The position numbers and the translations under genes were made by a program. From assembly GCF_014524565.1 (NCBI RefSeq), contig NZ_CP060139.1, positions 3,293,501 through 3,357,500 on the forward strand: DNA of 64,000 bases, given 5' to 3'. Below are positions 1 to 64,000 of the stretch, in pieces. Numbering within the stretch: the first letter of the stretch is position 1; each line of letters starts with the position of its first letter. Below the pieces are notes generated by a model that saw nothing but the letters and a program-made list of their open reading frames with translations, ran no database searches and was not told the DNA's origin. Origin of the DNA: Croceimicrobium hydrocarbonivorans (GTDB lineage Bacteria; Bacteroidota; Bacteroidia; Flavobacteriales; Schleiferiaceae).

Positions 1-149
1 TGTTTTGAAAGCAATTATGATAAGCTGGCAAAGGTAATATTTCACTCAGAGGAGAGAGCTTTGACTTTGGTATAATTTTCGCGTACTAATTGGCCTTGAG
101 TATAGCTGAAATATTCTCTAAATTTGAAGGTCTAATTAAAGAACGTACA

Positions 150-593
150 ATGAGACAACTAATCACTACCCTAGCTGTAGCATTCTTTGGATTCACGGCC
201 ATGGCCCAAGAACAGCCTGAGAATCCTAACGCTGCAACCATCGATTTTGAAACCGAGGTTGTAGATTACGGAACCGTTGAAAAAGGTGCTAATGGCGAGC
301 GTGAATTTAAGTTTACCAACAATGGTAAAGAACCCTTAATCATTACCAGTGCTCGTGGATCCTGCGGATGTACCGTACCAAGCTGGCCTAAAGAGCCTAT
401 CGCTCCAGGTGAGTCTGCGGTTATTAAGGTGAAGTACGACACTCAGCGTGTAGGTCCTATTAACAAATCAGTAACCGTTAATTCCAATTCCAAAACTCCG
501 GTTAAGGTTTTGCGTATTAAAGGTAAAGTAGTGAAGCCCGAAGAGGTGAAAACTACTCCTGAGAAGGAAAAAAGCACGATGATGGCTAAATAA
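150..593 (+). CDS. Secreted DUF1573 domain protein
   Basis: A 147-aa protein. The start is the ATG at 150, because it is followed directly by a signal peptide (MRQLITTLAVAFFGFTAMAQ); the frame is open further upstream only from a TTG at 90. Residues about 30-130 form a DUF1573 domain, an immunoglobulin-like fold, with the typical features DYGTVEKG near its start and the GSCGCT motif with a Cys-Gly-Cys core in the middle. The C-terminus is a charged, Lys/Glu-rich tail. The family is abundant in Bacteroidota and sits in the periplasm or at the cell surface; its role is unknown. A strong terminator follows, so it is probably monocistronic. Family assignment is confident; no function is claimed. 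Confidence 0.9.
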   Translation: MRQLITTLAVAFFGFTAMAQEQPENPNAATIDFETEVVDYGTVEKGANGEREFKFTNNGKEPLIITSARGSCGCTVPSWPKEPIAPGESAVIKVKYDTQRVGPINKSVTVNSNSKTPVKVLRIKGKVVKPEEVKTTPEKEKSTMMAK

Positions 594-610
594 GCCTAAG
601 CTGCTACACG

Positions 611-657
611 AAAAATCCCGAGTCAGAATTTAGTGTTCTGATTCGGGATTTTTTTTG
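611..657 (+). terminator. Intrinsic terminator of the DUF1573 gene
   Basis: A 15-bp stem (AATCCCGAGTCAGAA pairing with TTCTGATTCGGGATT, one G-T wobble) with a 6-7 nt loop, followed by eight or more T residues. It lies 20 bp after the stop codon. Confidence 0.9.
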
Positions 658-699
658 TCCTTAGGGTTTATAAAATTTATGTTTTATTTAAATTTTTTA

Positions 700-707
700 T
701 AGTTTTG
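700..707 (+). promoter_or_regulatory. Candidate Bacteroidota -7 box
   Basis: TAGTTTTG fits the Bacteroidota -7 consensus TAnnTTTG and lies 15 bp before the ATG at 723. No convincing -33 TTG is seen at the right distance, so this is tentative. It would drive the membrane protein/HTH pair. Confidence 0.35.
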
Positions 708-722
708 GGTAAAACATTTAAC

Positions 723-1259
723 ATGAAAAGAAAAGATTATTTACGATTAAGCGGTTGGGTACTCCAGTTCATGCGCGGTCTTTGTGTTATAGCTTTAGCT
801 TTTATGCTGTATGATGGTATTCGCCATAGCCTTGATCCCGAATACTATTTTGTGCGATGGGAATGGTATGGCCTAAGTGGCGATATGGATTTTGTGGAAG
901 AAGGAGAATATCCTCCCCAAACAGCGGCTTCGTATTATTTCAACTGGATTCAAATCTCTATTCAATTGCTATTGATGTTTTTAGTTTGGACCCAATTAAT
1001 CAAAGTGCTGAATTCGGTGGTGAGCTTTGAGACCTTTATCAGCGATAATCCCATTCGTTTTCGGAAGATCGGATCCCTAATTTTGGGAATCTTTTTTCTG
1101 GATCTCTTTCATTTCTTTGATGGAATGGCCTCGGCCGATACCGAAATACAAGTGGGTGCCAATTTTTCAATTCTCTTCTTTGCCTTGGGAGCCTATGTTT
1201 TGGCCATTGTATTTGAAGAAGGGAAACGCCTGGCAGAAGAACAAAAATTGATTGTATGA
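723..1259 (+). CDS. DUF2975-like integral membrane protein
   Basis: A 178-aa protein with four probable membrane helices: about residues 10-30, 75-95, 115-135 and 145-165. The arrangement, and the 4-bp ATGA overlap with a small YozG/Cro-type HTH gene, match the common pair of a DUF2975 membrane protein and its HTH partner. In that family the two are thought to form a small regulatory unit; the function is not established. The start is the ATG at 723, just after a candidate -7 box; an in-frame TTG at 705 is less likely. The family call rests on topology and neighbourhood rather than a diagnostic motif. Confidence 0.75.
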   Translation: MKRKDYLRLSGWVLQFMRGLCVIALAFMLYDGIRHSLDPEYYFVRWEWYGLSGDMDFVEEGEYPPQTAASYYFNWIQISIQLLLMFLVWTQLIKVLNSVVSFETFISDNPIRFRKIGSLILGIFFLDLFHFFDGMASADTEIQVGANFSILFFALGAYVLAIVFEEGKRLAEEQKLIV

Positions 1260-1465
1260 TACGGGTTGAATTAGATGTAATGTTGGCGCGCCGTAAAATG
1301 AAATTGAAGGACCTCGCCGCGGAAGTCGGAATTTCGGTAACCAATTTATCGCTCTTAAAAACAGGCAAAGCCAAGGGGGTTCGCTTTGAAACCTTGGCAG
1401 CGATTTGCGCTAGCTTAGATTGCCAGCCCGGAGATTTACTGATTTTTGAAAAGGAGGATGATTAG
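1256..1465 (+). CDS. Small Cro/C1-type HTH regulator (YozG-like)
   Basis: A 69-aa protein that is almost entirely one helix-turn-helix domain: LKDLAAEVGISVTNLSLLKT is the HTH core, followed by the typical tail FETLAAICASLDCQPGDLL. It starts inside the stop codon of the upstream membrane protein gene (ATGA overlap), so the two are translationally coupled. It probably binds DNA and may respond to the membrane partner. The 3' end overlaps the convergent deaminase gene by 4 bp. Confidence 0.88.
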   Translation: MIRVELDVMLARRKMKLKDLAAEVGISVTNLSLLKTGKAKGVRFETLAAICASLDCQPGDLLIFEKEDD

Positions 1466-1977
1466 GCCTTTTCGCCTCTAACTTTCGCTTCGAATTCGGA
1501 GCGAGAGCCTTTGCCAAACATCCACAGTCCACTGCGCATAAAAACGGCTTTGGCTTCTTCTTCATGCAGGCCTCCATGTACTTCGGGCACCTCACTAAAG
1601 AAAGGTGGGAAATGATGGAGTTCGGTATCCTCCATAATATTCCATTTGCTGTGACCACCCATAAAGGGGGAGGTGAGTGCATATACCACTCGGCTCACTT
1701 TATATTCACGAGCCATAAAAGCACACATGGGGCAAGGTTCGCAATTGGAATAGAGGGTAGCGCCTTTTAAATTGGAATGCCCCACTTTTTCATGCGCCAA
1801 ATGCAAGGCAATTACTTCCGCATGATCGGATACACGACGGGCAGCAAAATTGGAAGATTCAGCAATAATCTCATCGTACATCACCACCAGAGAACCAAAA
1901 GGAGCATCGCCTTTATCTAAGCTTTGGGACGATAATTCTATACAACGTTTAATGTATCGGCTATCGGAATCTGTCAT
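1462..1977 (-). CDS. Nucleoside/nucleotide deaminase family protein
   Basis: A 171-aa zinc-dependent deaminase of the cytidine/deoxycytidylate deaminase fold. The zinc and catalytic motif DHAEVIAL (His and the proton-shuttle Glu) and the second zinc motif CEPCPMC are both present and correctly spaced, and the substrate-loop motif PFGSLVV precedes them. The ATG at 1977 is chosen because the family motif begins about 25 residues later; an upstream extension to 2067 is Phe/Cys rich and unlike the family. It resembles guanine deaminase/tRNA-type deaminases, but the exact substrate cannot be read from the sequence. Confidence 0.88.
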   Translation of the reverse strand: MTDSDSRYIKRCIELSSQSLDKGDAPFGSLVVMYDEIIAESSNFAARRVSDHAEVIALHLAHEKVGHSNLKGATLYSNCEPCPMCAFMAREYKVSRVVYALTSPFMGGHSKWNIMEDTELHHFPPFFSEVPEVHGGLHEEEAKAVFMRSGLWMFGKGSRSEFEAKVRGEKA

Positions 1978-2071
1978 GGGGGCGAAGATACAGTATTGAA
2001 ATCGCATCCGGCGAAAGCCGAAAAAAAGCAAAAGCCTAAATTGGCTAAATTCACAGCAAAGAAACACCCAT

Positions 2072-2554
2072 ATGCGATATTCGTCTGAAATTACAATTGA
2101 CTTGCCCCGAGAAACGGTGGTAGCCCTTTTTGATAAGCCCGAAAATTATTCTAAATGGATGAAGGGCTTGCTGAGTATAGAGAATTTAGAAGGTGAAGCT
2201 GGTCAGGAAGGATCGCGCAGTCGCCTGAAATTTGAAATGGGCAAGCGTAAAATGGAGATGGTAGAAACCGTAACTGAACGCAATTTACCGGATCGCTACG
2301 CCACTACTTATGAGACCTCAGGGGTATATAATGAGGTGCTCAATGTTTTTATAGAGCAAGGTCCTAAAAAGACACTTTATCGCACCGAGCATTATTTCCG
2401 CTTTGATAGCTGGGGCATGAAGGTGATGGCCTTTTTAATGCCGGGAGCCTTTAAAAAGCAGAGCATGCAGTATTTAAAGGACTTTAAGGCTTATGCCGAA
2501 TTGGAGCAAAAATTAAGGGAAGGCGAAAAAGCAGATATCGATAATGACGAATGA
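2072..2554 (+). CDS. SRPBCC family (START-like) protein
   Basis: A 160-aa protein with the SRPBCC/polyketide-cyclase-like fold. An N-terminal strand (SSEITIDLPRETVVALF) is followed by the helix turn PENYSKWMKG, then several amphipathic strands and a long C-terminal helix. These domains bind hydrophobic ligands in a deep pocket; the ligand here is unknown. It is divergent from the deaminase gene with about 95 bp between starts, and its stop overlaps the next gene by 4 bp (ATGA), so it heads a short operon with an acetyltransferase and a SanA-like protein. Confidence 0.85.
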   Translation: MRYSSEITIDLPRETVVALFDKPENYSKWMKGLLSIENLEGEAGQEGSRSRLKFEMGKRKMEMVETVTERNLPDRYATTYETSGVYNEVLNVFIEQGPKKTLYRTEHYFRFDSWGMKVMAFLMPGAFKKQSMQYLKDFKAYAELEQKLREGEKADIDNDE

Positions 2555-3051
2555 TAAAGAGTGAACGTTGCCAGTTTCGTTTGCTTTCCACTATTGACTT
2601 CCCCGCAGTTTTAGCGATGTATGCGGAACCCGATTCTAATAAGTACATACGTCCGCTACGAGAAAAAACCACCGAGGAATACCAAATCTTTTTGGAGGGG
2701 AAGGTGAAGAATAATCAAAGGGAGCAGGGCTATTTTTTTTCGGTTTTTGCAGATGAGGTCTTTATTGGTACCGCGAATTTTAATTATTTCGAAGCGCTGA
2801 ATTTGGAGCATGTTGGGGTACACTTGGCTCGCTCTGCCTGGGGTAAAGGTTACGGAACCGAAATTTTGAAACGTCTCAAATATTTAGCGCTGGAGCGGGG
2901 ACGTAAGGAAATTCACGCTTTGGTGGAAGAAGGAAATAAAGCTTCTATTCGGATGTTGGAGAAAAGCGGTTTCGACTTAAAAGACCGCTTGTATTTAAAG
3001 GGTGATCAATTACGAATTTATAAGGCCATATTAAATGAAGAAACTGTTTAG
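2551..3051 (+). CDS. GNAT family N-acetyltransferase (RimJ/RimL type)
   Basis: A 166-aa acetyltransferase. The acetyl-CoA binding region is visible as VHLARSAWGKGYGTEILKRL (the A motif R/Q-x-x-G-x-G/A appears as WGKGYGTE), followed by the conserved ALVEEGNKASIRMLEKSGF motif B. The N-terminal part (CQFRLLSTIDFPAV) is typical of the ribosomal-protein acetyltransferase-like branch. The substrate is unknown. It overlaps the SRPBCC gene by 4 bp and the SanA-like gene by 17 bp, so co-transcription is likely. Confidence 0.9.
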   Translation: MIKSERCQFRLLSTIDFPAVLAMYAEPDSNKYIRPLREKTTEEYQIFLEGKVKNNQREQGYFFSVFADEVFIGTANFNYFEALNLEHVGVHLARSAWGKGYGTEILKRLKYLALERGRKEIHALVEEGNKASIRMLEKSGFDLKDRLYLKGDQLRIYKAILNEETV

Positions 3052-3679
3052 CGGACTGGGAAGAAAAATTGTGTACTTGCTTATTCTGGGGCTTTTTATG
3101 GGAATCCTAAATTACAGCTTGATCTCTTGGTTGACCAGTAAAGAAAATAGCTTCGAGATTAATGATGTACCCGAAAAGAAGGTGGCCTTAGTTTTAGGAA
3201 CCTCAGAATTTTTGAAGAATGGCTCCACCAATTTGTACTTTAAGTTTAGGGTAGAGGCGGTGGCTCGGTTGTGGAAGGCCGGGAAAATCAAATATGTTTT
3301 GGTGAGTGGTGATAATAGTAAAAAGGACTATGATGAACCCAGCGCTATGAAGGAAGCCCTTATTGAAAGAGGCGTACCAGCCAATCGCATTGTTTTGGAC
3401 TATGCCGGTTTCCGTACCCTCGACTCGGTAGTGCGCGCTAAAGAAGTTTTTGGTCAGGATGATATTCTTATTGTGAGTCAGCAATTCCATGTGGAAAGAG
3501 CCTTAATATTGGCCGACTTTAAAGGCATTGAAGCCTATGGCTATAATGCGGTGGATGTAGAAGTTTATAGTGGCTTTAAAACTAAAGTGCGGGAGTACTT
3601 TGCACGTATTAAGCTGTGGCTGGATTTAGTAGTTGGGGTGGATCCCAAGTTCTTAGGGGAACCGGTAAGCATACCTTAA
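3035..3679 (+). CDS. SanA/YdcF family (DUF218) membrane-anchored protein
   Basis: A 214-aa protein. One N-terminal membrane helix (about residues 10-32) anchors an extracytoplasmic DUF218 domain. Family hallmarks are VALVLGTSEF, the nearby FKFRVEAVARLWKAGK, YVLVSGDN, the DEPSAMKEALIERGVP segment and SQQFHVERALILA. Relatives such as SanA and ElyC affect envelope integrity in Gram-negative bacteria; the biochemical activity is unclear. It begins 17 bp inside the preceding acetyltransferase gene. Family confident, function inferred. Confidence 0.88.
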   Translation: MKKLFSGLGRKIVYLLILGLFMGILNYSLISWLTSKENSFEINDVPEKKVALVLGTSEFLKNGSTNLYFKFRVEAVARLWKAGKIKYVLVSGDNSKKDYDEPSAMKEALIERGVPANRIVLDYAGFRTLDSVVRAKEVFGQDDILIVSQQFHVERALILADFKGIEAYGYNAVDVEVYSGFKTKVREYFARIKLWLDLVVGVDPKFLGEPVSIP

Positions 3680-3688
3680 TAAGCGCTT

Positions 3689-4195
3689 ATGAAGTTTACA
3701 TTCTTCCTTTTCTTAATCTTTGTTCAAGGTGTTAGTTTAAAGGCGCAAAATAATCCTTGTGCTTGCTGCGAACCAGCTTTTCGTCAATTCGATTTCTGGA
3801 TTGGAGAATGGGAAGTAAAAGATACCAGCGGCTAGCTATTAGGCATTAGTTCAATAGTTCTGGCTAAAGGAGACTGCCTTATTCAAGAGCATTGGCAAGG
3901 GCAAAGTGGTGTTAGCGGTCATAGTATGAATTATTATTCCAGCACCGATTCTTGCTGGCATCAGCTCTGGGTAGGTGGCGATGGAACGATCCTCGATCTT
4001 AGCGGAGGTTTGGAAAAAGGAGCGATGGTTTTACGATCTCCTACATTTAAGGCTAAAACAGGTAAAATGCTTCAACATCAGATTCATTGGATACCCCAGG
4101 CGGATAGCACGTTGATACAGCATTGGCAATTAATAGATGAAAAAGGGCAGGCCCTCCAAAGCCTTTTTTACGGAGTTTATCATCCTAAAAATTAG
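3689..4195 (+). pseudogene. Secreted DUF1579-like protein broken by one in-frame stop
   Basis: Reading from the ATG at 3689 gives a signal peptide (MKFTFFLFLIFVQGVSLKAQ) and a conserved motif FDFWIGEWEVKDTSG. A TAG then stops the frame at codon 49 (3833-3835). After the stop the same frame is open to 4195 and continues the family pattern: GDCLIQEHW, SMNYYSSTDSCWHQLWV, then strands. There is no shift or gap, only one nonsense codon where relatives usually carry Lys or Asn; AAG to TAG would be one substitution. No other damage is visible, so the mutation is recent, or the read is wrong, or there is readthrough. The product would be a periplasmic beta-rich protein of unknown function. Confidence 0.8.
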
Positions 4196-4204
4196 AAACA
4201 GGAT

Positions 4205-5191
4205 ATGTATATAAAAAGGCATTATGGTTTTTGGATCACTTTCGGTTGGTCTAAAATGCCCTTTATTTTAGGAGCAGTTTACGCTGTGGTGATTCTGGGA
4301 TTAGCGGAGATTTTTGAGATTAATATGGCCTTTCCCTGGCAGCCGGTATCCGTAATTGGTATTGCGGTAGCATTTTACCTGGGTTTTAAGAATAATAGCT
4401 CTTACGATCGCACCTGGGAAGCTCGTAAAATATGGGGTAGCATCGTTAATAACAGTCGCAGTTTTGCTGCTGCCATTACTGCCTTTGTGCAGGGGGATAA
4501 TGCGAAGGAAATTAAAAAGGAAATGGTCTTTCGGCATTTGGCCTGGCTCACGGCTCTCCGTCATCAATTGCGCTTAAGTCGCGAATGGGAGCATACCGAT
4601 GAGCGCCTTAATAATCGCTTTAGCCCCACCATTTGTGAGGATTATAATGCCAAGCTTTTCTCGGAGCTTTCAGAATTCTTAAGTGGGGATGAACTGGCCT
4701 ATCTGCAAACTAAATCCAATGTGGCTACGCAGGTAATGCGCTTGCAGGCTGAGCGACTTCAAGAATTAAAGGATCAAGACTATATCGAGGATTTCCGCCA
4801 TATGGAGCTCCATCAATTAATGGTTTCCTTTTATGAAGATCAGGGGAAATCAGAGCGAATTAAGAACTTCCCATTTCCACGTCAGTATGCTTCTACTGCT
4901 TTATGGCTTACCATGGTTTTTGCGGTTTTTGTCCCTTTCGGGATGATGGATGTATTCCGTGCCCATGATGCTTGGCTTCATTATTTAAGTCCTTTGATTT
5001 CCGGTTTAGTAATCTGGATTTTCTTCCTGATGGAAAAGATTGGTGATTATTCAGAAAACCCTTTTGAGGGTACTTATAATGATGTGCCCATTACTTCCAT
5101 TGCCCGTGGAATTGAAATCGATCTTAAGGAAATGCTGGATTTAGAAAGTATTCCTAAGCATATTCCCTCGGAGAATGGTTTCTTGATGTAA
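4205..5191 (+). CDS. Bestrophin-family ion channel (UPF0187)
   Basis: A 328-aa membrane protein. The N-terminal WITFGWSKMPFILGAVYAVV helix and the conserved FYLGFKNNSSYDRTWEARKI stretch are typical of bacterial bestrophin-like proteins (the SYDRWWEAR motif of the family). The last pair of membrane helices lies around residues 235-280, followed by the DYSENPFEG signature and the conserved cytoplasmic tail. Bacterial members form pentameric cation channels. Its stop codon is directly followed by the stop of the convergent rlmH gene, with no spacer. Confidence 0.92.
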   Translation: MYIKRHYGFWITFGWSKMPFILGAVYAVVILGLAEIFEINMAFPWQPVSVIGIAVAFYLGFKNNSSYDRTWEARKIWGSIVNNSRSFAAAITAFVQGDNAKEIKKEMVFRHLAWLTALRHQLRLSREWEHTDERLNNRFSPTICEDYNAKLFSELSEFLSGDELAYLQTKSNVATQVMRLQAERLQELKDQDYIEDFRHMELHQLMVSFYEDQGKSERIKNFPFPRQYASTALWLTMVFAVFVPFGMMDVFRAHDAWLHYLSPLISGLVIWIFFLMEKIGDYSENPFEGTYNDVPITSIARGIEIDLKEMLDLESIPKHIPSENGFLM

Positions 5192-5665
5192 TTAATCGTG
5201 ATGATAGGGTTCGCCCTTTAATATCGTAGCCGCTCGGTATAATTGCTCGGCAAAGAGGGCACGCACAATTTGATGAGAGAAGGTCATGGCCGAGAGGCTC
5301 AGCTTATAATTAGCGCGGGCATAAACATCCGGCGAAAAGCCATAAGGACCACCAATAACGAAGATCAAGCGGCGCGGACTCTGATTAAACCACTGCTGAA
5401 TTTGATTGGCAAATTTCCGGGAGCTGAGCGATTTCCCTTTTTCATCCAATAATACCAGCCAATCGCCAGCTTGCAATTCGGCCAATAGCTTTTGACCTTC
5501 CTGCTGCGATACTTCCTGTGTGCTCAATTTGTTGCTGTTGCGTAAATCAGGCAGCACTTTGGATTCAAATGGCCAATAACGTTGCAGCCTTTGATAGTAT
5601 TCTTGTTCCAATTCGGCGGTGGCCGATTGGGTGGTTTTACCGTGCAGGAGGAGCAGTACTTTCAT
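5192..5665 (-). CDS. rlmH: 23S rRNA pseudouridine(1915) N3-methyltransferase RlmH
   Basis: A 157-aa SPOUT-class methyltransferase that methylates pseudouridine 1915 in helix 69 of 23S rRNA using S-adenosylmethionine. Family signatures are LLDEKGK in the middle, FVIGGPYGFSPDV (the knot glycine loop) and the C-terminal LSLSAMTFSHQIVRALFAEQ followed by a YRA...YHH tail. Length and order match the family. Confidence 0.96.
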   Translation of the reverse strand: MKVLLLLHGKTTQSATAELEQEYYQRLQRYWPFESKVLPDLRNSNKLSTQEVSQQEGQKLLAELQAGDWLVLLDEKGKSLSSRKFANQIQQWFNQSPRRLIFVIGGPYGFSPDVYARANYKLSLSAMTFSHQIVRALFAEQLYRAATILKGEPYHHD

Positions 5666-5822
5666 AATTGGGCCTGCAAATTAGGAAATGTCGTGGATCG
5701 GGAGGCTTGGCAAGTGGTGAATGCCAGATATGACTATTGTTTAAAAAGCTGCTCAAATCTTCATTTAGAGAAAATGCCTTATTCCTGAATATTGATTTAT
5801 TTAGTGCTGACTAGAAAAAAGC

Positions 5823-6908
5823 ATGAATTCCAGCCAACGAAATGTATTGCTTATCGCTTATGATGAGCATTTAATCCTGAGCTTCCTCTATTGTCTGCGC
5901 AAGGAACCAGGTTACCGTTATTATCTTTTAACGCATAAAGCCAAGAGTTCAGCGGGTTGGTCTCGCTACTTAAAGGATGTGCATTTCTATAAGGATTATT
6001 CCGAATTAGAAAGGGTGATCCCGGAGTGCCTGCGTAAATGGGATATTGATGTTTTGATGCCCATTGGCGAAAAAGAATCGCTGGAGGTGAGTCGCAATCG
6101 CGAAACCTTGGAGAAGCTTTGTAAGGTAATGCCGCTTACCGATCCTGAGCATTTTAAGATCGCAACCAATACGAAAGCCCTCAATCAGTTTTTACTGAAA
6201 CAGGAGCTTCCCTTAATGTCGGCTACCCTGGATTTGGATGCCCCTAATTTTGAAAATCGCTTAGAGACTTTTCCTTTCCCAGCCTTATTGAAGCCTGCCC
6301 AAGGCGCCTTTGGTAGTGGTATCGTTACCATGCACACTAAGGCGGATTTGGAAAGTTATCTACTTAAAAATGAAGTAGACAAAGAAGGCTTTTACTTGCA
6401 GGAATATGTAGAGGGAAACGATATCAACTTTAATGTGATTTGCAAGGATGGCGATATTCTGCATTATTCCTATCAAGAATCACCTCCCAAGCAATTGGGC
6501 AATTACAATAAGAATGATGATTTAATCTTTAAGGATGATCCGGCAGTGGTAGAAACTATGCGCCCCATGCTTAAGGCTCTGAATTATCAAGGCGTGGCCT
6601 GTATCGATATACGTCGCAATCCGGCGGGCAAAATTTATCTTCTGGAAATTAATGCACGCTTTTGGGGATCTATGATGGCCTCCATGACCAAAGCTGGGGT
6701 GAACTTTCCATTATTGATGCTCAAATTAACGGTAGATGAAATTGCTCCTTCCTACCAAAGAAAGGAGGGGAGTCAACTATCCTTACAAAGCTTTGTGAAG
6801 CAATTCCTAGGCTTCAAATGGCCAGAGCTCAAGCAATTAAAATATTGGCCTTACCTCAATGATCCCATGGCCAGAATTATGAAGTTCTGGTATCAGAAAT
6901 TTAAATAG
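5823..6908 (+). CDS. ATP-grasp domain enzyme
   Basis: A 361-aa protein. The N-terminal 110 residues form a pre-ATP-grasp Rossmann-like domain (NVLLIAYDEHLILSFLYCLR). The ATP-grasp fold follows at about residues 115-310: LLKPAQGAFGSGIV is the glycine-rich ATP loop with its Lys, FYLQEYVEGNDINFNVI the hinge, and ACIDIRRNP...IYLLEINARFWGS holds the metal ligands (Asp, Glu, Asn). Such enzymes join a carboxylate to an amine or thiol nucleophile via an acyl phosphate. The layout resembles carbamoyl-phosphate-synthase-like peptide ligases. The substrate is unknown; no amino-acid biosynthesis partner sits nearby. Confidence 0.88.
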   Translation: MNSSQRNVLLIAYDEHLILSFLYCLRKEPGYRYYLLTHKAKSSAGWSRYLKDVHFYKDYSELERVIPECLRKWDIDVLMPIGEKESLEVSRNRETLEKLCKVMPLTDPEHFKIATNTKALNQFLLKQELPLMSATLDLDAPNFENRLETFPFPALLKPAQGAFGSGIVTMHTKADLESYLLKNEVDKEGFYLQEYVEGNDINFNVICKDGDILHYSYQESPPKQLGNYNKNDDLIFKDDPAVVETMRPMLKALNYQGVACIDIRRNPAGKIYLLEINARFWGSMMASMTKAGVNFPLLMLKLTVDEIAPSYQRKEGSQLSLQSFVKQFLGFKWPELKQLKYWPYLNDPMARIMKFWYQKFK

Positions 6909-6921
6909 GGCATTTGTCGTA

Positions 6922-6952
6922 TTGACTTCCGCGGCTTAGCTGGGCATATTTG
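6922..6952 (+). promoter_or_regulatory. Candidate promoter of the lipoprotein gene at 6968
   Basis: TTG at 6922-6924 and CATATTTG at 6945-6952, separated by 20 bp, match the Bacteroidota promoter pattern (TTG, then TAnnTTTG) with one mismatch. The implied start of transcription lies about 10 bp before the ATG. Confidence 0.5.
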
Positions 6953-6967
6953 GACAAAATCCAAATC

Positions 6968-7720
6968 ATGCGATACTTTAAGTACTTATTATTCTCATTC
7001 GGCTTGCTGGCAACGACGGCATGCTCGGATGATTCCGATGATAAGAATCAGGAGCCGGGTACCACTTTGCCAGGACCGATTAGCGGAACTTCGGTAAATC
7101 TGCAATGTTCCTTTGCGAGCAATGGCGCGCCTCATCAAGAAGGAGAAGAAGCCTTGTTTAGCTTCGGTTCTACCGGCAGTTTGGGGATCGACTTTAATCC
7201 TGCTGCCAATGATGGCAATGAGGTTTCCGTGTCTAGCTCCACCTTAGTGGGCAATGAATACATTTGGGAAGATGCCAATGGCGGTTATAAATATGCGCTT
7301 TCGCTTACCGCGGATGATAGCCTCAATGAGGTGAATGTTTTTGACTTGCAAGACAATTTCTTGAATCAGTGGACCCCAATCCCTGATGGACCTGCCAATT
7401 TGAATTTGATCAGCGCTTTAGCCGGTACCTATACCGTTAATAGTGTGAATGGTGGAACCCACAGTCGAGGCACCTTTAGCATTAGTGCCGATGGTAGCAT
7501 TGACTTTGATGATGGAATTGCATTTAGTCCTTCAGACTATGCCTTGGTTACCGATCGCCTTTCGGTTTTAGATGCCATTTTCGTAGATATGAATCCCTGG
7601 CCAGATGAGCCTTATCCGAGAATAGAACTCTTCGTAGATCCCAGTGATCAAAGTAAATTGATCCAGGTTGTGTACCGCGCTAATTACCCCAATACAGGTT
7701 CCATAGAAATCAATTTCTAG
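6968..7720 (+). CDS. Hypothetical lipoprotein
   Basis: A 250-aa predicted lipoprotein. Starting at the ATG at 6968, the signal sequence MRYFKYLLFSFGLLATTAC ends in the lipidated Cys and is followed by an acidic SDDSDDKN stretch, a tether often seen in surface-exposed Bacteroidota lipoproteins. The rest is Gly/Ser/Asp rich and probably beta, with short repeats of the form ADGSIDFDDG. No known domain is recognised. It is followed by a strong terminator and probably stands alone. Confidence 0.8.
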   Translation: MRYFKYLLFSFGLLATTACSDDSDDKNQEPGTTLPGPISGTSVNLQCSFASNGAPHQEGEEALFSFGSTGSLGIDFNPAANDGNEVSVSSSTLVGNEYIWEDANGGYKYALSLTADDSLNEVNVFDLQDNFLNQWTPIPDGPANLNLISALAGTYTVNSVNGGTHSRGTFSISADGSIDFDDGIAFSPSDYALVTDRLSVLDAIFVDMNPWPDEPYPRIELFVDPSDQSKLIQVVYRANYPNTGSIEINF

Positions 7721-7726
7721 AAAACC

Positions 7727-7754
7727 AAAATCCCGATTCGTCGGGATTTTTTTT
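7727..7754 (+). terminator. Intrinsic terminator
   Basis: A perfect 10-bp stem (AAAATCCCGA / TCGGGATTTT) with a TTCG tetraloop and a run of T residues, 7 bp after the lipoprotein stop. Confidence 0.92.
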
Positions 7755-7807
7755 GGCTTTAAGCGCATTTCTGCCCTACCTTTTGCGGGTCAATTGAAGC
7801 CCCCATT

Positions 7808-9016
7808 ATGCTGAAAGCCCCCCTACCGGCAAATGAAAAGGAGAGATTAGCCAATCTCTATGAGTATTCTCTTTTAGACACCATGGATGAAGAAGAATAC
7901 GATCAAATCACCAAAATGGCCTCTCTGCTTTGCGATGTTCCCATCAGTTTGATTTCATTAATCGATCGCAATCGACAATGGTTTAAGTCCCGGGTTGGAA
8001 TAGAATCGAGAGAAACCAGCAGGGATGAAGCTTTTTGTGCACATGCTATTTTGGAGGGAGAGCAAATTCTGGAGGTGCCAGATTCCAGAGAGGATGAGCG
8101 TTTTAATGATAATCCATTAGTGCTGGAAGATCCCAATATTGTATTCTATGCCGGGGTTCCCCTGATTAGCGATAATGATATGGCCTTGGGTACCTTATGT
8201 GTTATAGACCGGGTGCCCAGAGTTTTAACTGATGCACAGAAGGAAAGTCTAAAGATCTTGGCCGATCAGGTGGTGAAGCTTTTTGAGCTACATAAAGCCA
8301 GCTTGCAGAAAGACCGCTACTTGAAAGAATTGGAAGCGCGAAACAAAAGTTTGGAGGAATTTGCTCGAGTGGCGGCCCATGATATCAAATCGCCTTTGGC
8401 CAGTATCAAAGCCGCTTCACAAATGATTCTTTCCAAACCTGAAAATTTAGATGAGGAGCAATTGTCTTTGATGGAATTGCTCAATCAAAGCTCCGATCAA
8501 TTGAGTAGTTTAATCGAAGGAATCCTGCGCCACTCGCGCTCCAATGTGTTGATCTTGGAAGAGAAAAGCTGGTTCTCATTACCCGAATTGGTGGATGGCT
8601 GCATGAAAATGATGGCACCTTTAGGACAATGTCCCATCAAGGCAAAATATCCTGAAGGATTAAATCAGATCTATTCCAATCGCACTGCCTGGCAACAGAT
8701 CATTATCAATTTATTGGCCAATGCCATTAAGTACAATAATAATCCTGAGCCTCGCATTAAGGTGAAGGTGGAAGCCATAGGGCATGAGATTGAATTGAAG
8801 GTTTGCGATAATGGTCCGGGCATTCTCCCCGAAGATCAAGAGCGGATATTTAAGCTCTTTGAAACTACTCAAAACAAGGATCTAAGCGGAAGCACCGGTA
8901 CGGGTATCGGTTTGGCAACGGTGAAGAACATTGTATCGGGTTTGGGAGGTCAGATCGGCCTAGAGTCCAAGGTGGGAGAGGGATCGGCCTTTGTGGTGCA
9001 GATTCCGATTGTCTAG
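7808..9016 (+). CDS. GAF-domain sensor histidine kinase
   Basis: A 402-aa soluble kinase with no membrane helix. A GAF sensor occupies about residues 25-160 (VPISLISLIDRNRQWFKS; FYAGVPLI...LGTLCVID), followed by a short coiled coil. The dimerisation/phosphoacceptor helix has H191 in AAHDIKSPLASI, and the catalytic ATPase domain carries the N box NLLANAIKYN, the G1 box DNGPGI and the G2 box GTGIGLATVKN. It autophosphorylates on His in response to a ligand or redox cue bound by GAF. No response regulator lies beside it, so it is an orphan kinase. Confidence 0.93.
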   Translation: MLKAPLPANEKERLANLYEYSLLDTMDEEEYDQITKMASLLCDVPISLISLIDRNRQWFKSRVGIESRETSRDEAFCAHAILEGEQILEVPDSREDERFNDNPLVLEDPNIVFYAGVPLISDNDMALGTLCVIDRVPRVLTDAQKESLKILADQVVKLFELHKASLQKDRYLKELEARNKSLEEFARVAAHDIKSPLASIKAASQMILSKPENLDEEQLSLMELLNQSSDQLSSLIEGILRHSRSNVLILEEKSWFSLPELVDGCMKMMAPLGQCPIKAKYPEGLNQIYSNRTAWQQIIINLLANAIKYNNNPEPRIKVKVEAIGHEIELKVCDNGPGILPEDQERIFKLFETTQNKDLSGSTGTGIGLATVKNIVSGLGGQIGLESKVGEGSAFVVQIPIV

Positions 9017-9148
9017 TTTCAGCTTAGGATTTAAGCCTCAAAAAGGCATCAAAAACCATTCATCGCACATTTTGGTTCGTTGATCGATTTTTTAGCATCA
9101 CATCATTAGACTGTTTCATTTTTGCAGTGTACTAAGTGATTGACGACA

Positions 9149-11170
9149 ATGAAACAAAAAATCTTTTCCCTCGGTCTTGTAGCCTTAGCGCTTGCATCTT
9201 GTTCCAAAGAGGACTTACAGCAAGCCGTGCTCAACCCTTCAGTTGAAACCAATTTGAAGGAAGTAAAATTCCCATCCGACTTTAATTTCAGCACTGCGCG
9301 TGAGGTTGAGGCTCAGGTAATGGTTTTAGGATTAAATGATCAGCCTTTAGGCGGAACCCGCGTAAGCTTTTACAAAGGAAACCCTGAGCAAGGCGGAAAA
9401 TTAATCGGTGTAGGTGTAACCAACCCTGCTGGGATGTTGGAAATGCCTTTAAGCGTTCCTGCTTATACCAAAGATATTTATGTAGTTAGTCATACTACCG
9501 GTTTTGCTAATCAGCAAGTGGTAGCAGCGAGTGATTTCAATATCACTTTCGGTGGTAAGCCTCAAGCTCGCAATTTCGGTTTCGGAAAAACCAGTGGCGT
9601 ACAGGCCGTTACCCCAATTTCTGGAAACTATTATTATATGGGTGGCTTCACCACTGGTTCAGAAGCTGGATTCCCTTCTTACTTAGAAAACCCTGCTGAT
9701 GTGATCACTCAGGATTTCTTAGATGATGTGAATGCTTCTTTACCTGAAAGCTCTCCAGTACCCGTTTACAATCCTTCTTACTTAACCGTAGGAAATGAAT
9801 TAGACGTGGTAATCGACGATCGTAGTGATGTTTGGGTAACCTTTATTTCGGAAGGTGCCGGATACCGCAATGCTTTGGGTTACTATGTATTCGATTCTTC
9901 CAATCCTCCTGCCACTCCTGGCGATATCGATTCTATTTTCGTGGTATTACCTAATGCTTCCTTAGATGGATCAGGTGGTAAGTTAAATGCCGGTGATAAA
10001 GTGAAATTAGGCACCTTCGATGGTGGTAAAACCATTAGCTGGGTACTTTTCCAAAATGCCTGGACTGGTTCCGGTGTGAATGTGAATGCTCCTAAGTACT
10101 ATTCACGTATCGACTTCAATACCAATGAAAGCGACCCAAGCAAGCGTCAGCACACAGTACAATTAGCCGATATCGGCCGTCAGCTTTTATTAAATGGTTT
10201 CGAAGATCAAACCCGTAGTAATAACGGTTCTGATAATGACTTTAACGACTTAGTATTCTACGTAACTGCTAACCCTTGGGAAAACGTAAATATCGGTGGT
10301 ATTCCTCCGGTAACTCCAGAAAACGACTGTGATAATGATGGTGTTTCTGACGAAAGTGATGACTTCCCATGCGATGCTAGCCGCGCCGTACGCAATACCT
10401 ACACTGGTACCTTAGCTTACGAAGACTTATGGCCTTCTCAAGGTGACTACGACTTCAACGATATGGTGGTAGACTACGAAATCGACCACATCTTAAACGG
10501 AGCCAACAAATTGGTAGAAATTGAAGCCGATTGGACTGTACGCGCCATTGGTGCCGGATACGAAAACGGATTTGGCTACAGCTTCGATGGCTTGAGCCCT
10601 TCAGTAATCACCAGTGTAAACGGACATAATTTAAGCAAGAACATCATCACCAATGCTTCCAATGGAGTAGAAGCGGGTCAGAGCGATGCTACTATTATCG
10701 CCTTCGACAATGTGTTCGATGTAATGCCTAATCCTGGTACTAAGTTCATCAACACCGTGCCTGGCGAAGCTTCTGTAAACCCAGTTACCGTGAGCCAGAA
10801 AATTACTTTCAGTAGCCCACAAATTCAGTCCCAAGTTGGTTTACCTCCTTACAATGCCTTCATCTTCGTAAATGGAGATCGTGGTCGCGAGGTGCACTTA
10901 GCCGACAAAATGCCTACCGATTTAGCTGATGCTAATTACTTTGGACAAGAAGGTGACGCTACCGACTTAAACAGCGAATACACTTACAAAACTGCCAACG
11001 GATTACCTTGGGCGATCAATATCAGCGAAAGCTTTGATTACCCAGTAGAGTATACTCCGATTAACCAAGCTTACCTCAATTTTACTAGCTGGGCAATCAG
11101 CGGAGGTAGCAGTTATGCCGATTGGTTTACCGACGGTATTGGCAACCGAGATCTTGCGAAGATCTATTAA
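9149..11170 (+). CDS. LruC domain-containing lipoprotein (copy 1)
   Basis: A 673-aa predicted surface lipoprotein; the signal sequence ends at LALASC. Residues about 45-130 are a carboxypeptidase-regulatory/Ig-like domain (QPLGGTRVSFYKG...TNPAGMLEMPL). Next comes a DUF4114-like region around residues 215-380 (SDVWVTFISEGAG...DNDFNDLVFYV), then an acidic calcium-binding-like stretch (CDNDGVSDESDDFPCD). The C-terminal 270 residues are the LruC domain (YEDLWPSQGDYDFNDMVVDY). Function is unknown; LruC-domain proteins are outer-membrane lipoproteins. The start is the ATG at 9149. The next gene is a full-length tandem paralogue. Confidence 0.9.
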   Translation: MKQKIFSLGLVALALASCSKEDLQQAVLNPSVETNLKEVKFPSDFNFSTAREVEAQVMVLGLNDQPLGGTRVSFYKGNPEQGGKLIGVGVTNPAGMLEMPLSVPAYTKDIYVVSHTTGFANQQVVAASDFNITFGGKPQARNFGFGKTSGVQAVTPISGNYYYMGGFTTGSEAGFPSYLENPADVITQDFLDDVNASLPESSPVPVYNPSYLTVGNELDVVIDDRSDVWVTFISEGAGYRNALGYYVFDSSNPPATPGDIDSIFVVLPNASLDGSGGKLNAGDKVKLGTFDGGKTISWVLFQNAWTGSGVNVNAPKYYSRIDFNTNESDPSKRQHTVQLADIGRQLLLNGFEDQTRSNNGSDNDFNDLVFYVTANPWENVNIGGIPPVTPENDCDNDGVSDESDDFPCDASRAVRNTYTGTLAYEDLWPSQGDYDFNDMVVDYEIDHILNGANKLVEIEADWTVRAIGAGYENGFGYSFDGLSPSVITSVNGHNLSKNIITNASNGVEAGQSDATIIAFDNVFDVMPNPGTKFINTVPGEASVNPVTVSQKITFSSPQIQSQVGLPPYNAFIFVNGDRGREVHLADKMPTDLADANYFGQEGDATDLNSEYTYKTANGLPWAINISESFDYPVEYTPINQAYLNFTSWAISGGSSYADWFTDGIGNRDLAKIY

Positions 11171-11205
11171 AACGTCCCTATCTATACCCCTCTATACAGA
11201 GAAAC

Positions 11206-11242
11206 AGTCCGGCCTGGAGCAATCCTCGGCCGGGCTTTTTTT
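11206..11242 (+). terminator. Intrinsic terminator of LruC copy 1
   Basis: Stem GTCCGGCC / GGCCGGGC (one wobble) with a 13-nt loop and seven T residues. Confidence 0.85.
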
Positions 11243-11439
11243 GGGGGCTAAGCGGCCGTTAGACTTTTAAGAGGTATTTAGTGGTGTTTTAAAGCTCTAT
11301 TAATCAGTGACTAGACGGATAATCGATTGAAAAAAGCATTTCGTCTATTCATCGTGAATTCTCGGATGCTCATCGATTTTTAAGGGCCTTCAATGGGCAT
11401 TCTCAGCACATTTGCTGTGTAAATAAGAACAAAGCCCTT

Positions 11440-13467
11440 ATGAAAACCAAAGTTCTATCTCTAACCCTAATCGCTGCCTTCGCAGTGGCTTGTCAAAAAG
11501 ATAAAGAAGTACAGGATATTGCTTCTCCACAAGTGATTTCGGATATCAAGGATTTAAAGATTCCTTCCAATTTTGATTTTTCAACTTCTCGCGAAGTTCA
11601 AGCTTCTATCACTGTAAGGGGATCTAAGGATCAGCCATTAGGTGGTAAGCGTGTAAGTTTTTATAAGGGTGATCCTGATCAGGGAGCTGCTCTTTTAGGC
11701 GTTGGGGTAACCAACCCTGCCGGTATGTTGGATATGCCTTTACAGGTTCCTGCATATACTGAAGAAGTAACCGTTTTGGTGCATGCCAATGGTTTTGCCA
11801 ATAAGCAAGTGGTTTCTTCATTAACTGACATTAAGATCGACTTCGGCGGTAAGCCAGAAGAAAGAAATTTTGGAACCGGTAAAATGGCGGGTGCGCAAAC
11901 TCTAAGCCCTGCCGGAGCCAATTATTATTATATGGGTGGCTATTACACCGGTAAATACGGTGGTTTCCCCTTCTATTTAGAAAACCCTGGCGATAATATC
12001 AGTCAGCAATTCTTAGACGATGTAAATGCATCTTTACCCGAGAATATGCCTGTGCCTACCAATAATCCTCAGTATTTAACTGTAGGAAATGAATTAGACG
12101 TGGTGGTAGAAGACCGTAGTGATGTTTGGGTAACCTTCGTAAGTGAAGGAGCTGCCTATCGTAATAGCCTGGCTTATTATGTGTTTGACACGGATAATCC
12201 TCCGGCAACGCCGGCTGATATTGATTCTATTTACATTGTATTCCCGAATGCCTCATTCTTAAACGGCGGTGGCCAATTGCTTTCGGGCGATAAAGTGAAA
12301 TTAGGCACCTTCGATGGTGGTAAAACCATTAGCTGGGTATTAATCCAGGAAGGTTGGAATGGCTATGGAGTAAACATCAATAAGCCCAAATACTATTCTA
12401 ATATCGACTTCAATACCAATGAACCTCAGAGCAGCAAGCGTCAGCATACGGTTCAGTTATTAGACATTGGTCGTCAGCTTTTATTGAATGCCTTCGAAGA
12501 TCAAACTCGTAGCTATAATGGTTCGGATGATGATTTCAACGACCTGGTATTCTATGTAACGGCTAACCCTTGGGAGAACGTAAACACCGGTGGAATTCCT
12601 CCTGTAACTCCAGAGGATGATTGTGATAACGATGGTGTTTCTGACGAAAGTGATGATTTCCCATGTGATGCCAGTCGCGCGGTACGCAGCACCTTCACCG
12701 GAACTTTGGCTTACGAAGACTTATGGCCTTCACAAGGTGACTACGACTTTAACGATTTGGTGGTGGATTACGAGATCGATCACATCTTAAACGGATCTAA
12801 CTTATTAGTGGAAGTGGAAGCCGATTGGACTATCCGCGCTGTAGGAGCTGGTTTCGACAATGGTTTTGGTTGGAGCTTCGATGGCTTGAATCCTAATGTG
12901 GTGAGCAGTGTAAACGGTCAGAATTTGAATGAAGGTTTGATTTCCAATTCGGCCAATGGCACCGAGGGTGGACAAAGCTCAGCTACTATCATTGCCTTCG
13001 ACAATGTGTTTAATGTAATGCCTAATCAGGGTACGCAGTTTATCAATACCCTTCCGGGTGAAGCGACTCAAAGTCCGGTTACGGTTAGCAATAAAGTGGT
13101 GTTTACTAGTCCACAGCAACAGGCTACCGTAGGCTTACCTCCTTACAATCCATTCATCTTCGTAAATGGCGATCGTACTAAGGAAGTGCATTTAGCCGAC
13201 AAGATGCCAACGGATCTGGCCAATGTGTCGGACTTCGGAACCGGATCGGACGCTACTGATGTAAACGGAAACTTTACCTATAAAACTGCAAATGGATTGC
13301 CTTGGGCTATTCATATCAGCGAAAGCTTTGATTATCCGGCCGAATTCCAGCCGATTAATGAAGCCTACTTAAACTTCGCAATCTGGGCTACCAGCGGCGG
13401 GGCCAGCAATACCGATTGGTTTACCGATGCCATAGGCAACCGCGAGGTGACTAAGATATTTCAATAA
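11440..13467 (+). CDS. LruC domain-containing lipoprotein (copy 2)
   Basis: A 675-aa paralogue of the gene at 9149, colinear over its full length with the same domain order: lipobox AFAVAC, Ig-like domain, DUF4114-like region, acidic repeat, LruC domain. Long blocks around the acidic repeat and the LruC start are nearly identical at protein level, while the first 100 residues and short loops differ. The resemblance continues past the stop: both genes are followed by almost the same 25-nt sequence around CATCTATACCCCTCTATAC before their different terminators. This is a whole-gene tandem duplication. Each copy has its own terminator and a 200-270 bp upstream region, so they may be expressed independently. 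Confidence 0.9.
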   Translation: MKTKVLSLTLIAAFAVACQKDKEVQDIASPQVISDIKDLKIPSNFDFSTSREVQASITVRGSKDQPLGGKRVSFYKGDPDQGAALLGVGVTNPAGMLDMPLQVPAYTEEVTVLVHANGFANKQVVSSLTDIKIDFGGKPEERNFGTGKMAGAQTLSPAGANYYYMGGYYTGKYGGFPFYLENPGDNISQQFLDDVNASLPENMPVPTNNPQYLTVGNELDVVVEDRSDVWVTFVSEGAAYRNSLAYYVFDTDNPPATPADIDSIYIVFPNASFLNGGGQLLSGDKVKLGTFDGGKTISWVLIQEGWNGYGVNINKPKYYSNIDFNTNEPQSSKRQHTVQLLDIGRQLLLNAFEDQTRSYNGSDDDFNDLVFYVTANPWENVNTGGIPPVTPEDDCDNDGVSDESDDFPCDASRAVRSTFTGTLAYEDLWPSQGDYDFNDLVVDYEIDHILNGSNLLVEVEADWTIRAVGAGFDNGFGWSFDGLNPNVVSSVNGQNLNEGLISNSANGTEGGQSSATIIAFDNVFNVMPNQGTQFINTLPGEATQSPVTVSNKVVFTSPQQQATVGLPPYNPFIFVNGDRTKEVHLADKMPTDLANVSDFGTGSDATDVNGNFTYKTANGLPWAIHISESFDYPAEFQPINEAYLNFAIWATSGGASNTDWFTDAIGNREVTKIFQ

Positions 13468-13498
13468 GTCCCCATCTATACCCCTCTATACGAGAGCT

Positions 13499-13537
13499 AA
13501 CCCGACTGCTGATTTTATTGGTAGTCGGGTTTAGTTC
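13499..13537 (+). terminator. Intrinsic terminator of LruC copy 2
   Basis: Stem AACCCGACT / AGTCGGGTT around a 15-nt loop, followed by a short T-rich stretch. It is weaker in its T tail than the other terminators here. Confidence 0.7.
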
Positions 13538-13614
13538 ATTTTAGGCGCCTGACAATTCGGCCGATTTGGCAAGAGGGCAGGGCCTTTGCGGCCTGAAGGG
13601 AAAATATTTCAATT

Positions 13615-14043
13615 ATGTCAAAAGTACAAGCGAACGACACTGTTGTAGTGCATTACCAAGGCCGTCTGGAAAGTGGTGAGGTATTCGATGATTCGAATGG
13701 TCGCGATCCGCTGGAGATTAGCCTGGGCCAGGGAATGGTAATTCCTGGTTTTGAGAATGCCCTTATCGACATGGAAGTTAGCGAGAAGAAAACCGTGAAC
13801 ATTCCTGCCGCTGAGGCCTATGGTGAGCATCGTGCGGAATTGGTGCAGGAAGTTCCCAAGAACCAATTACCGGAAGAAATTAAGCCTGAAGTAGGTATGC
13901 AATTGGTGTCTCAAACTCCTGATGGGCAGCAGATCCCACTGATTGTAACCGAAGTAGGCGAAGAAGCAATTACTGTAGATGCCAATCCTCCTTTAGCGGG
14001 AAAAGATCTGATTTTCGATCTGGAATTGGTAGCGATTAAATAA
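13615..14043 (+). CDS. FKBP-type peptidyl-prolyl isomerase (SlyD-like)
   Basis: A 142-aa cytoplasmic isomerase without signal peptide. The FKBP half-barrel is split by an IF (insert-in-flap) chaperone domain as in SlyD: VVVHYQGRLESGEVFDDSNG at the start, VIPGFENALIDM in the core, PAAEAYGEHR leading into the flap insert, and the closing strand NPPLAGKDLIFDLELV. It speeds up proline isomerisation and acts as a folding helper. The His-rich metal-binding tail of E. coli SlyD is absent. It lies just upstream of tRNA-Pro. Confidence 0.93.
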   Translation: MSKVQANDTVVVHYQGRLESGEVFDDSNGRDPLEISLGQGMVIPGFENALIDMEVSEKKTVNIPAAEAYGEHRAELVQEVPKNQLPEEIKPEVGMQLVSQTPDGQQIPLIVTEVGEEAITVDANPPLAGKDLIFDLELVAIK

Positions 14044-14080
14044 GCTAGAGGAGACGGGGATTTCGGGCCTAAAAAAGGCT

Positions 14081-14109
14081 TTGCAATTCCATTTCCTTAA
14101 TTATATTTG
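14081..14109 (+). promoter_or_regulatory. Promoter of tRNA-Pro
   Basis: TTG at 14081-14083, an 18-bp spacer, then TATATTTG at 14102-14109: a perfect match to the Bacteroidota TTG / TAnnTTTG pattern. The predicted transcript starts about 17 nt before the tRNA and includes a small GCCCGC/GCGGGC hairpin at 14112-14130. Confidence 0.75.
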
Positions 14110-14132
14110 CAGCCCGCAAAATACGCGGGCAT

Positions 14133-14205
14133 CGGGATGTAGCTCAGTTGGTAGAGTACACGTCTGGGGGGCGTGTGGTCGCTGGTTCAAGTCCAGTCAT
14201 CCCGA
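14133..14205 (+). tRNA. tRNA-Pro (anticodon GGG)
   Basis: A full cloverleaf. The acceptor stem CGGGATG pairs with CATCCCG, the D-stem is GCTC/GAGT, the anticodon stem CACGT/GCGTG holds a loop CTGGGGG that gives anticodon GGG (codons CCC and CCU), and the T arm is GCTGG-TTCAAGT-CCAGT. The discriminator is A; CCA is not encoded. Its 3' end is the integration target of the element that follows. The last 12 bases of the gene plus one more are repeated at 18422-18434. Confidence 0.93.
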
Positions 14206-14206
14206 C
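14194..14206 (+). repeat. attL: left direct repeat of the element (tRNA-Pro 3' end)
   Basis: CAGTCATCCCGAC, identical to the copy at 18422-18434. The base before it differs (C against A), and beyond it the sequences share only short AT-rich similarity. Confidence 0.8.
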
Positions 14207-14212
14207 ACAATT

Positions 14213-14251
14213 AAAGCATAACCATCTTAAAATTAGATAGTTATGCTTTTT
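14213..14251 (+). terminator. Element-borne terminator behind tRNA-Pro
   Basis: A 15-bp stem with one mismatch (AAAGCATAACCATCT / AGATAGTTATGCTTT), a 7-nt loop and a T tail, starting 8 bp after the tRNA. It lies inside the element, so it replaces the original terminator now found at 18443. Confidence 0.85.
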
Positions 14252-14272
14252 ACGTTAGAAATACGTTAAACT

Positions 14273-14503
14273 TTATAGATCAAGATAGCCATCCAGTACA
14301 CCTTGTTTAGCCTTTTCCATTAAATCCGTTTTTGTACTTACAGGAACTGAAATATAATGATAATCGTTTGGTAGATGCGCACTATCAAAGGTGATATCGA
14401 TATTATCTTCTGTTAAAATGATTGAGCCAATTGCAGATAAGGGAAGAAAGACATCCTTTTGTAATTTGTCTTTGGTTAAAATTTCAACGTGAATAAACTT
14501 CAT
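14273..14503 (-). CDS. Small hypothetical protein of the element
   Basis: A 76-aa protein starting at the ATG at 14503; a TTG two codons earlier is also possible. It appears as alternating strands, with KFIHVEILTKDK at the start and ILTEDNIDITFDS in the middle, followed by a C-terminal helix. No known domain is recognised. It lies next to attL and is read toward it. Coding potential is supported only by an open frame of sensible composition. Confidence 0.55.
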   Translation of the reverse strand: MKFIHVEILTKDKLQKDVFLPLSAIGSIILTEDNIDITFDSAHLPNDYHYISVPVSTKTDLMEKAKQGVLDGYLDL

Positions 14504-14679
14504 AATCAATTATTTTTTGGTTTAAGCCAAAGATACGGGCTAGCCCTTTAAATACTTTCGATTGTTGATAATCTTGGAAAACAACTGTTTGGGGCTTTTC
14601 CTAAAAATCAGAAAAAGTGTAAATCCAACTGGTGCGGGAACTTATTAATAAGTTGAAAATAATTGAACCCCCCTTACCC

Positions 14680-14829
14680 CCTTTAAGAATAGTTGAGTAG
14701 ATCAGTGTAATTGAGTAGACCACCAATAAAAATAAGGGTGAAATATTGACCATTATCAGACACTACTTTTGAGCTATTACTGGGATACAGACGATTTAAT
14801 ACTATGTTATTAGAAGGTATTAAAAAAAC
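14680..14829. repeat. Element intergenic repeat, copy A
   Basis: The core at 14758-14828 is nearly identical to cores at 16237 and 16433: it opens with AGACACTAC, contains GCTATTACTGGGATACAGAC and ends in GGTATTAAAAAA. Within the core, TTTAATAC and GTATTAAA form an 8-bp inverted repeat with a 14-nt loop. Similarity extends upstream (a GTTGAGTAGA-like block at about 14690, AAATAAGG/GTGAAA at about 14730) as in the other copies. It lies downstream of the gene at 14928-16085. See the findings for possible roles. Confidence 0.85.
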
Positions 14830-14830
14830 A

Positions 14831-14854
14831 AAAGAGGGTCATTTAACCCTCTTT
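14831..14854 (-). terminator. Terminator of the possible Rep gene
   Basis: A perfect 9-bp stem AAAGAGGGT / ACCCTCTTT with a 6-nt loop. Read on the minus strand it is followed by a T-rich run and lies 74 bp after the stop of the gene ending at 14928. A degenerate version follows repeat copy B. Confidence 0.75.
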
Positions 14855-14927
14855 AATTTTATAGTGTAAGCAATAGATATAGCGTGTGAAATTGCCTTAA
14901 CTATATATTGTTTTTTGATAAATATGT

Positions 14928-16085
14928 TTAAGTAAATAAGCTTTGTAGCCCTATTTCGGTCTGAGGTTTATTAACATCACGCTTATTTTTATTTATCATT
15001 CTTTGTATTTGATAAATATTATCAGTTGTCAAATGCCCTAATCTTTGCAACATTTCCAAATACCCCTGTTGTGCCTTTTCTATTGGGTCAAATTCTTCCA
15101 CCTGTTTAGGGTTTCTTTTTTTGCTTATATTTTTAATTTTAGATATTGGCATAAATGAATAATTAATTTTTAAAAGTTTATCGTTGTTTACAATAATCTT
15201 ATTCAAGTATATATAAAATAATGATAATTTATAGTCGGAATTATTTAATATGCAATCAATGTTTATATCATAATACCCATTAGACGTAACTGCCATATAT
15301 TCCATTTTTTCCATATCATTTATTTTATTATATTGATATGAACTAATAGATTTAGAACCGTTTATGTATTCCTTATTTTTTGAAACTAAAAAAGATTGAT
15401 GATTTGGGATAACTAATTCCATTCTGAAAAAATCCTTCCCTGTGTCAATCCCTTGACAACTTAGATGATCGGTGATATAATGCCTTTTTTGTGAGTTTTT
15501 TAGCAGTTTTCGCTTGTTTTCAAGCCTTATTAGCGGCTTTTTAGCTGTTTTTATATCACTCTTAAAATCGTCTGATTTATGTAGTATATACTTACTTTCA
15601 TTATTTTCAGACCTTTTATATGTATTAGACGTATATTCTATGCCATAATAACTTCCTATATAATTTTTAGTCAATTCTAGGTTGTTGTTATTTATTAATC
15701 TGTTATACCTTTTAATTATATTATAATTGGTATCAATCGCTAGTTCCAATTGAGAAATGTAATTATCTTTATTAAAGTTTAGGTCAATAAAGCTGGTTAA
15801 AGCAATTACTTGTTTCCTGTTAGTGTATAAAGGTTTATTAAAGAATTTTATTGTGTTTAAATTGGGCTTATAACGAGAATCTAAACAAAGTGTACCCAAC
15901 TCTATATCATTCTTTATGATAATTTTTTGGATTTTATAATTTTGGTCAATCTGTTGGGTCGGGTCTTTAATTTGGTAACCACCTAGAATAAAAATATTTA
16001 AAATATCTTCGTTTAAAATATCAGAGAATGTATTAAACGAATAATATAACTTATCTACACTTATTACAATTTTATCTTGTTTCAA
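14928..16085 (-). CDS. AT-rich element protein, possible replication initiator
   Basis: A 385-aa protein, very rich in Asn, Ile, Lys and Tyr because of the local AT content. The only possible start in a sensible place is TTG at 16085, since there is no in-frame ATG before the middle of the gene and a stop lies just upstream. The pattern ISQLELAIDTNYN, a basic helix RLENKRKLLKNSQKRHYI and the strand FFRMELVIP faintly resemble rolling-circle Rep proteins of the Rep_trans type, where paired Asp/Glu strands hold the metal. No certain catalytic Tyr or HUH motif was identified. Flanking repeats on both sides would fit an origin. Treat the function as a guess. Confidence 0.6.
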   Translation of the reverse strand: MKQDKIVISVDKLYYSFNTFSDILNEDILNIFILGGYQIKDPTQQIDQNYKIQKIIIKNDIELGTLCLDSRYKPNLNTIKFFNKPLYTNRKQVIALTSFIDLNFNKDNYISQLELAIDTNYNIIKRYNRLINNNNLELTKNYIGSYYGIEYTSNTYKRSENNESKYILHKSDDFKSDIKTAKKPLIRLENKRKLLKNSQKRHYITDHLSCQGIDTGKDFFRMELVIPNHQSFLVSKNKEYINGSKSISSYQYNKINDMEKMEYMAVTSNGYYDINIDCILNNSDYKLSLFYIYLNKIIVNNDKLLKINYSFMPISKIKNISKKRNPKQVEEFDPIEKAQQGYLEMLQRLGHLTTDNIYQIQRMINKNKRDVNKPQTEIGLQSLFT

Positions 16086-16236
16086 ATCACACGCTTATTT
16101 TACTTATATATTAAGGTGTGGGTGTTTGTTTAGTGGTTTAAAGTGGTAAATGCGATATTATTTAATTATCAAATATTGATTAAAATAATCAGTATCTATA
16201 TTTATAGATGTCTGAGGTGTAATACTGACTATTTTT

Positions 16237-16306
16237 AGACAATACTTTTAAGCTATTACTGAGATACAGACGATTTAATACTATGTTATTAGAAGGTATT
16301 AAAAAA
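16237..16306. repeat. Element intergenic repeat, copy B
   Basis: A 70-bp core matching copies A and C with a few changes (AGACAATAC for AGACACTAC; GAGATACAG for GGGATACAG). The inner TTTAATAC / GTATTAAA hairpin is conserved. It is followed by a degenerate GAGGG...CCCT hairpin. Spacing from copy B to copy C is 196 bp, suggesting a repeated unit of about that length. Confidence 0.85.
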
Positions 16307-16432
16307 TAATCGAGGGTCACTAGAGTCCCTTTATAAGTAGTTGATTAGACCAGTGTATTAGAATTGAATAGAAGTCACCAGTCTATCTATGTAGATTAGC
16401 GACCAAATAAGGCTGAAAATCTTATCATTTTT

Positions 16433-16501
16433 AGACACTACTTTTAAGCTATTACTGGGATACAGACGATTTAATACTATGTTATTAGAAGGTATTAGAA
16501 A
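16433..16501. repeat. Element intergenic repeat, copy C
   Basis: Core copy immediately downstream (minus strand) of the excisionase-like gene, ending 3 bp before its stop codon. It is closer to copy A than to copy B. The upstream extension AAATAAGG with CTGAAAA is also shared with copy A. Confidence 0.85.
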
Positions 16502-16503
16502 AT

Positions 16504-16935
16504 TTAACTTCGCTTAATAAAGTGGTCTAAGTCATCAGGCATAACGTAAACTTTTCTACCTATTCTAATTGTTTTCAAACCTTGCTCTTCATAGTTGGAA
16601 AATGTCCGTTCGCTTATACCTAGCTTACGGATTACTTCAAGCCTCGGAATAGGGTCTGCATTATTAATATTGTTTGCTTCTTTGAAATCTTTCACCTCTT
16701 CGGTTGCGGTGTTAACTCTTCTCAGTATTTCTAAATATTCCTTAGTGATAATACTAGACAATCTTATACTACCAAATTTCATAAACTCAATGTAGCCCTG
16801 TCGGGCATTTTCGGTCTTTATATGGTAGCTTATTAGTTCTAAGGTATCAATTATATCCTGCTCGCTTATTTCTTCACTCGCTATTCCCTTTAGAATATTA
16901 CCAAGGTGAATAAGGCTGTCTTTTGCTGTGCTCAT
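16504..16935 (-). CDS. Excisionase-like HTH protein (MerR/HTH_17 type)
   Basis: A 143-aa protein. The C-terminal 50 residues form a winged HTH of the excisionase/HTH_17 kind: IPRLEVIRKLGISERTFSNY is the helix-turn-helix and GLKTIRIGRKVYVMPDDLDHF the wing. The N-terminal 90 residues are helical and could be a dimerisation region. It lies 11 bp downstream of the integrase gene in the same direction. This pairing suggests a recombination directionality factor, or a regulator, for the element. Confidence 0.85.
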   Translation of the reverse strand: MSTAKDSLIHLGNILKGIASEEISEQDIIDTLELISYHIKTENARQGYIEFMKFGSIRLSSIITKEYLEILRRVNTATEEVKDFKEANNINNADPIPRLEVIRKLGISERTFSNYEEQGLKTIRIGRKVYVMPDDLDHFIKRS

Positions 16936-16946
16936 TTCTTGTATTT

Positions 16947-18182
16947 TTATAGCTGATCGGTATCAAAGGCATCGCGGCTAAAATCAAGGTACTTCATTAA
17001 GGTATCTATTTTTTTATGCCCTGTCATTTTCATTACTTTGGCAAAGGGCAAATTAAACTCATTTAATAACCTACTCACGAATGTACGCCTTCCCGTATGG
17101 CTAGAAATTCTCTTGTATCTTGGCTTTTCGGTAAACATTTCGGTTTCTCTGAAAAACTCAGTTTTTGCCAAGGCGGCTTTTATGTTTTTATTCAGCAACT
17201 CATTTCTTTGCCTATCAAGGTCATAATCATATTTTTTGAAAATATGGTGGGCAGTAGTGGCAAGAGGTAAATTAATATCAACACCGCTTTTTCCTCTACC
17301 CCTTACTAGGTGTATTTTATCCCCAACTTTATGTAATTGCTCTTTTCCTATTCGTTTAAGATCACCGTAGGGTGTGCCAGTTAAGCACTGAAATAAGAAG
17401 ATTTCTAAAGCCTCTTTTTGCTTGCTGGTTAAAGTCGGTAAATCAATTGCTTTTTTTAGTTCATCTACCCCATTTCGGTCAAGAGCGTAACGATCAGTTT
17501 TTTTTTCGGTCGCGGCTGCTCGCTTAAAGTTTATAGTTTTATTTACAGTAATTACGAACTCTTTATAGCCTATCACTTCACCTTCTTCCTCTAACCACTT
17601 GTAGAAGGCTTTTAAGCTATCAAAACGCTTCTTTACGGTCTTAGTAGCTAACTTACCCCTCGTACGCGCGGTAAATGGTCTGGGTAGCCTTAAAAAGTCA
17701 TAGAAAGAAAGAATAAAGGTCTTATCTAAGTGAGATATTTTAAACTGCCTATTTTGTTCATCTTCAAAATCCTTTAGAGCGTTTGAAAGACTCACAAAGT
17801 CTTTGTAAGTGGTGATTGAGTATGTACCACTTTTATAAATTTCTTCTTTCACTTTAAGGAATTGATCGAAGTAACCTATTAATGTGTTATTTCCGCCTCT
17901 ACTTTTTTGTAGTTGTTCTGTGACATATGCAGGATAGGGCTTTTCGCCTTTCTGTATAATGTGACTTTGGATTATATCCTCAATCATTTTTTGATGCTTG
18001 TGGATTGCGGGAATATATTCCTGTAATTCTACTGGGAAGTTATTCTTATCAAATAGCTTGTTGTATCGACTTGCCTTTTTAGGGTCAATTTTGATGCCAG
18101 TAGGGTGTCGAAATTGAATTTTCCGAAATGAGTAGCGAATAACTATTTGTGTGCGGTCGGCTCGAATTTTTGTGTGGTTCAT
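16947..18182 (-). CDS. int: Tyrosine recombinase (integrase) of the element
   Basis: About 411 aa from the ATG at 18182; a TTG start at 18227 would add 15 residues. The N-terminal arm-binding-like part is followed by a SAM-like core-binding domain (about residues 95-200) and the catalytic domain. Visible catalytic residues are a beta-hairpin Lys in GRGKSGVDINLPL, the HTGRRTF box (His, Arg), the GHKK His and the nucleophile Tyr in KYLDFS. The position of the first catalytic Arg (TGLRxxD in most families) reads TGTPYGDL here. A missing Arg I also occurs in some Bacteroidota integrases such as IntDOT. It is expected to recombine the 13-bp repeat at tRNA-Pro. Confidence 0.92.
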   Translation of the reverse strand: MNHTKIRADRTQIVIRYSFRKIQFRHPTGIKIDPKKASRYNKLFDKNNFPVELQEYIPAIHKHQKMIEDIIQSHIIQKGEKPYPAYVTEQLQKSRGGNNTLIGYFDQFLKVKEEIYKSGTYSITTYKDFVSLSNALKDFEDEQNRQFKISHLDKTFILSFYDFLRLPRPFTARTRGKLATKTVKKRFDSLKAFYKWLEEEGEVIGYKEFVITVNKTINFKRAAATEKKTDRYALDRNGVDELKKAIDLPTLTSKQKEALEIFLFQCLTGTPYGDLKRIGKEQLHKVGDKIHLVRGRGKSGVDINLPLATTAHHIFKKYDYDLDRQRNELLNKNIKAALAKTEFFRETEMFTEKPRYKRISSHTGRRTFVSRLLNEFNLPFAKVMKMTGHKKIDTLMKYLDFSRDAFDTDQL

Positions 18183-18421
18183 CCCCTGAATTTTTGATGG
18201 TTCAAAGTTAATTGTCCCGACCGCCAAAAAACAGCGAAAAACGTTAAACTTTTATTGCACGTTAAGCCAAACGTTAAACTTTTTACTGAAAATTGAGTGA
18301 CTTTTGATTCTTGTAATAACCTGCAATAAGTAGCATAAGAAACTGTAAGCTAGTATATTGCACTAGTAATAAACAGCAGGTAAAGGAAATTAGAATTCTA
18401 ATTTAATTGGTAACGAATGGA

Positions 18422-18434
18422 CAGTCATCCCGAC
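18422..18434 (+). repeat. attR: right direct repeat of the element
   Basis: CAGTCATCCCGAC, identical to the last 12 bases of tRNA-Pro plus one more base. It lies 240 bp upstream of the integrase start and directly before a terminator that suits a tRNA gene. Confidence 0.8.
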
Positions 18435-18442
18435 GAAATTTT

Positions 18443-18479
18443 AGGACTCTCTTCTTTTTTGAAGGGAGTCCTTTTTTTT
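18443..18479 (+). terminator. Original tRNA-Pro terminator, displaced by the element
   Basis: A 12-bp stem with one wobble (AGGACTCTCTTC / GAAGGGAGTCCT), a T6 loop and seven T residues, 8 bp after attR. No gene reads into it now; before insertion it would have followed the tRNA directly. Confidence 0.85.
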
Positions 18480-18632
18480 GAGCCACTAGTTAGGTGGGGG
18501 GATTGCCTAATTGTTTTTGATTGCCTTTTCCAGATACGCTCAAGTTTAGTTCTGTTTCTATGCTTTTCCTTGGAATTGGAACGAGCAAGTTTGGCCAATC
18601 AGCCGTTCTATGGAGTATTTGGTATACGTTAA

Positions 18633-18749
18633 ACAACAGTTTCACATTGGTGCACTAATGATATGAAACCTACTATGGAAACCCTGTTCCAGATTGCTTG
18701 GGTGATGGATGTGGATGTTAGAGAACTCTTAATCTCTACGAAATCGTGA
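18633..18749 (+). pseudogene. C-terminal remnant of an XRE-type HTH regulator
   Basis: Frame +3 from 18633 reads TTVSHWCTNDMKPTMETLFQ and continues IAWVMDVDVRELLISTKS to a TGA at 18747. This is the second half of a Cro/C1 HTH domain and closely parallels HTISNWCINKSQPHLKDLRK in the intact regulator at 29926. A stop directly precedes the fragment, and the first half is not recognisable. It lies between attR and the STAND gene. Confidence 0.65.
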
Positions 18750-18762
18750 ACTTTGCGTGATG

Positions 18763-18833
18763 GATTGCAGCGGCATCCTCCCCGATCTCTTGGGGAGATA
18801 TAGCGGAAAGCCCGACCCGAGGAACGAGCGGCA
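18763..18833. other. Structured intergenic element of a type common in Flavobacteriia
   Basis: ATTGCAGCGGCATC, then a hairpin CTCCCC-GATCTCTT-GGGGAG, then GATATAGCGGAAAGCCCGAC. From memory this flank-hairpin-flank pattern recurs between genes in many Flavobacteriia. It may correspond to a known RNA motif such as Flavo-1, but that identity is not verified. It lies 14 bp beyond the 3' end of the STAND gene and could act in 3'-end formation for it. Confidence 0.45.
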
Positions 18834-18847
18834 CACCCTTAAATTCT

Positions 18848-21800
18848 CTATGCTTCAACCTGGTTGAGTACTTTATTTGCTTCTTGCCTAAAACGAGGGT
18901 CTTTCAGCATTTCATCAAATAGCTGAATGGCTTTTCTGAGTTCCAAAGAGTTTTCTTGAATAGAGAGTGCATTATATGCGCCAATTAATACTTTGATCGG
19001 GTCATTGTCGTAATGTCGGCTGGAGGAAATATCAGGTTTGTCGTATTTGCGAAAGTGCTTGAGTAGTTCTATACACTCTATTGGATGAGTTTTGGCGGAT
19101 TTCAGGAGGTATTCGTAAAAGTAGTGTGGCGATTTTTGGGCAGAAGCAGAGCGGGTGTACTGGCGAAGAAATGGTAACAGTTCTTCAAACATGCATTGTG
19201 GTATGTGGAGAAAGGCGCGGGAATAGGCCTCAACTACCTCATCACTATTAAAGTGCAAAAATGCCATCAGCTTTGTCTTACATTTTTCCTTTAATTCAGG
19301 AGAATGAGCCATGTTTTGAGTTGCACTGTAAATGATGGCTGATTTTGCTTTATCACTTACTTTGGCGAGATCATCTAATAGTAATTCAGCATTAGGTTTG
19401 TGTTTAAGCCACGCTTGCATCAAAACGGTAGAGAGGTTTTCGTGCGTGTCTTCTATTTCAATCGCTCTTTGGAAGTAGGGTATCAACCGGTCGAAATTGT
19501 GGTTGAGCAGGTATGAGGATGTCCAAAACGACTGTTTGATTATTTCCGGTTCGTTTTTGGAAACCAGCTTTAAGAAAAGGTTCAGAGTCTTTTCTTCGTT
19601 TAGATGCATGAGCAAGGCAAGACGTGGAAGCACTGCAACTCTTACTGCCAAGCTTGGATCGTCTGCCACTTGATTGAGGCAAGCAAAGATTTTGTTTTCG
19701 TAATTCTTGTTGAAGAAGGTTCTACTCAGGTGTGATGCTCCTGCGCCTCTTACGGTGTTAATGCCATCATTGAGTGGTTCGTTTCTAATGATGTTGTTTG
19801 AAGGGTCGGGATGGTTTAGTGCACAGTCAATTAAGAAATCAAGTACTTCAGTGTCTAACGATTTGTTTGCCAGAAAATAATCAGTGATCCAAATAGCATA
19901 TAATGTATGATTTCTATCGAGTGTAGTCTTTATGTACTGCTTGTAGATCCGTTGGACTTCAATAAAATCAAATTTGCCTTCAACCAATCCGTTTAAGCCG
20001 CTGGAAACGTAGTCTCTGGGGATTTGAGGCTCGGAAATAATCTTTTCAATAAGGGAAAAGAAGAAGTCCGGCCTTTTTTTGACTTCCTCCTGAAAAGCTC
20101 GTGAATGTTCAAGTATGGAGCCTCTAAAAGAGCCAAAATCAGGCTTGTAATCTCTTGTGTATTTCTGAAATGTTTCTTCCCAATTTTCATGCTTCATATT
20201 AGCATAGGCGCTTTTAGTAAGTGGTGCTCCAACACCACGGGTTACAAAACCTTGTGGCTTTTCATCTCTTACGCTACCAAATTTGCGCTCTAGTTCTTGA
20301 TATCTTTTTTTTAGGGCTGGCCTATTTTTAATCTCGTTATCTGGTATTGATTTCAGGAATATGAACTGAGCCCGCCCGTAGTATGGGAGGTAGTGTTTTT
20401 TAACTCCTTTTTCCTCGTATACTTCTAAATCAGTTTTGTCCTGATGCTCTAAGATCATTTTGTCAATCTGATCTTTCTGTTCAGAGCTGAATGCTGAATA
20501 GTTTTGGTTTATGAGTTGTCTGATTTGATAGGTACAACGTTCCGTGCCTTCGTTGAAACCTCCTTTTGAATGGAAAATTTGGATGAACTCGAATTCTTCG
20601 TTTTTATAATGTGCTGCATTGGCTTGAAGGCCGTGAGCTAATACTGTGAGCATTGTTGCGGAATTGTGATTTTTATACGCTTTAAAGAATTGAAAGAACT
20701 TAGGAGATGTGTCTTCTGCGAATTTTCTAAGTTGATCGATTAGTAGATTGAGGAGAAACTCATTAGAGTAGGACTGGCCCTTCTCATAGCTATACCACAT
20801 GTATATAGAGTCTCCGTAGAATTTTGTTTTGTCCAGCCAACTGTTATCATCAATTAGTTTTTGGGTAACTTTTAAGGTAAAATCGAAAGCTTTGTCAGGG
20901 TTTACTTTAAAAAGTTTCTTGAACAATTCTTCATCGTCATGCCTAAAAATGTCTCTTGTCGATCCGGGTTTTCTTGGTTCTTCAATTTTTTGAAAGCATA
21001 GCTTTTTATAAGTTGTCAGTACCCAATCCATTTTAAAGTGGGCAGCATCTTCCAGAATTTTGTAATAGCCAAATCTGTCTTTATTCGCTTCCGCTTCATT
21101 TTCTTCGAAAAGGCGAACGGCGTCCTCATTGTCCCAATCCTTTAGAAAATACAGCACTTTAAAGATAAAGCTAGGTCGACCTTGAAAGTCTGGAGTTTCT
21201 CTAAGAAATTTGCACACCAGTTTTCCTGATTCTGGTAATTGCCTTATGAGAGTTTGAAGGCATAATTGTAGATTTTCCTCTTGCCAGGTTTCGGGTAGCT
21301 TGTAATTTATCCTGCGGGTGATTCTCTCTTTTAGAGGGTTCATCTTTTTGAAGTCTATTTTAAGCAGATTGTCATACCAAAAGGTTTTTGGAAGAAGTAA
21401 TTCTGTCAACACACGAGATTCGATCAATGTCTGAAGCCAGGTTTCTCCAAACGCTGATTCAATAAATAGCTGCCTTAATGCGGAAGACGTTAAGACCTTG
21501 GATTTAACCAGAAATATTTCTGAATCGGTTGGTTCTGTTTCGAATCCTATGAGATTGATGACCATTAGCCTTAGATGAAATCGATAAGCCCTGCTGATCA
21601 GAATAGTTGAGATGGTTTTGACGTATTCTTTGTGGTCATGGTCTCTCAGAAATTGAAGAATCATTTTCAGACTTGACCGAATGAATAAACCTTGATGATT
21701 TCTCTTTAAATAGGCTAGGGTGGATTGTTTGCTGTTGATGAATTGCCGCGCATAGGTAAAATCATAGAAGGTTTGGTGGAAGAACTGAATTTTACCATCT

Positions 21801-23485
21801 CCTTGTGTTATGATCTCTACGCTTTTCAAGTAGTCTATTTCATCAAGAAATTGGTCATTCAAGCCCTTCTCTGAGATGAAAATTTCTTGGTTATCGTGCA
21901 TTTGTTTGGCAAGGTGATATACCAACTCTTGGCACTTCTCTTTCTTGGCGTTAGAGGTGTTGGGCACTTTCAGGATTTTACTGATCCAAAGTTGTTCGTG
22001 TAGGTCATGCCGAGATTTTAAAGTACTCAAATTGACGCCTTCATTATGGACTTTGCACAATACGTTGAGATGGTGAGGTGTTCTTAGCAGTTCATAGAGT
22101 GATTTGCTTAGTGTGGCCTTGTTGATTTTGAGATGAGATAGTATTTGATCCACTTGGCTAACGTTAAGCAAACCAAGGTTGAAGACTTTTTGGTTTTTAT
22201 AAAACTTTAATTCGTTGTCATAATTCAAATCGTATATTCTAGCGGAGATTACGATTCGAGTTTTCGCAATAGTGCTTAAGCTTCGAACAAGGTGATTAAA
22301 CGTGTCGAGGTAGTCCCTGCGCGCTGATAGTGACTGAGAAAGAGCGTCAATTTGATCAATTATTATCACCACCCTTTCGTTGTGTGCAGAAAGTGTGCGG
22401 ATAATCTTTTCGAAAGAGTCTTCGAGGTTTAATTTCTCTTCTAATTCTTTAATTGATAAGGCTGTATGTCTATCGGCTTTAAGGCCAATGACAGGTATTC
22501 CATCCGTTTTAAGCTTGTTGTAAACATCTTGAAGTACAACAGTTTTTCCTGATCCGGCATTTCCCGATAAAATAGCAATAGGCTTGTGCTTATCCGGTAT
22601 TGGCTCTTTTATCCATCTTACAATTTGGCTTGTTTCAGTTCGATCTAAGTGAGAATTTTCAACGCCCTCAAATGAGTTATTGTAACTAGTTAATTGGTAA
22701 GATGCAAACTCAATCTTTCCCAAAATCACCTCAAGGGGTAATTTGGAAGTCGGCTGATATTCTACACTTCTTTTAATTTGTCCGAGATCATCTAAAATTT
22801 GATCTGAAACTTTTGAATCGATCACACTCCTGACCTCGAAGAAAGTCTTAATGATTGATTCGCGGCCTTCTTCTAAAAGCAGTTTATCAATATCCTGCGG
22901 AAGAATAGGTTTTACACTTATTCGACTGAGAGTGTCTTTTAGATCGTCACAAATATGTTCATATTCCAAATGGCCGAGAGAGGCATTGTCGGAAATAACT
23001 TTTTGCGTCCAGGTTTCTAAATCTGGATGTTCGATTATTTGACTGTTGAAATTGCTGATTAAGTTTGATGCGTTCTCTGTAAAACCATAAGCAACAGCAA
23101 AAAAATAGGTGAACTGATCTTTGTTATGTATGAGCTTAGGCTCAACAATGGAATGAAGAACAAATTTAATGATCTCTCGGGCTGCTGTAGGTAAGGAGAC
23201 ACGTTCTGCAACAGCAGTGTGTTTACACTGAATTAAGGCAACGGTATCACCTTTGAGAGTCATGATACAATCACGTCCCCGTTCTCTAACTCCTTGCAAA
23301 AGTCTTATCTCATCAAATACGTTTTTCCAATCTCCGTTTTCGATCCTTTCAAGGCCAACCGCATAGAGTAGTTCCTCAAATCTTCGTGAATCTGCAAGAG
23401 ATTGGTAGGGGAACCCCTTATTCGCTATGGCCTGCGGTTTTGGTTTTGATTCTTCAATTTTTGGTTTGGTATAAATCAGCCCCAT
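18848..23485 (-). CDS. Avs-like STAND NTPase with N-terminal nuclease-like domain
   Basis: A 1545-aa protein with three parts. Residues about 30-130 look like a PD-(D/E)xK nuclease: RFEELL, then GRDCIMTLKG with Asp72, then the variant QCK (Q86, K88) on the next strand. Residues about 260-600 are a STAND-type NTPase with Walker A GNAGSGKT (308-315), Walker B VVIIIDQID (372-380) and a sensor-like strand TRIVISARIYDL. From about 600 to the end it is helical and repeat-like, the expected ligand-recognition part. This nuclease-NTPase-repeat plan and the size match antiviral Avs (AVAST) proteins, which bind phage proteins, oligomerise and switch on the effector domain to kill or arrest the infected cell. 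The exact Avs class cannot be assigned by eye. It stands alone. Confidence 0.85.
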   Translation of the reverse strand: MGLIYTKPKIEESKPKPQAIANKGFPYQSLADSRRFEELLYAVGLERIENGDWKNVFDEIRLLQGVRERGRDCIMTLKGDTVALIQCKHTAVAERVSLPTAAREIIKFVLHSIVEPKLIHNKDQFTYFFAVAYGFTENASNLISNFNSQIIEHPDLETWTQKVISDNASLGHLEYEHICDDLKDTLSRISVKPILPQDIDKLLLEEGRESIIKTFFEVRSVIDSKVSDQILDDLGQIKRSVEYQPTSKLPLEVILGKIEFASYQLTSYNNSFEGVENSHLDRTETSQIVRWIKEPIPDKHKPIAILSGNAGSGKTVVLQDVYNKLKTDGIPVIGLKADRHTALSIKELEEKLNLEDSFEKIIRTLSAHNERVVIIIDQIDALSQSLSARRDYLDTFNHLVRSLSTIAKTRIVISARIYDLNYDNELKFYKNQKVFNLGLLNVSQVDQILSHLKINKATLSKSLYELLRTPHHLNVLCKVHNEGVNLSTLKSRHDLHEQLWISKILKVPNTSNAKKEKCQELVYHLAKQMHDNQEIFISEKGLNDQFLDEIDYLKSVEIITQGDGKIQFFHQTFYDFTYARQFINSKQSTLAYLKRNHQGLFIRSSLKMILQFLRDHDHKEYVKTISTILISRAYRFHLRLMVINLIGFETEPTDSEIFLVKSKVLTSSALRQLFIESAFGETWLQTLIESRVLTELLLPKTFWYDNLLKIDFKKMNPLKERITRRINYKLPETWQEENLQLCLQTLIRQLPESGKLVCKFLRETPDFQGRPSFIFKVLYFLKDWDNEDAVRLFEENEAEANKDRFGYYKILEDAAHFKMDWVLTTYKKLCFQKIEEPRKPGSTRDIFRHDDEELFKKLFKVNPDKAFDFTLKVTQKLIDDNSWLDKTKFYGDSIYMWYSYEKGQSYSNEFLLNLLIDQLRKFAEDTSPKFFQFFKAYKNHNSATMLTVLAHGLQANAAHYKNEEFEFIQIFHSKGGFNEGTERCTYQIRQLINQNYSAFSSEQKDQIDKMILEHQDKTDLEVYEEKGVKKHYLPYYGRAQFIFLKSIPDNEIKNRPALKKRYQELERKFGSVRDEKPQGFVTRGVGAPLTKSAYANMKHENWEETFQKYTRDYKPDFGSFRGSILEHSRAFQEEVKKRPDFFFSLIEKIISEPQIPRDYVSSGLNGLVEGKFDFIEVQRIYKQYIKTTLDRNHTLYAIWITDYFLANKSLDTEVLDFLIDCALNHPDPSNNIIRNEPLNDGINTVRGAGASHLSRTFFNKNYENKIFACLNQVADDPSLAVRVAVLPRLALLMHLNEEKTLNLFLKLVSKNEPEIIKQSFWTSSYLLNHNFDRLIPYFQRAIEIEDTHENLSTVLMQAWLKHKPNAELLLDDLAKVSDKAKSAIIYSATQNMAHSPELKEKCKTKLMAFLHFNSDEVVEAYSRAFLHIPQCMFEELLPFLRQYTRSASAQKSPHYFYEYLLKSAKTHPIECIELLKHFRKYDKPDISSSRHYDNDPIKVLIGAYNALSIQENSLELRKAIQLFDEMLKDPRFRQEANKVLNQVEA

Positions 23486-24087
23486 TTAAAATATCATGGA
23501 TTTATAAGATTTTGACCATCCTTGATGATGGAGGAAGATTTAATATAGGAAATAGGTTTCTTGAAACCATTGAAAGCTTTTCGAATTACCAACATTTCTA
23601 TTAAAATAACTGATAAATAAGTTGTTTGCTTTTGAAATACAGCTAATAAAGCCTATGCTTAATTAGCCGGTCACTGCTAACCCATTTCTAAAAACAACCT
23701 CTATACGGTACCTACCTTTATTAAAACGCGAGCCTCTGCTTCTAAACCCCTCCAGGTTTGAAGCTTGTGACGGTATAGTTTTTACGCCTTTTTCCATTTC
23801 CCGAGATTCGGTTTAAACCTTAAAGTGTGTTTGCCTTAGACAGGGGGAAACGCCATACGGCCAAGGACCACAGGAATCCCCAACTAACCCTATGATCATC
23901 CCGAAACTTGCAAATAGTCAGAGGCTATCCACAATTAGAAGGGAAGAACACTTAGAAGTATACCCACTAAGTTTGATATTGCTTTTTGTTACTAATCGGC
24001 AAAAAACAATTGGGTTTTAAAGCATTCATTTTGTAAATCAAATCTTTAAATTAAAGGAAGAGCTAAATTGCCATAAACTTTTAAAAT
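23486..24087. other. Non-coding stretch between the STAND gene and the next gene
   Basis: About 600 bp between divergent genes. No convincing open frame, RNA gene or long repeat is seen. It must hold the promoters of both neighbours. Confidence 0.6.
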
Positions 24088-24969
24088 ATGACAATCTCAG
24101 AGCTGGTCCGTGAGTTTTGGCAATCTGGAAAGGAAAGGCTTAAGAACCCAATCATTGGCGCATTCCTTATTTCATGGTCAGTCCTTAACTATGACATTTT
24201 AATACTATTCTTCTCCAGCGTAGAACCTTTGGCAAGGATAGCATTAATTCAACAACATGTGTCGTTTGAGAAAACAACTTTATATCCATTAATTGTGGCT
24301 TTGGTGGTAAGACTGGTTTTACCCTACCTTTCATTGTTTCAGGATCAGATTGTTGAATTTGCGAGGTTGAAAAGGGGGCAACTTTCTGAAAAGTGGGATG
24401 AAGAAAGAAGAAGAAAATCGAAGGAAGAGGCTTCTCATCAATATGAAGTAGCAATGCTTAAATCTGGGGAGAGGGAGGCAAATCAACTTCGAAAACAAAT
24501 GGAAGCTCTGGAGTTACAAAAAGCGGATTTGACTAACGATCTAAATAAAGTAACTAATGAGCTAGAAGAAGCAAACAGAAGGCTTGATATCAATAGAATC
24601 GAAAAGCAGTTTGCGCAAAGGGTAATTCAAAGTTATTTTGAGAAAATGGCAATTTACTCTGCCTATGATATTGATGAGTATTCAATGCCAAAGGTGGATG
24701 GGACACTGGATCATGTTGAATCATTTTTTGAAAGGAATCATACATCAGAAGATAAAGGTATAATTCAGCAACTCCTCCGATTGGAAGAGGAAAAATTGGA
24801 TGACATACCAGATAGACTTTTCAATTTGTTGGACGAGGGGTTAAGTGTGTTTGTAAATGAACCAATTGGTAACTCAGGGAGAAAGTCTTTAAGTGAGGCA
24901 GGCAAGTCCTTGTATTATACCTTAAAAGCAAGGGAGTTAAATAAAAGCTTTGTCCCCAGGCTTTATTAG
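24088..24969 (+). CDS. Membrane protein with a long coiled coil
   Basis: A 293-aa protein. It begins with the amphipathic SELVREFWQSGKERLKNPII motif, then has two membrane helices (about residues 25-45 and 65-88), and then a long cytoplasmic coiled coil (about residues 95-180; heptads such as QMEALELQKADLTNDLNKVT). The globular C-terminal part is helical. Proteins with the same KNPIIGAFLISW opening occur in many bacteria; I do not know their function. It is divergent from the STAND gene with 600 bp between. A role in the defence region is possible but only from location. Confidence 0.75.
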   Translation: MTISELVREFWQSGKERLKNPIIGAFLISWSVLNYDILILFFSSVEPLARIALIQQHVSFEKTTLYPLIVALVVRLVLPYLSLFQDQIVEFARLKRGQLSEKWDEERRRKSKEEASHQYEVAMLKSGEREANQLRKQMEALELQKADLTNDLNKVTNELEEANRRLDINRIEKQFAQRVIQSYFEKMAIYSAYDIDEYSMPKVDGTLDHVESFFERNHTSEDKGIIQQLLRLEEEKLDDIPDRLFNLLDEGLSVFVNEPIGNSGRKSLSEAGKSLYYTLKARELNKSFVPRLY

Positions 24970-25171
24970 AAGTTGTATTGGGATATTTCGTGCAATTATA
25001 TTTGGTTGTCATTTGGATAGTTTTACCAGGTGTGGTTTTCCGCTGCTGTTCCGGTTAGTTTTTATAAGATAGTAGGTTTTGGTAATAATGGGTTAAGGAC
25101 AATAGCCTGGTAAGATGTATAAAGTAGGTCCTTCTCGTTAGGTAAAAACTTGAACACGGATGTAATCAAAA

Positions 25172-25684
25172 ATGAATCGAGAAATAAAAATTTGCGATGA
25201 ATGTGAAAGCGAGTATTTCGCAAACGCTTCAGAGATGATGAAACTCTGTCCTGATTGCTCTCATTACTTATACGGCTATAAAAATTGTGATCATGAGTTT
25301 TTAAATGGACGATGCTCCAAATGTTATTGGAATGGACGGAGTTCTGATTATGTGAATGGCTTAAAGTCTATTAAATGGGAACCTATTTCCCTCTCTGAAC
25401 TTCAGGACTTAATCGAGGCAGGTGTTTCTAAACTTTCAGTGGAGGATAGGGAGTTTTGGAAAGCGATAAGTATTAAACCGGCTAAATGGAAGGAATTGCA
25501 ATATGGTGCTGAAGGAAATGGATTTTGGGTTGTGGCCATTAAAGACAGTAATGTGATTTGGTACAATGATATTGAAGAAGGTTTTAATATTTCGACTTTT
25601 ACTCAATATGGGGAAATTGCTAAGTATTATACCGAACAGGATGAACTGCAGTGGTCAATTAGGAAAATAAAAAAAGCACCATAA
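25172..25684 (+). CDS. Hypothetical zinc-ribbon protein
   Basis: A 170-aa protein. The first 55 residues carry several Cys pairs (CDEC, CPDC, then CDHEF and CSKC) and look like one or two zinc ribbons. The remaining 115 residues form an alpha/beta domain with no recognised family (FWKAISIKPAKWKELQYGAE; GFWVVAIKDSNVIWYNDIEE). There is no signal peptide. It is followed by a run of unrelated small secreted-protein genes in the same direction. Function unknown. Confidence 0.65.
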   Translation: MNREIKICDECESEYFANASEMMKLCPDCSHYLYGYKNCDHEFLNGRCSKCYWNGRSSDYVNGLKSIKWEPISLSELQDLIEAGVSKLSVEDREFWKAISIKPAKWKELQYGAEGNGFWVVAIKDSNVIWYNDIEEGFNISTFTQYGEIAKYYTEQDELQWSIRKIKKAP

Positions 25685-25720
25685 CCAGGCCGCAAGTAGG
25701 CACCCAAGATGGATATCACC

Positions 25721-26302
25721 ATGAATAAAATAAGCATAGTACTTTTTCTGATACTCATTAGTATGGGCTGTCAATCTGAAAGCAAAGAAAGTGATGAGGC
25801 TATTAAAAAAGGCCTTGATATAATGGCATTAGGCGAAGAACCTGATTATCGAAAGGCTCAAGAATACTTTGCCGAAGCGGTTCTATTAAACCCTGAAAAC
25901 ATAACCGCCTACCTTTGGAAGGCTGATGCGGAAATTAAGATGGGGAATTTTGATCAGTGCTTTAAAACGGCTCAAATGGCCCTTACTAAGGTAGATAGCA
26001 AGCATGCTCATCGCCCATATTTTCTGTTGTTCGCGGGCTTATCCGCACAAATGCTTGGGGAAAATGGAGATCCTTTTATGGAGGAAGCGGTGGTATATTA
26101 TAACAAAAGGTTGGAGGAAGATATCAGGGACCTTGATGCAATCATGAATAAGGCTTATACTTTATGCTATTTGAGGAGGAAGGAGGAAGCTTTGGTATTT
26201 TTAAATACCCTAAGTGTAAATCAAGAGGACCAAGCTTCAATAAAACAAATAATTGAGAGTATGCAGAATTTTAATGCGGATGAAGTCTTGAAAATCAAAT
26301 AA
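25721..26302 (+). CDS. TPR-like lipoprotein
   Basis: A 193-aa predicted lipoprotein from the ATG at 25721: the signal sequence MNKISIVLFLILISMGC has a good lipobox. An in-frame ATG at 25709 would put four residues before it. The mature part is helical with tetratricopeptide-like repeats: RKAQEYFAEAVLLNPENITA, then AYLWKADAEIKMGNFDQCFK and a later repeat. Such domains mediate protein contacts in the periplasm. It lies 26 bp before the next gene and is probably co-transcribed with it. Confidence 0.78.
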   Translation: MNKISIVLFLILISMGCQSESKESDEAIKKGLDIMALGEEPDYRKAQEYFAEAVLLNPENITAYLWKADAEIKMGNFDQCFKTAQMALTKVDSKHAHRPYFLLFAGLSAQMLGENGDPFMEEAVVYYNKRLEEDIRDLDAIMNKAYTLCYLRRKEEALVFLNTLSVNQEDQASIKQIIESMQNFNADEVLKIK

Positions 26303-26328
26303 CCCCAAATAACCAACAATTTTGTTTC

Positions 26329-27036
26329 ATGAATAAGCTTTACCTACCGATTTTAGTTTTTGCTGGTTTATTGAGTGCAAATGCTCAAAGCATACGCCTA
26401 AAGACAAATTATACAGAGCCCCGGCTTGGACAAAGTATAACAATAACCCTTAAGCTTAATTTTATTGAGGAATATATAAAGGAAACCTTAGCGCCTGAAT
26501 TGGAGTTAAAGGGCAATTCTGCCTTTTCAAATTACGCTCGAGATATTCAAGTAAATGATACGGGTGATTTTCAGGTAGGTCCTTTTTTATTTGAGTTCAA
26601 CGGTAAGGTATATAAAACGGATTCAGTAATTCTACATGTAACTGAGCCATTAGAGAATGTGGAGGGCCTGTGGGTTAGACTAATTGAATATGATTCGACT
26701 CAGATATTAATTGTTGAGCAGCACATTGAAAACGAATGGAAGAAGGATAAGGAGTCTAAAGATCCTTTTTCGATGTCGCTAAGTACTACAGAATTGGAAT
26801 TTGCCGAATTGATTGAAAACCCAATGGAGGGACTGGAGTTCAATTTTAGGCAGTCAAATAGCTATTCCGTTTTGATTGATGAAAAGGATCCATTTGGTGC
26901 TTCGCTTGCCTATTCTCGAAAGATATATCATGTGACCAATTATTCGGGTGAGGAAATACAATTAAGCGAAGACTTCTTTGAAAACCTGCCTAAGAAAATA
27001 GAATTACCGGAAATTATTATAGAAGCTAGTAATTAG
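26329..27036 (+). CDS. Secreted protein, BatD-like N-terminal fold
   Basis: A 235-aa protein with a cleavable signal peptide (MNKLYLPILVFAGLLSANAQ). Residues 20-115 read as an Ig-like sandwich: YTEPRLGQSITITLKLNF, then NDTGDFQVGPFLFEFNGKVY, then SVILHVTEPLE. The spacing recalls the first repeat of BatD/oxygen-tolerance proteins, but the protein lacks their membrane anchor and later repeats. The rest is strand-rich and acidic. Function unknown. Confidence 0.68.
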   Translation: MNKLYLPILVFAGLLSANAQSIRLKTNYTEPRLGQSITITLKLNFIEEYIKETLAPELELKGNSAFSNYARDIQVNDTGDFQVGPFLFEFNGKVYKTDSVILHVTEPLENVEGLWVRLIEYDSTQILIVEQHIENEWKKDKESKDPFSMSLSTTELEFAELIENPMEGLEFNFRQSNSYSVLIDEKDPFGASLAYSRKIYHVTNYSGEEIQLSEDFFENLPKKIELPEIIIEASN

Positions 27037-27131
27037 CATTTAGGTAGAAATATAGCCGTGAATCTAGGGAGAAGCTAATTTATTCCTCCCTAAAGTTTCA
27101 GACCGTTTTCCTTGAAAATTAATGGTTTGAA

Positions 27132-27401
27132 TTATCCGCCCTCCTCAAAAAAGTCATTGTCAATTTCTTTAACCTCGTAAGTCTCTTTGATTTGCACGCC
27201 CACATTGTATTCATACATTAGGTTTACCAATCGAGCTCCATCGATCAGAATAATTGAATGATGCGCTTCCTTCGCCTTTTGAATGGCCTTGGCATCAAAA
27301 GAAGAAGTAGTGATGAAAATACCTTTGCGAGTATCGCCACTCATGGCGCCAATAAAATTGCGGATATCCGTTTCCCGAACATTGGACTGATTAAGGTTCA
27401 T
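27132..27401 (-). pseudogene. Detached 3' end of an Mrr-type endonuclease gene
   Basis: From Val-Arg-Glu-Thr-Asp onward (about 27380 down to 27134) the translation matches the last 80 residues of the intact Mrr protein encoded at 47546-48442 with only three replacements. The DNA differs at roughly 20 of 250 positions, mostly silent. The catalytic Asp and Gln-x-Lys residues lie upstream of the matching part and are missing, so it cannot cut DNA. The first residues (MNLNQS) come from foreign sequence. It has the same orientation as the intact copy 20.4 kb away. Confidence 0.85.
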
Positions 27402-27572
27402 GGCCCCTTCAATTATTCTCAGGCCAGCACTAAGAAGCTTGAATAGCCAAAATTTTCCAGTCGCTTATAGCACACAAAGCTAGAAGCAGCGAATCTGTAT
27501 GCGGGATCCGCCATTCAGGCATTTCATTTTAAGAGCCCCAATTTTATCCAAACTACTAAGACTTATAAGCCA

Positions 27573-27613
27573 AAACCTCCCGTGCTTTTTTAAAAAGTAC
27601 AGGGGGTTTTTTC
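27573..27613 (+). terminator. Long terminator-like hairpin
   Basis: AACCTCCCGTGCTTTTT pairs with AAAAAGTACAGGGGGTT through about 17 bp with one mismatch and two wobbles, followed by a T run on the plus strand. No gene clearly ends here; it directly precedes the 22-bp repeat array. Confidence 0.7.
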
Positions 27614-27616
27614 TTG

Positions 27617-27745
27617 AACATGCTGATGTTCGGGCTCAAACATGCTGATGTTTGGACCCAAGCATGCTGATGTTTTGATTCAATCATGCGGATGTTTGCA
27701 GTCAATCATACGGATAGGTGGATGCAAGTATCCGCAAATTGCATT
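27617..27745. repeat. Six 22-bp repeats with a palindromic core
   Basis: Unit AACATGCTGATGTTCGGGCT with two more bases, repeated with an exact 22-bp period. The XXCATG core recurs with C at 27619, 27641, 27663, 27685 and 27707, and a decayed unit follows at 27729. The best units contain the palindrome AACAT-GCTG-ATGTT; later units drift to CATGCGGATG and CATACGGATA. The period is two DNA turns and not a multiple of three. It lies in a 520-bp gap without genes, 180 bp before the 3' end of the gene at 27924. Confidence 0.85.
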
Positions 27746-27923
27746 TTGGGTGTTCCTTTATAGTTTGTAGTAGCAAGGAAGGGGTAGGGAGCTTGGTTTT
27801 CGATGTCTTTGCCTGTTGCTTTGAATTGCGGAGGTGGAGGTAGAGTCGTTCTGGGACTACCTTGAGCAAAATGATACACTGCTAGAATGTTTCGAATTGG
27901 AAGAAAAGCTGAAATTGTTTTTA

Positions 27924-29402
27924 TTATTTTTTCAGCATGACTTTTGAGATCGGTGCGGTGTCGGTTAGATTGATAACGAAGCAGTAGATTCCAGCAGCTA
28001 AGTCTTCCACTGGTAGAAAAGAAGGACTAGGATTCTTGAACTCTTTGATTAACTGTCCATTTATATTGTAAATAGCAATGCCTTCAAGATTTGAGGGATT
28101 TTCAAGTTTAATAGACACTTGGTTTTCAAAAGGATTCGGAAATATTTCTAGAGTTTCAATTTTCGAAGGGCTTATTTCATCTTTACTAAAGTTAACATAA
28201 CCAATAACAGCAAAGCCTGTTCTGGAAGTTCGGAAAGCCACAGTGGCGGTGGAATCTGGTCTGAGAACAAAGCTAGATTGGCCTCTATTTTGGGCAAGAA
28301 CGCTTCTTGAATCGAAAGCTCTTAAAAGAAATGCCTCGGTAACATAAATCAAATCGCCCGCAGCATTATGAAATTGGAATCTTTTACCGCCTTGTAATTC
28401 AGGTCGACCATTTTGCAGGCCGTCCCTAAGGATATCCGAATCAATCATAAAGGAGCCATCAAAGCCACGTACTAGTCTTACTCTAGGTTTGGTCCAAGTG
28501 CTATCCACACCTTTAGTTGCCGGAATAATAATGTCCTCGCTTATAATAGTGTCCGAATCGAAATTGAACATGCGAATGGAAGCATTCACGGTTGAGTCTC
28601 CTACTTGGTGATCTAGCTTATATGAGGTATATAAAGGTTGCTCAAAGCCACTTTGAAAGCCTATAGACTGGAACCGGGGAAATTCAAAGTCATCTGTTAT
28701 GCAAGCACATGATTTTTCATATTTAGCATGGACCAAATTAATGTCACCATTTGGTTTTGGTACAAAGCCCCTAAAGAATTGAATAGAATCATTTCCAGCG
28801 ATTCTGGAAATTTCAAATACCGAATCTCGTTGACCAAAAGAAGCAATCAAGTTACTCATCGAATCAGCGCTAAAGGTATTTAGAACGGCACCCGTATTTT
28901 TATCTAGAAAAACATAGTCTCCATTAGTGGAGGATTTACAAAAAATGTCGGAGTAGGTGCTTTGGAAGTCACTTACGCAGTCTACCAAGGTCAAGTCCTT
29001 TTTGGACCACAGCACATTTTTCGTTTTTAGATTTACGCATTCTACAATCTCTTTCTGCTCCCATTTGGTATAAAAGGTGTGAATCGCAAGGTGGTCTGAA
29101 GTGAAAAGGAATTGGGCATCAATAGCAAGGTCTTTATTTTCGATCGTGGGTGTTGAGTAGTAATCCAGAAGCTGTCCATCCTTCCCGTGAATCACTACAT
29201 AGTCCCTCCTCGTACTGGCGGCACCATACTCATAAGTCACCATAGCATAATTGGAATCCTGATTGACCTTAAAGCCAGTAAAGCCTATTCGATCAATGAG
29301 GCTTGGGGTATTAGGGATATCGGGAAGAAAAGTAAGCCAGCCCTGGCCAGAAAGCCCAAAGCTGGTGAGTATGAAAATCATTAGTAATGAGACTAATCTC
29401 AT
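27924..29402 (-). CDS. Type IX-secreted protein with type A sorting domain
   Basis: A 492-aa secreted protein. The signal peptide is MRLVSLLMIFILTSFGLSGQ. Residues 20-410 look like a beta-propeller-like or WD-type surface protein without a recognised family (repeated short strands; a CACITDDF pair of Cys). The last 75 residues are a type A T9SS sorting domain: LEIFPNPFENQVSIKLENPS, then IAIYNINGQLIKEF and a final LAAGIYCFVINL...KVMLKK. It is exported by type IX secretion and attached to the cell surface or released. Its ATG overlaps the stop of a second, detached sorting domain. Confidence 0.88.
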   Translation of the reverse strand: MRLVSLLMIFILTSFGLSGQGWLTFLPDIPNTPSLIDRIGFTGFKVNQDSNYAMVTYEYGAASTRRDYVVIHGKDGQLLDYYSTPTIENKDLAIDAQFLFTSDHLAIHTFYTKWEQKEIVECVNLKTKNVLWSKKDLTLVDCVSDFQSTYSDIFCKSSTNGDYVFLDKNTGAVLNTFSADSMSNLIASFGQRDSVFEISRIAGNDSIQFFRGFVPKPNGDINLVHAKYEKSCACITDDFEFPRFQSIGFQSGFEQPLYTSYKLDHQVGDSTVNASIRMFNFDSDTIISEDIIIPATKGVDSTWTKPRVRLVRGFDGSFMIDSDILRDGLQNGRPELQGGKRFQFHNAAGDLIYVTEAFLLRAFDSRSVLAQNRGQSSFVLRPDSTATVAFRTSRTGFAVIGYVNFSKDEISPSKIETLEIFPNPFENQVSIKLENPSNLEGIAIYNINGQLIKEFKNPSPSFLPVEDLAAGIYCFVINLTDTAPISKVMLKK

Positions 29403-29587
29403 GATTTAATTAGCTTAAATGCTTGTTCATCAGCCTTCACGATGTAAGTGCCTAGTGATAAAGACTCAATGTTGATTTCGACTTGATTAGCCTTTGCTTG
29501 CTTTGAATATACAATTCTTCCATTTAAATCAAATACGCTGATATTAGGGTGTTTTCCTTCATTAAAGCGAGTACCAATTTTTAAGGT
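29399..29587 (-). pseudogene. Detached C-terminal T9SS sorting domain
   Basis: The minus-strand frame from 29587 reads ISVFDLNGRIVYSKQAKANQ, then IESLSLGTYIVKADEQAFKL and IKS to a TGA at 29399. This is the last 60 residues of a type A sorting domain with no gene in front: a TAA precedes it in frame, and the upstream open frame is unrelated. Its stop overlaps the start codon of the next T9SS gene by 4 bp. It is the tail of a deleted secreted-protein gene. Confidence 0.75.
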
Positions 29588-29775
29588 TTAATCATCTTTC
29601 CACTTGTGTAGCAGCGCACTTTGAAGTCCGATATCTCGCGACTTAGTTTTTTGTTAGCCTTTTCCAGGAGTTCGTTTTGGGTTTTCATGATGCGCAGCAG
29701 GTCGTTCATGGCGTTTAGATTTTCCAATTGGGTGAATACAATTTGTTCTAAATCGGCTTTGGTGTATCGCTTCAT
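29581..29775 (-). CDS. Small coiled-coil protein
   Basis: A 64-aa frame starting at an ATG at 29775. It is predicted almost wholly helical (KADLEQIVFTQLENLNAMND, then LLRIMKTQNELLEKANKKLS) with one Cys near the end. It could be a short regulatory protein or the N-terminal piece of a larger coiled-coil protein cut off by the same rearrangement that left the sorting-domain remnant. No family recognised. Confidence 0.4.
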   Translation of the reverse strand: MKRYTKADLEQIVFTQLENLNAMNDLLRIMKTQNELLEKANKKLSREISDFKVRCYTSGKMIKP

Positions 29776-29844
29776 GGTTGATAGGTTTAAAGATTTGATA
29801 AATTAGATAGCAGAATGCCTGCAATGTAAATCAAAATTACATAA

Positions 29845-29863
29845 ATGTGATTTTTTGTCACAT
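29845..29863. promoter_or_regulatory. Inverted repeat upstream of the XRE regulator
   Basis: ATGTGA-N7-TCACAT, about 62 bp before the ATG at 29926. It could be an operator for the XRE protein, as control proteins of restriction-modification systems bind symmetric sites in their own promoters. Only short symmetry supports it. Confidence 0.35.
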
Positions 29864-29925
29864 GTATTTCGTGTGTTGAGAAAAAAACCGCATGAATGAA
29901 TTTTTTATACGTCAATATTTGCTTC

Positions 29926-30135
29926 ATGAGCGAAAAAATAAATCGACTAAAAGAAGTTCTGGTTAGGCTGGGGGTCAGTCAGAAAGAGTTAGCGCTAAAG
30001 CTTGATAAAAATGAGCACACAATTTCAAATTGGTGTATAAATAAGTCACAGCCACATCTTAAGGATTTAAGGAAAATCGCAAATCTGCTTAATGTAGATG
30101 TATGTGATTTAATAGAACCCCTTAAGAAAGATTAA
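29926..30135 (+). CDS. XRE-type HTH regulator at the head of the methyltransferase cassette
   Basis: A 69-aa protein from the ATG at 29926; an ATG at 29896 would add ten hydrophobic residues that do not fit the family. The single HTH is LKEVLVRLGVSQKELALKLD followed by KNEHTISNWCINKSQPHLKD. Size and position 220 bp before a C5 methyltransferase gene suggest a control (C) protein that regulates the cassette. A related truncated gene is found at 18633. Confidence 0.88.
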   Translation: MSEKINRLKEVLVRLGVSQKELALKLDKNEHTISNWCINKSQPHLKDLRKIANLLNVDVCDLIEPLKKD

Positions 30136-30352
30136 ACCCCAGCAATTATCTATACGCACTAATAATACCGTTGTTCTAAGGAGTCAAACTTGAGGGTAAA
30201 AGCGATAATTAATAGGACAATAATTAATGATGAAAGTGTACTTTCTCTAGTTAAGGAACCCGGTTATTGCTAACAAAATAGGTGCGAATTTGGAATGATT
30301 CCTGAGGAATGTTAATAAGTATAAAATTGAATATAAGAGGTAACCAAGGATA

Positions 30353-32005
30353 ATGGCAATCCCAGTAATTGACATTTTTGCTGGTCCCGGAGGACTTGCA
30401 GAAGGCTTTTCATCGCTAGATGGTGGAAGGGCTTTCGATATTCGCTTGTCTATAGAAAAGGAGGCGAATGAACACCGGACCTTAGAGTTGAGAAGTTTTG
30501 TAAGACAGTTTGAGCGGAATAAATTACCCGAAGCCTATTACCAAGTAATGCGAGAAGCTGATTTAAATATGCGTGAGCAATTAAAACAGCAACTATACAA
30601 GGATTTTCCAGAACAATATTTGCAAGCGAAAACTGAAGCTTGGCAATGTACCCTTGGTAGCGATGAATTCCCTCCTGAAAAGGTGAATGAAAGAATAACT
30701 AATGCTTTAAATGGAGCAAAGGATTGGATTTTAATTGGAGGGCCTCCTTGTCAAGCTTATTCTTTAGTAGGGCGCTCAAGAAGACAAGAAGGAGAAACAG
30801 GCCTAAACCCTGATGATCACCGTGTTCACCTTTACAAGGAGTATCTCCGAATAATTGCTACGCATCATCCAACTGCTTTTGTGATGGAAAATGTTAAAGG
30901 TTTATTATCGTCGAATTTGGGCGGAGAAAAAATCTTTCCCAAAATTCTGAGTGATTTACGTAAGCCGGGCAGGGTGTTTAGAAAGTTCAATGCTCCGGAG
31001 TATAAAATTTATTCTCTAACCACAAAACCCGAAGCATATGATGAAAATGGTCATCCAGTTTATAAAAATGATTATGACTATCTAATTCAAGCTGAGAATT
31101 TCGGAGTTCCACAAAAACGGCATCGTGTTATACTTTTTGGAGTCCGAGCTGATATTGATGTGCAACCAAATGTATTGAATAGAACAGAGCCAGTTAGTTT
31201 AAAAGATGTTATTGGAGACCTTCCTTCTTTGAGAAGTAGTATCAATCGTTCTTTTGTGAGGGCTGAACAATTGAAAAATGAAGATGGAAGCATTAAAACT
31301 AAACGATATTACCAGAACGAGATCGATTCTAATGAAAGCTGGAAGCAGGTTATTCAAAAATTCCATGCTGAAATAATATCGATGAATGGATTTGCTCATG
31401 ATATAGACTTTAAAAATATTTGGCTTTTAGATGGTGGTACTGGTGATGAATTCGTGCCTTGTATAACTCCAAAAGCAACCAATCCTCTTTTTGATTGGTA
31501 TGTCGATAAACGATTGAAGGGAGCTGCAAACCATCAGTCACGAAGCCATTTGGTACAAGACTTGAAACGCTACCTCTTTGCGGGCTTGTATACTTTAAAA
31601 TATGGAAAATTCCCACGAATGGCCGACTATGCTGCTCATGGCAAGGAGTTATTGCCAGACCATGAGAATGCTGAATCAGGCAAATTTACTGACCGATTCC
31701 GAGTTCAGTTACCTGAGGAACCAGCAACGACCATTACTAGTCATATTTCAAAAGACGGACATTACTTCATCCACTATGATACATCGCAATGTAGAAGTTT
31801 TACAGTTCGGGAAGCTGCTCGAGTGCAGACGTTTCCAGACAATTATCTTTTTTGTGGAAGCCGGACTAGTCAATTTCATCAAGTTGGAAATGCGGTACCT
31901 CCCTTGTTAGCATTTCAGATTGCAGAAGTTGTGAAAGAGTTGTTTAATAATATAGACCAAATTGAGGCTTCAAAGACTAAGAAACTGCAACAGGAATTGA
32001 TATAA
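30353..32005 (+). CDS. DNA (cytosine-5) methyltransferase
   Basis: A 550-aa methyltransferase. Motif I is DIFAGPGGLAEGF (residues 7-19). The catalytic motif IV GGPPCQAYS has its Cys at 133, motif VI is MENVKG (178-183), motif VIII is QKRHRVILFG, and the C-terminal motifs are VREAARVQTFPDNY and QVGNAVPP. An insertion of about 80 residues between motifs I and IV (40-120) and a target-recognition region of about 200 residues make it longer than the basic 330-430 aa. It transfers a methyl group from S-adenosylmethionine to C5 of cytosine; the target site is unknown. The next gene starts 8 bp after its stop. No type II endonuclease is adjacent. Confidence 0.95.
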   Translation: MAIPVIDIFAGPGGLAEGFSSLDGGRAFDIRLSIEKEANEHRTLELRSFVRQFERNKLPEAYYQVMREADLNMREQLKQQLYKDFPEQYLQAKTEAWQCTLGSDEFPPEKVNERITNALNGAKDWILIGGPPCQAYSLVGRSRRQEGETGLNPDDHRVHLYKEYLRIIATHHPTAFVMENVKGLLSSNLGGEKIFPKILSDLRKPGRVFRKFNAPEYKIYSLTTKPEAYDENGHPVYKNDYDYLIQAENFGVPQKRHRVILFGVRADIDVQPNVLNRTEPVSLKDVIGDLPSLRSSINRSFVRAEQLKNEDGSIKTKRYYQNEIDSNESWKQVIQKFHAEIISMNGFAHDIDFKNIWLLDGGTGDEFVPCITPKATNPLFDWYVDKRLKGAANHQSRSHLVQDLKRYLFAGLYTLKYGKFPRMADYAAHGKELLPDHENAESGKFTDRFRVQLPEEPATTITSHISKDGHYFIHYDTSQCRSFTVREAARVQTFPDNYLFCGSRTSQFHQVGNAVPPLLAFQIAEVVKELFNNIDQIEASKTKKLQQELI

Positions 32006-32013
32006 TTTAATTA

Positions 32014-34179
32014 ATGGAAGATTATAAGGAAATAACAAGAATAAGACCTGCAGCAAGGATAATATCGACAATAGGTGAGGACCTAGTCGGAGATTCATAT
32101 GCCGCGATAGTGGAGCTTGTGAAAAACGCATATGATGCGGATGCTAGTTATGTGGAGATTGTTTTTGATTATACGGAAATGGATGGGAATCCAGTCCTCA
32201 AAATCGAAATAAAGGATGATGGGCATGGAATGACGACTGAGGTTGTTTTAAATAAATGGTTGGTTCCTGCAACAAAGGATAAATTAGATAGGCGAACCAG
32301 TCCGAATGGGCGGTTGTTTCAAGGACGGAAAGGAATTGGAAGATATGCGGCTGCAATTTTAGGTCAGGAATTACTGTTAGAGACGGTTGATCAAAATAAT
32401 ACTCAAACACAGGTTTATATAGATTGGCAATTATTTGAAGAGATTGAATTTCTAGAAGATGTTGAGGTCGTTGTTGAACGTAAAAATGTTAACAAATCTC
32501 CTGGAACTGTCCTTCATATTACAGCTACTGGTCACAAACTTGATCAGTGGCGTAAACCTGAATTGGCTTCATTAACTAAAGAATTAAGAAAGTTAAAATC
32601 TCCTTTTGAGTCTCACACAAAGGATAAGTTCAATATTAATTTGGCATTTTTTAATTGCCCGTTTGATGAATATAACGATCAGGTGTTTGAGATTGAGGCA
32701 TTTCCAATAATTAAATTGTTTGACTACAGGATTAGCGGATCAATAGGTAAGAATGGGAAGGTTATATGCACTTATGAGAACCAGTCTGAGCAGAATCTTC
32801 CATCAGAAACTTTAGAGTTTGATATCTCGCTACCTATAGAATTGAACTATCCTGGCCCTGTGGAATTCGACTTTAGGGTATTTGATCGTGATAAAGAGGC
32901 TGTTGAAAATCTAATAAATAAGGGTCTTATTGACCCGATTTCGAAAAATGCCATTGGGAAAACGGAGGCCAAAAGGCTACTTAATGAAGTATATGGCGTT
33001 AACCTTTATCGAGAAGGCTTTAGAGTAAGACCATACGGAAATGGAGGAATTGACTGGTTGGATTTGGATAAAGATCGAATCCAAAACCCATCTGTGAGAG
33101 TTGGGAATAATCAAGTTGTCGGGTTTATCAATGTTAAGCCAGAAGAGTTATCTCATTTAATAGAAAAAAGCGCTCGAGATGGATTCAAAGAAAATACTTA
33201 TTATTTCGGATTAGTACGATTGCTGAAATCTGTTTTAGCAAGATTGGAGGAACGCAGATATATTTATCGACGAAACACAGGTAAAGGGAGGCATGTGAAA
33301 AGTGTAAGGCAGGAACTTAATGAGCTCTTTGATTACACAAGTCTTACAGAACAGATAAAGAAGAAACTCAGCTTCACAAATGCAGAGGATAAAACCATTA
33401 ATGAAGTTGCAGCAATTATCCAGAAAGAGGCTGAAATTAAGACCAAGCTTTTAGAGAATATTCAAAGCACAATTGCCATTTATCAAGGTCAGGCTACTTT
33501 AGGGAAAATTGTAACAGTGCTCTTGCATGAAGGGCGGAAACCTGTAAGTTATTTTAAGCAACAGTCACCAAATCTTGTTAGATGGCTAGAACACTACAAG
33601 GCTAAAAAAGATTGGAATGATAATCTTTTTGATGATATTACAGAAAGACTCCAAACTTTTAGAGATCAGAGTGAACATTTGTCTCAGCTCTTTAAAAGGC
33701 TTGATCCATTAGCTAAACAAAATAAAGGAGAGCGGAGATTTTTTAGTCTTAAAAATGCCATAAATAAGGCAGTTTCAATCTTTGATGCAACTTTGATCGA
33801 ATCTCAAATTGACTTTAGGTTAGAATGCGATGATTCTATTGAAATTAAAGGATGGGAAGAAGATATTATTATTGCAGTCACTAATCTGGTTGAGAATAGT
33901 GTATACTGGCTAAATGAATCAAAAAGTGATGATAAAGCTATATCTATTGTTGTTGAGAATGGAGAAGATATAATTATTCATTATCGTGACAATGGTTCGG
34001 GAATTGATGAAGATAGTATAGAGAGTGGAGCAATCTTTGAGCCTGGGTTTTCAAAAAAATTGCATGGTACAGGTTTAGGTTTGCCAATTGCAGGAGAAGC
34101 AATGGAAAGGTTAGGAGGAAGCATATTGGCTCATTATTCAGATTCAGGGGCATATTTTACGTTAGAATTGAAAAAATAA
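32014..34179 (+). CDS. Fusion of MORC/MutL-like GHKL ATPase and histidine kinase
   Basis: A 721-aa protein with two GHKL ATPase modules. The first (residues 10-130) has the N motif ELVKNAYDADA, the G1 motif KDDGHGM (Asp69) and GRKGIGRYAAA. An S5-like middle follows (about 330-410; YREGFRVRPYGNGGIDWLDL). This is the plan of MORC/MutL-like proteins known from restriction-modification islands. After a helical segment the second module is a histidine kinase core: LLHEGRKP (His505), N box NLVENSVYWLN, G1 RDNGSGI, G2 GTGLGLPIAG. There is no membrane helix. It lies between a methyltransferase and a receiver-domain gene, so it probably senses DNA or infection through the first ATPase and passes phosphate to the receiver. 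Confidence 0.9.
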   Translation: MEDYKEITRIRPAARIISTIGEDLVGDSYAAIVELVKNAYDADASYVEIVFDYTEMDGNPVLKIEIKDDGHGMTTEVVLNKWLVPATKDKLDRRTSPNGRLFQGRKGIGRYAAAILGQELLLETVDQNNTQTQVYIDWQLFEEIEFLEDVEVVVERKNVNKSPGTVLHITATGHKLDQWRKPELASLTKELRKLKSPFESHTKDKFNINLAFFNCPFDEYNDQVFEIEAFPIIKLFDYRISGSIGKNGKVICTYENQSEQNLPSETLEFDISLPIELNYPGPVEFDFRVFDRDKEAVENLINKGLIDPISKNAIGKTEAKRLLNEVYGVNLYREGFRVRPYGNGGIDWLDLDKDRIQNPSVRVGNNQVVGFINVKPEELSHLIEKSARDGFKENTYYFGLVRLLKSVLARLEERRYIYRRNTGKGRHVKSVRQELNELFDYTSLTEQIKKKLSFTNAEDKTINEVAAIIQKEAEIKTKLLENIQSTIAIYQGQATLGKIVTVLLHEGRKPVSYFKQQSPNLVRWLEHYKAKKDWNDNLFDDITERLQTFRDQSEHLSQLFKRLDPLAKQNKGERRFFSLKNAINKAVSIFDATLIESQIDFRLECDDSIEIKGWEEDIIIAVTNLVENSVYWLNESKSDDKAISIVVENGEDIIIHYRDNGSGIDEDSIESGAIFEPGFSKKLHGTGLGLPIAGEAMERLGGSILAHYSDSGAYFTLELKK

Positions 34180-34183
34180 ATAC

Positions 34184-35314
34184 ATGGAGATTCTGAAGAT
34201 ACTTATTGCAGAAGATGATGATTCAGAACTGCAAACCTATAAGGATGCTATTAAAACCTTCAATCAAGAGTACAATGGGACTTATTCTATTGAGGCCATA
34301 ATGTGCAGAACTGAAGAAGATGGTCGGGAAAATTTGGCTAAGTTTCAAAATGATTTTTGCGGTGCAATTATAGATTTAAACTTATCGGGGATTGCAGCAG
34401 GTAAAAGAGAAGGAAACAATCTAATTATGACTATTTATGATAGTTTAAGATTTCCGGTATTCGTAGTTACTGGTACACCAGGAGATATTGATAAAAATCT
34501 GCCATCTGACAATCTATTTCTAAAAGTAATAACAAGAGGTGAAAAGGATTTTATCGAAATATATCGGGAAATTTTATCCATATATGAAACAGGAGTTACT
34601 AAAATATTGGGTAAGCGAGGTCAGGTAGAAAAACGTCTAGATGAGATATTTTGGAAGCATTTGTCTAATTCCTTTGACTTTCTTTTAAATAGTGGTAAAG
34701 ACTCCAATTATAAAGAACAGATACTTTTAAGATATACACTGGCTCACCTTCAGGAGTATTTAGATTTGGATGAAAATTCTGGGGGCTTTCTATATTATGA
34801 GGCTACCGAATTCCTCCTAACTCCTGTTATCAAGAAAACTCCTTATACTGGGGAAATTGTGCGAGATAAATCTACTGAAGAATACTTTGTTATACTTACA
34901 CCTGCGTGCGATATGGCACAAGAAAAAGCAAGAAGTATTTTGTTGGCTAAAATTGAATTGAAATCTGAAGAAGGAACGTTAAGGGATTTTATTTCCTTAG
35001 CTAAGAAGGAGCCAAAGAGCTATGAAGATGCGAAAAAAGTTGACGCTGCGAAAGATAGGCTTCAAGAAGTAATCAGGAACCGATGGCCAAAATATCATTT
35101 AGTGCCCGGAAGTAATTTAATGGAAACTGGGCTTATTAATTTTCAGAAATTAAAGTCAATAAAGGTGAAAGAACTTCGAGGTGGGTTTGATAGAATAGCT
35201 CAGATTAATGGAGCGTTTGTTAAGGATATTATCGCAAGATTTTCATATTACTATTCAAGACAAGGTGCACCTGATTTGGATCAGGAGGTGATATTAAGGA
35301 ATATTTTGAATTGA
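34184..35314 (+). CDS. Receiver-domain protein with unknown C-terminal domain
   Basis: A 376-aa protein starting 4 bp after the kinase stop. Residues 1-130 are a receiver domain with acidic residues AEDDDS (10-13), phosphoacceptor Asp64 in AIIDLNLSG, Thr in VVTGTPG (about 96-98) and Lys114. The rest (130-376) is not a DNA-binding output domain. It is helical first (FWKHLSNSFDFLLNSGKDSN), then has a strand-rich part YFVILTPACDMAQEKARSIL with a conserved-looking Cys-Asp, and ends in helices. I do not recognise it. As the last cassette gene and the only candidate for an effector, it may be a new nuclease or other toxin controlled by phosphorylation. Confidence 0.88.
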   Translation: MEILKILIAEDDDSELQTYKDAIKTFNQEYNGTYSIEAIMCRTEEDGRENLAKFQNDFCGAIIDLNLSGIAAGKREGNNLIMTIYDSLRFPVFVVTGTPGDIDKNLPSDNLFLKVITRGEKDFIEIYREILSIYETGVTKILGKRGQVEKRLDEIFWKHLSNSFDFLLNSGKDSNYKEQILLRYTLAHLQEYLDLDENSGGFLYYEATEFLLTPVIKKTPYTGEIVRDKSTEEYFVILTPACDMAQEKARSILLAKIELKSEEGTLRDFISLAKKEPKSYEDAKKVDAAKDRLQEVIRNRWPKYHLVPGSNLMETGLINFQKLKSIKVKELRGGFDRIAQINGAFVKDIIARFSYYYSRQGAPDLDQEVILRNILN

Positions 35315-35488
35315 AATATTCGTAAATAGTGCTGCTTAACTGGGGTGTTTTAAGTTGTTTAAATTTATTAAAAATATAAGAAAGATTTTATAAATGATGA
35401 TTTAGGTATTCAATTTAAAATGCTAAATGTTTGAATTTCACTTCTTTTCAAGAATGGTGTAAGGCTTTAGTAGTTATGTGGAATTTCA

Positions 35489-35740
35489 TTGTATTTTAAT
35501 ATTTATAAATCCGCTTTTAAAAGTTGGCTGACCGCTGCGGCTATTAAGTCTGATCGTTTTCCAGTCGGACCAGGTATTCGTATTGGGATGACAAAGTCGG
35601 AACTTAGAGATCAGCTGAAATTAAGCGAGAATATCCCAGACTTTATTCGACTGCAAGACGTGGAAGGTCTGGAATGGCTTGACTTTAAATTCAAAGAGGA
35701 CAAATTGTTCAAAATAGAGTTTAAAGGACACACAGACTAA
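35489..35740 (+). pseudogene. Short open frame, probably the tail of a lost gene
   Basis: An 83-codon frame with only a TTG to start. The last 50 residues (GIRIGMTKSELRDQLKLSEN, then WLDFKFKEDKLFKIEFKGHT) resemble the end of small secreted lipoproteins with a GMTKSEL motif, but no signal sequence is present. Likely a 5'-truncated remnant; a short real gene is not excluded. Confidence 0.4.
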
Positions 35741-35914
35741 GGAAGTGGTAAAAGAGGAGATAATGACAGGTGTAGGGCATGTCTTAATGATACTTCGCGT
35801 GCACAAACTATTTGCCCTCCTTAAAGAAATTGGGCATTTTTTGGATCTTCAGAAGATGATTCGGGAGAATGAGTGGAGTATTGAGAGCCTGTGAAGCCTT
35901 CATAGTAAATTTCA

Positions 35915-36904
35915 TTAGGATTTGTTCGTAGGCTTAATGGTCCAATCAATGGTTTTGAGGCGTTCTTTAATCCTGTAGAGTGTTTGTAGTATGTCTTCTT
36001 CGCTTGCCAATGTTCCATAAACCATTTCAGAAAAAGAGCTGAAATAAACTCCCTTAAGATGTTTCCATGTGTTTTCAAGGTCTTGGAATAGTATTGCTTC
36101 TATAGGATGCAATGCTAGCCATTCATTTCCATTTTTGTATCCATGAACATCGTCGTAGCCTACCTTATGCAGCATTTCCTCAAAAGCTGAAGAGTCAAAA
36201 AACTCAGCCACTTCGTCCAAGTTTAGGAGTTGATGCAGGTCATAAATGTGTCGAATCTTTAATTTTAAGTCTTCAATAGCTTGTTTAGAGTGGGAGAAGC
36301 GCACCAAGCTCATCAACTTTTCACAAAAGGTTCGGGTAACAGAAAGTACTCTTACTTGAAATGGCAAAAGATCGTATTCCTTAGCTAAATCTTGTTGACC
36401 CATACTCATCATCATGTTATATATGTATGAGCTTAGCTCTTTGCTTGTATAAGGTTCATGGCAGCCCAGCCAGGATGATTCCAAGATTAACACATCACGA
36501 ATTTGGCCATAGTTGCCTTTAAATTGTTTGGAGTAGGAGTGGGCGGTTTTCCGGATCATTCCTAGCTTATTGGTAACTCCTTCAAGAGAAATTTCAGGAA
36601 GAACTGGTTCAATTGCCAAGGATATTGATTTTAGCTTGTTTTTTAGTTTGTTTCCAGAATCCCCATCCTCATTCAATACCACTATGTCAATATCTTCTGA
36701 AAACCTATCGATGATTCCATAGCATTTTGAAAGCGCCGTGCCCCCTTTGAATACTGCGTATTTCGAAGCGTCGCTATTAAATATAGCTTTAAGTGCAAGT
36801 GTTACCCAGTAGTCTTTTTCAATGTAGATATCTTTTATACCTCTATACTGTGCGGTAAAGCGTATGGACTGTTCAAATAGTTTTCTGTTTTCATGTAGTC
36901 TCAT
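35915..36904 (-). CDS. abiEii: AbiEii-type nucleotidyltransferase toxin
   Basis: A 329-aa protein of the AbiEii/AbiGii toxin family. The nucleotidyltransferase core is visible as FKGGTALSKCYG followed by RFSEDIDIVV (the two Asp metal ligands), and the helical C-terminal half is typical. These toxins inactivate tRNAs or other targets by nucleotide transfer and cause growth arrest or abortive infection. The start at 36904 is chosen because its ATG overlaps the antitoxin stop (ATGA); the frame also has an ATG at 36916. It is the second gene of a type IV toxin-antitoxin pair. Confidence 0.92.
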   Translation of the reverse strand: MRLHENRKLFEQSIRFTAQYRGIKDIYIEKDYWVTLALKAIFNSDASKYAVFKGGTALSKCYGIIDRFSEDIDIVVLNEDGDSGNKLKNKLKSISLAIEPVLPEISLEGVTNKLGMIRKTAHSYSKQFKGNYGQIRDVLILESSWLGCHEPYTSKELSSYIYNMMMSMGQQDLAKEYDLLPFQVRVLSVTRTFCEKLMSLVRFSHSKQAIEDLKLKIRHIYDLHQLLNLDEVAEFFDSSAFEEMLHKVGYDDVHGYKNGNEWLALHPIEAILFQDLENTWKHLKGVYFSSFSEMVYGTLASEEDILQTLYRIKERLKTIDWTIKPTNKS

Positions 36905-37626
36905 ACAATGTTCCATTTTGAAGAGTTAGCCAACACATTATTGCTAATTCCAATTTTGTAGGAGCTAATAGGGTTTAGGCTATCTGATAAAGCTGTTGTT
37001 CCAACTTCGGGCTTTACCTGATCTATAATTGCCCCTAAAAGGGCTCGTGTTGAAGGAGGGTATTTTTGAGCTAATCTTAGTATGGTGTTAATGTTCTCGG
37101 AGCTTAATTCACTGATAATTGCCATTAGCCTCCTGCAAGAAGTGTCAATCGCAGTGTCAGGTATTTTTTTAATGTTCTTTATGGCATCTAGTATTTGGAG
37201 TAAAGGAATGTTATCCTTGCTAATGTTGTTTTTTTGTCGAACGAAAGAAATAGTGTATTTGCCACGTGTGGTAGCCGGTCTCACGTTGCCGCAGCCAATT
37301 TGAATAAGCGTACTTATCTGAGTTGTTAGTCCCAGCCGGTTATAAATGGTAGGGCCAGTGATATAGCCAATAAGCTTACCGTCCTTCTCTAAGAAATCTT
37401 TAACTATCTGGTATTCATCTGGTAAAAGTTCACCAAAAGGGCTTTGCTCAGGTTTATAAAATTTGCCTTTTGAAAGTTTGCTTATTTTCCCAGAATCAAC
37501 CAATCGATTTAAAGCTTTTATCACTGCTTCTTGCTTATTGGCCTCAGCTAAAAAATCCTCATAGGTGAATACGTAGCCTTTAGGGAGGTTGTTTATTTTA
37601 TATTTCACGTATTCAGTTACCTTCAT
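36901..37626 (-). CDS. abiEi: AbiEi-type antitoxin (DUF6088)
   Basis: A 241-aa protein. Residues 1-70 form a winged helix (VFTYEDFLAEANKQEAVIKA, then ALNRLVDSGKISKLSKGKFY), the DUF6088/AbiEi DNA-binding part. The rest is the C-terminal antitoxin domain (KLIGYITGPTIYNRLGLTTQ). In characterised systems the antitoxin counteracts the toxin without binding it and represses its own promoter at inverted repeats. Such an inverted repeat occurs 31 bp upstream here. It is translationally coupled to the toxin gene. Confidence 0.88.
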   Translation of the reverse strand: MKVTEYVKYKINNLPKGYVFTYEDFLAEANKQEAVIKALNRLVDSGKISKLSKGKFYKPEQSPFGELLPDEYQIVKDFLEKDGKLIGYITGPTIYNRLGLTTQISTLIQIGCGNVRPATTRGKYTISFVRQKNNISKDNIPLLQILDAIKNIKKIPDTAIDTSCRRLMAIISELSSENINTILRLAQKYPPSTRALLGAIIDQVKPEVGTTALSDSLNPISSYKIGISNNVLANSSKWNIV

Positions 37627-37656
37627 GATTTGAATTTTTCCCGAAATTACATAAAA

Positions 37657-37686
37657 TGTCCAGTTTATTAGCTTGAAAACTGGACA
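37657..37686. promoter_or_regulatory. Candidate AbiEi operator
   Basis: A perfect 10-bp inverted repeat TGTCCAGTTT / AAACTGGACA with a 10-bp spacer, 31 bp upstream of the antitoxin start. Half sites are centred 20 bp apart, two helical turns, as expected for a dimer or paired monomers. Confidence 0.6.
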
Positions 37687-38095
37687 AATTGCGCGGGTGT
37701 CTGCCAGTGGCTATCTGGTTTAAAGAATTTTAGTTCTTTGGGCTGATCATTTCCCTTTTTAACAAACGAAGCATTGATGTTTGCAGACTATCCTTAACCG
37801 GACTTAGTTCTATTCTTGAAATTTTCTTTGGCAGCACATTTCTCATCCAAATCAACTAGATATCGCAATTGAATATCAGTGTTAACATTGTTGTGGCCTT
37901 ATAAGCATAGTAGGGCAGAACAAGAGATTGAAAATTTTTTTAAGAATGAGCTGTTTCCAAATAGAGAAGTCTTCATTTTAAAAGATTTTAGCAGATCGAT
38001 TCCTGGATTGGAAAGTGTAAACATTCATCAACATAATTTTAGAGCAAATTCCATAAGGTCTGCTTGCCTTAAGCTGCCTAGCCCCAAATAAAAAA
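37687..38095. other. Stretch without a clear gene
   Basis: About 400 bp. The only open frame (37879-38091, plus strand, 70 codons) starts at a non-ATG codon and has no recognisable domain. It may be part of an old gene, but I see no firm evidence. Confidence 0.4.
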
Positions 38096-38848
38096 ATGAC
38101 TGAAAAGAAAAAATTAAACGAGGACCAGATTTGGACTTTGGTCATGACTATCCTCCCCATGATGCTATTAGGGAATGTCGGAAGGGAACTTACAGATGAT
38201 AGTCTTAATCGAGTATTATTTGGAGCTTTATTAGGTGGTATCGGAGCAGGCTTTGGTTTTGCAATCAACTACATGGTCAAGGATAAAGGCAGGATTAGCA
38301 AAATCCTGGCAAGCATAGCCATCTTAGTAGTCAGTGGATTGGCCCTATATTTTCTCATCTCAAAACCAAGCGATGAAGAGATTTTGGACCAGGAATGGCT
38401 TAGGCAGAAAATAGGGAAGGTAGAATTCGATTCGCCAAGTGAATTAAAACTACAATCAAGCGAGATTCCAGAGTCAGCAAAATGGTTTTACAGTGAATTG
38501 AAACTCTATACTGATGAGGGAGAGGATAGAATCGTCGCCTTATTAAAGACTAAAATCAGAGTTGATACCTTTTCCCTAGCAAATGCTTTTTCGTACCAAT
38601 TGGAAGGAACGCTCAGTCAAATGAAAGTAGACCTAGAGCATGTGGACCTAGAATTTTTTATGGCTGATGAAGAAGAAGTTTCGGCTATGTTTTCATTTAG
38701 TCGAAATGGAAAGGCTGTCAATGGTTATGGCTATATGTACAAGTACGAGAACTCTTTAGAGTCGATTTGGCTAATGCCCATTAAGCAAGGTTTTTCTAAA
38801 GAATACATTGAAGTATTTGATTCTAGAATTATACCGGATTATGAATGA
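38096..38848 (+). CDS. Hypothetical membrane protein
   Basis: A 250-aa protein. Three membrane segments lie in the first 95 residues (TLVMTILPMMLLG; VLFGALLGGIGAGFGFAINY; ILASIAILVVSGLALYFLIS). They are followed by an acidic alpha/beta domain of about 150 residues outside the membrane (ELKLYTDEGEDRIVALLKTK). No family recognised. It is separated from its neighbours by decayed sequence and could be recently acquired. Confidence 0.68.
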   Translation: MTEKKKLNEDQIWTLVMTILPMMLLGNVGRELTDDSLNRVLFGALLGGIGAGFGFAINYMVKDKGRISKILASIAILVVSGLALYFLISKPSDEEILDQEWLRQKIGKVEFDSPSELKLQSSEIPESAKWFYSELKLYTDEGEDRIVALLKTKIRVDTFSLANAFSYQLEGTLSQMKVDLEHVDLEFFMADEEEVSAMFSFSRNGKAVNGYGYMYKYENSLESIWLMPIKQGFSKEYIEVFDSRIIPDYE

Positions 38849-38885
38849 AAAATGCGGATGCTAAATTCAAGCTGGCTTTATGTAA

Positions 38886-39013
38886 ATTCAAGTCTTCCTC
38901 TATTATCGATCCAATGGAGATTCCAAACAAGCTTATAATGAGGTCGGGCTGAGCAGTGCTTGGGAATGGTTGACAATTCAGAGATTAGAGATAAGGTTGT
39001 GGTAGTTGTTTAA
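38886..39013 (+). pseudogene. Frameshifted gene fragment
   Basis: One frame reads QVFLYYRSNGDSKQAYNEVG, then LSSAWEWLT. Shifting by one base near 38970 continues as VDNSEIRDKVVVVV to a TAA at 39011. The two halves together look like the end of a single protein. No start or upstream part is visible. Low certainty, because both pieces are short. Confidence 0.3.
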
Positions 39014-39117
39014 AGCTAAAAATGATGGAGGGTAATACGCCGGGTAGGGTATGCTACCGTACTAAATGTATAAACCATCTTCTGGACCTAATGATACATT
39101 GAAAATAAGATCCAAGA

Positions 39118-39651
39118 ATGAGTTACGATTTATACTTCGTTAAAGGAAAAGACTTGAATTCTGATAATGTTTACGACATTTTGGAAATAAGTGATTTAAA
39201 ATCCGATAATGAGATTTTCCTGTCTAAGGACTTTATGAAATCTTTGATAGAAGAGCTGAAATCAGAAGGTTTGGTATTTGAAGTTTTTGTAGGAAAGGAT
39301 GAAGACTACTTTGAATTGAATTTCCCAAGCTATCAAGTTTCAATGTTTAATAGTCAAATAGCTATTTCATTGCCCTACTGGGATGAAAACAGTAATGCTG
39401 GAATAAATAAGGATGTTAAGCAAATAACAAATGTGCTTTTGGCAAATGGCTTAAGAGGATTCGATCCTCAATCAGAGGAGTTTATCACTGAAGCCTACGA
39501 AATTCATGAAACATTTACAGAGACCAAAGCAGAGGTAGATAGTCTTGTGAATACGGAAATTCAAAGTCATGAAGCAAATACTCTGCTATATGTAGGAATT
39601 GGACTTGGCTTAATGCTTATCACCTTCTTAATTTGGAAAATGATTAGGTAA
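39118..39651 (+). CDS. Hypothetical protein with C-terminal membrane anchor
   Basis: A 177-aa protein beginning MSYDLYFVKGKD, an opening seen in several small proteins of variable loci including some immunity-like proteins. The body is acidic and mixed alpha/beta. A single membrane helix (LLYVGIGLGLMLITFLIW) ends the protein, so it is probably a tail-anchored cytoplasmic protein. Function unknown. Confidence 0.68.
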   Translation: MSYDLYFVKGKDLNSDNVYDILEISDLKSDNEIFLSKDFMKSLIEELKSEGLVFEVFVGKDEDYFELNFPSYQVSMFNSQIAISLPYWDENSNAGINKDVKQITNVLLANGLRGFDPQSEEFITEAYEIHETFTETKAEVDSLVNTEIQSHEANTLLYVGIGLGLMLITFLIWKMIR

Positions 39652-39705
39652 AAGAATCAGTCCAGCTAAATTGCTACGAGCTTACATCAAATGCCAGATG
39701 CCAAT

Positions 39706-40149
39706 ATGAAAAACGTGACCATCAGGTTTTTAACAGTTTTGACATTCATCCTTTCGACTAGCTTTCTTCTGGCCCAAGAAACAGAAAGGGATGGAATTGA
39801 GGGTAGATTGACAATTTGCCTTGAAGATAGCTCCCTAAGAACACAAATGGATAGGAGGCGCTGTGTTTATGAGGCCATTATGGAATACCAAATGCTCATC
39901 GACACTTTAACCTCCGAATTAAAAACACTTGTTTCTAGCGAAGGACAGGAAAAGCTGAAGTTATCAGACGAATCCTGGAAGGAATATTACAAGCAAGAAT
40001 CAGAATTTATCGCCAATCTTACTGAAGAGCGAAGTGGGTCAAGGTATAGTAATATGGTTGCAGATGAGCTTTTAGAATTACTGAGGCAAAGAGCCCTTTT
40101 TTTAGAGACAATGCTTGTCATTTATAAGGAACCATCGGAGGAAGACTAA
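39706..40149 (+). CDS. LprI/DUF1311-like secreted protein
   Basis: A 147-aa secreted protein from the ATG at 39706 with signal peptide MKNVTIRFLTVLTFILSTSF ending at LLAQ; an ATG at 39691 lies five codons upstream. The mature part has the DUF1311 pattern: a first Cys (TICLEDSS), then MDRRRCVYEAIMEYQMLIDT, a central helix with LKLSDESWKEYYKQESEF, and helices to the end. DUF1311/LprI proteins include lysozyme inhibitors. Resemblance is moderate. Confidence 0.7.
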   Translation: MKNVTIRFLTVLTFILSTSFLLAQETERDGIEGRLTICLEDSSLRTQMDRRRCVYEAIMEYQMLIDTLTSELKTLVSSEGQEKLKLSDESWKEYYKQESEFIANLTEERSGSRYSNMVADELLELLRQRALFLETMLVIYKEPSEED

Positions 40150-40526
40150 GACTAACTTGCTTTAGATGAGGTGCTGGGATAAGGCCTGGCTTTTTAGCCT
40201 GCTTGGATTTAGGATGAGCCATCATCCTTTTACAGGGAAGGGGCAATGAGGAAGGTACTTTGAATAGAAAGTCAGCTAGGCTAAAGCAACAGCATCTCAT
40301 TTAAACCTTCGTAACTTATTTGAATAGTATGAAAACTGTTTTCTAAATGGCAGTGCTGCTCTTTTAACTGTAAATCCCCGCTTACTTTATTAGATAAATA
40401 GTATTTCACCTAACAGATCTATTTAAGGTCAATAACTTCAAAGAGGGGGGAGATGATTTATTGAAATCAATAGCTTAATAGAAATGACAAGAATTAAATT
40501 AGGAGACTTATTTGAAGTCAAGACAG
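40150..40526. other. Gene-free stretch
   Basis: No open frame of note, RNA gene or repeat is seen between the LprI-like gene and the decayed IS end that follows. Confidence 0.55.
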
Positions 40527-40656
40527 TGTAAGTCCTCCTAGAACTCCAACAATTTAAGAATGTGTGAATTTAAACTGTTGACTTAGAGGAAATCTAGATT
40601 AAATGAAAGCAGATCGACCATCTTGGATTAATTGGATTGGCAATGTGAGGAATCTA
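40527..40656 (+). mobile_element. Decayed end of an IS3-family element (remnant 1)
   Basis: The sequence starting TGTAAGTCCTCC follows the orfA-side end of the intact IS at 42742-43924 in the opposite orientation. It shares the CCAACA block, the GTGTGAATTTAAACTGTTGAC block and the start region of orfA (AAATCTAGATTAAATGAAAG), then breaks off after a CAATGTGAGGAATCTA stretch. Many substitutions and small indels show it is old. Confidence 0.7.
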
Positions 40657-40801
40657 TAGCCACTTAAGCTTTGGATACTAAAGTCTTTTCATGCTGATTT
40701 TTACCATATTGTAAGTGATCTGATCTTAAAAGGTGGGTGAGGCAACCAAATGCTGAACCAGAGGCCCGTAATGAAATTTTTAACACTAATAATGAAGGCG
40801 A

Positions 40802-41221
40802 GTGCAAAATTATATCAGTTTTAGTTTGATTTCTTTAATGCTTTATTTCAACTGGGCTTGTTCATCAAGTTTAGTCAATGTGCAAAATGATTATTTTGAA
40901 TATACTTCCACCGATTCTGTGGTGTTTTATTCAGAGTATAATGTTTCTGAAATTGTTTATGGAGCTATTCAAAAGGAGGAGAATGTTGTGAAACAAGGCT
41001 GTTCCTTATTGCTTTATTTGGAATTTAAGGAGCAGGTTGACGGCATATCAACTTTTAGATATTTTAAAACTAGAAATATGTGCAAGGGGAGCATTGAGAA
41101 CTTGGATTTTGATACGGTATTTGAGGATTTAGTTTTTAAGTCTAGTCAGTATGAGGTTCAAAGGCGATTTGAAAGCGATAGGTTAATTATTTCGATACCT
41201 GTCCATTTAAGTTTACCTTGA
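40802..41221 (+). CDS. Hypothetical lipoprotein
   Basis: A 139-aa protein with a GTG start. The signal-like segment MQNYISFSLISLMLYFNWAC ends in a Cys followed by SSS, a plausible lipobox. The mature part is strand rich with two more Cys (KQGCSLLLYLEF; RNMCKGSIENL) that could pair. No family recognised. It lies between two decayed IS ends, so the surroundings are rearranged. Confidence 0.55.
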   Translation: MQNYISFSLISLMLYFNWACSSSLVNVQNDYFEYTSTDSVVFYSEYNVSEIVYGAIQKEENVVKQGCSLLLYLEFKEQVDGISTFRYFKTRNMCKGSIENLDFDTVFEDLVFKSSQYEVQRRFESDRLIISIPVHLSLP

Positions 41222-41347
41222 TAGAAACTTTTTGTGAGCATTAAGGTATGTCTATAAAGTAGTACCCCTAATGGAACTTGATTTTCTTTTTAGTAGTAGA
41301 AAAACTCTGATTAGCGATGTTTTGTCGAGATGTATTTGTGGAAATCC

Positions 41348-41469
41348 TGCCAAAAATTCAAAAGTTTAAAAGTCAAGGATTTAAGTCGTTTTCTCTGAAG
41401 AAATCAAGATATAGTGAAAGCCGGATCTTCCAACCGGGAACAATTGGAATGGCAATGTGAGGAATCTAA
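41348..41469 (+). mobile_element. Decayed end of an IS3-family element (remnant 2)
   Basis: Resembles remnant 1 and the intact IS: CCAAAAATTC, AAGTTTAAAAGTC, then the orfA start region with GAAATCAAGATATAGTGAAAG and the same closing CAATGTGAGGAATCTA stretch as remnant 1. The terminal TGTAAGTCC repeat is no longer clear. Old and truncated at the same inner point as remnant 1. Confidence 0.65.
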
Positions 41470-41493
41470 TGCTAAAAGCCTTAAAGATCGGAA

Positions 41494-42228
41494 ATGATAA
41501 AAGCTGAATTTTTTGCCCTAATCATCCTGCTTTCCACTTGCGCTGCAAACTGTAATTCGGAAGAAAGTAGCGAAGCAGCAGAAGAAAATGCTCTTCGGCA
41601 AGATGAGAAAACCTATACCCTCATTGAAACTTCTGAGGATGAATTTGAAAGAGCAATCTCCCGCTATGAAGATAAAACGCTCTTTGATACTACTGCTTTT
41701 ATGAAGGTAGCCGGTGAAGTAAAATTGCCAATTGAAGGGAAGCAGAATGCCTCGCTAAGCTTTAAGGATAAGATTTCCGATACATTAGAAACCGAGAATA
41801 TAGTGTATCAATATATAGGGCAATTTCCCGATATCGGATTCTACCTCGTGAGGGCTAGCTTTTGGGAGCATGACGAATGCTACCTTATCAACAAAGAGAC
41901 GGGCCATCTTACAAGCCTTTGGACCAAACCCAGCCTTTCTCCTCAAGCTAAATACCTTGCAGACTTATCCTTGGCCTATGGTTTGGAAGGCTTGCCTAAT
42001 GGGATTCAGCTTTGGTCCCTAGCAAGAAGTTCTGCTAATCCACAGGATACCGTCTCTATAAGGAAGTTCCTCGAAATTGATCAAAAATCTTGGGTTCCAG
42101 AAAGTTTTGTTTGGCAAAGTGATAGTACGCTGATTTTGAAAGTGCTGTCTGTAAATGATTATCTAGTGGGGGCAGGAAAGTACCAACCGGAGGATTATTA
42201 CTTTCTAAAATTACAAATAGGGCAATGA
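41494..42228 (+). CDS. Hypothetical lipoprotein
   Basis: A 244-aa predicted lipoprotein. The signal MIKAEFFALIILLSTCAANC offers two possible lipidated Cys residues, and SEESSEAAEENA follows as an acidic linker. The mature domain is alpha/beta with a Cys in EHDECYLINKETGHLTSLWT, where the phrase EDYYFLKLQI ends the protein. No known domain recognised. It precedes the gene broken by the IS element by about 290 bp. Confidence 0.7.
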   Translation: MIKAEFFALIILLSTCAANCNSEESSEAAEENALRQDEKTYTLIETSEDEFERAISRYEDKTLFDTTAFMKVAGEVKLPIEGKQNASLSFKDKISDTLETENIVYQYIGQFPDIGFYLVRASFWEHDECYLINKETGHLTSLWTKPSLSPQAKYLADLSLAYGLEGLPNGIQLWSLARSSANPQDTVSIRKFLEIDQKSWVPESFVWQSDSTLILKVLSVNDYLVGAGKYQPEDYYFLKLQIGQ

Positions 42229-42521
42229 GAAGTAGTGTATGGAGGAGTTTAGTTGACTTTCAGTTATTTAATAATGCTTGGGCCTAATCTCGCTCCATTT
42301 TTCTGAGTTTTGTAAACCTTATATTAATGATTTAAAATAGTCTCATTTATTACTTGAAGATTTTAGGGTGACCAAATTTTTATTTATTTCGGTTCAAATG
42401 GGTCTTTTGCTATTAAAGTCTTATTTTATTTAAAGAAAGAGTTGATGTCAAGGTGATACGATCGAAGTGAATTTTTGTGTGCGTTGTCGGAAATATTTGA
42501 ATAGTAAGGAGGTGAAAGTTT

Positions 42522-42741
42522 ATGGTTAAGTTTATATTTGTGGTAAATAATTTATTAAACTTAAATTTTACCAAATTGAAAAAAATTGCTTCGCTTTTAT
42601 TGTTAGTTTTTTCATTTACGGCATTTGCTCAGTATAACCCTCATGATTTAGAATTATCAGGGACCGGATTAGTTTACAATGGGTCCTATGAGATAGGTGG
42701 ACAAAAGATTTTAAGCTATGAAAAGTGCAGGAGTCAAGACC
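42522..42741 (+). pseudogene. 5' part of a T9SS-secreted protein gene, cut by an IS
   Basis: An ATG at 42522 preceded by an unusually strong ribosome site (AAGGAGGTG, 9 bp before the ATG). The signal peptide core KKIASLLLLVFSFTAFAQ lies 18 residues in, so a TTG at 42576 could also serve as start. The mature N-terminus (YNPHDLELSGTGLVYNGSYE) runs into the IS after 73 codons. Removing the IS and one GACC copy joins this frame exactly to the segment at 43925-45115, giving SQD-HNAVTVKP across the junction. Confidence 0.85.
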
Positions 42742-42782
42742 TGTAAGTCCCCCATTATTCCAACAGGTCTAAATTATCGATT

Positions 42783-43610
42783 TTAGGCAATAAGCCTTTG
42801 TTTAAATTCTCTTGGAGACATGTCTCCAAGAGAAGAATGCGGATGGTTTTGATTGTAGTCTTCCATCCAATGATTGATTAACTCTTGCATCTGCGTCTTC
42901 GTTTCAAAGAGATAAGCGTTGAGCACGTCTTCTCTCAGGGTGCGGTTAAAGCGTTCACAAAAGCCATTCTGCATAGGTTTTCCTTTCTGTATTCTTAAGT
43001 GTTTTATCTGATGTCGTTTGCAAAACTTTTGAAAGGCTTCTGCCATAAACTCTGTTCCGTTATCAGTTCTTATGGTAAATGGCTTACCGTGCCACTCTAT
43101 TAGCTGCTCAAATTGCTCTACTACATGTTCGGAAGGGAAACTGCTGGATACCTTGCAAGCCAAAGCTTCGCGGTTGTAGTCGTCAATAATGTTGAGCACA
43201 CGCATTTTCACACCATTCTCTAAGCGGTCCTGCATGAAGTCGGCACTCCAACATAGGTTAGGAGCTAAAGGCTGCAGCAACACCTCTTTGTCAGGGTTAG
43301 GAATACGTCGCTTCCATTTCCTCTTGCGCTTGTTCATCCCCAGTTTGATGTACACCCTGCGGATACGTTTCTTGTTCCAGGCATAACCCTCTTTACGAAT
43401 ACGCTTGGTATAAAATGGGCAGCCACGCGCAGGATAATGCTCCGCGTACCAGCGTAGCTTTTCCTCTACCTCCTTATCGTCTCGCTTGGATATATAGTAA
43501 TATCCAGAGCGCTCAAGGCTAATGATTTTACAGGCCCTGGCAGTACTGACAGCGTAATCCGCTTTAATCTGCTTTGCTAAAAACCTCTTCTGACAGAGCC
43601 CTAGAGCTTT
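42783..43610 (-). CDS. IS3-family transposase orfB (made by -1 frameshift)
   Basis: The catalytic part of the transposase. The frame is open from the slippery site at 43607-43614 to 42783, about 275 codons, although the first ordinary start is a GTG at 43355. The early part (SLERSGYYYISKRDDKEVEE; ARGCPFYTKRIRKEGYAWNK) is the HTH_21-like region. The integrase core carries the DDE residues in WSADFMQD, RTDNGTEFM and GFCERFNRTLRED, and ends in HSSLGDMSPREF. Translation needs a -1 shift from orfA at A AAA AAG. Confidence 0.92.
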   Translation of the reverse strand, partial: KALGLCQKRFLAKQIKADYAVSTARACKIISLERSGYYYISKRDDKEVEEKLRWYAEHYPARGCPFYTKRIRKEGYAWNKKRIRRVYIKLGMNKRKRKWKRRIPNPDKEVLLQPLAPNLCWSADFMQDRLENGVKMRVLNIIDDYNREALACKVSSSFPSEHVVEQFEQLIEWHGKPFTIRTDNGTEFMAEAFQKFCKRHQIKHLRIQKGKPMQNGFCERFNRTLREDVLNAYLFETKTQMQELINHWMEDYNQNHPHSSLGDMSPREFKQRLIA

Positions 43611-43867
43611 TTTTCCACCACATCCTTAAGGATCCTGTGGTCTAAGCTCAAATCCGCATACATCTGCTTTAGCTTCGTGTTTTCTCGCTCTAACTCCTTG
43701 TACTTGCGTAGCATTGCTGAATCCATGCCCCCGTACTTCTTGCGCCAGATATAAAAAGTATTGGCGCTTATACCTAACTCCTTGCAGATATCCTGTACTT
43801 TCTTACCAGCCTCATGCTCCTTTAAAGCCTGGCTGATCTGGCTTTCACTAAATCTTGATTTTTTCAT
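43601..43867 (-). CDS. IS3-family transposase orfA
   Basis: An 88-aa protein from the ATG at 43867: the HTH_Tnp_1 domain MKKSRFSESQISQALKEHEA, then CKELGISANTFYIWRKKYGG, and a leucine-zipper-like tail (LERENTKLKQMYADLSLDHR). The stop TAG at 43601 lies just after the slippery A7G run (43607-43614) that gives the OrfAB fusion. OrfA binds the IS ends. Confidence 0.93.
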   Translation of the reverse strand: MKKSRFSESQISQALKEHEAGKKVQDICKELGISANTFYIWRKKYGGMDSAMLRKYKELERENTKLKQMYADLSLDHRILKDVVEKKL

Positions 43868-43924
43868 AGTCAACAGTTTAAATTTACACACTTTTAAACT
43901 GTTGGATTTTTTGGGGGACTTACA

Positions 43925-45115
43925 GACCATAATGCAGTAACTGTTAAACCTAAATTGGATCCATCTGTATCTATTTCTATTGTAAGTGGTTGGGTTGAGC
44001 TCCGATACTATTTATATAGGTCTAGTAACAATCAGTTAGTTAGGACGAAAATTCAGAATCTTTACGATCTTGGAGTATATCCGAGTGTAGTGGATGCTGC
44101 CTTAATACGGCAGTATTGTACAATTCAGCTTACACCAACAGTTGGTGATGGTTTTTATCTAAGAGTTGAGGTTGTTGAAGGTAATTGTGTTGGGTCTTGG
44201 TGTTGGTTAACCCAGGCTCCTAATGCTTGGCAGCTTAATCGAGGTACTTTCACAACCAATGTGTCTTCCGTTGCTATAAATGAGGCTATTCCAAGGTTTA
44301 CTTTATCTTCACAGTATGGTACTGATGCAGGAGGTACACCATTAACGTGTGAGTCAAACATTACCATTAATGGGTCTTCAACCAGTTGTGAAACCAAATA
44401 TTTAATTGAAGTTATTGAAACTGATGCTTCTTGGAATTTTGCGATAAGTGGAACAAATTATGCCGGAGCTTGGTTCAATGGTCAAGTTCCAACTATTTGG
44501 CATTTGCAACATATTGCCCAGAACTATGGGAATCCACAGAATGGTGATGTTGTGAATGGTCCACCTCCAACACAATACCAAGGATGGACTATGACTGATC
44601 GTACTTTGTCAAATGGTAACAACAATAGGTATTTGGTTAAACTTTCAGTTATGGATGACATTTGGACCTCAAAACAGATGTTAATTGAGGTCAATGCGAA
44701 TTGTAAAAACGGGGGATCTAATTATAATATGGAAGAGTTTGCTGCTACTTTGGATCCAATGTCACCTGCTGAGGTTGAAGAGGTTCAAGCGGAACTTAGA
44801 AATGGCGGTGTTGAATTTAAATCGTTAAAGCAGATAGCTATGGATTCAAGGCTTGACAAAGTCGAAGAATTATCTTTTAAGGTATTCCCAAATCCAGCTA
44901 GTTCAACGATTAATCTGCAATTTAGTGAGGATGTTTCACTTGAAACCGTTAATTTGGTGAATGCATCTGGCCAACGTTTTGAAGTTAAGGCTGAAAAGGT
45001 TCAGAACGATATTTATGCTATCGATGTTAAGGCTTTAAAGAAAGGTTTTTATGTTATTTATGTTCAGGTGGATAATGCTATAAAGACTGAAAAAATACAA
45101 ATAATTGAAGATTAA
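43925..45115 (+). pseudogene. 3' part of the IS-interrupted T9SS protein gene
   Basis: Open from the IS end; a TTG at 43955 is the first in-frame start-like codon, so this part has no proper start. About 385 codons of strand-rich sequence with several Cys and Trp (VEGNCVGSWCWLTQAPNAWQ) end in a type A sorting domain (FKVFPNPASSTINLQFSEDV, then a KKGFYVIYVQVDNAIKTEKI tail). Joined to 42522-42741 it gives an intact secreted protein of about 470 aa. The lack of other damage shows that the insertion is recent. Confidence 0.85.
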
Positions 45116-45138
45116 TAAGTTTTAAATTAAATCACATA

Positions 45139-45168
45139 GGTAAAGGACTGGATAGCTGGTCCTTTACC
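45139..45168 (+). terminator. Hairpin after the interrupted gene
   Basis: A perfect 10-bp stem GGTAAAGGAC / GTCCTTTACC with a 10-nt loop, followed by an AT-rich stretch with only short T runs. Confidence 0.7.
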
Positions 45169-45200
45169 TATTTATTAATAAGAGGTTATAACCCTGGATC

Positions 45201-46829
45201 TTGGATTATAAAGGTTTTTTATTTATTTTTTTCCTGATACCACTATGGATGGAGGCACAAAATATTGTGCCCAATTCGAGTTTTGAACAAGTGCTTCAAA
45301 TCCCTGATGACACCTCTGCTTTAGCTAATGTGGTTGTGGATTGGTTTCATGGAAATCAAATAAAACCCTTGGCTACGCATGCTTTGGCTGCAGAAGTTAA
45401 TCCAAACTTTGCCCTGCCTAATCCTCTGCGCTACCAAAGTCCTCGCAGCGGTAAGAGTATGTTACTCTACAAAACTTTGGGTTATCAAAATATGACTCAA
45501 TCTTTAACGGATCATCGCAGTTATGCAGCAACCAAATTGATTCGACCTATTCCCAACAGGGCAAAGGTTTATGCTGAGTTTTATATTAATTGGCATGGCT
45601 ACGATTGCTGTCGCTCCGAACCAAAGGCATTCCCTGGTGGGCAGCATGGCATGTTGTTTACACCTGATCGCCCTTTCGAGAATAGCGCAGGTATATTTGC
45701 TGGGAATCCACAAATTAATACCGATACTTTGCTTACTGATACTGTAAATTGGCTAAAGGTATCAGGTACTTTTATCAGTCAGGAGCGATTAGAGTATATC
45801 ATAATTGGTAATTTTTTTCCTTCTGATCAATGCAAGTTTATACCCCCTTTAACTACCGGGCAATACTCTGGTGGGGAAGCTTTTTATTTCTTAGAGGATG
45901 TCAAGGTTCGGATACTGGATCCACATGTGCCTGATACACTGCGTGTTTGTTATGGTGATTCGGCCGAATTAATTGCACGAGGAGAAGAGAATCATGCTTG
46001 GGCACTTTCCATAAATCCCTCTCAAATTCTGTCAAGAGATAGTGTTTTTAAGTTCATGCCATTATCAAACACATTGCTAAACTTTTACGGGAGTTTCGAC
46101 ACCTTACAGACCTATGTAATTGTGGATCATTTTAAACTGGATTTGGGAGAAGACACGGCGGTTTGTGCATACGAGCCTTTTTATTTGATAAATCCTTCTC
46201 AAGATGCAGATAGTAGCTGGTGGCATGGCTTCGGATCAGCAGATAGCCTCCAAATACAGGAAAGTGGCTGGTATAGCTTAAGTGCTCGAAAAGGGGGCTG
46301 CTTAAAAACAGATAGTGTGCATGTGGAACTCTTGTACCCTGAAGATTATAAATTGGAAGATGTTGAGTCGACTTGCTTAGGGCGCTCCCTTCAGCTTAAG
46401 GCTAAAACCTTAGACCATGTTGATTTTCATTGGAATGATGGAAGCACAGATAGTGTTTTAACAGTTACTGAAGATGGCTGGTATTCTATAAGCATAGCAC
46501 ATCCCTGTGGCTCCATTGTAGATTCGCTAAAAGTAGAATTTGAGCGCTGTGTTTGTACATTTTTCTTGCCCGATGCATTTAGCCCCAATGGAGATGGACT
46601 TAATGATGTTTTTAAACCGGTATTCAAATGCAATTTTGATGAGTATAAGCTCTGGATTTATAATCGTTGGGGTCAAGAAGTGTTTAAAACCATTGATCCG
46701 GAACAGGGCTGGGATGGAACTGATGCTCCGCAAGGGGTTTACATGTTTAAGATTTATTATAAAGGCCTTAATGAGGAGGGAATGTATGTTGAAGATCTGA
46801 TCGAGGAATCACTAAGTTTAATTAGATAA
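45201..46829 (+). CDS. Gliding motility-associated C-terminal (T9SS type B) protein
   Basis: A 542-aa secreted protein. The start is TTG at 45201, which gives a full signal peptide (MDYKGFLFIFFLIPLWMEAQ); the only nearby ATG lies inside that signal. Residues about 20-240 resemble a carbohydrate-binding-like jelly roll (NIVPNSSFEQ at the start). Two Ig-like repeats follow (DLGEDTAVC; WSISI/ WYSISIAHPCGS), and the type B sorting domain ends the protein: FLPDAFSPNGDGLNDVFKP, LWIYNRWGQEVF, GWDGTDAPQGVYMFKI. Exported by type IX secretion to the surface. The next gene is a beta-barrel candidate 34 bp on, like the PorP/SprF-type partners often found beside type B proteins. Confidence 0.9.
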   Translation: MDYKGFLFIFFLIPLWMEAQNIVPNSSFEQVLQIPDDTSALANVVVDWFHGNQIKPLATHALAAEVNPNFALPNPLRYQSPRSGKSMLLYKTLGYQNMTQSLTDHRSYAATKLIRPIPNRAKVYAEFYINWHGYDCCRSEPKAFPGGQHGMLFTPDRPFENSAGIFAGNPQINTDTLLTDTVNWLKVSGTFISQERLEYIIIGNFFPSDQCKFIPPLTTGQYSGGEAFYFLEDVKVRILDPHVPDTLRVCYGDSAELIARGEENHAWALSINPSQILSRDSVFKFMPLSNTLLNFYGSFDTLQTYVIVDHFKLDLGEDTAVCAYEPFYLINPSQDADSSWWHGFGSADSLQIQESGWYSLSARKGGCLKTDSVHVELLYPEDYKLEDVESTCLGRSLQLKAKTLDHVDFHWNDGSTDSVLTVTEDGWYSISIAHPCGSIVDSLKVEFERCVCTFFLPDAFSPNGDGLNDVFKPVFKCNFDEYKLWIYNRWGQEVFKTIDPEQGWDGTDAPQGVYMFKIYYKGLNEEGMYVEDLIEESLSLIR

Positions 46830-46863
46830 AATTGTTTACTGTTTAATTTTCGAATTCGTTTCT

Positions 46864-47406
46864 ATGAAAAAACACCTTTTTGCTCTGCTATTAATACTCA
46901 CTGTTCAAGTGGGTTTCGCCCAGGAAAGCCCTAAGCACCGATTAACTTTATCGGCCCTTCAGCACAGTTCATGGACGGGTATTACTTATTCTCGCTTGTT
47001 TCATCCCTTCGAGAATAAGAATTGGGAATGGTCATTAGGCGCTGGTTTTGTAAGTGGGCTAGGGGAATCCTCACTCATGCTAGGCTACAACTCCTTACCT
47101 CTGTTTAGCTCTTTAACTTATGGTACTCGTCATCAGGTAGGACTAAACCTTGGCTATGCTTATCGCTTTAATTTAAAGAGAACACCTATTTCCGTAATAA
47201 ATAGTTCTCCTCTTGAGTATACCATTTTCACGGATTACCATGCGCTTAACTACTCCTTGTTTTATCGCTATAATTTTGGAGAACAGGACACCTACTTTCT
47301 TGGAATTGGCGGCGAATTCAGTCATTATCTCGGTGAGATAAACGGCTTTGATGTAAATCTGAATCCTGCCTTTAGACCCTTCTTAAATTTTGGGATCAAT
47401 TTTTAG
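46864..47406 (+). CDS. Predicted outer-membrane beta-barrel protein
   Basis: A 180-aa protein with signal peptide MKKHLFALLLILTVQVGFAQ. The mature part shows alternating amphipathic strands rich in Tyr, Phe and Gly (NLGYAYRFNLKRT; LNYSLFYRYNFGEQDTYFLG) and ends in a Phe (FLNFGINF), typical of an eight-stranded barrel. It follows a type B T9SS protein and may partner it. It is too short to be a normal PorP/SprF protein (about 300 aa). Specific function unknown. Confidence 0.75.
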   Translation: MKKHLFALLLILTVQVGFAQESPKHRLTLSALQHSSWTGITYSRLFHPFENKNWEWSLGAGFVSGLGESSLMLGYNSLPLFSSLTYGTRHQVGLNLGYAYRFNLKRTPISVINSSPLEYTIFTDYHALNYSLFYRYNFGEQDTYFLGIGGEFSHYLGEINGFDVNLNPAFRPFLNFGINF

Positions 47407-47545
47407 CTTTTCCAAGCTATTGCTAGATGCTTATAAGCTGAATTGTTTGCAAGTGAAGCTTAGGCTTGAAAAGTCAGATCATGGTCTTAAAAGCAAGAGA
47501 GTGGATATCTTACCAGAGGAGGCTGTATTGAATTGAGTCGCTTAC

Positions 47546-48442
47546 TCAACCCTCCTCAAAAAAGTCATTGTCAATTTCTTTAACCTCGTAGGTCTCCTTG
47601 ATTTGCACGCCCACATTGTACTCATACATTAAGCTTACCAATCGGGCTCCATCGATCAGAATAATAGAATGATGCGCATCCTTAGCCTTTTGAATGGCCT
47701 TGGCGTCAAAGCTTGAAGTGGTGATGAAAATACCTTTGCGGGTATCGCCACTCATGGCGCCAATAAAATTGCGAATGTCCGTTTCCCGAATATTCGAATT
47801 GTTGTAGCGCTTTGCTTGGGTGTAGATCTTTTCTAAACCCAGCTTATCTTCATTAATGATGCCATCGATCCCACCATCACCGGATTTTGGGGTTTCCATA
47901 AAGTCACCATAACCCATGCGCTGCAGCAGTTGGAGTACAAGCTTTTCAAAATAATAGGGATCCAGTTCCTTTAAACGCTCCAAGAGCTCAGCTTGGGTTT
48001 CTGACTTAATCTTGGAAATACCGAAATCGATTAGGTCTTGGGGTGAAGCAGAATCGAGATTGGCTTCATCTAGCTTATCTTTTGCCCCTTTGGCTGCTAC
48101 CAAATTCTGATGAGCCCGAAAATCAGGGTCATCCTTGAGCTCGGCCAGGCTGAGTTTTCCGGACTTTAAGGCTAATTCCCCTTTAGGAGTGATTTCTACC
48201 CTACCCCGACTGGGATACTGCACGAATTTACCCATCTTCAAATAGGATTTTCCCCAGAGGATACGATCCAATAGAACATTAGCCCCCGAACTGGTTTTCT
48301 CTTGCAGTAATTCGGGAGACAAATGAGGGTAAAATTGATCCCGAACCATGCTGGCCAGCGTACGGCTTTTCAAGGCCCCTTCTTGTTGCAGAGTCTTTAG
48401 AATGGGAATAAAGGTCTCATGGAATTTGGGTAGTGCAGTCAT
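47546..48442 (-). CDS. mrr: Mrr-type restriction endonuclease
   Basis: A 298-aa protein. An N-terminal winged-helix Mrr_N domain (residues 1-95; KSRTLASMVRDQFYPHLSPE) is followed by a linker and the Mrr catalytic domain (about 165-290). The PD-(D/E)xK-type residues are in GDGGIDGII (Asp) and IYTQAKRY (Gln-x-Lys), with the downstream ETDIRNFIGAMSG motif. Such enzymes cut DNA bearing foreign modification, often methylated DNA. The intact 3' end is duplicated at 27132-27401. It stands alone. Confidence 0.93.
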   Translation of the reverse strand: MTALPKFHETFIPILKTLQQEGALKSRTLASMVRDQFYPHLSPELLQEKTSSGANVLLDRILWGKSYLKMGKFVQYPSRGRVEITPKGELALKSGKLSLAELKDDPDFRAHQNLVAAKGAKDKLDEANLDSASPQDLIDFGISKIKSETQAELLERLKELDPYYFEKLVLQLLQRMGYGDFMETPKSGDGGIDGIINEDKLGLEKIYTQAKRYNNSNIRETDIRNFIGAMSGDTRKGIFITTSSFDAKAIQKAKDAHHSIILIDGARLVSLMYEYNVGVQIKETYEVKEIDNDFFEEG

Positions 48443-48904
48443 GTAATCAGAAGATCTTAAAAGGAAGGTGAATGTGGAGCTTTTTCCAAAACATCCAGCA
48501 GCGATTTTAGCGACTAAATTTAAAGATTCTTGGCAGAAGTGTAATAGTCCAAAATAGGAGTATCATGTAACAGGAATTGAGTACTAATAATGCTCGTATG
48601 GAAACAGGTCATAAAGTGAAGTCGTTTAAAATTTTGCTTTCTCACTCACACCCATGCTGCTAGTATACTATTCATGGGGTAGGCAGCATCCCCAATCCTA
48701 AAGAACATTGGAGATTAATCTTGTAAATGGCTTGTCTCTATGAGTTAGAAGAGTAGTAAACCCAGTCAATTCTTGCTCAGTATTCACTATTAAAAGACCA
48801 GTAAATCAAGCTTAATTGACTCATTATAGGTGTCTTGTTAAAAGAAAGGCTTATTTTAGGAGAGCTACAAATCCCTAAATTCCCCGGCCTTAATTTATTT
48901 CAAG
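48443..48904. other. Non-coding stretch between divergent genes
   Basis: About 460 bp with no open frame or clear repeat. It would hold the promoters of mrr and of the T9SS protein gene at 48905. Confidence 0.55.
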
Positions 48905-50011
48905 ATGCGCACTTTTTTATTCTGTTTACTTAGTATGGGCTTGGGGGCCCAAAGTCAGCAATTACTCTCCATAACTAACAAGAACTTTTCGAATTCGAGC
49001 TGGAAGTTTAATAATAGAATCCTTTTTTCCTATGATGCTAATGGTTATCCGTATTTGGAAGACTATGAAGCTTGGAACGGAATGGTATGGGAAAATCGAC
49101 AGCTAAAGACCCAGTCTAATCATAGTAATGGCTTGGTGGACACCGTATATTATGAGCGTTGGGATCAAATTAATGGGGGATATACCGGCTTTTCGAAGGA
49201 ACAGAATTATTACAATGGCAATTGGGAAAAGGATTCCTTGATTGTAATGCAGAATATTAGCGGTCCATGGATTAAGGATACTCGTAAAGTATTTCAATAT
49301 GACGCAGGTGGGCTGTTGGAGCATGTTTTTACCTCCGATGGCGATGGTGCTGATTGGAAATTAACCACTAAAACAGACTACTACTATAATACCAATGGCC
49401 AATGGGATATTCTCCGTCGTTCGGAATGGGACAGTGCCAATGCTACTTGGGCACCCAAAAGTGAGATGCATCGCTATTTTGATGCTATAGGAAACCCAAT
49501 TTTCGAATATGAGTTTATCCACCGTGGCTCTAATCTGGATACACTACGCTGGCATGAGTATACTTACAATTCACAGGCTTTAGTACAGGAAGACCGCTAC
49601 TACATTTTTATAGCTGGTGCCTTTAATCCTGGAACAAGACGCTTATTTAGCTATAATGCCAACAATCGTATTGATAGTGTTTTGCATCAAGTATTGAAGT
49701 ACAATGATACCCTTTGGTTGGATAATAGCCTGGCCATTTACCGCTATGGCCCAATCGTGGGTTTAACAGAATTAGAGAGCAAGAGCTTGCATGTTTATCC
49801 CAATCCTTGGCATGATATCTTAAACATCGAGGGAATGGCAAAAGGGGAGAAGCTGATTCAAATTATCAATAGCAGCGGAGTTTTGGTTAAGCAGAAATCG
49901 ACCGATGCAGAAGAACTTCAATTAAGACTTGGCCATTTACCGGCGGGTGTATATTCCATTCGGGTTCAGGCTGGTGGCCATATTTCAGGGGCCTCAATCA
50001 TTAAGCTATAA
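48905..50011 (+). CDS. T9SS type A protein with YD-like repeats
   Basis: A 368-aa secreted protein; signal peptide MRTFLFCLLSMGLGAQ. The middle consists of about eight short beta repeats of the kind Y-x-Y-D-A-x-G (FSYDANGYPYLEDYEAWNG; FQYDAGGLLEH; YYYNTNGQWD), similar to RHS/YD repeats. The last 75 residues are a type A sorting domain (LHVYPNPWHDILNIEG, then GVYSIRVQAGG...ASIIKL). It is a paralogue of the gene at 56679 in length and plan. Probably an extracellular adhesin-like protein; function unknown. Confidence 0.88.
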   Translation: MRTFLFCLLSMGLGAQSQQLLSITNKNFSNSSWKFNNRILFSYDANGYPYLEDYEAWNGMVWENRQLKTQSNHSNGLVDTVYYERWDQINGGYTGFSKEQNYYNGNWEKDSLIVMQNISGPWIKDTRKVFQYDAGGLLEHVFTSDGDGADWKLTTKTDYYYNTNGQWDILRRSEWDSANATWAPKSEMHRYFDAIGNPIFEYEFIHRGSNLDTLRWHEYTYNSQALVQEDRYYIFIAGAFNPGTRRLFSYNANNRIDSVLHQVLKYNDTLWLDNSLAIYRYGPIVGLTELESKSLHVYPNPWHDILNIEGMAKGEKLIQIINSSGVLVKQKSTDAEELQLRLGHLPAGVYSIRVQAGGHISGASIIKL

Positions 50012-50143
50012 GCAGACATCAAAGTTAAAATCGAGCTTCTTAGGATTTCCTATTTCCGGTGAATAGACTAAGAGTTTAAGCCTGGCCCACCGGTCAAAGA
50101 CTTAACATTCTTCCAATATTCAAAGTCTATATTGCGCCCCGCA

Positions 50144-50734
50144 ATGAAGGATTTCCAAAACTTTAGCGACCAAAATTTGCTGGCCCTGGTCCAATCGGAA
50201 GCCAATCAATTGGCTTTTGAGGAACTCTATGCTCGCTATTGGAAATCGCTGCTGGGCTTGAGTTTGAAGCTCTTGGATGATCCTGAAATTTCCAAGGACT
50301 GCGTACAGGAAGTTTTCGTTTCCCTTTGGTTTCGGCAGCAAAATCCGATTAAAAGTCCCATCAGCGATCTACGCGCTTTTCTCTTTAAAGCGGTACGTTT
50401 TCAGATTGCGAATCAAATGCGTGGAGATCGCATTAAAGCAGAGCATATAGACCTTTATGCCAACCTGGATTTAGACAATCGATTGGAGGAGAACCTGCAT
50501 GCTGTAGATCTTCAAAATCAGATTGATACCCTGGTGCAAACTATGCCCAACCGAACCCGTGAGGTATTTATCCTGAGTCGTTTCCAACATCAAAACAATC
50601 AGGAGATTGCCGCGGCCTTGGAAATTTCTCTAAGCACGGTAGAAAATCATATCAATAAGGCGCTGCGCATTTTAAGAGAAGGTTTGGAAAAGTCGGGTCA
50701 ATTGGCTTTCCTCTTGCCCTTTTTACTCCATTAA
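50144..50734 (+). CDS. ECF RNA polymerase sigma-70 factor (FecI-like)
   Basis: A 196-aa sigma factor from the ATG at 50144; a TTG at 50132 is the only alternative. Region 2 is AFEELYARYWKSLLGLSLKL followed by KDCVQEVFVSLW. Region 4 is MPNRTREVFILSRFQHQNNQ with the HTH EIAAALEISLSTVENHINKA. Bacteroidota ECF factors of this type pair with a FecR anti-sigma and a SusC/TonB receptor and are activated when the receptor binds substrate. The FecR gene follows 78 bp downstream, then susC and susD. Confidence 0.94.
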   Translation: MKDFQNFSDQNLLALVQSEANQLAFEELYARYWKSLLGLSLKLLDDPEISKDCVQEVFVSLWFRQQNPIKSPISDLRAFLFKAVRFQIANQMRGDRIKAEHIDLYANLDLDNRLEENLHAVDLQNQIDTLVQTMPNRTREVFILSRFQHQNNQEIAAALEISLSTVENHINKALRILREGLEKSGQLAFLLPFLLH

Positions 50735-50812
50735 TGTTACCAAATCATTAAGCTGCATTTTAGGACTAGGTGCAGCCCCTAGGTTTGGGTACTTCCTTAT
50801 AAAGCCAAGGAA

Positions 50813-51757
50813 GTGCGAAAGACTGATCTCGAAAAAGTATTTAAGAATTACAGCAAGGCAAGAACCTCCGATCGAGAGGAGCGAAACCTAGCGAAGTTCT
50901 TTGCGCATTATGAAAAGCAGGTCGATGAAAGTGCGGTTTCGGACTCCTATCGAAACGAAATGCTTAAAGCCATTGAAGCTAAAATAGATGGACGCACAGG
51001 GAAAGTTCGAAGACTCTTCCCAGAATGGCTCAAGGTTGCGGCCTCTGTGATGATCTTAATCGCAATGGCTTATGGTTCGTTCCAGATTTATGATTCTCAG
51101 AAACAGATCCAGTATGCCATGGCATCCACCGAAAGGGGGCAAAAAACCACCTTGACCTTAAGTGATGGTAGTTTAATTTACCTCAATGCTGAAAGTAGCC
51201 TGAAGTATCCCGAATTTTTTAATCAAGATCATCGTGAAGTATGGCTGGAAGGAGAAGCCTTTTTTGAGGTGGCCCGAGATGAAAGCCGTCCCTTTATTAT
51301 CCATTCCCAACATGCCGAAACGACCGTATTGGGAACTTCCTTTACGGTTTCAGATTATGCGGATTCAGAAGCATCGGTAACGGTGAGCACGGGGAAGGTG
51401 AGGGTTTTTTCAGCACAATTGGATAGCAGTCTCATCTTAGTCCCCAATGATCGATTGATCCTCAGGGAGCAGAATATGGTTTTGAGTCAGGTAAATGCCG
51501 CAGAGCAAAATGCCTGGTATAAAGGTATTCTTCGCTTTGACGGAGCCCGCTTGGAAAGCTTAGTTCCAAAATTGGAACGTTGGTATGCGGTAGACTTTAT
51601 AGTAGAAGATCCGGAACTCTTGAATTGCGCTATTAGTGGGAAGTTTAAAAATGCCAGCCTGACAAGCTTCTTAGAAAGCTTGAAGTTTATTCATGGCTTG
51701 GAATATGAATTTAATGACCAGGATCAGGTCATTTTAAAGGGAAAAATATGCAAATAA
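50813..51757 (+). CDS. FecR-family anti-sigma factor
   Basis: A 314-aa protein with a GTG start. The cytoplasmic N-terminal 70 residues would hold the sigma factor. One membrane helix (about 72-92; KVAASVMILIAMAYGSFQIY) leads to the periplasmic FecR domain (TTLTLSDGSLIYLNAESSLK; REVWLEGEAFFEV; FIIHSQHAETTVLGTSFTV) and a C-terminal DUF4974-like domain (ISGKFKNASLTSFLESLKFI). It passes the substrate signal from the SusC STN domain to the sigma factor. Confidence 0.94.
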   Translation: MRKTDLEKVFKNYSKARTSDREERNLAKFFAHYEKQVDESAVSDSYRNEMLKAIEAKIDGRTGKVRRLFPEWLKVAASVMILIAMAYGSFQIYDSQKQIQYAMASTERGQKTTLTLSDGSLIYLNAESSLKYPEFFNQDHREVWLEGEAFFEVARDESRPFIIHSQHAETTVLGTSFTVSDYADSEASVTVSTGKVRVFSAQLDSSLILVPNDRLILREQNMVLSQVNAAEQNAWYKGILRFDGARLESLVPKLERWYAVDFIVEDPELLNCAISGKFKNASLTSFLESLKFIHGLEYEFNDQDQVILKGKICK

Positions 51758-51759
51758 AA

Positions 51760-51789
51760 ACCCAAAGGTTGCGGGCACAACCCTTGGGT
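51760..51789 (+). promoter_or_regulatory. Intercistronic hairpin between fecR-like and susC-like genes
   Basis: ACCCAAAGGTTG / CAACCCTTGGGT, a 12-bp stem with one mismatch and a 6-nt loop, 3 bp after the fecR stop. No T run follows, so it is more likely an RNA-stabilising or processing hairpin than a terminator. It would separate sigma/anti-sigma from transporter expression levels. Confidence 0.55.
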
Positions 51790-51803
51790 AAAGGATTCAA
51801 ATA

Positions 51804-51819
51804 ATCACAATTTAAATCA
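51804..51819 (+). repeat. Leader repeat, copy 1
   Basis: ATCACAATTTAAATCA, 10 bp before the susC-like ATG; identical to 56656-56671, which lies 7 bp before the T9SS gene start at 56679. Both are A-rich leaders with no Shine-Dalgarno site. Confidence 0.6.
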
Positions 51820-51829
51820 AAACAAAGGT

Positions 51830-54800
51830 ATGGATTTTACCCCGTATCCCTTTGGTATTGGAAGGCGACTTCCGGTTCCTAAATCTTCAATTTCTTTTTT
51901 GCTGCTACTGCTCTTTTTCAGTGGGGGCAAGGTTTTCGGGCAAAACAAAGGTCTGGAGCAAATGCTTGCAATTAAAGATGCTTCTATTAAATCCTGTTTA
52001 GAACAAATCGAAGCGCAAAGCGACTATGTGTTTAGTTATAGTGCTGATTTAAAGCTCGATCAAATTCAAGTAGACTTTCCCCAAGAAGCCATGAAACTCA
52101 GTGATTGTTTGGAACATTTAAGTGCTAAACATCAATTAAGCTTTCAGATAATCGGGAAAAACATTTCCGTAAAGCAGAAGAATAAGTCGGCGGAAGACCC
52201 TGTAAAGTCCTCCCAAATAATCAAAGCCACAGGCTATATCTATGATGATCAGGGCTTGCCCTTACCTGGAGCTAATATTCAATCTTTGGATGGTCGCTAT
52301 GGCAGCGCCACCAATGCATTGGGCTATTTTTCTTTTAATCTCACCAGCGATGTAGATAGCCTGGAAGTATCCTTTATCGGCCTGCAAAACCAGAGGTTTG
52401 CACTGGATAGTCAGGAAGTAAAACTTTGGATGACCGCTGTAAATTCAGATTTGGATGAAGTAGTGGTGGTAGGCTATCGTAAACAGAAACGCATCAACTT
52501 AACCACTTCGGTGGCATCAGTGGGCAGTGAAGAATTAGCCAAGCATGAAGTTCCCAGTCTGGATCAAGCTTTAATTGGCCGGATGGCCGGAGTGGAGGTA
52601 ATTCAGCCCACCGGGGATCCCGGAAGTTCCGCATCCTTTCGTATTCGTGGATTAAAGTCGATAGGAGCCGGTTCGCAACCTTTAATTGTGGTAGATGGTC
52701 AGCCTATTTCCGATCAGAGTGGGATCGCATCTTTAAATCCTGCGGATATCAGCCGGGTAGACGTATTAAAGGACGCGGCGGCTACCGCAATTTACGGCTC
52801 TCGAGGTGCAAATGGCGTAGTGCTCATTAGTACTAAAAGCGGGAAAGAGGGGCCAACGAAATTCAATTTTTCGGTGACACAGAGCTACCAATCGGTTTTG
52901 AAGCAAGTAGAATTATTAGATGCCTATGATTTTGCCGATTCCCGCAATCAGGCCTATCGCAATAGCTGGATACAGCAAAACCCAGGACAGCCGGTGCCTA
53001 CTGATCCCCGAGATTATGGAATTCCGGATTATATGCTGCCCTACCTCGAAGGCAAATCCGGTCTTACTAATACCAATTGGCAAGATGAGATTTTTCAACT
53101 GGCACCTATGTCGCGCTACAATCTCTCTGCTTCGGGAAATAGTGCGGGTTTGCTCTACTTTCTATCTGCCAATTATTTAAAGCAAGAGGGCTTGGTTAAA
53201 GGTTCGGATTATGAGCGCTTTAGCTTTCGTTCCAATTTTGAGGGGAAGTTTAAATCCTGGCTTAGCTATGGCTTGAAATTAAACCCTTCCTATGCCATTA
53301 AGAACGAGGTAAGCTCCGAGAATTACAGTGATGATGGAGTGGTATTAATCGCCCAGGTAGCCGATCCTTTTTTTCCGGTGCGAGAGGCCAATGGCGATTT
53401 GGTTTTGGGAGGCATTTATCCAGAAACCGTAGGTGGCCCGGTTGAAAATCCGGTGGCCCTTGCTACACAAATTGAGGATAAAACCGAAGAAATTCGACTG
53501 ATCGCCAATACCTACCTGGAGATTGAACCCATCCGCAATTTGAAAATTAAGACCCTCTTGGGCACCGATCTAATTTCGAGAAAGTACACCTATTATCGTC
53601 CCTCCAATTTAGGTCAATACCGCAGCGCCCCGCCAGTAAGTGCGGTGGGGAAATTTCAGGCTCGACGAATTCTCAATTGGGTTTCAGAAAATACCCTGAA
53701 CTATGATTTCGATTGGGGAGCGCATCAATTCAATTTTTTAGGGGGCATCACCGCCCAATCCGAATCTGCAGAACGAGGCTGGATGAACGGTAGGGGATTT
53801 CCGAATGATGAGACCTTTAACATCAATATTGCTGATGAAATAAATGCCGGGAATAATATTGATGAATGGACCTTAATGTCTTACCTGGCGCGCTTGATGT
53901 ACGAATTCGATAATCGCTATTTACTTTCTGCATCGCTGCGCAGTGATGGTTCTTCGCGTTTCGGATCCAATAGCCGCTGGGGAACCTTTCCTTCATTTTC
54001 CGCTGCTTGGCGATTGAGCTCCGAGAAGTTCTTTCCGAAATTGAATTGGCTCAATCAATTAAAGTTTCGGGGCAGTATTGGTGAAACCGGAAACTTTTCC
54101 ATCCCCAATTATGGCTCTATCTCCTTATTAGGGGATTACAATTATGTCTTTAATAATGATCGCAGCTTAGGCATCGCCCCCTATACTAATCCTAATGTAA
54201 ATCTCACTTGGGAAACCACGGTAATGCAAGATTATGGCCTCGACCTTAATCTCTTTAGCAATCAGCTAGAGCTTAGCCTTGATTATTACATTTCTAATAC
54301 CTCCGGGATGTTATTGGATGTGCCAGTTCCTGCCCATTCTGGCTTTGTGAGTTCTTTGTCGAATTTGGGAAAATCGCAAAACAAAGGTTGGGATATTAGC
54401 CTTTTGCATAGCTATGAGCGTAAAAGTTTCCAATGGACCAATCGCTTGAATTTCAGTACTAACAAAAACAAAATTATCGCTTTGGGGCCTGGGCAGGAGT
54501 ACCTCCGTACCTGGTATACTTCTACCGAAGTGGGAGGCGAATTAAGTGCCTATTGGGGCTATCGCAGTTTAGGAGTGCTCAGTCAGGAGGATATTGAGCA
54601 GGGATATCCTGTGCGCTCCGATGCCATGCCGGGTTTTACCTATCGCTGGGAAGATGTTAATGGGGATGGTGAAATCACCGAGGAAGACAAAACTATTTTG
54701 GGAAGCTATTTCCCGGATTATACCTGGAGTTTGGCCAGTAGCCTGAATTATAAAAACTTCGATTTCAGCTTTCTGATGCAATCGGTGCAAGGCCATGAAA

Positions 54801-55192
54801 TCTTCAATTATACCCGCTTATGGACTACCAATCCAGAGAATTGGAGCCCAGTATTAAAAGAAGTGTACAACAATCCGGATTATGTGAAACCACTTAAAAA
54901 TCAAACCGATAAAAACTATCAGCGCAGTAGCGTATTAATCGAAGATGGTTCCTATATCCGGATTAAGAATATTACCCTCGGCTACAGTCTCAGTAAAGCC
55001 CTTTTAGAAAGCTTGAATTTGAGTAATCTGCGCCTCTACTTTTCAATGGAGAACCCTTTTATGTTCACGGATTATACCGGAACCAATCCCGAAGTGAGCT
55101 CCAGGAATAGCAATAGCCTGCAATTGGGCATTGATTATGGGAATTACCCTATCGCTCGAATTTTCTCCATGGGAGCTAATCTGTCATTTTAA
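51830..55192 (+). CDS. SusC/RagA family TonB-dependent transporter with STN domain
   Basis: A 1120-aa outer-membrane transporter. After a signal segment (SFLLLLLFFSGGKVFGQN) comes an STN secretin-like domain (about 45-115; IKSCLEQIEAQSDYVFSYSA). A CarboxypepD-regulatory-like domain follows (133-210; KATGYIYDDQGLPLPGANIQ), then the plug (SLDQALIGRMAGVEVIQPTG; VDVLKDAAATAIYGSRGANG) and a 22-strand barrel ending in FSMGANLSF. The STN domain marks it as a signal-transducing transporter that controls the sigma/FecR pair. With SusD it imports a substrate, probably a glycerophosphodiester given the GDPD gene downstream. Its TAA overlaps the susD ATG by 1 bp. Confidence 0.95.
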   Translation: MDFTPYPFGIGRRLPVPKSSISFLLLLLFFSGGKVFGQNKGLEQMLAIKDASIKSCLEQIEAQSDYVFSYSADLKLDQIQVDFPQEAMKLSDCLEHLSAKHQLSFQIIGKNISVKQKNKSAEDPVKSSQIIKATGYIYDDQGLPLPGANIQSLDGRYGSATNALGYFSFNLTSDVDSLEVSFIGLQNQRFALDSQEVKLWMTAVNSDLDEVVVVGYRKQKRINLTTSVASVGSEELAKHEVPSLDQALIGRMAGVEVIQPTGDPGSSASFRIRGLKSIGAGSQPLIVVDGQPISDQSGIASLNPADISRVDVLKDAAATAIYGSRGANGVVLISTKSGKEGPTKFNFSVTQSYQSVLKQVELLDAYDFADSRNQAYRNSWIQQNPGQPVPTDPRDYGIPDYMLPYLEGKSGLTNTNWQDEIFQLAPMSRYNLSASGNSAGLLYFLSANYLKQEGLVKGSDYERFSFRSNFEGKFKSWLSYGLKLNPSYAIKNEVSSENYSDDGVVLIAQVADPFFPVREANGDLVLGGIYPETVGGPVENPVALATQIEDKTEEIRLIANTYLEIEPIRNLKIKTLLGTDLISRKYTYYRPSNLGQYRSAPPVSAVGKFQARRILNWVSENTLNYDFDWGAHQFNFLGGITAQSESAERGWMNGRGFPNDETFNINIADEINAGNNIDEWTLMSYLARLMYEFDNRYLLSASLRSDGSSRFGSNSRWGTFPSFSAAWRLSSEKFFPKLNWLNQLKFRGSIGETGNFSIPNYGSISLLGDYNYVFNNDRSLGIAPYTNPNVNLTWETTVMQDYGLDLNLFSNQLELSLDYYISNTSGMLLDVPVPAHSGFVSSLSNLGKSQNKGWDISLLHSYERKSFQWTNRLNFSTNKNKIIALGPGQEYLRTWYTSTEVGGELSAYWGYRSLGVLSQEDIEQGYPVRSDAMPGFTYRWEDVNGDGEITEEDKTILGSYFPDYTWSLASSLNYKNFDFSFLMQSVQGHEIFNYTRLWTTNPENWSPVLKEVYNNPDYVKPLKNQTDKNYQRSSVLIEDGSYIRIKNITLGYSLSKALLESLNLSNLRLYFSMENPFMFTDYTGTNPEVSSRNSNSLQLGIDYGNYPIARIFSMGANLSF

Positions 55193-56634
55193 TGAATCGG
55201 ATCATGAGGAAGTATCTATTAGTTATCGGATTGGCCTTAAGCCTTGTAGCTTGCGAGAAGGATTTCTTGGATCGCCATCCTAAAACCCAAATGAATGCGG
55301 CTAATTTTTACCGCAATCGAGATGATTTAAATTATGCTCTTACGGCGGCTTATGCCAGCTTAGCCAGTGATGGTCAGTATGGCTACAATTTTATGCATTT
55401 GATGGAGATCCGATCCGATAATTCAAGTCTCGCTGATTATTCGCGTAGTGGGCGGCGTTATGGCGATATTGACTTTTTTACGCTCAGCTCCGAGAATGCA
55501 GTATTGGAGCAAAGCTGGCGCTCTTGTTATAATGGTATTAATCGTTGCAATCTGGTTTTAGATCACCTGGCTTCTATTCCGGATATGTCAGAAGCGGAGA
55601 AAGCCCAGCGCAAAGGAGAAGCCTTGTTTATTCGTTCGCTCAGCTATTTTAATATGCTACGTTTATGGGGGGAGGTTCCCTTAATTCTTAGTGAAACCAC
55701 GGATCCCATGCAGAGCTTCCAGCAAAAGCGCAAGCCGGTAGCTGAGGTTTATGCCTTATTGGTATCCGATCTGGAGGAGGCTCAGTCCTTATTAACTGCA
55801 AAAGCCGAAGAGTCTGGAAGGGCAACCCGTGGTGCGGCCCAAGCCTTATTGGCTAAGGTGCATTTAAGTCAGGGTGCTTATGCGGCGGCGGTACAAAGCT
55901 TAAAACCCTTAATTGGTACGTATCGATTGCTGGACGATTATGCGCAGGTTTTCGCCCTTTCGAATGAGAATAATGAGGAAGTAATTTTTTCCATTCAATA
56001 CAAAGGTGGCCTCAATGGATTGGGGAGCAAATTTGCCAACTTATGTGCCATTGATCTAAGTTTGGTGGGTAATGGCTCAGCTTATGGAGACAATTTACCC
56101 TCGGAGGATTTGATTAAATCCTACAGCACTAATGATCGTCGATTAGGCGTAAATATCGACAGCCTTTTTGGCGTGCCTTATTGCAAGAAATATATAGAGT
56201 CGGTACCAGCCAATTTTGAGGGCGATAAGAACTTCATTGTACTACGCTATGCTGATGTTTTACTGATGTTAGCAGAGGCCATCAATGAACTAGGCTATCA
56301 AAGCGATCCTACTGGCAATCAAACAGAAGCCTTCATTTATCTCAATGCAATTCGCCTGAGAGCGGGATTAAGTCCATTAAACTCTAGTGACCTAGCCGAT
56401 CAAAATGCCTTTCGTGAAGCGGTGTTTAAGGAACGTCGCAAGGAATTAGCTTTTGAGAATCATCGCTGGTTTGACATGATCCGCAGTGGAAAGGCATCGG
56501 CGGTAAGCCAGGTGGCCTCTACCCAAGGACCTATCCAAACTTATTTTGACTATAAAAATTTATACCCCATCCCCGAAAGGGAAATTATTACGGTAAACAA
56601 CTCGGCTTATATGTGGCAAAACCCGGGCTATTAA
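55192..56634 (+). CDS. SusD/RagB family nutrient-binding lipoprotein
   Basis: A 480-aa lipoprotein with signal sequence LLVIGLALSLVAC. SusD_N begins with EKDFLDRHPKTQMNAANFYR. The helical TPR-like core includes KGEALFIRSLSYFNMLRLWG and RATRGAAQALLAKVHLSQGA, and the RagB/SusD C-terminal part has FKERRKELAFENHRWFDMIR and LYPIPEREI. It forms the lid over the SusC barrel and binds the substrate. It is translationally coupled to susC. Confidence 0.95.
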   Translation: MNRIMRKYLLVIGLALSLVACEKDFLDRHPKTQMNAANFYRNRDDLNYALTAAYASLASDGQYGYNFMHLMEIRSDNSSLADYSRSGRRYGDIDFFTLSSENAVLEQSWRSCYNGINRCNLVLDHLASIPDMSEAEKAQRKGEALFIRSLSYFNMLRLWGEVPLILSETTDPMQSFQQKRKPVAEVYALLVSDLEEAQSLLTAKAEESGRATRGAAQALLAKVHLSQGAYAAAVQSLKPLIGTYRLLDDYAQVFALSNENNEEVIFSIQYKGGLNGLGSKFANLCAIDLSLVGNGSAYGDNLPSEDLIKSYSTNDRRLGVNIDSLFGVPYCKKYIESVPANFEGDKNFIVLRYADVLLMLAEAINELGYQSDPTGNQTEAFIYLNAIRLRAGLSPLNSSDLADQNAFREAVFKERRKELAFENHRWFDMIRSGKASAVSQVASTQGPIQTYFDYKNLYPIPEREIITVNNSAYMWQNPGY

Positions 56635-56655
56635 GACTTTCATTTATAATCACAA

Positions 56656-56671
56656 ATCACAATTTAAATCA
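56656..56671 (+). repeat. Leader repeat, copy 2
   Basis: ATCACAATTTAAATCA, identical to 51804-51819, again just before a start codon of the same operon. Confidence 0.6.
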
Positions 56672-56678
56672 GTAACAA

Positions 56679-57785
56679 ATGAAAAAGGGAAAATTACTAT
56701 TTGCGGTTCTTGCTTTTTGGGCAACTGGCATGAGCGCTCAGATAGACAGCATGGAGCTCCGGAATTTCGGTACTCCGCTGGAAAAACATCTGTATCAATA
56801 CGATGCGGCACAGAACATTATTGAGGACCTCGTTTACGAATATTCCAGCAGCTCGAATACCTGGCTTTTAAGCCTTAAGTACACTCCCATGAACTACGAT
56901 GCCAATGGCAATTATGCTGAGAAGTACAAATTTGTGTACAACTCTGGCGCTTGGGATACCTTAAACCATTATGTGTATGCCTACGATGCTGATGGCAACC
57001 AAACCCAGATGAAGAACTACGAAAAGAACGGTGCAATCTGGGATGCTGTGGAAGGTTATAATCATAGTTACGATCTGTTTGATCGCAGAACCAGTACCAT
57101 TCGTGTACAGTGGGATGGGAAGTACAAATTCCGTTTACGGGTGTATTCGGGGCATGATGCCAAAAAGAACCACACTATTTACCGTGAGACCTATAATTCT
57201 GCGACACCTAGCGGAGGTACCGATCGTTCGAATTTCGACCTTATGATGGCTTTGGTAGAAGCTGATATCACCTGGAAGAATAGTGCATCGGATCCGGATT
57301 GGTGGTATGGTTATACTCAGGCTTTTACCTACACTAATAATGACCAGAATGAGAGTCAGGAAAGAGTAACAGGGAAACCAGAAAACACCTATCAGGATAA
57401 ATACAAATGGGAGCGGACCTATGATGCCAATGGGACCATCCTTTCTGAAGTGGCTTTCGAATGGAATGGTGCAGATCCCAATTCTGGAACCTGGAATGCG
57501 CCTAGTGATAGCCTTACTTACCATTATTATGTGACCTCAGGGGTAGGATTAAATGAATGGGCAATGGATCTCCATTTTTATCCTAATCCGGTTCAAGATC
57601 GTATGCAAATTGAGGCCATAGGTGCAGCAAACTTGCAAATTTTTGATATGAGCGGTGTAAAGGTTAAGGAGCTTCATTTGAATGGAAACCAAGAAATAGA
57701 CCTGGCCGACTTAAAAGCTGGTTTGTATTTAATTCGTTTGGAAGATCAAGCTTCGACCTTCCAGGGACGATTTGTAAAACTTTAA
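56679..57785 (+). CDS. T9SS type A protein with YD-like repeats
   Basis: A 368-aa secreted protein, signal peptide MKKGKLLFAVLAFWATGMSA. It contains short Tyr/Asp/Gly repeats (HLYQYDAAQNIIED; MNYDANGNYAEKYKFVYNSG; YDADGNQTQM; WERTYDANGTIL) and ends in a type A sorting domain (MDLHFYPNPVQDRMQIEAIG, then LKAGLYLIRLEDQ and FVKL). It is a paralogue of the gene at 48905. Lying between susD and the GDPD gene, it is probably a surface-bound or secreted partner of the uptake system; its ligand is unknown. Confidence 0.88.
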   Translation: MKKGKLLFAVLAFWATGMSAQIDSMELRNFGTPLEKHLYQYDAAQNIIEDLVYEYSSSSNTWLLSLKYTPMNYDANGNYAEKYKFVYNSGAWDTLNHYVYAYDADGNQTQMKNYEKNGAIWDAVEGYNHSYDLFDRRTSTIRVQWDGKYKFRLRVYSGHDAKKNHTIYRETYNSATPSGGTDRSNFDLMMALVEADITWKNSASDPDWWYGYTQAFTYTNNDQNESQERVTGKPENTYQDKYKWERTYDANGTILSEVAFEWNGADPNSGTWNAPSDSLTYHYYVTSGVGLNEWAMDLHFYPNPVQDRMQIEAIGAANLQIFDMSGVKVKELHLNGNQEIDLADLKAGLYLIRLEDQASTFQGRFVKL

Positions 57786-57806
57786 TTCGGAGTTCAATTG
57801 TTTGGG

Positions 57807-57834
57807 GTGCCCCCGGTTTTTAACTGTGGGGCAC
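57807..57834 (+). terminator. Intercistronic hairpin
   Basis: GTGCCCC / GGGGCAC, a 7-bp GC-rich stem with a 14-nt loop, 22 bp after the T9SS stop. The tail TTATTTAATTT is weak, so this may only partly terminate before the GDPD gene. Confidence 0.55.
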
Positions 57835-57850
57835 TTATTTAATTTCTGCT

Positions 57851-58786
57851 ATGAAAAAATACCTGAGCTTAATTCTCTTAGTTCTTGCTTACGCTTACAG
57901 TAATGCTCAAGTTCGAAGTCCTCGAAATGCAGAGGAACTAAAAGCCTTGTTTTTAAACGCTGAATCTGAGCAAATTCTGGTTTGTGCCCATCGGGGTGAT
58001 TGGCGTAATGCGCCCGAAAACTCCTTACAAGCGGTGCAAAATTGTATGGAGATGGGAGTAGATATTGTAGAGGTAGATATTCGCAAAACCAAGGACGATC
58101 AATTAATCTTAATGCACGATCGCAGTTTGGATCGAACCACTACCGGAAAGGGGAAGATTAGCGATTGGCTTTTGGCTGATATTAAAGATCTGCGCCTAAA
58201 AAATGGGGCCGGAATGAAAACAGATCATAAGGTTCCCACATTAGAAGAATTAATGCTCTTAATTAAAGGGAAGCCCATTTTGGTAAATCTCGATAAAGCT
58301 TGGGATAATTTGCCTTTGGCTTATGCGGTCCTTAAAAAAACAGGTACTCTTAATCAGGCTATATTTAAAGGAAATGAGCCTTTGTTTAAGATGCGGGAAC
58401 AATGGGGTGCTTATATGGATAGTATCATGTATATGCCCATGGTGTGGCCAGAACATCATAGCATTTACAAACGCGATTCCATCCAAAGTCCGCGCGCTTA
58501 TACCCAGGGTTTCTATACCAACTTTAAGCCCGTAGCCTTTGAGGTGATTATCGAAAGTGAGAATTCTTCCGTTTTGGAAGCGATGACTTTAATGAAGGAT
58601 CAGCAGACCAGTATTTGGATAAATACCCTATGGTCTGAATTATGTGCCGGCCACTACGATGATCTGGCGCAGTATGATCCGGAATTGCATTGGGGTTGGG
58701 TGATTAAAGCCGGGGCGCAGGTGATTCAAACCGATCGACCGGCCAAACTGCTGGATTATCTACGGACTAAAGGTTTGCATCCTTAA
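57851..58786 (+). CDS. Glycerophosphodiester phosphodiesterase family protein
   Basis: A 311-aa secreted enzyme with signal peptide MKKYLSLILLVLAYAYSNAQ. The GDPD TIM barrel shows the catalytic and metal residues AHRGD (His47), PENSL (Glu56), VEVDIRKTKD (Glu74, Asp76) and LILMHD (His89), later KPILVNLDK. It hydrolyses glycerophosphodiesters to glycerol-3-phosphate and an alcohol in the periplasm or outside. As the last gene of the SusCD locus it points to phospholipid-derived substrates. The family also includes enzymes acting on related diesters, so the exact substrate is inferred. Confidence 0.93.
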   Translation: MKKYLSLILLVLAYAYSNAQVRSPRNAEELKALFLNAESEQILVCAHRGDWRNAPENSLQAVQNCMEMGVDIVEVDIRKTKDDQLILMHDRSLDRTTTGKGKISDWLLADIKDLRLKNGAGMKTDHKVPTLEELMLLIKGKPILVNLDKAWDNLPLAYAVLKKTGTLNQAIFKGNEPLFKMREQWGAYMDSIMYMPMVWPEHHSIYKRDSIQSPRAYTQGFYTNFKPVAFEVIIESENSSVLEAMTLMKDQQTSIWINTLWSELCAGHYDDLAQYDPELHWGWVIKAGAQVIQTDRPAKLLDYLRTKGLHP

Positions 58787-58799
58787 AGTTGATGATTCC

Positions 58800-59474
58800 T
58801 TATAGGTTGATACGTTCTCGGAAGGCTTCTTTATAGGCCCGACCAATAGGAATTTCCAAATCGTTTTTAAGGATAAGTACCGTACTACGAACTTCCAAAA
58901 TTTGCTCCAGATTTATGAGGTAAGATTTATGGACTCTTTGAAAGCCATGGTCGCCTAATTTCTGCTCCCAATAGTTTAAGGTTTCCTTGCTGAGCACGGT
59001 TTTATCCTTAAGATGCAGCTCGGTATAATCCATGTCTGAGGCAATATAGAGAAGCTCTTTGCTGCTCACTGCAATATTTTCATAGCCACTTTTTACGAAG
59101 AAGGAATATTCCGGTTCTGCACTTTTATGTAGTGAATGATATTTATCCATGGCCTGAGCAAAACGCTCGGGGGCAATGGGTTTCATCAGGTAGTCGATTA
59201 CCTTAAACTCATAGCTCTCTAAAGCATAATCCGGAAAGGCGGTGGTGAGGATTACCGCGGGATGTGTTTTCAGATTGCGTAAAAAGTCCATGCCTGATAG
59301 ACGGGGGAGGTGGATGTCGAGAAAGATTAAGTCTACCTCCTCCTTCTGTAAAAACTCCTTGGCTTGCAAGGCATCGGTAAAGCTGGCTAGCAATTGCCAT
59401 TCTGGGTAATCCTGTAAATAATGCTTCAGGATGCGCTGGGCGGGGATTTGATCTTCAACTATAATGCACTTCAT
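58800..59474 (-). CDS. LytTR-family response regulator
   Basis: A 224-aa regulator. The N-terminal receiver (KCIIVEDQIPAQRILKHYLQ; phosphoacceptor Asp in LIFLDIHLPRLSG; Lys in VIDYLMKPI) is followed by a LytTR DNA-binding domain (SKELLYIASDMDYTELHLKD, then GFQRVHKSYLINLEQI). It starts with an ATG overlapping the stop of its kinase gene by 4 bp. Family members control small regulons, often of membrane or surface functions; the target is unknown. It converges on the GDPD gene. Confidence 0.94.
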   Translation of the reverse strand: MKCIIVEDQIPAQRILKHYLQDYPEWQLLASFTDALQAKEFLQKEEVDLIFLDIHLPRLSGMDFLRNLKTHPAVILTTAFPDYALESYEFKVIDYLMKPIAPERFAQAMDKYHSLHKSAEPEYSFFVKSGYENIAVSSKELLYIASDMDYTELHLKDKTVLSKETLNYWEQKLGDHGFQRVHKSYLINLEQILEVRSTVLILKNDLEIPIGRAYKEAFRERINL

Positions 59475-60499
59475 GACTGAGCACTGAGCTTAAGTTTTAA
59501 ATCTACACAATAGGTGCCAGCACTTTCACGGATCTTTAATTCATGTTGATCGGGATAAAGAAGCTCTAAGCGCTTTTGCACATTTTGCAGGCCAATGCCC
59601 CCTTTTAAATCTTCGGTATTAGACAGCTCCCCGAAATTATTGCAGCAGCTAAATTGTAAATCGCCTTCCGGCGAAAGCCGTAAACTGATCGCAATATCAA
59701 TCGCCTCACTGAGACTAGCTAAACTGTGCTTAAAGGCATTTTCAACAAAAACGGAAAGGATTAAGGGGGCAATGCGATATTGATCGGAAGCCAGTTCTTT
59801 GCTCCAGGATAATTTGCCTCTTTCCTCCATTTGCATTTCACTCAGCTCAATGAAGTTTTCTACTTGTTCCACCTCACGACTCAGCGGTACATATTGAGCC
59901 TGGGCTTCGTAAAGCATATAGCGCATAACCCCGGATAATTTGAGCAATACGGTGGCAGTTTTATTGGATTTCTCCAGCGCCAGAGCATATATATTATTGA
60001 GATTATTGAAGAGGAAATGTGGATTGATTTGGGATTTCAGAAACTGCAGTTCACTTTCCTTAATCAGGTTTTGCAATTCTTCGAGTTCCCTTTGTTTGGT
60101 AAGGGCATCCCAAGCGAACTTAAAACCGGTAAGGATGGTGATGGTAGGAAGTAAATCGGTGAGGGTGCGAAATATTCCTGGGAAATGAGTGCCTCGAGTA
60201 TCCGGGAAAAAGATTTGTTCCAAAATGCCTTCTTCAACCGCCATAACCAGAGCTAGTAATGCAATTAAAGCTAAACTAAAGCCCAGGTATTTCTTGCGAT
60301 AAAGCAATTTGGGTAAAAGGATATAATTAATGATGGCCGCCGTAAGGGCATAGTTCAGAAAGAAAAATACCTCATGCGTTTTCACCTGGCTCTCATTCTT
60401 CCAGCCTTCGCGATCGAAAGCATAAAAAACAAAGACCATGGCATGGAGGGCGATTTGAAAAATGAGCTCCCAGGAGCGTTTATGATTTCTGAATTGCAT
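59471..60499 (-). CDS. LytS-type sensor histidine kinase (His_kinase family)
   Basis: A 342-aa kinase. It starts at the ATG at 60499 rather than a GTG two codons upstream. Four membrane helices lie in the first 135 residues, with no large outside domain. A coiled coil (LTKQRELEELQNLIKESELQ) leads to the phosphoacceptor box FLKSQINPHFLFNNLNNIYA with the conserved His, then a divergent ATPase domain (LILSVFVENAFKHSL; GGIGLQNVQKRLELLY). It phosphorylates the coupled LytTR regulator. Confidence 0.93.
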   Translation of the reverse strand: MQFRNHKRSWELIFQIALHAMVFVFYAFDREGWKNESQVKTHEVFFFLNYALTAAIINYILLPKLLYRKKYLGFSLALIALLALVMAVEEGILEQIFFPDTRGTHFPGIFRTLTDLLPTITILTGFKFAWDALTKQRELEELQNLIKESELQFLKSQINPHFLFNNLNNIYALALEKSNKTATVLLKLSGVMRYMLYEAQAQYVPLSREVEQVENFIELSEMQMEERGKLSWSKELASDQYRIAPLILSVFVENAFKHSLASLSEAIDIAISLRLSPEGDLQFSCCNNFGELSNTEDLKGGIGLQNVQKRLELLYPDQHELKIRESAGTYCVDLKLKLSAQS

Positions 60500-60690
60500 C
60501 TTCACAAGGTAAATCTATAAACAATACTGAGCCTCTCTAATTAGGATCGGTAAACAGCTGATCTTTATGGTTCATCGACCGGTTTTAGGGCAATATGGTA
60601 GTTGGGAGGTCTGCTCTGGTCGTTCACCGGATTCTATTTGAGTAGTCAGGGAAAAGCTCGGTTCTTTGCACAGTAATTTTTTTTCATACG

Positions 60691-63075
60691 ATGGCAATCA
60701 ATCGAATTTCGATAGTACTTGTTTTAGGAGTGATTTTTAGCCTAAGCCCCCTTAGGTTATGGAGTCAGTCTGAAATTCGAATTGAGGGGCAAGTTGCCGA
60801 TGCTCTCAGTAAAATTCCTATTCCTTACGCTTCAGTTGCTTTGGTTGATTCAGTAAATGGAAGGGTAAAGGATGGGGTGACCACAGGTGAAGACGGGACT
60901 TTTGATTTGACGACTAAGGAGACGGATTTCTATTTGGAAATTAGCTTTATGGGTTATCAGTCGCTTCAAATCAGAAATTATAATCCCCAATCATCTGTGG
61001 TCAGGCTGGGAGTAATTTACCTGAAGGAGAACAGTCAAAGCCTGGATGAGATAGAGGTGACCGCTGAAAAGTCGGCCATGGAATTTAAGCTGGACAAGCG
61101 GGTTTTTAATGTGGGTAAGGATTTAAATACCACCGGCATGGGAGCCTTGGATGTACTGTCCAATGTACCATCAGTAAATGTGAATATCGAAGGACAGATA
61201 AGCTTAAGAGGCAATACCGGAGTGCAGATCCTCATCAATGGTAAGCCCTCGGTTTTATCGGAAGAAGGCTCCAATGCCCTGGGAACTATTACTGCCGACA
61301 TGATTGAAAGCATTGAGGTGATTACCAATCCTTCCGCCAAATATGAAGCTGAGGGAACCAGTGGCATCATCAATATCATACTCAAGAAAGAAGAGAAAAA
61401 GGGCTTTAATGGCTCAGTTTCCGTTAATACCGGAATTCCCGATAATCATTCGGTAGGAGTGAGCTTAAATCGACGCACGGAGAACTTCAATTTCTTCACC
61501 CAATTTGGAGTGGGCTATCGTTCCATGCCGCGCTATAATGAGAGTTTGAACCGTAATCTCAATGATGGCACCGAGATTTATAGTGAAGGCACTGAATACC
61601 GCAATGAGAATTTTTACAATATCACCTTAGGTACCGACTATCATATCAATGATTGGAATGTGCTAACCCTTTCCGGAAGTATGGCTTATGAAATTGAAGA
61701 TCAGCCATCGGAAACTGATTTTCGTTTAAGGGATGCCAATGGCAGTCTTTTATCCGAATACCGTCGTACAGAAGAAACCAGCGCTACCAATCCGAAGTAT
61801 CAATACGATCTACAGTATGAGAAGCAGTTTAGGAATAATGAGGACCATAAATTATTGATCAGCACCTTAGGTCGTTTTTTCGGGAAGACCCAAAGTTCTC
61901 AATTCTTAAATATTCCGATTGGCACGAGTGATGTGGCACCCAATCAACGGACCGAAACCAGCTTCTTCGATCGCAGTTTTGTGTATAAACTCGATTATAG
62001 CAATCCCATCACCGAGGCTTTTAGCTTGGAAGCCGGGGCTTTATACGAGCAAAATGATGTGGGTAATGACTATCAGGTCTTGAATAATGCAAGCAGCGGC
62101 TATGTGATTGATAGCAGCCTCACCAATAATTTCGAATACGATCAAGGGGTGTTTGGGGTCTACAGTACTGCAGCCTATGAAGGCAAGAAATGGGGCTTAA
62201 AATTAGGTTTGCGTTATGAGCACACCCTTTTAAACACCTTACTCACTACTACCAACGAAGCTAATAGGCAAGAATATTCCAATTGGTTTCCAACGGTGCA
62301 TAGCTCCTATAAAATATCCCAGCGCTTCTCTATGCAGGCGGGTTATTCGCGCCGCATCTTTCGTCCGCGTTTATGGGATTTAAACCCCTTCTTTAATATT
62401 CGCAACAACTATAATATTCGTCGGGGTAATCCTGAATTGCAACCTGAGTTTGGTGATTCCTATGAATTAACCGGAATCTGGATTTTTGAGAATTTATCTT
62501 TAAATACCAGTTTGTACCATCTGTATACCACGGATGTAGTGGATCGAGTGAGCTTCTTTGAGAATAATGTGAATACCACTATGCCTGTGAATGTTGGGAG
62601 CCGCAATCAAACCGGTTTGGAGATAAATGGAAAATACAATCCGGTAAAATGGTTGGGGATTAATGGCGATTTCAACTATGGTTATTTCAGTCGGGAAGGG
62701 GTCTTTCAGGATCAGGATTTCAGCTTCCAGGGTGATAAGTGGAATACCCGCATTACCGGAAAGATTAAGCTACCAGCGGGTTTTGATGTGGAGCTGAGTG
62801 GCAATTATGAATCGGCCTATAAAACCGTGCAAGGGGAGCAAAGTGGATTTGCATTTGGAGATATTGGCCTTCGCAAGAAATTATGGGATGGCAAGGGTGT
62901 AGTGAATTTAAGTGTACGCGATATTTTTGCTTCCCGCATTCAGGAGAGTAGGGTGTATCAGAATGATTTCTATGCCTACAGCTTTTCGCAGCGAGGAAGA
63001 TTTATAACCTTAGGATTTAGTTACAGCTTTGGCAAGGGCGAGGCCATGTCGTACAACGGCGGTCGCCGACATTAA
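60691..63075 (+). CDS. TonB-dependent receptor (outer-membrane beta-barrel family)
   Basis: A 794-aa receptor. A signal peptide is followed by a CarboxypepD-regulatory-like domain (about 28-115; RIEGQVADALSKIPIPYASV). A short plug follows (LDVLSNVPSVNVNIEGQISL; VQILINGKPSVLSEE; TNPSAKYEAEGTSGIINIIL), and the rest is a barrel of the OMP_b-brl_3 type with many alternating strands. It ends near RFITLGFSYSFGKGE. It lacks the long plug of siderophore receptors, so the substrate is not clear. The next gene, a PepSY-type membrane protein, suggests metal or siderophore handling. Confidence 0.92.
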   Translation: MAINRISIVLVLGVIFSLSPLRLWSQSEIRIEGQVADALSKIPIPYASVALVDSVNGRVKDGVTTGEDGTFDLTTKETDFYLEISFMGYQSLQIRNYNPQSSVVRLGVIYLKENSQSLDEIEVTAEKSAMEFKLDKRVFNVGKDLNTTGMGALDVLSNVPSVNVNIEGQISLRGNTGVQILINGKPSVLSEEGSNALGTITADMIESIEVITNPSAKYEAEGTSGIINIILKKEEKKGFNGSVSVNTGIPDNHSVGVSLNRRTENFNFFTQFGVGYRSMPRYNESLNRNLNDGTEIYSEGTEYRNENFYNITLGTDYHINDWNVLTLSGSMAYEIEDQPSETDFRLRDANGSLLSEYRRTEETSATNPKYQYDLQYEKQFRNNEDHKLLISTLGRFFGKTQSSQFLNIPIGTSDVAPNQRTETSFFDRSFVYKLDYSNPITEAFSLEAGALYEQNDVGNDYQVLNNASSGYVIDSSLTNNFEYDQGVFGVYSTAAYEGKKWGLKLGLRYEHTLLNTLLTTTNEANRQEYSNWFPTVHSSYKISQRFSMQAGYSRRIFRPRLWDLNPFFNIRNNYNIRRGNPELQPEFGDSYELTGIWIFENLSLNTSLYHLYTTDVVDRVSFFENNVNTTMPVNVGSRNQTGLEINGKYNPVKWLGINGDFNYGYFSREGVFQDQDFSFQGDKWNTRITGKIKLPAGFDVELSGNYESAYKTVQGEQSGFAFGDIGLRKKLWDGKGVVNLSVRDIFASRIQESRVYQNDFYAYSFSQRGRFITLGFSYSFGKGEAMSYNGGRRH

Positions 63076-63098
63076 TAGATTTAGCTTTAGAAATTAAG

Positions 63099-63602
63099 AT
63101 GAAAGTGCATCAGAAAATGCGGGTTTGGCACCGCTATTTAGGATTTTTCCTAGCCGGAATTATGGCGATCTACGCCATCAGTGGTATTGTGCTCATTTTT
63201 AGAGATACCGATGCTTTTAAGAAGGTAGAGCATTTTGAAGAAAAGCTAGCCTCAGAACTAAATGCAGAGCAATTGGGTGAAGCCTTGAAGATGCGTCGTT
63301 TCCGTGCGGATAAGGAAGAAAATGGTATGATTTATTTCCGCGATGGCGAGTACAATCAAGCTTCTGGAGAAGTGAAATACACTAAGAAGGAGCTCCCTTT
63401 CTTTTTAGATAAAATGACGCATTTGCATAAGGCAACCAGCAGTAGACCTTTAGCCTTCCTAAACATCTTCTTTGGGATTAGCCTGCTCTTCTTTGTGGTA
63501 TCTGCTTTTTGGATGTACTTCCCCGGTACGGATATCTTTAAGAAAGGATTGATTTATACGGCGGTAGGATTGGTCTTTGCTTTGGTTTTGTTGTTCGTTT
63601 AG
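63099..63602 (+). CDS. PepSY-associated membrane protein
   Basis: A 167-aa inner-membrane protein. It opens with MRVWHRYLGFFLAGIMAIYA, the first helix of PepSY_TM proteins with its conserved WH, then a loop of about 80 residues and two further helices (LAFLNIFFGISLLFFVVSAF; GLIYTAVGLVFALVLLFV). It is a short version of the family, which is often fused to or encoded with TonB receptors and linked to reduction of iron-siderophore complexes. It starts 23 bp after the receptor gene and is co-transcribed. Confidence 0.85.
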   Translation: MKVHQKMRVWHRYLGFFLAGIMAIYAISGIVLIFRDTDAFKKVEHFEEKLASELNAEQLGEALKMRRFRADKEENGMIYFRDGEYNQASGEVKYTKKELPFFLDKMTHLHKATSSRPLAFLNIFFGISLLFFVVSAFWMYFPGTDIFKKGLIYTAVGLVFALVLLFV

Positions 63603-63614
63603 CTTGCGTTGCTT

Positions 63615-63915
63615 CACCGCCCGCTGCGCTCGAGAAACAGAGGACACAAAGGTGCACAGAGAGAATCTTTGCGAAACTTAGCGCTCTTAGCTTCTTTGCG
63701 GTTAGTCTCACCGCTCGCTGCGCTAGAGAAACAGAGGACGCGGAGCTGCACAGAGAGGATCTTTGTGAAACTTAGCGCTCTTAGCTTCTTTGCGGTTAGT
63801 CTCACCGCCCGCTACGCTCGAGAAACAGAGGACGCGGAGCTGCACACCTGTCTACCGGCAGGCAGGGAGAATCTTTGCGAAACTTAGCGCTCTTTGCATC
63901 TCTGCGGTTAAATAG
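63615..63915. repeat. 94-bp tandem repeat, three copies
   Basis: Copies start at 63615, 63709 and 63803 (period 94 bp) with the block CACCGCCCGCTGCGCTCGAG, later GAGAATCTTTGCGAAACTTA and GCGCTCTTAGC, TTCTTTGCGG. The third copy carries an extra 20-bp imperfect palindrome (CCTGTCTACCGGCAGGCAGG at 63847-63866) and then decays. Open frames of about 60-90 codons run through it only because the repeat lacks stops; they are not genes. Sequence of this kind is a known intergenic repeat type in Bacteroidota. Nothing else is seen to the end of the window. Confidence 0.85.
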
Positions 63916-64000
63916 GAAGCTATACAAAGTTTCTTGTCCCCAAAAACTCTAACGTCTATTGTCTAAGGTCTAACTTCTATCTACTAACGACCAACTACTA

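Follow-up and report, generated by a model that had tools for sequence, protein, structure and literature searches.

The closest described relatives of the locus reported here are the proteins with HATPase_c_3, HEF_HK and HATPase_c domains presented by Bellieny-Rabelo et al. 2021, which, according to the accessible text of that paper, are linked to a receiver-like gene and have C5 methylases upstream (PMC8011034). The same text gives both GHKL domains for 174 of 222 HEF_HK proteins and a figure of 91.6% for the linkage of the receiver-like gene to GHKL genes, proposes a paraMORC origin for the proteins, and names no output domain (PMC8011034). Prokaryotic MORC and paraMORC proteins, in which a GHKL domain is combined with an S5 domain, had been found beside DNA methylases by Iyer et al. 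2008, with Vsr endonucleases in relatives; the available parts of that paper give them nuclease, TIR or other extensions and no kinase fusion, whereas the protein described here is fused to a kinase (PMC2292703). An N-terminal GHKL domain of the same kind also occurs in the BbrUII/HgiDII family and in VcSduA, a paraMORC3-type Shedu protein, in which mutating either the GHKL site or the nuclease abolishes phage defence, as reported in the accessible part of PMC12137116. These are restriction enzymes or proteins that end in a nuclease, whereas our fusion ends in a kinase. Its kinase half shares DHp and CA domains with kinases of the ZraS, FixL and ThkA type, with the H box HEGRKP in place of HEIRNP. 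Kinases of that type usually have PAS or membrane sensors; the part ahead of the kinase is here a MORC-like ATPase.

The locus lies in a window of 64,000 nucleotides of the Croceimicrobium hydrocarbonivorans genome, the whole stretch of DNA analysed in this study, and consists of three genes on one strand, for a methyltransferase, the kinase fusion and a receiver protein, with gaps of 8 and 4 bases (Table 1). It is like the HEF_HK system in its soluble protein with HATPase_c_3, a His-Glu DHp and HATPase_c, in its adjacent receiver gene and in its upstream C5 methylase. It differs in having HEG where HEF is usual, and in its receiver, which has 376 aa where those of the six HEF_HK loci used have 525-687 aa. 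No match to PF19191 was found in the fusion at E<=1 (cut-off 24.1 bits) or in the whole genome at E<=0.001, nor does the receiver match PF19192 (Response_reg_2) at E<=1, a model to which the true match in L070 scores 117.6 bits. The architecture itself is not new: it was published as a prediction in 2021, as far as the accessible text of that paper goes (PMC8011034). Our literature search, in which coverage was thin for subscription journals and did not include bioRxiv, returned no experimental test of such a fusion. In view of the 2021 prediction, as given in the accessible text (PMC8011034), and of this search result, we regard the finding as a new branch of a predicted kind.

Table 1. Features of the methyltransferase-kinase-receiver trio, in positions of the window
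Feature	Position	Strand	Basis
C5-cytosine DNA methyltransferase, 550 aa, first gene of the trio	30353..32005	+	Pfam, NCBIfam, motifs
MORC-like ATPase / histidine kinase fusion, 721 aa	32014..34179	+	intact ORF, Pfam, model, alignment
N-terminal GHKL + S5 module, residues 11-419	32044..33270	+	Pfam HATPase_c_3, MORC3 model match
Asn38 codon, N-terminal N box	32125..32127	+	40/40 homologues
Conserved stretch of predicted S5 domain, residues 336-375 (FRVRPYGN..DWLDLDKDR)	33019..33138	+	alignment
DHp helical hairpin, residues 494-567	33493..33714	+	low-confidence model and profile match
His505 codon, predicted phosphoacceptor	33526..33528	+	40/40, aligned to solved kinases
Catalytic ATP-binding (CA) kinase domain, residues 570-721	33721..34176	+	Pfam HATPase_c, ThkA CA model match
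Asn628 codon, C-terminal N box	33895..33897	+	40/40 homologues
Receiver + output-domain response regulator, 376 aa	34184..35314	+	no Pfam match at E<=1
Receiver (REC) domain, residues 1-138	34184..34597	+	structure and profile
Asp64 codon, predicted phospho-acceptor Asp	34373..34375	+	9/9 invariant
Output domain, residues 207-365; model resembles MazF fold	34802..35278	+	Foldseek
PxCD motif (P240, C242, D243)	34901..34912	+	15-copy alignment
RxGxP motif (R359, G361, P363)	35258..35272	+	15-copy alignment

Sequence and structure of the fusion protein

A first-pass annotation, made from the letters and open reading frames alone, had proposed a single protein with two complete GHKL ATPase sites. 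Both are indeed complete in the translation: the N-terminal site comprises VKNAYDADA (with N38), DDGHGM and GRKGIGR, the C-terminal site NLVENSVYWLN (with N628), DNGSGI and GTGLGLP. Pfam assigns HATPase_c_3 to residues 30-139 (E 9.7e-22) and HATPase_c to residues 617-720 (E 1.2e-18), two separate matches far above chance, and finds no match to HisKA in the protein. Among the NCBIfam models, NF050001 (the BbrUII/HgiDII restriction enzyme family) matches residues 18-177 with E 1.5e-16, below its cut-off, and many histidine kinase models match the C-terminal half, all of them below their cut-offs in the best 25 of 61 matches. PADLOC models match the protein through its N-terminus only.

In the structural model (mean pLDDT 76.4, pTM 0.57, 16 alignment rows) residues 11-419 match the MORC3 ATPase 5ix2_B with Z 22.0 and rmsd 3.8 over 303 aligned residues; MORC4 follows with Z 20.0, and MORC2 and Hsp90/TRAP1 with about 19. 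As modelled, the N-terminal module is MORC-like or paraMORC-like, with GHKL and then S5 in the MORC-like arrangement. The MORC-specific S5 motif GhXhhpXXRhl is absent from the 721 residues in a pattern scan based on our own reading of the residue classes, which agrees with paraMORC proteins, described in the available parts of Iyer et al. as lacking that motif (PMC2292703). DNA binding by this module and ATP hydrolysis at both sites are predictions from sequence.

The C-terminal part of the model matches the CA domain of ThkA (3a0t; Z 20.9, rmsd 1.6, 144 aligned residues) and also ZraS (Z 21.4, 213 aligned residues), the latter with an rmsd of 15.1, so that the two kinase domains do not superpose together; HK853 was also matched. 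The DHp domain appears as two long helices, 496-531 and 536-567, with a pLDDT of about 40-73 per ten residues (481-570), a low confidence that makes the profile match as important as the model for assigning the helix pair. That profile search, run against solved structures, matches residues 486-712 to ThkA with E 7.3e-23 and also to ZraS and FixL fusions, and places H505 on the H of HEIRNP (ThkA 3a0r, ZraS 9jfj) or of HELNQP. The proposed covalent fusion of a clamp-type, MORC-like ATPase to a histidine kinase is supported by Pfam and the structural model.

Conservation and phylogenetic placement

Homologues were collected from several searches. Matches at E<=1e-20 came from 18 of 296 genomes in the phylum search, matches to PF19191 from 12 of 296 genomes, and matches on plasmids from 54 records at E<=1e-25, 41 of them from Campylobacter. 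The final set of 40 full-length kinases holds the window, 11 of the 54 plasmid records, 19 other places from the phylum search, the second kinase in L070, three loci from the receiver search and five from the PF19191 search. Excluded from it were the remaining plasmid records (mostly Campylobacter near-copies), a kinase fragment of 116 aa in L055, and the PF19191 matches L034, L035 and L038-L040. An earlier alignment had 36 rows; seven of its weaker matches, other kinase ORFs of the window's genome (E 7e-8 to 9.5e-12; L003-L007, L009), were not carried over into the final set. The fusion is present in one copy in its own genome, and the 12 other matches there concern the C-terminal part only. 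A search of genome contigs for related loci returned a single locus, L001, matched over residues 488-719 only, and no related locus was found in viral contigs.

The residues N38, D68, G70, G72, K106, G107, G109, R110, H505, N628, G687 and G689 are each kept in 40/40 homologues, a number that represents fewer than 40 independent lineages because some rows are near-copies (L043/L051; L060/L061/L069). N624 is kept in 39/40 and D659 in 37/40, and in the conserved S5 stretch R337 is kept in 37/40, D347 in 40/40 and W348 in 36/40. His505, which lies in LLHEGRKP as read in the translation, had been suggested as the phosphoacceptor on the understanding that it should be conserved among homologues; it is kept in every one of the 40, falls on the HEIRNP histidine of ThkA and ZraS, and stands as the candidate. 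An E or D directly follows it in 38/40. The 36-row alignment has H505 in 36/36 and N38 in 31/36, the other five being gaps in ORFs that are cut at the ends of short loci or misaligned there.

The tree of the 40 kinases places the window in a group with Hymenobacter, with Enterobacter and with rows of its phylum (99/98). Campylobacter and Fusobacterium join this group next (100/100), and the six HEF_HK rows stand apart from it. The separation of the window's branch from the HEF_HK branch is supported with 97/98. The patchy spread over phyla and plasmids suggests transfer.

The receiver protein and its output domain

A receiver protein was also mentioned in the first-pass annotation, and one is encoded 4 bases downstream of the kinase, with its phospho-Asp kept in 9/9 close partners. 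The model of its REC domain matches the REC domain of ComE (4mld_B) with Z 16.0 and rmsd 2.2 over 126 aligned residues, and the receiver profile finds solved receivers, the best being 4q7e (E 6.4e-7). D11 and D64 are invariant in the 9/9 close partners. Arg118 (34535-34537) stands at the position of the presumed REC lysine, which is R in 6/9 and K in 3/9 members of the family, a point that counts against a phosphorelay. The receiver search also collected many ordinary receivers, but with the full-length profile it reached no more than a handful of genomes. PADLOC contains no model that the receiver matches at E<=1.

For residues 207-365 neither Pfam (E<=1) nor the PDB sequences (E<=10) gave a match. 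An alignment of 15 output domains (numbered as in the whole receiver) has G223, C242, D243 and R359 in 15/15 and P240, F320, G361 and P363 in 14/15. Of 35 partners, 25 have a PxCD-like pattern when N, Q or A is allowed in place of the Pro. Seven partners without it (L045, L046, L047, L050, L062, L063 and L067) are short, with 212-309 aa; of the others, L055 is truncated by the end of its contig, L057 has TPLCN, and L070a has RPDCD, which the pattern missed. Some receivers of the HEF_HK system have the PxCD output domain too: on that branch L156 is matched by the output profile with 1.5e-8, L157 and L158 show weak matches to it, L070b has the pattern, and neither profile nor pattern was found in L159 and L160.

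With Foldseek the whole-receiver model (pLDDT 72.0, pTM 0.43) matches MazF 5ck9_B with E 2.5e-4, TMt 0.70 and rmsd 4.2, and other MazF chains more weakly. We place these matches on the output domain because the REC half has matches of its own; with VIA-align, REC chains fill the listed matches of the receiver model. The MazF-matching region is mostly modelled at pLDDT 54-92, and the output domain is likely to have a MazF-like fold in this model. Sequence homology to PemK/MazF (PF02452) found no support when tested: the hhalign score of 14.7 was reached by 9/300 shuffles and equalled by one of three unrelated families, after a smaller test with 20 shuffles and one reversed alignment in which none reached the score. 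The catalytic residues of MazF are apparently not kept in the output domain.

Partner pairing, methyltransferase linkage and separate nuclease or hydrolase genes

In all 35 loci for which gaps were tabulated, the gene immediately after the kinase has the same orientation and a loose phospho-Asp pattern, at a distance of at most 26 bases or with an overlap of up to 131 bases (L055, where the start was chosen mechanically). All 40 partners have, near the start, a hydrophobic strand ending in a receiver-like acidic pair.

The methyltransferase of the window matches Pfam DNA_methylase (E 1.4e-45) and NCBIfam dcm (E 6.3e-39), and PCQ and ENV are visible in its translation, motifs that form the C5-methylase signature. 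A C5 methyltransferase lies within the examined stretch of 29/40 loci, directly upstream in 20, where stretch lengths differ and the one counted for the first kinase of L070 may belong to the second. Among the scanned loci an N6/N4-type methyltransferase is directly upstream in L046 (below cut-off), L050, L055 and L067, and the methyltransferase of L056 was assigned to this type through clustering with L055. None was recognised by these searches in 6/40 loci (L041, L045, L049, L065, L068 and L156), which counts against the modification-linked defence reading given below, as does the lack of a separate nuclease gene in the window's trio. In L102 a gene matching type II restriction-enzyme models, of the AAA_5 kind and, as we assume, McrB-like, lies between methylase and kinase. 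A DISARM assignment was discarded: PADLOC matched the methylase of the window strongly to DrmMII, but none of the other DISARM models matched any of the six proteins of the window that were scanned.

A nuclease or hydrolase gene is found near six of the seven short-receiver loci, which are not six independent cases because all short-receiver loci except L062 form one side of a single tree branch (97/96, against the other 34 rows). It encodes an MBL-fold hydrolase in L046, L067 and L045, an HNH protein similar to PtuB in L050, and HNH_2 proteins in L063, directly after the receiver, and in L062, beyond the far side of the kinase; the HNH_2 of L062 comes from the scan and that of L063 from clustering with L062. 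In L045 (7800-9753) the annotated pieces of the MBL-fold gene are split by an IS982 transposase. By analogy alone, such genes support an effector role for the PxCD domain. In L158 an HNH_2 gene follows the HEF_HK trio although the receiver has an output domain. A 226-aa gene behind the receiver of L047 looks caspase-like to the eye, an identity that no search supports and that we dismiss.

Functional interpretation

Domain make-up, conservation of catalytic residues, gene order, pairing and methylase linkage come from computation, and from them we infer DNA sensing, phosphotransfer and phage defence. We incline, with some reserve, to the view that the three genes form a two-component system linked to DNA modification, probably a defence module of restriction type. 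Further points in favour are the HNH, MBL or AAA_5 genes in relatives, the patchy spread across phyla and on plasmids, and the AbiE genes and the STAND-like ATPase gene in the same window. The methyltransferase would mark host DNA, and the N-terminal MORC-like ATPase might close on DNA as an ATP-driven clamp in a way that depends on the mark. Closure would join two C-terminal kinase halves, so that the CA domain could phosphorylate His505 in the DHp, as the conserved parts suggest; the pairing of the genes points to Asp64 of the neighbouring receiver as the next station of the phosphoryl group. The receiver may then release or activate its fused output domain (PxCD...RxGxP), which would fill the place apparently held by separate nuclease or hydrolase genes in related loci. 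A more specific form of this proposal, possible but doubtful, has the clamp read DNA methylation and pass the signal through the phosphorelay to a receiver-fused effector with a MazF fold and a Cys-Asp/Arg active site, the effectors (PxCD domain, HNH, MBL) being interchangeable across relatives. If this form were true, a restriction toxin or nuclease would be switched by phosphorylation and not by direct cleavage at a recognition site.

The same components could serve regulation. The sensor would then read methylation, and the output domain would alter expression or methylase activity, so that the methyltransferase or genes of the host are tuned. The accessible text of the 2021 paper proposes control of R-M systems by signalling (PMC8011034), and directly beside the trio no nuclease gene is annotated or recognised in the window or on two Campylobacter plasmids. 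However, Pfam finds no DNA-binding output domain in the window's receiver or in the ten partners scanned, and HNH or MBL genes lie near several of the short-receiver relatives, which makes a purely regulatory role unlikely in our view. It is very unlikely that ATP or NTP levels, and not DNA, are what the N-terminal GHKL domain senses, a speculation contained in the available parts of the same paper (PMC8011034): the site is predicted to bind nucleotide and is placed where sensor domains usually lie, but the module continues into an S5-like part, its model matches MORC3 over 303 residues, and the linkage to a DNA methyltransferase stands against it as well. Most improbable of all is a degenerate fusion, in which the kinase half would act as a scaffold without phosphotransfer; the Arg118 at the receiver's presumed lysine position would fit such a decay, but the complete retention of H505 and N628 in the kinases and of D64 in the close partners does not.

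The wiring of a MORC-like module to a kinase offers a simple readout of what such bacterial ATPases sense, namely the phosphate on His505. Should DNA engagement govern this phosphate, a decision of restriction type would be linked to two-component signalling, and the output domain, common to several partner families, would, if the reading is true, represent a new effector class.

Further observations in the window and in related loci

On the conjugative Campylobacter plasmids L043 and L051 a C5 methyltransferase gene stands convergent to the kinase-receiver pair. On a Hymenobacter plasmid (L042:215-10303) a Vsr gene precedes the trio, and genes for a DUF3883 protein, a second GHKL ATPase and a Z1-domain protein follow it; together they may form a larger cluster of restriction type.

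G171, G353 and G039 have proteins of about 185 aa that consist of little more than the output domain. Stand-alone PxCD-like genes for proteins of this length are located at L152:7392-7946, L104:8054-8614 and L154:7321-7875; two of them adjoin genes for 114-115 aa and 213-244 aa without a Pfam match above cut-off, and one is near a gene for a ClpP-like protease.

About 0.6 kb downstream of the trio, on the opposite strand, the window encodes an AbiEii-type nucleotidyltransferase and an AbiEi-like antitoxin as a pair (35915-37626, -). A protein of 1545 aa (18848-23485, -) has a STAND-like AAA ATPase domain, with AAA_16 above and NACHT and nSTAND below cut-off, and its gene is possibly a further defence gene. 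Type IX sorting domains are also encoded in the window and fit a Bacteroidota genome. An ORF of 89 aa (27132-27401, -) matches only the C-terminal half of the Mrr_cat restriction endonuclease and is likely a gene remnant.
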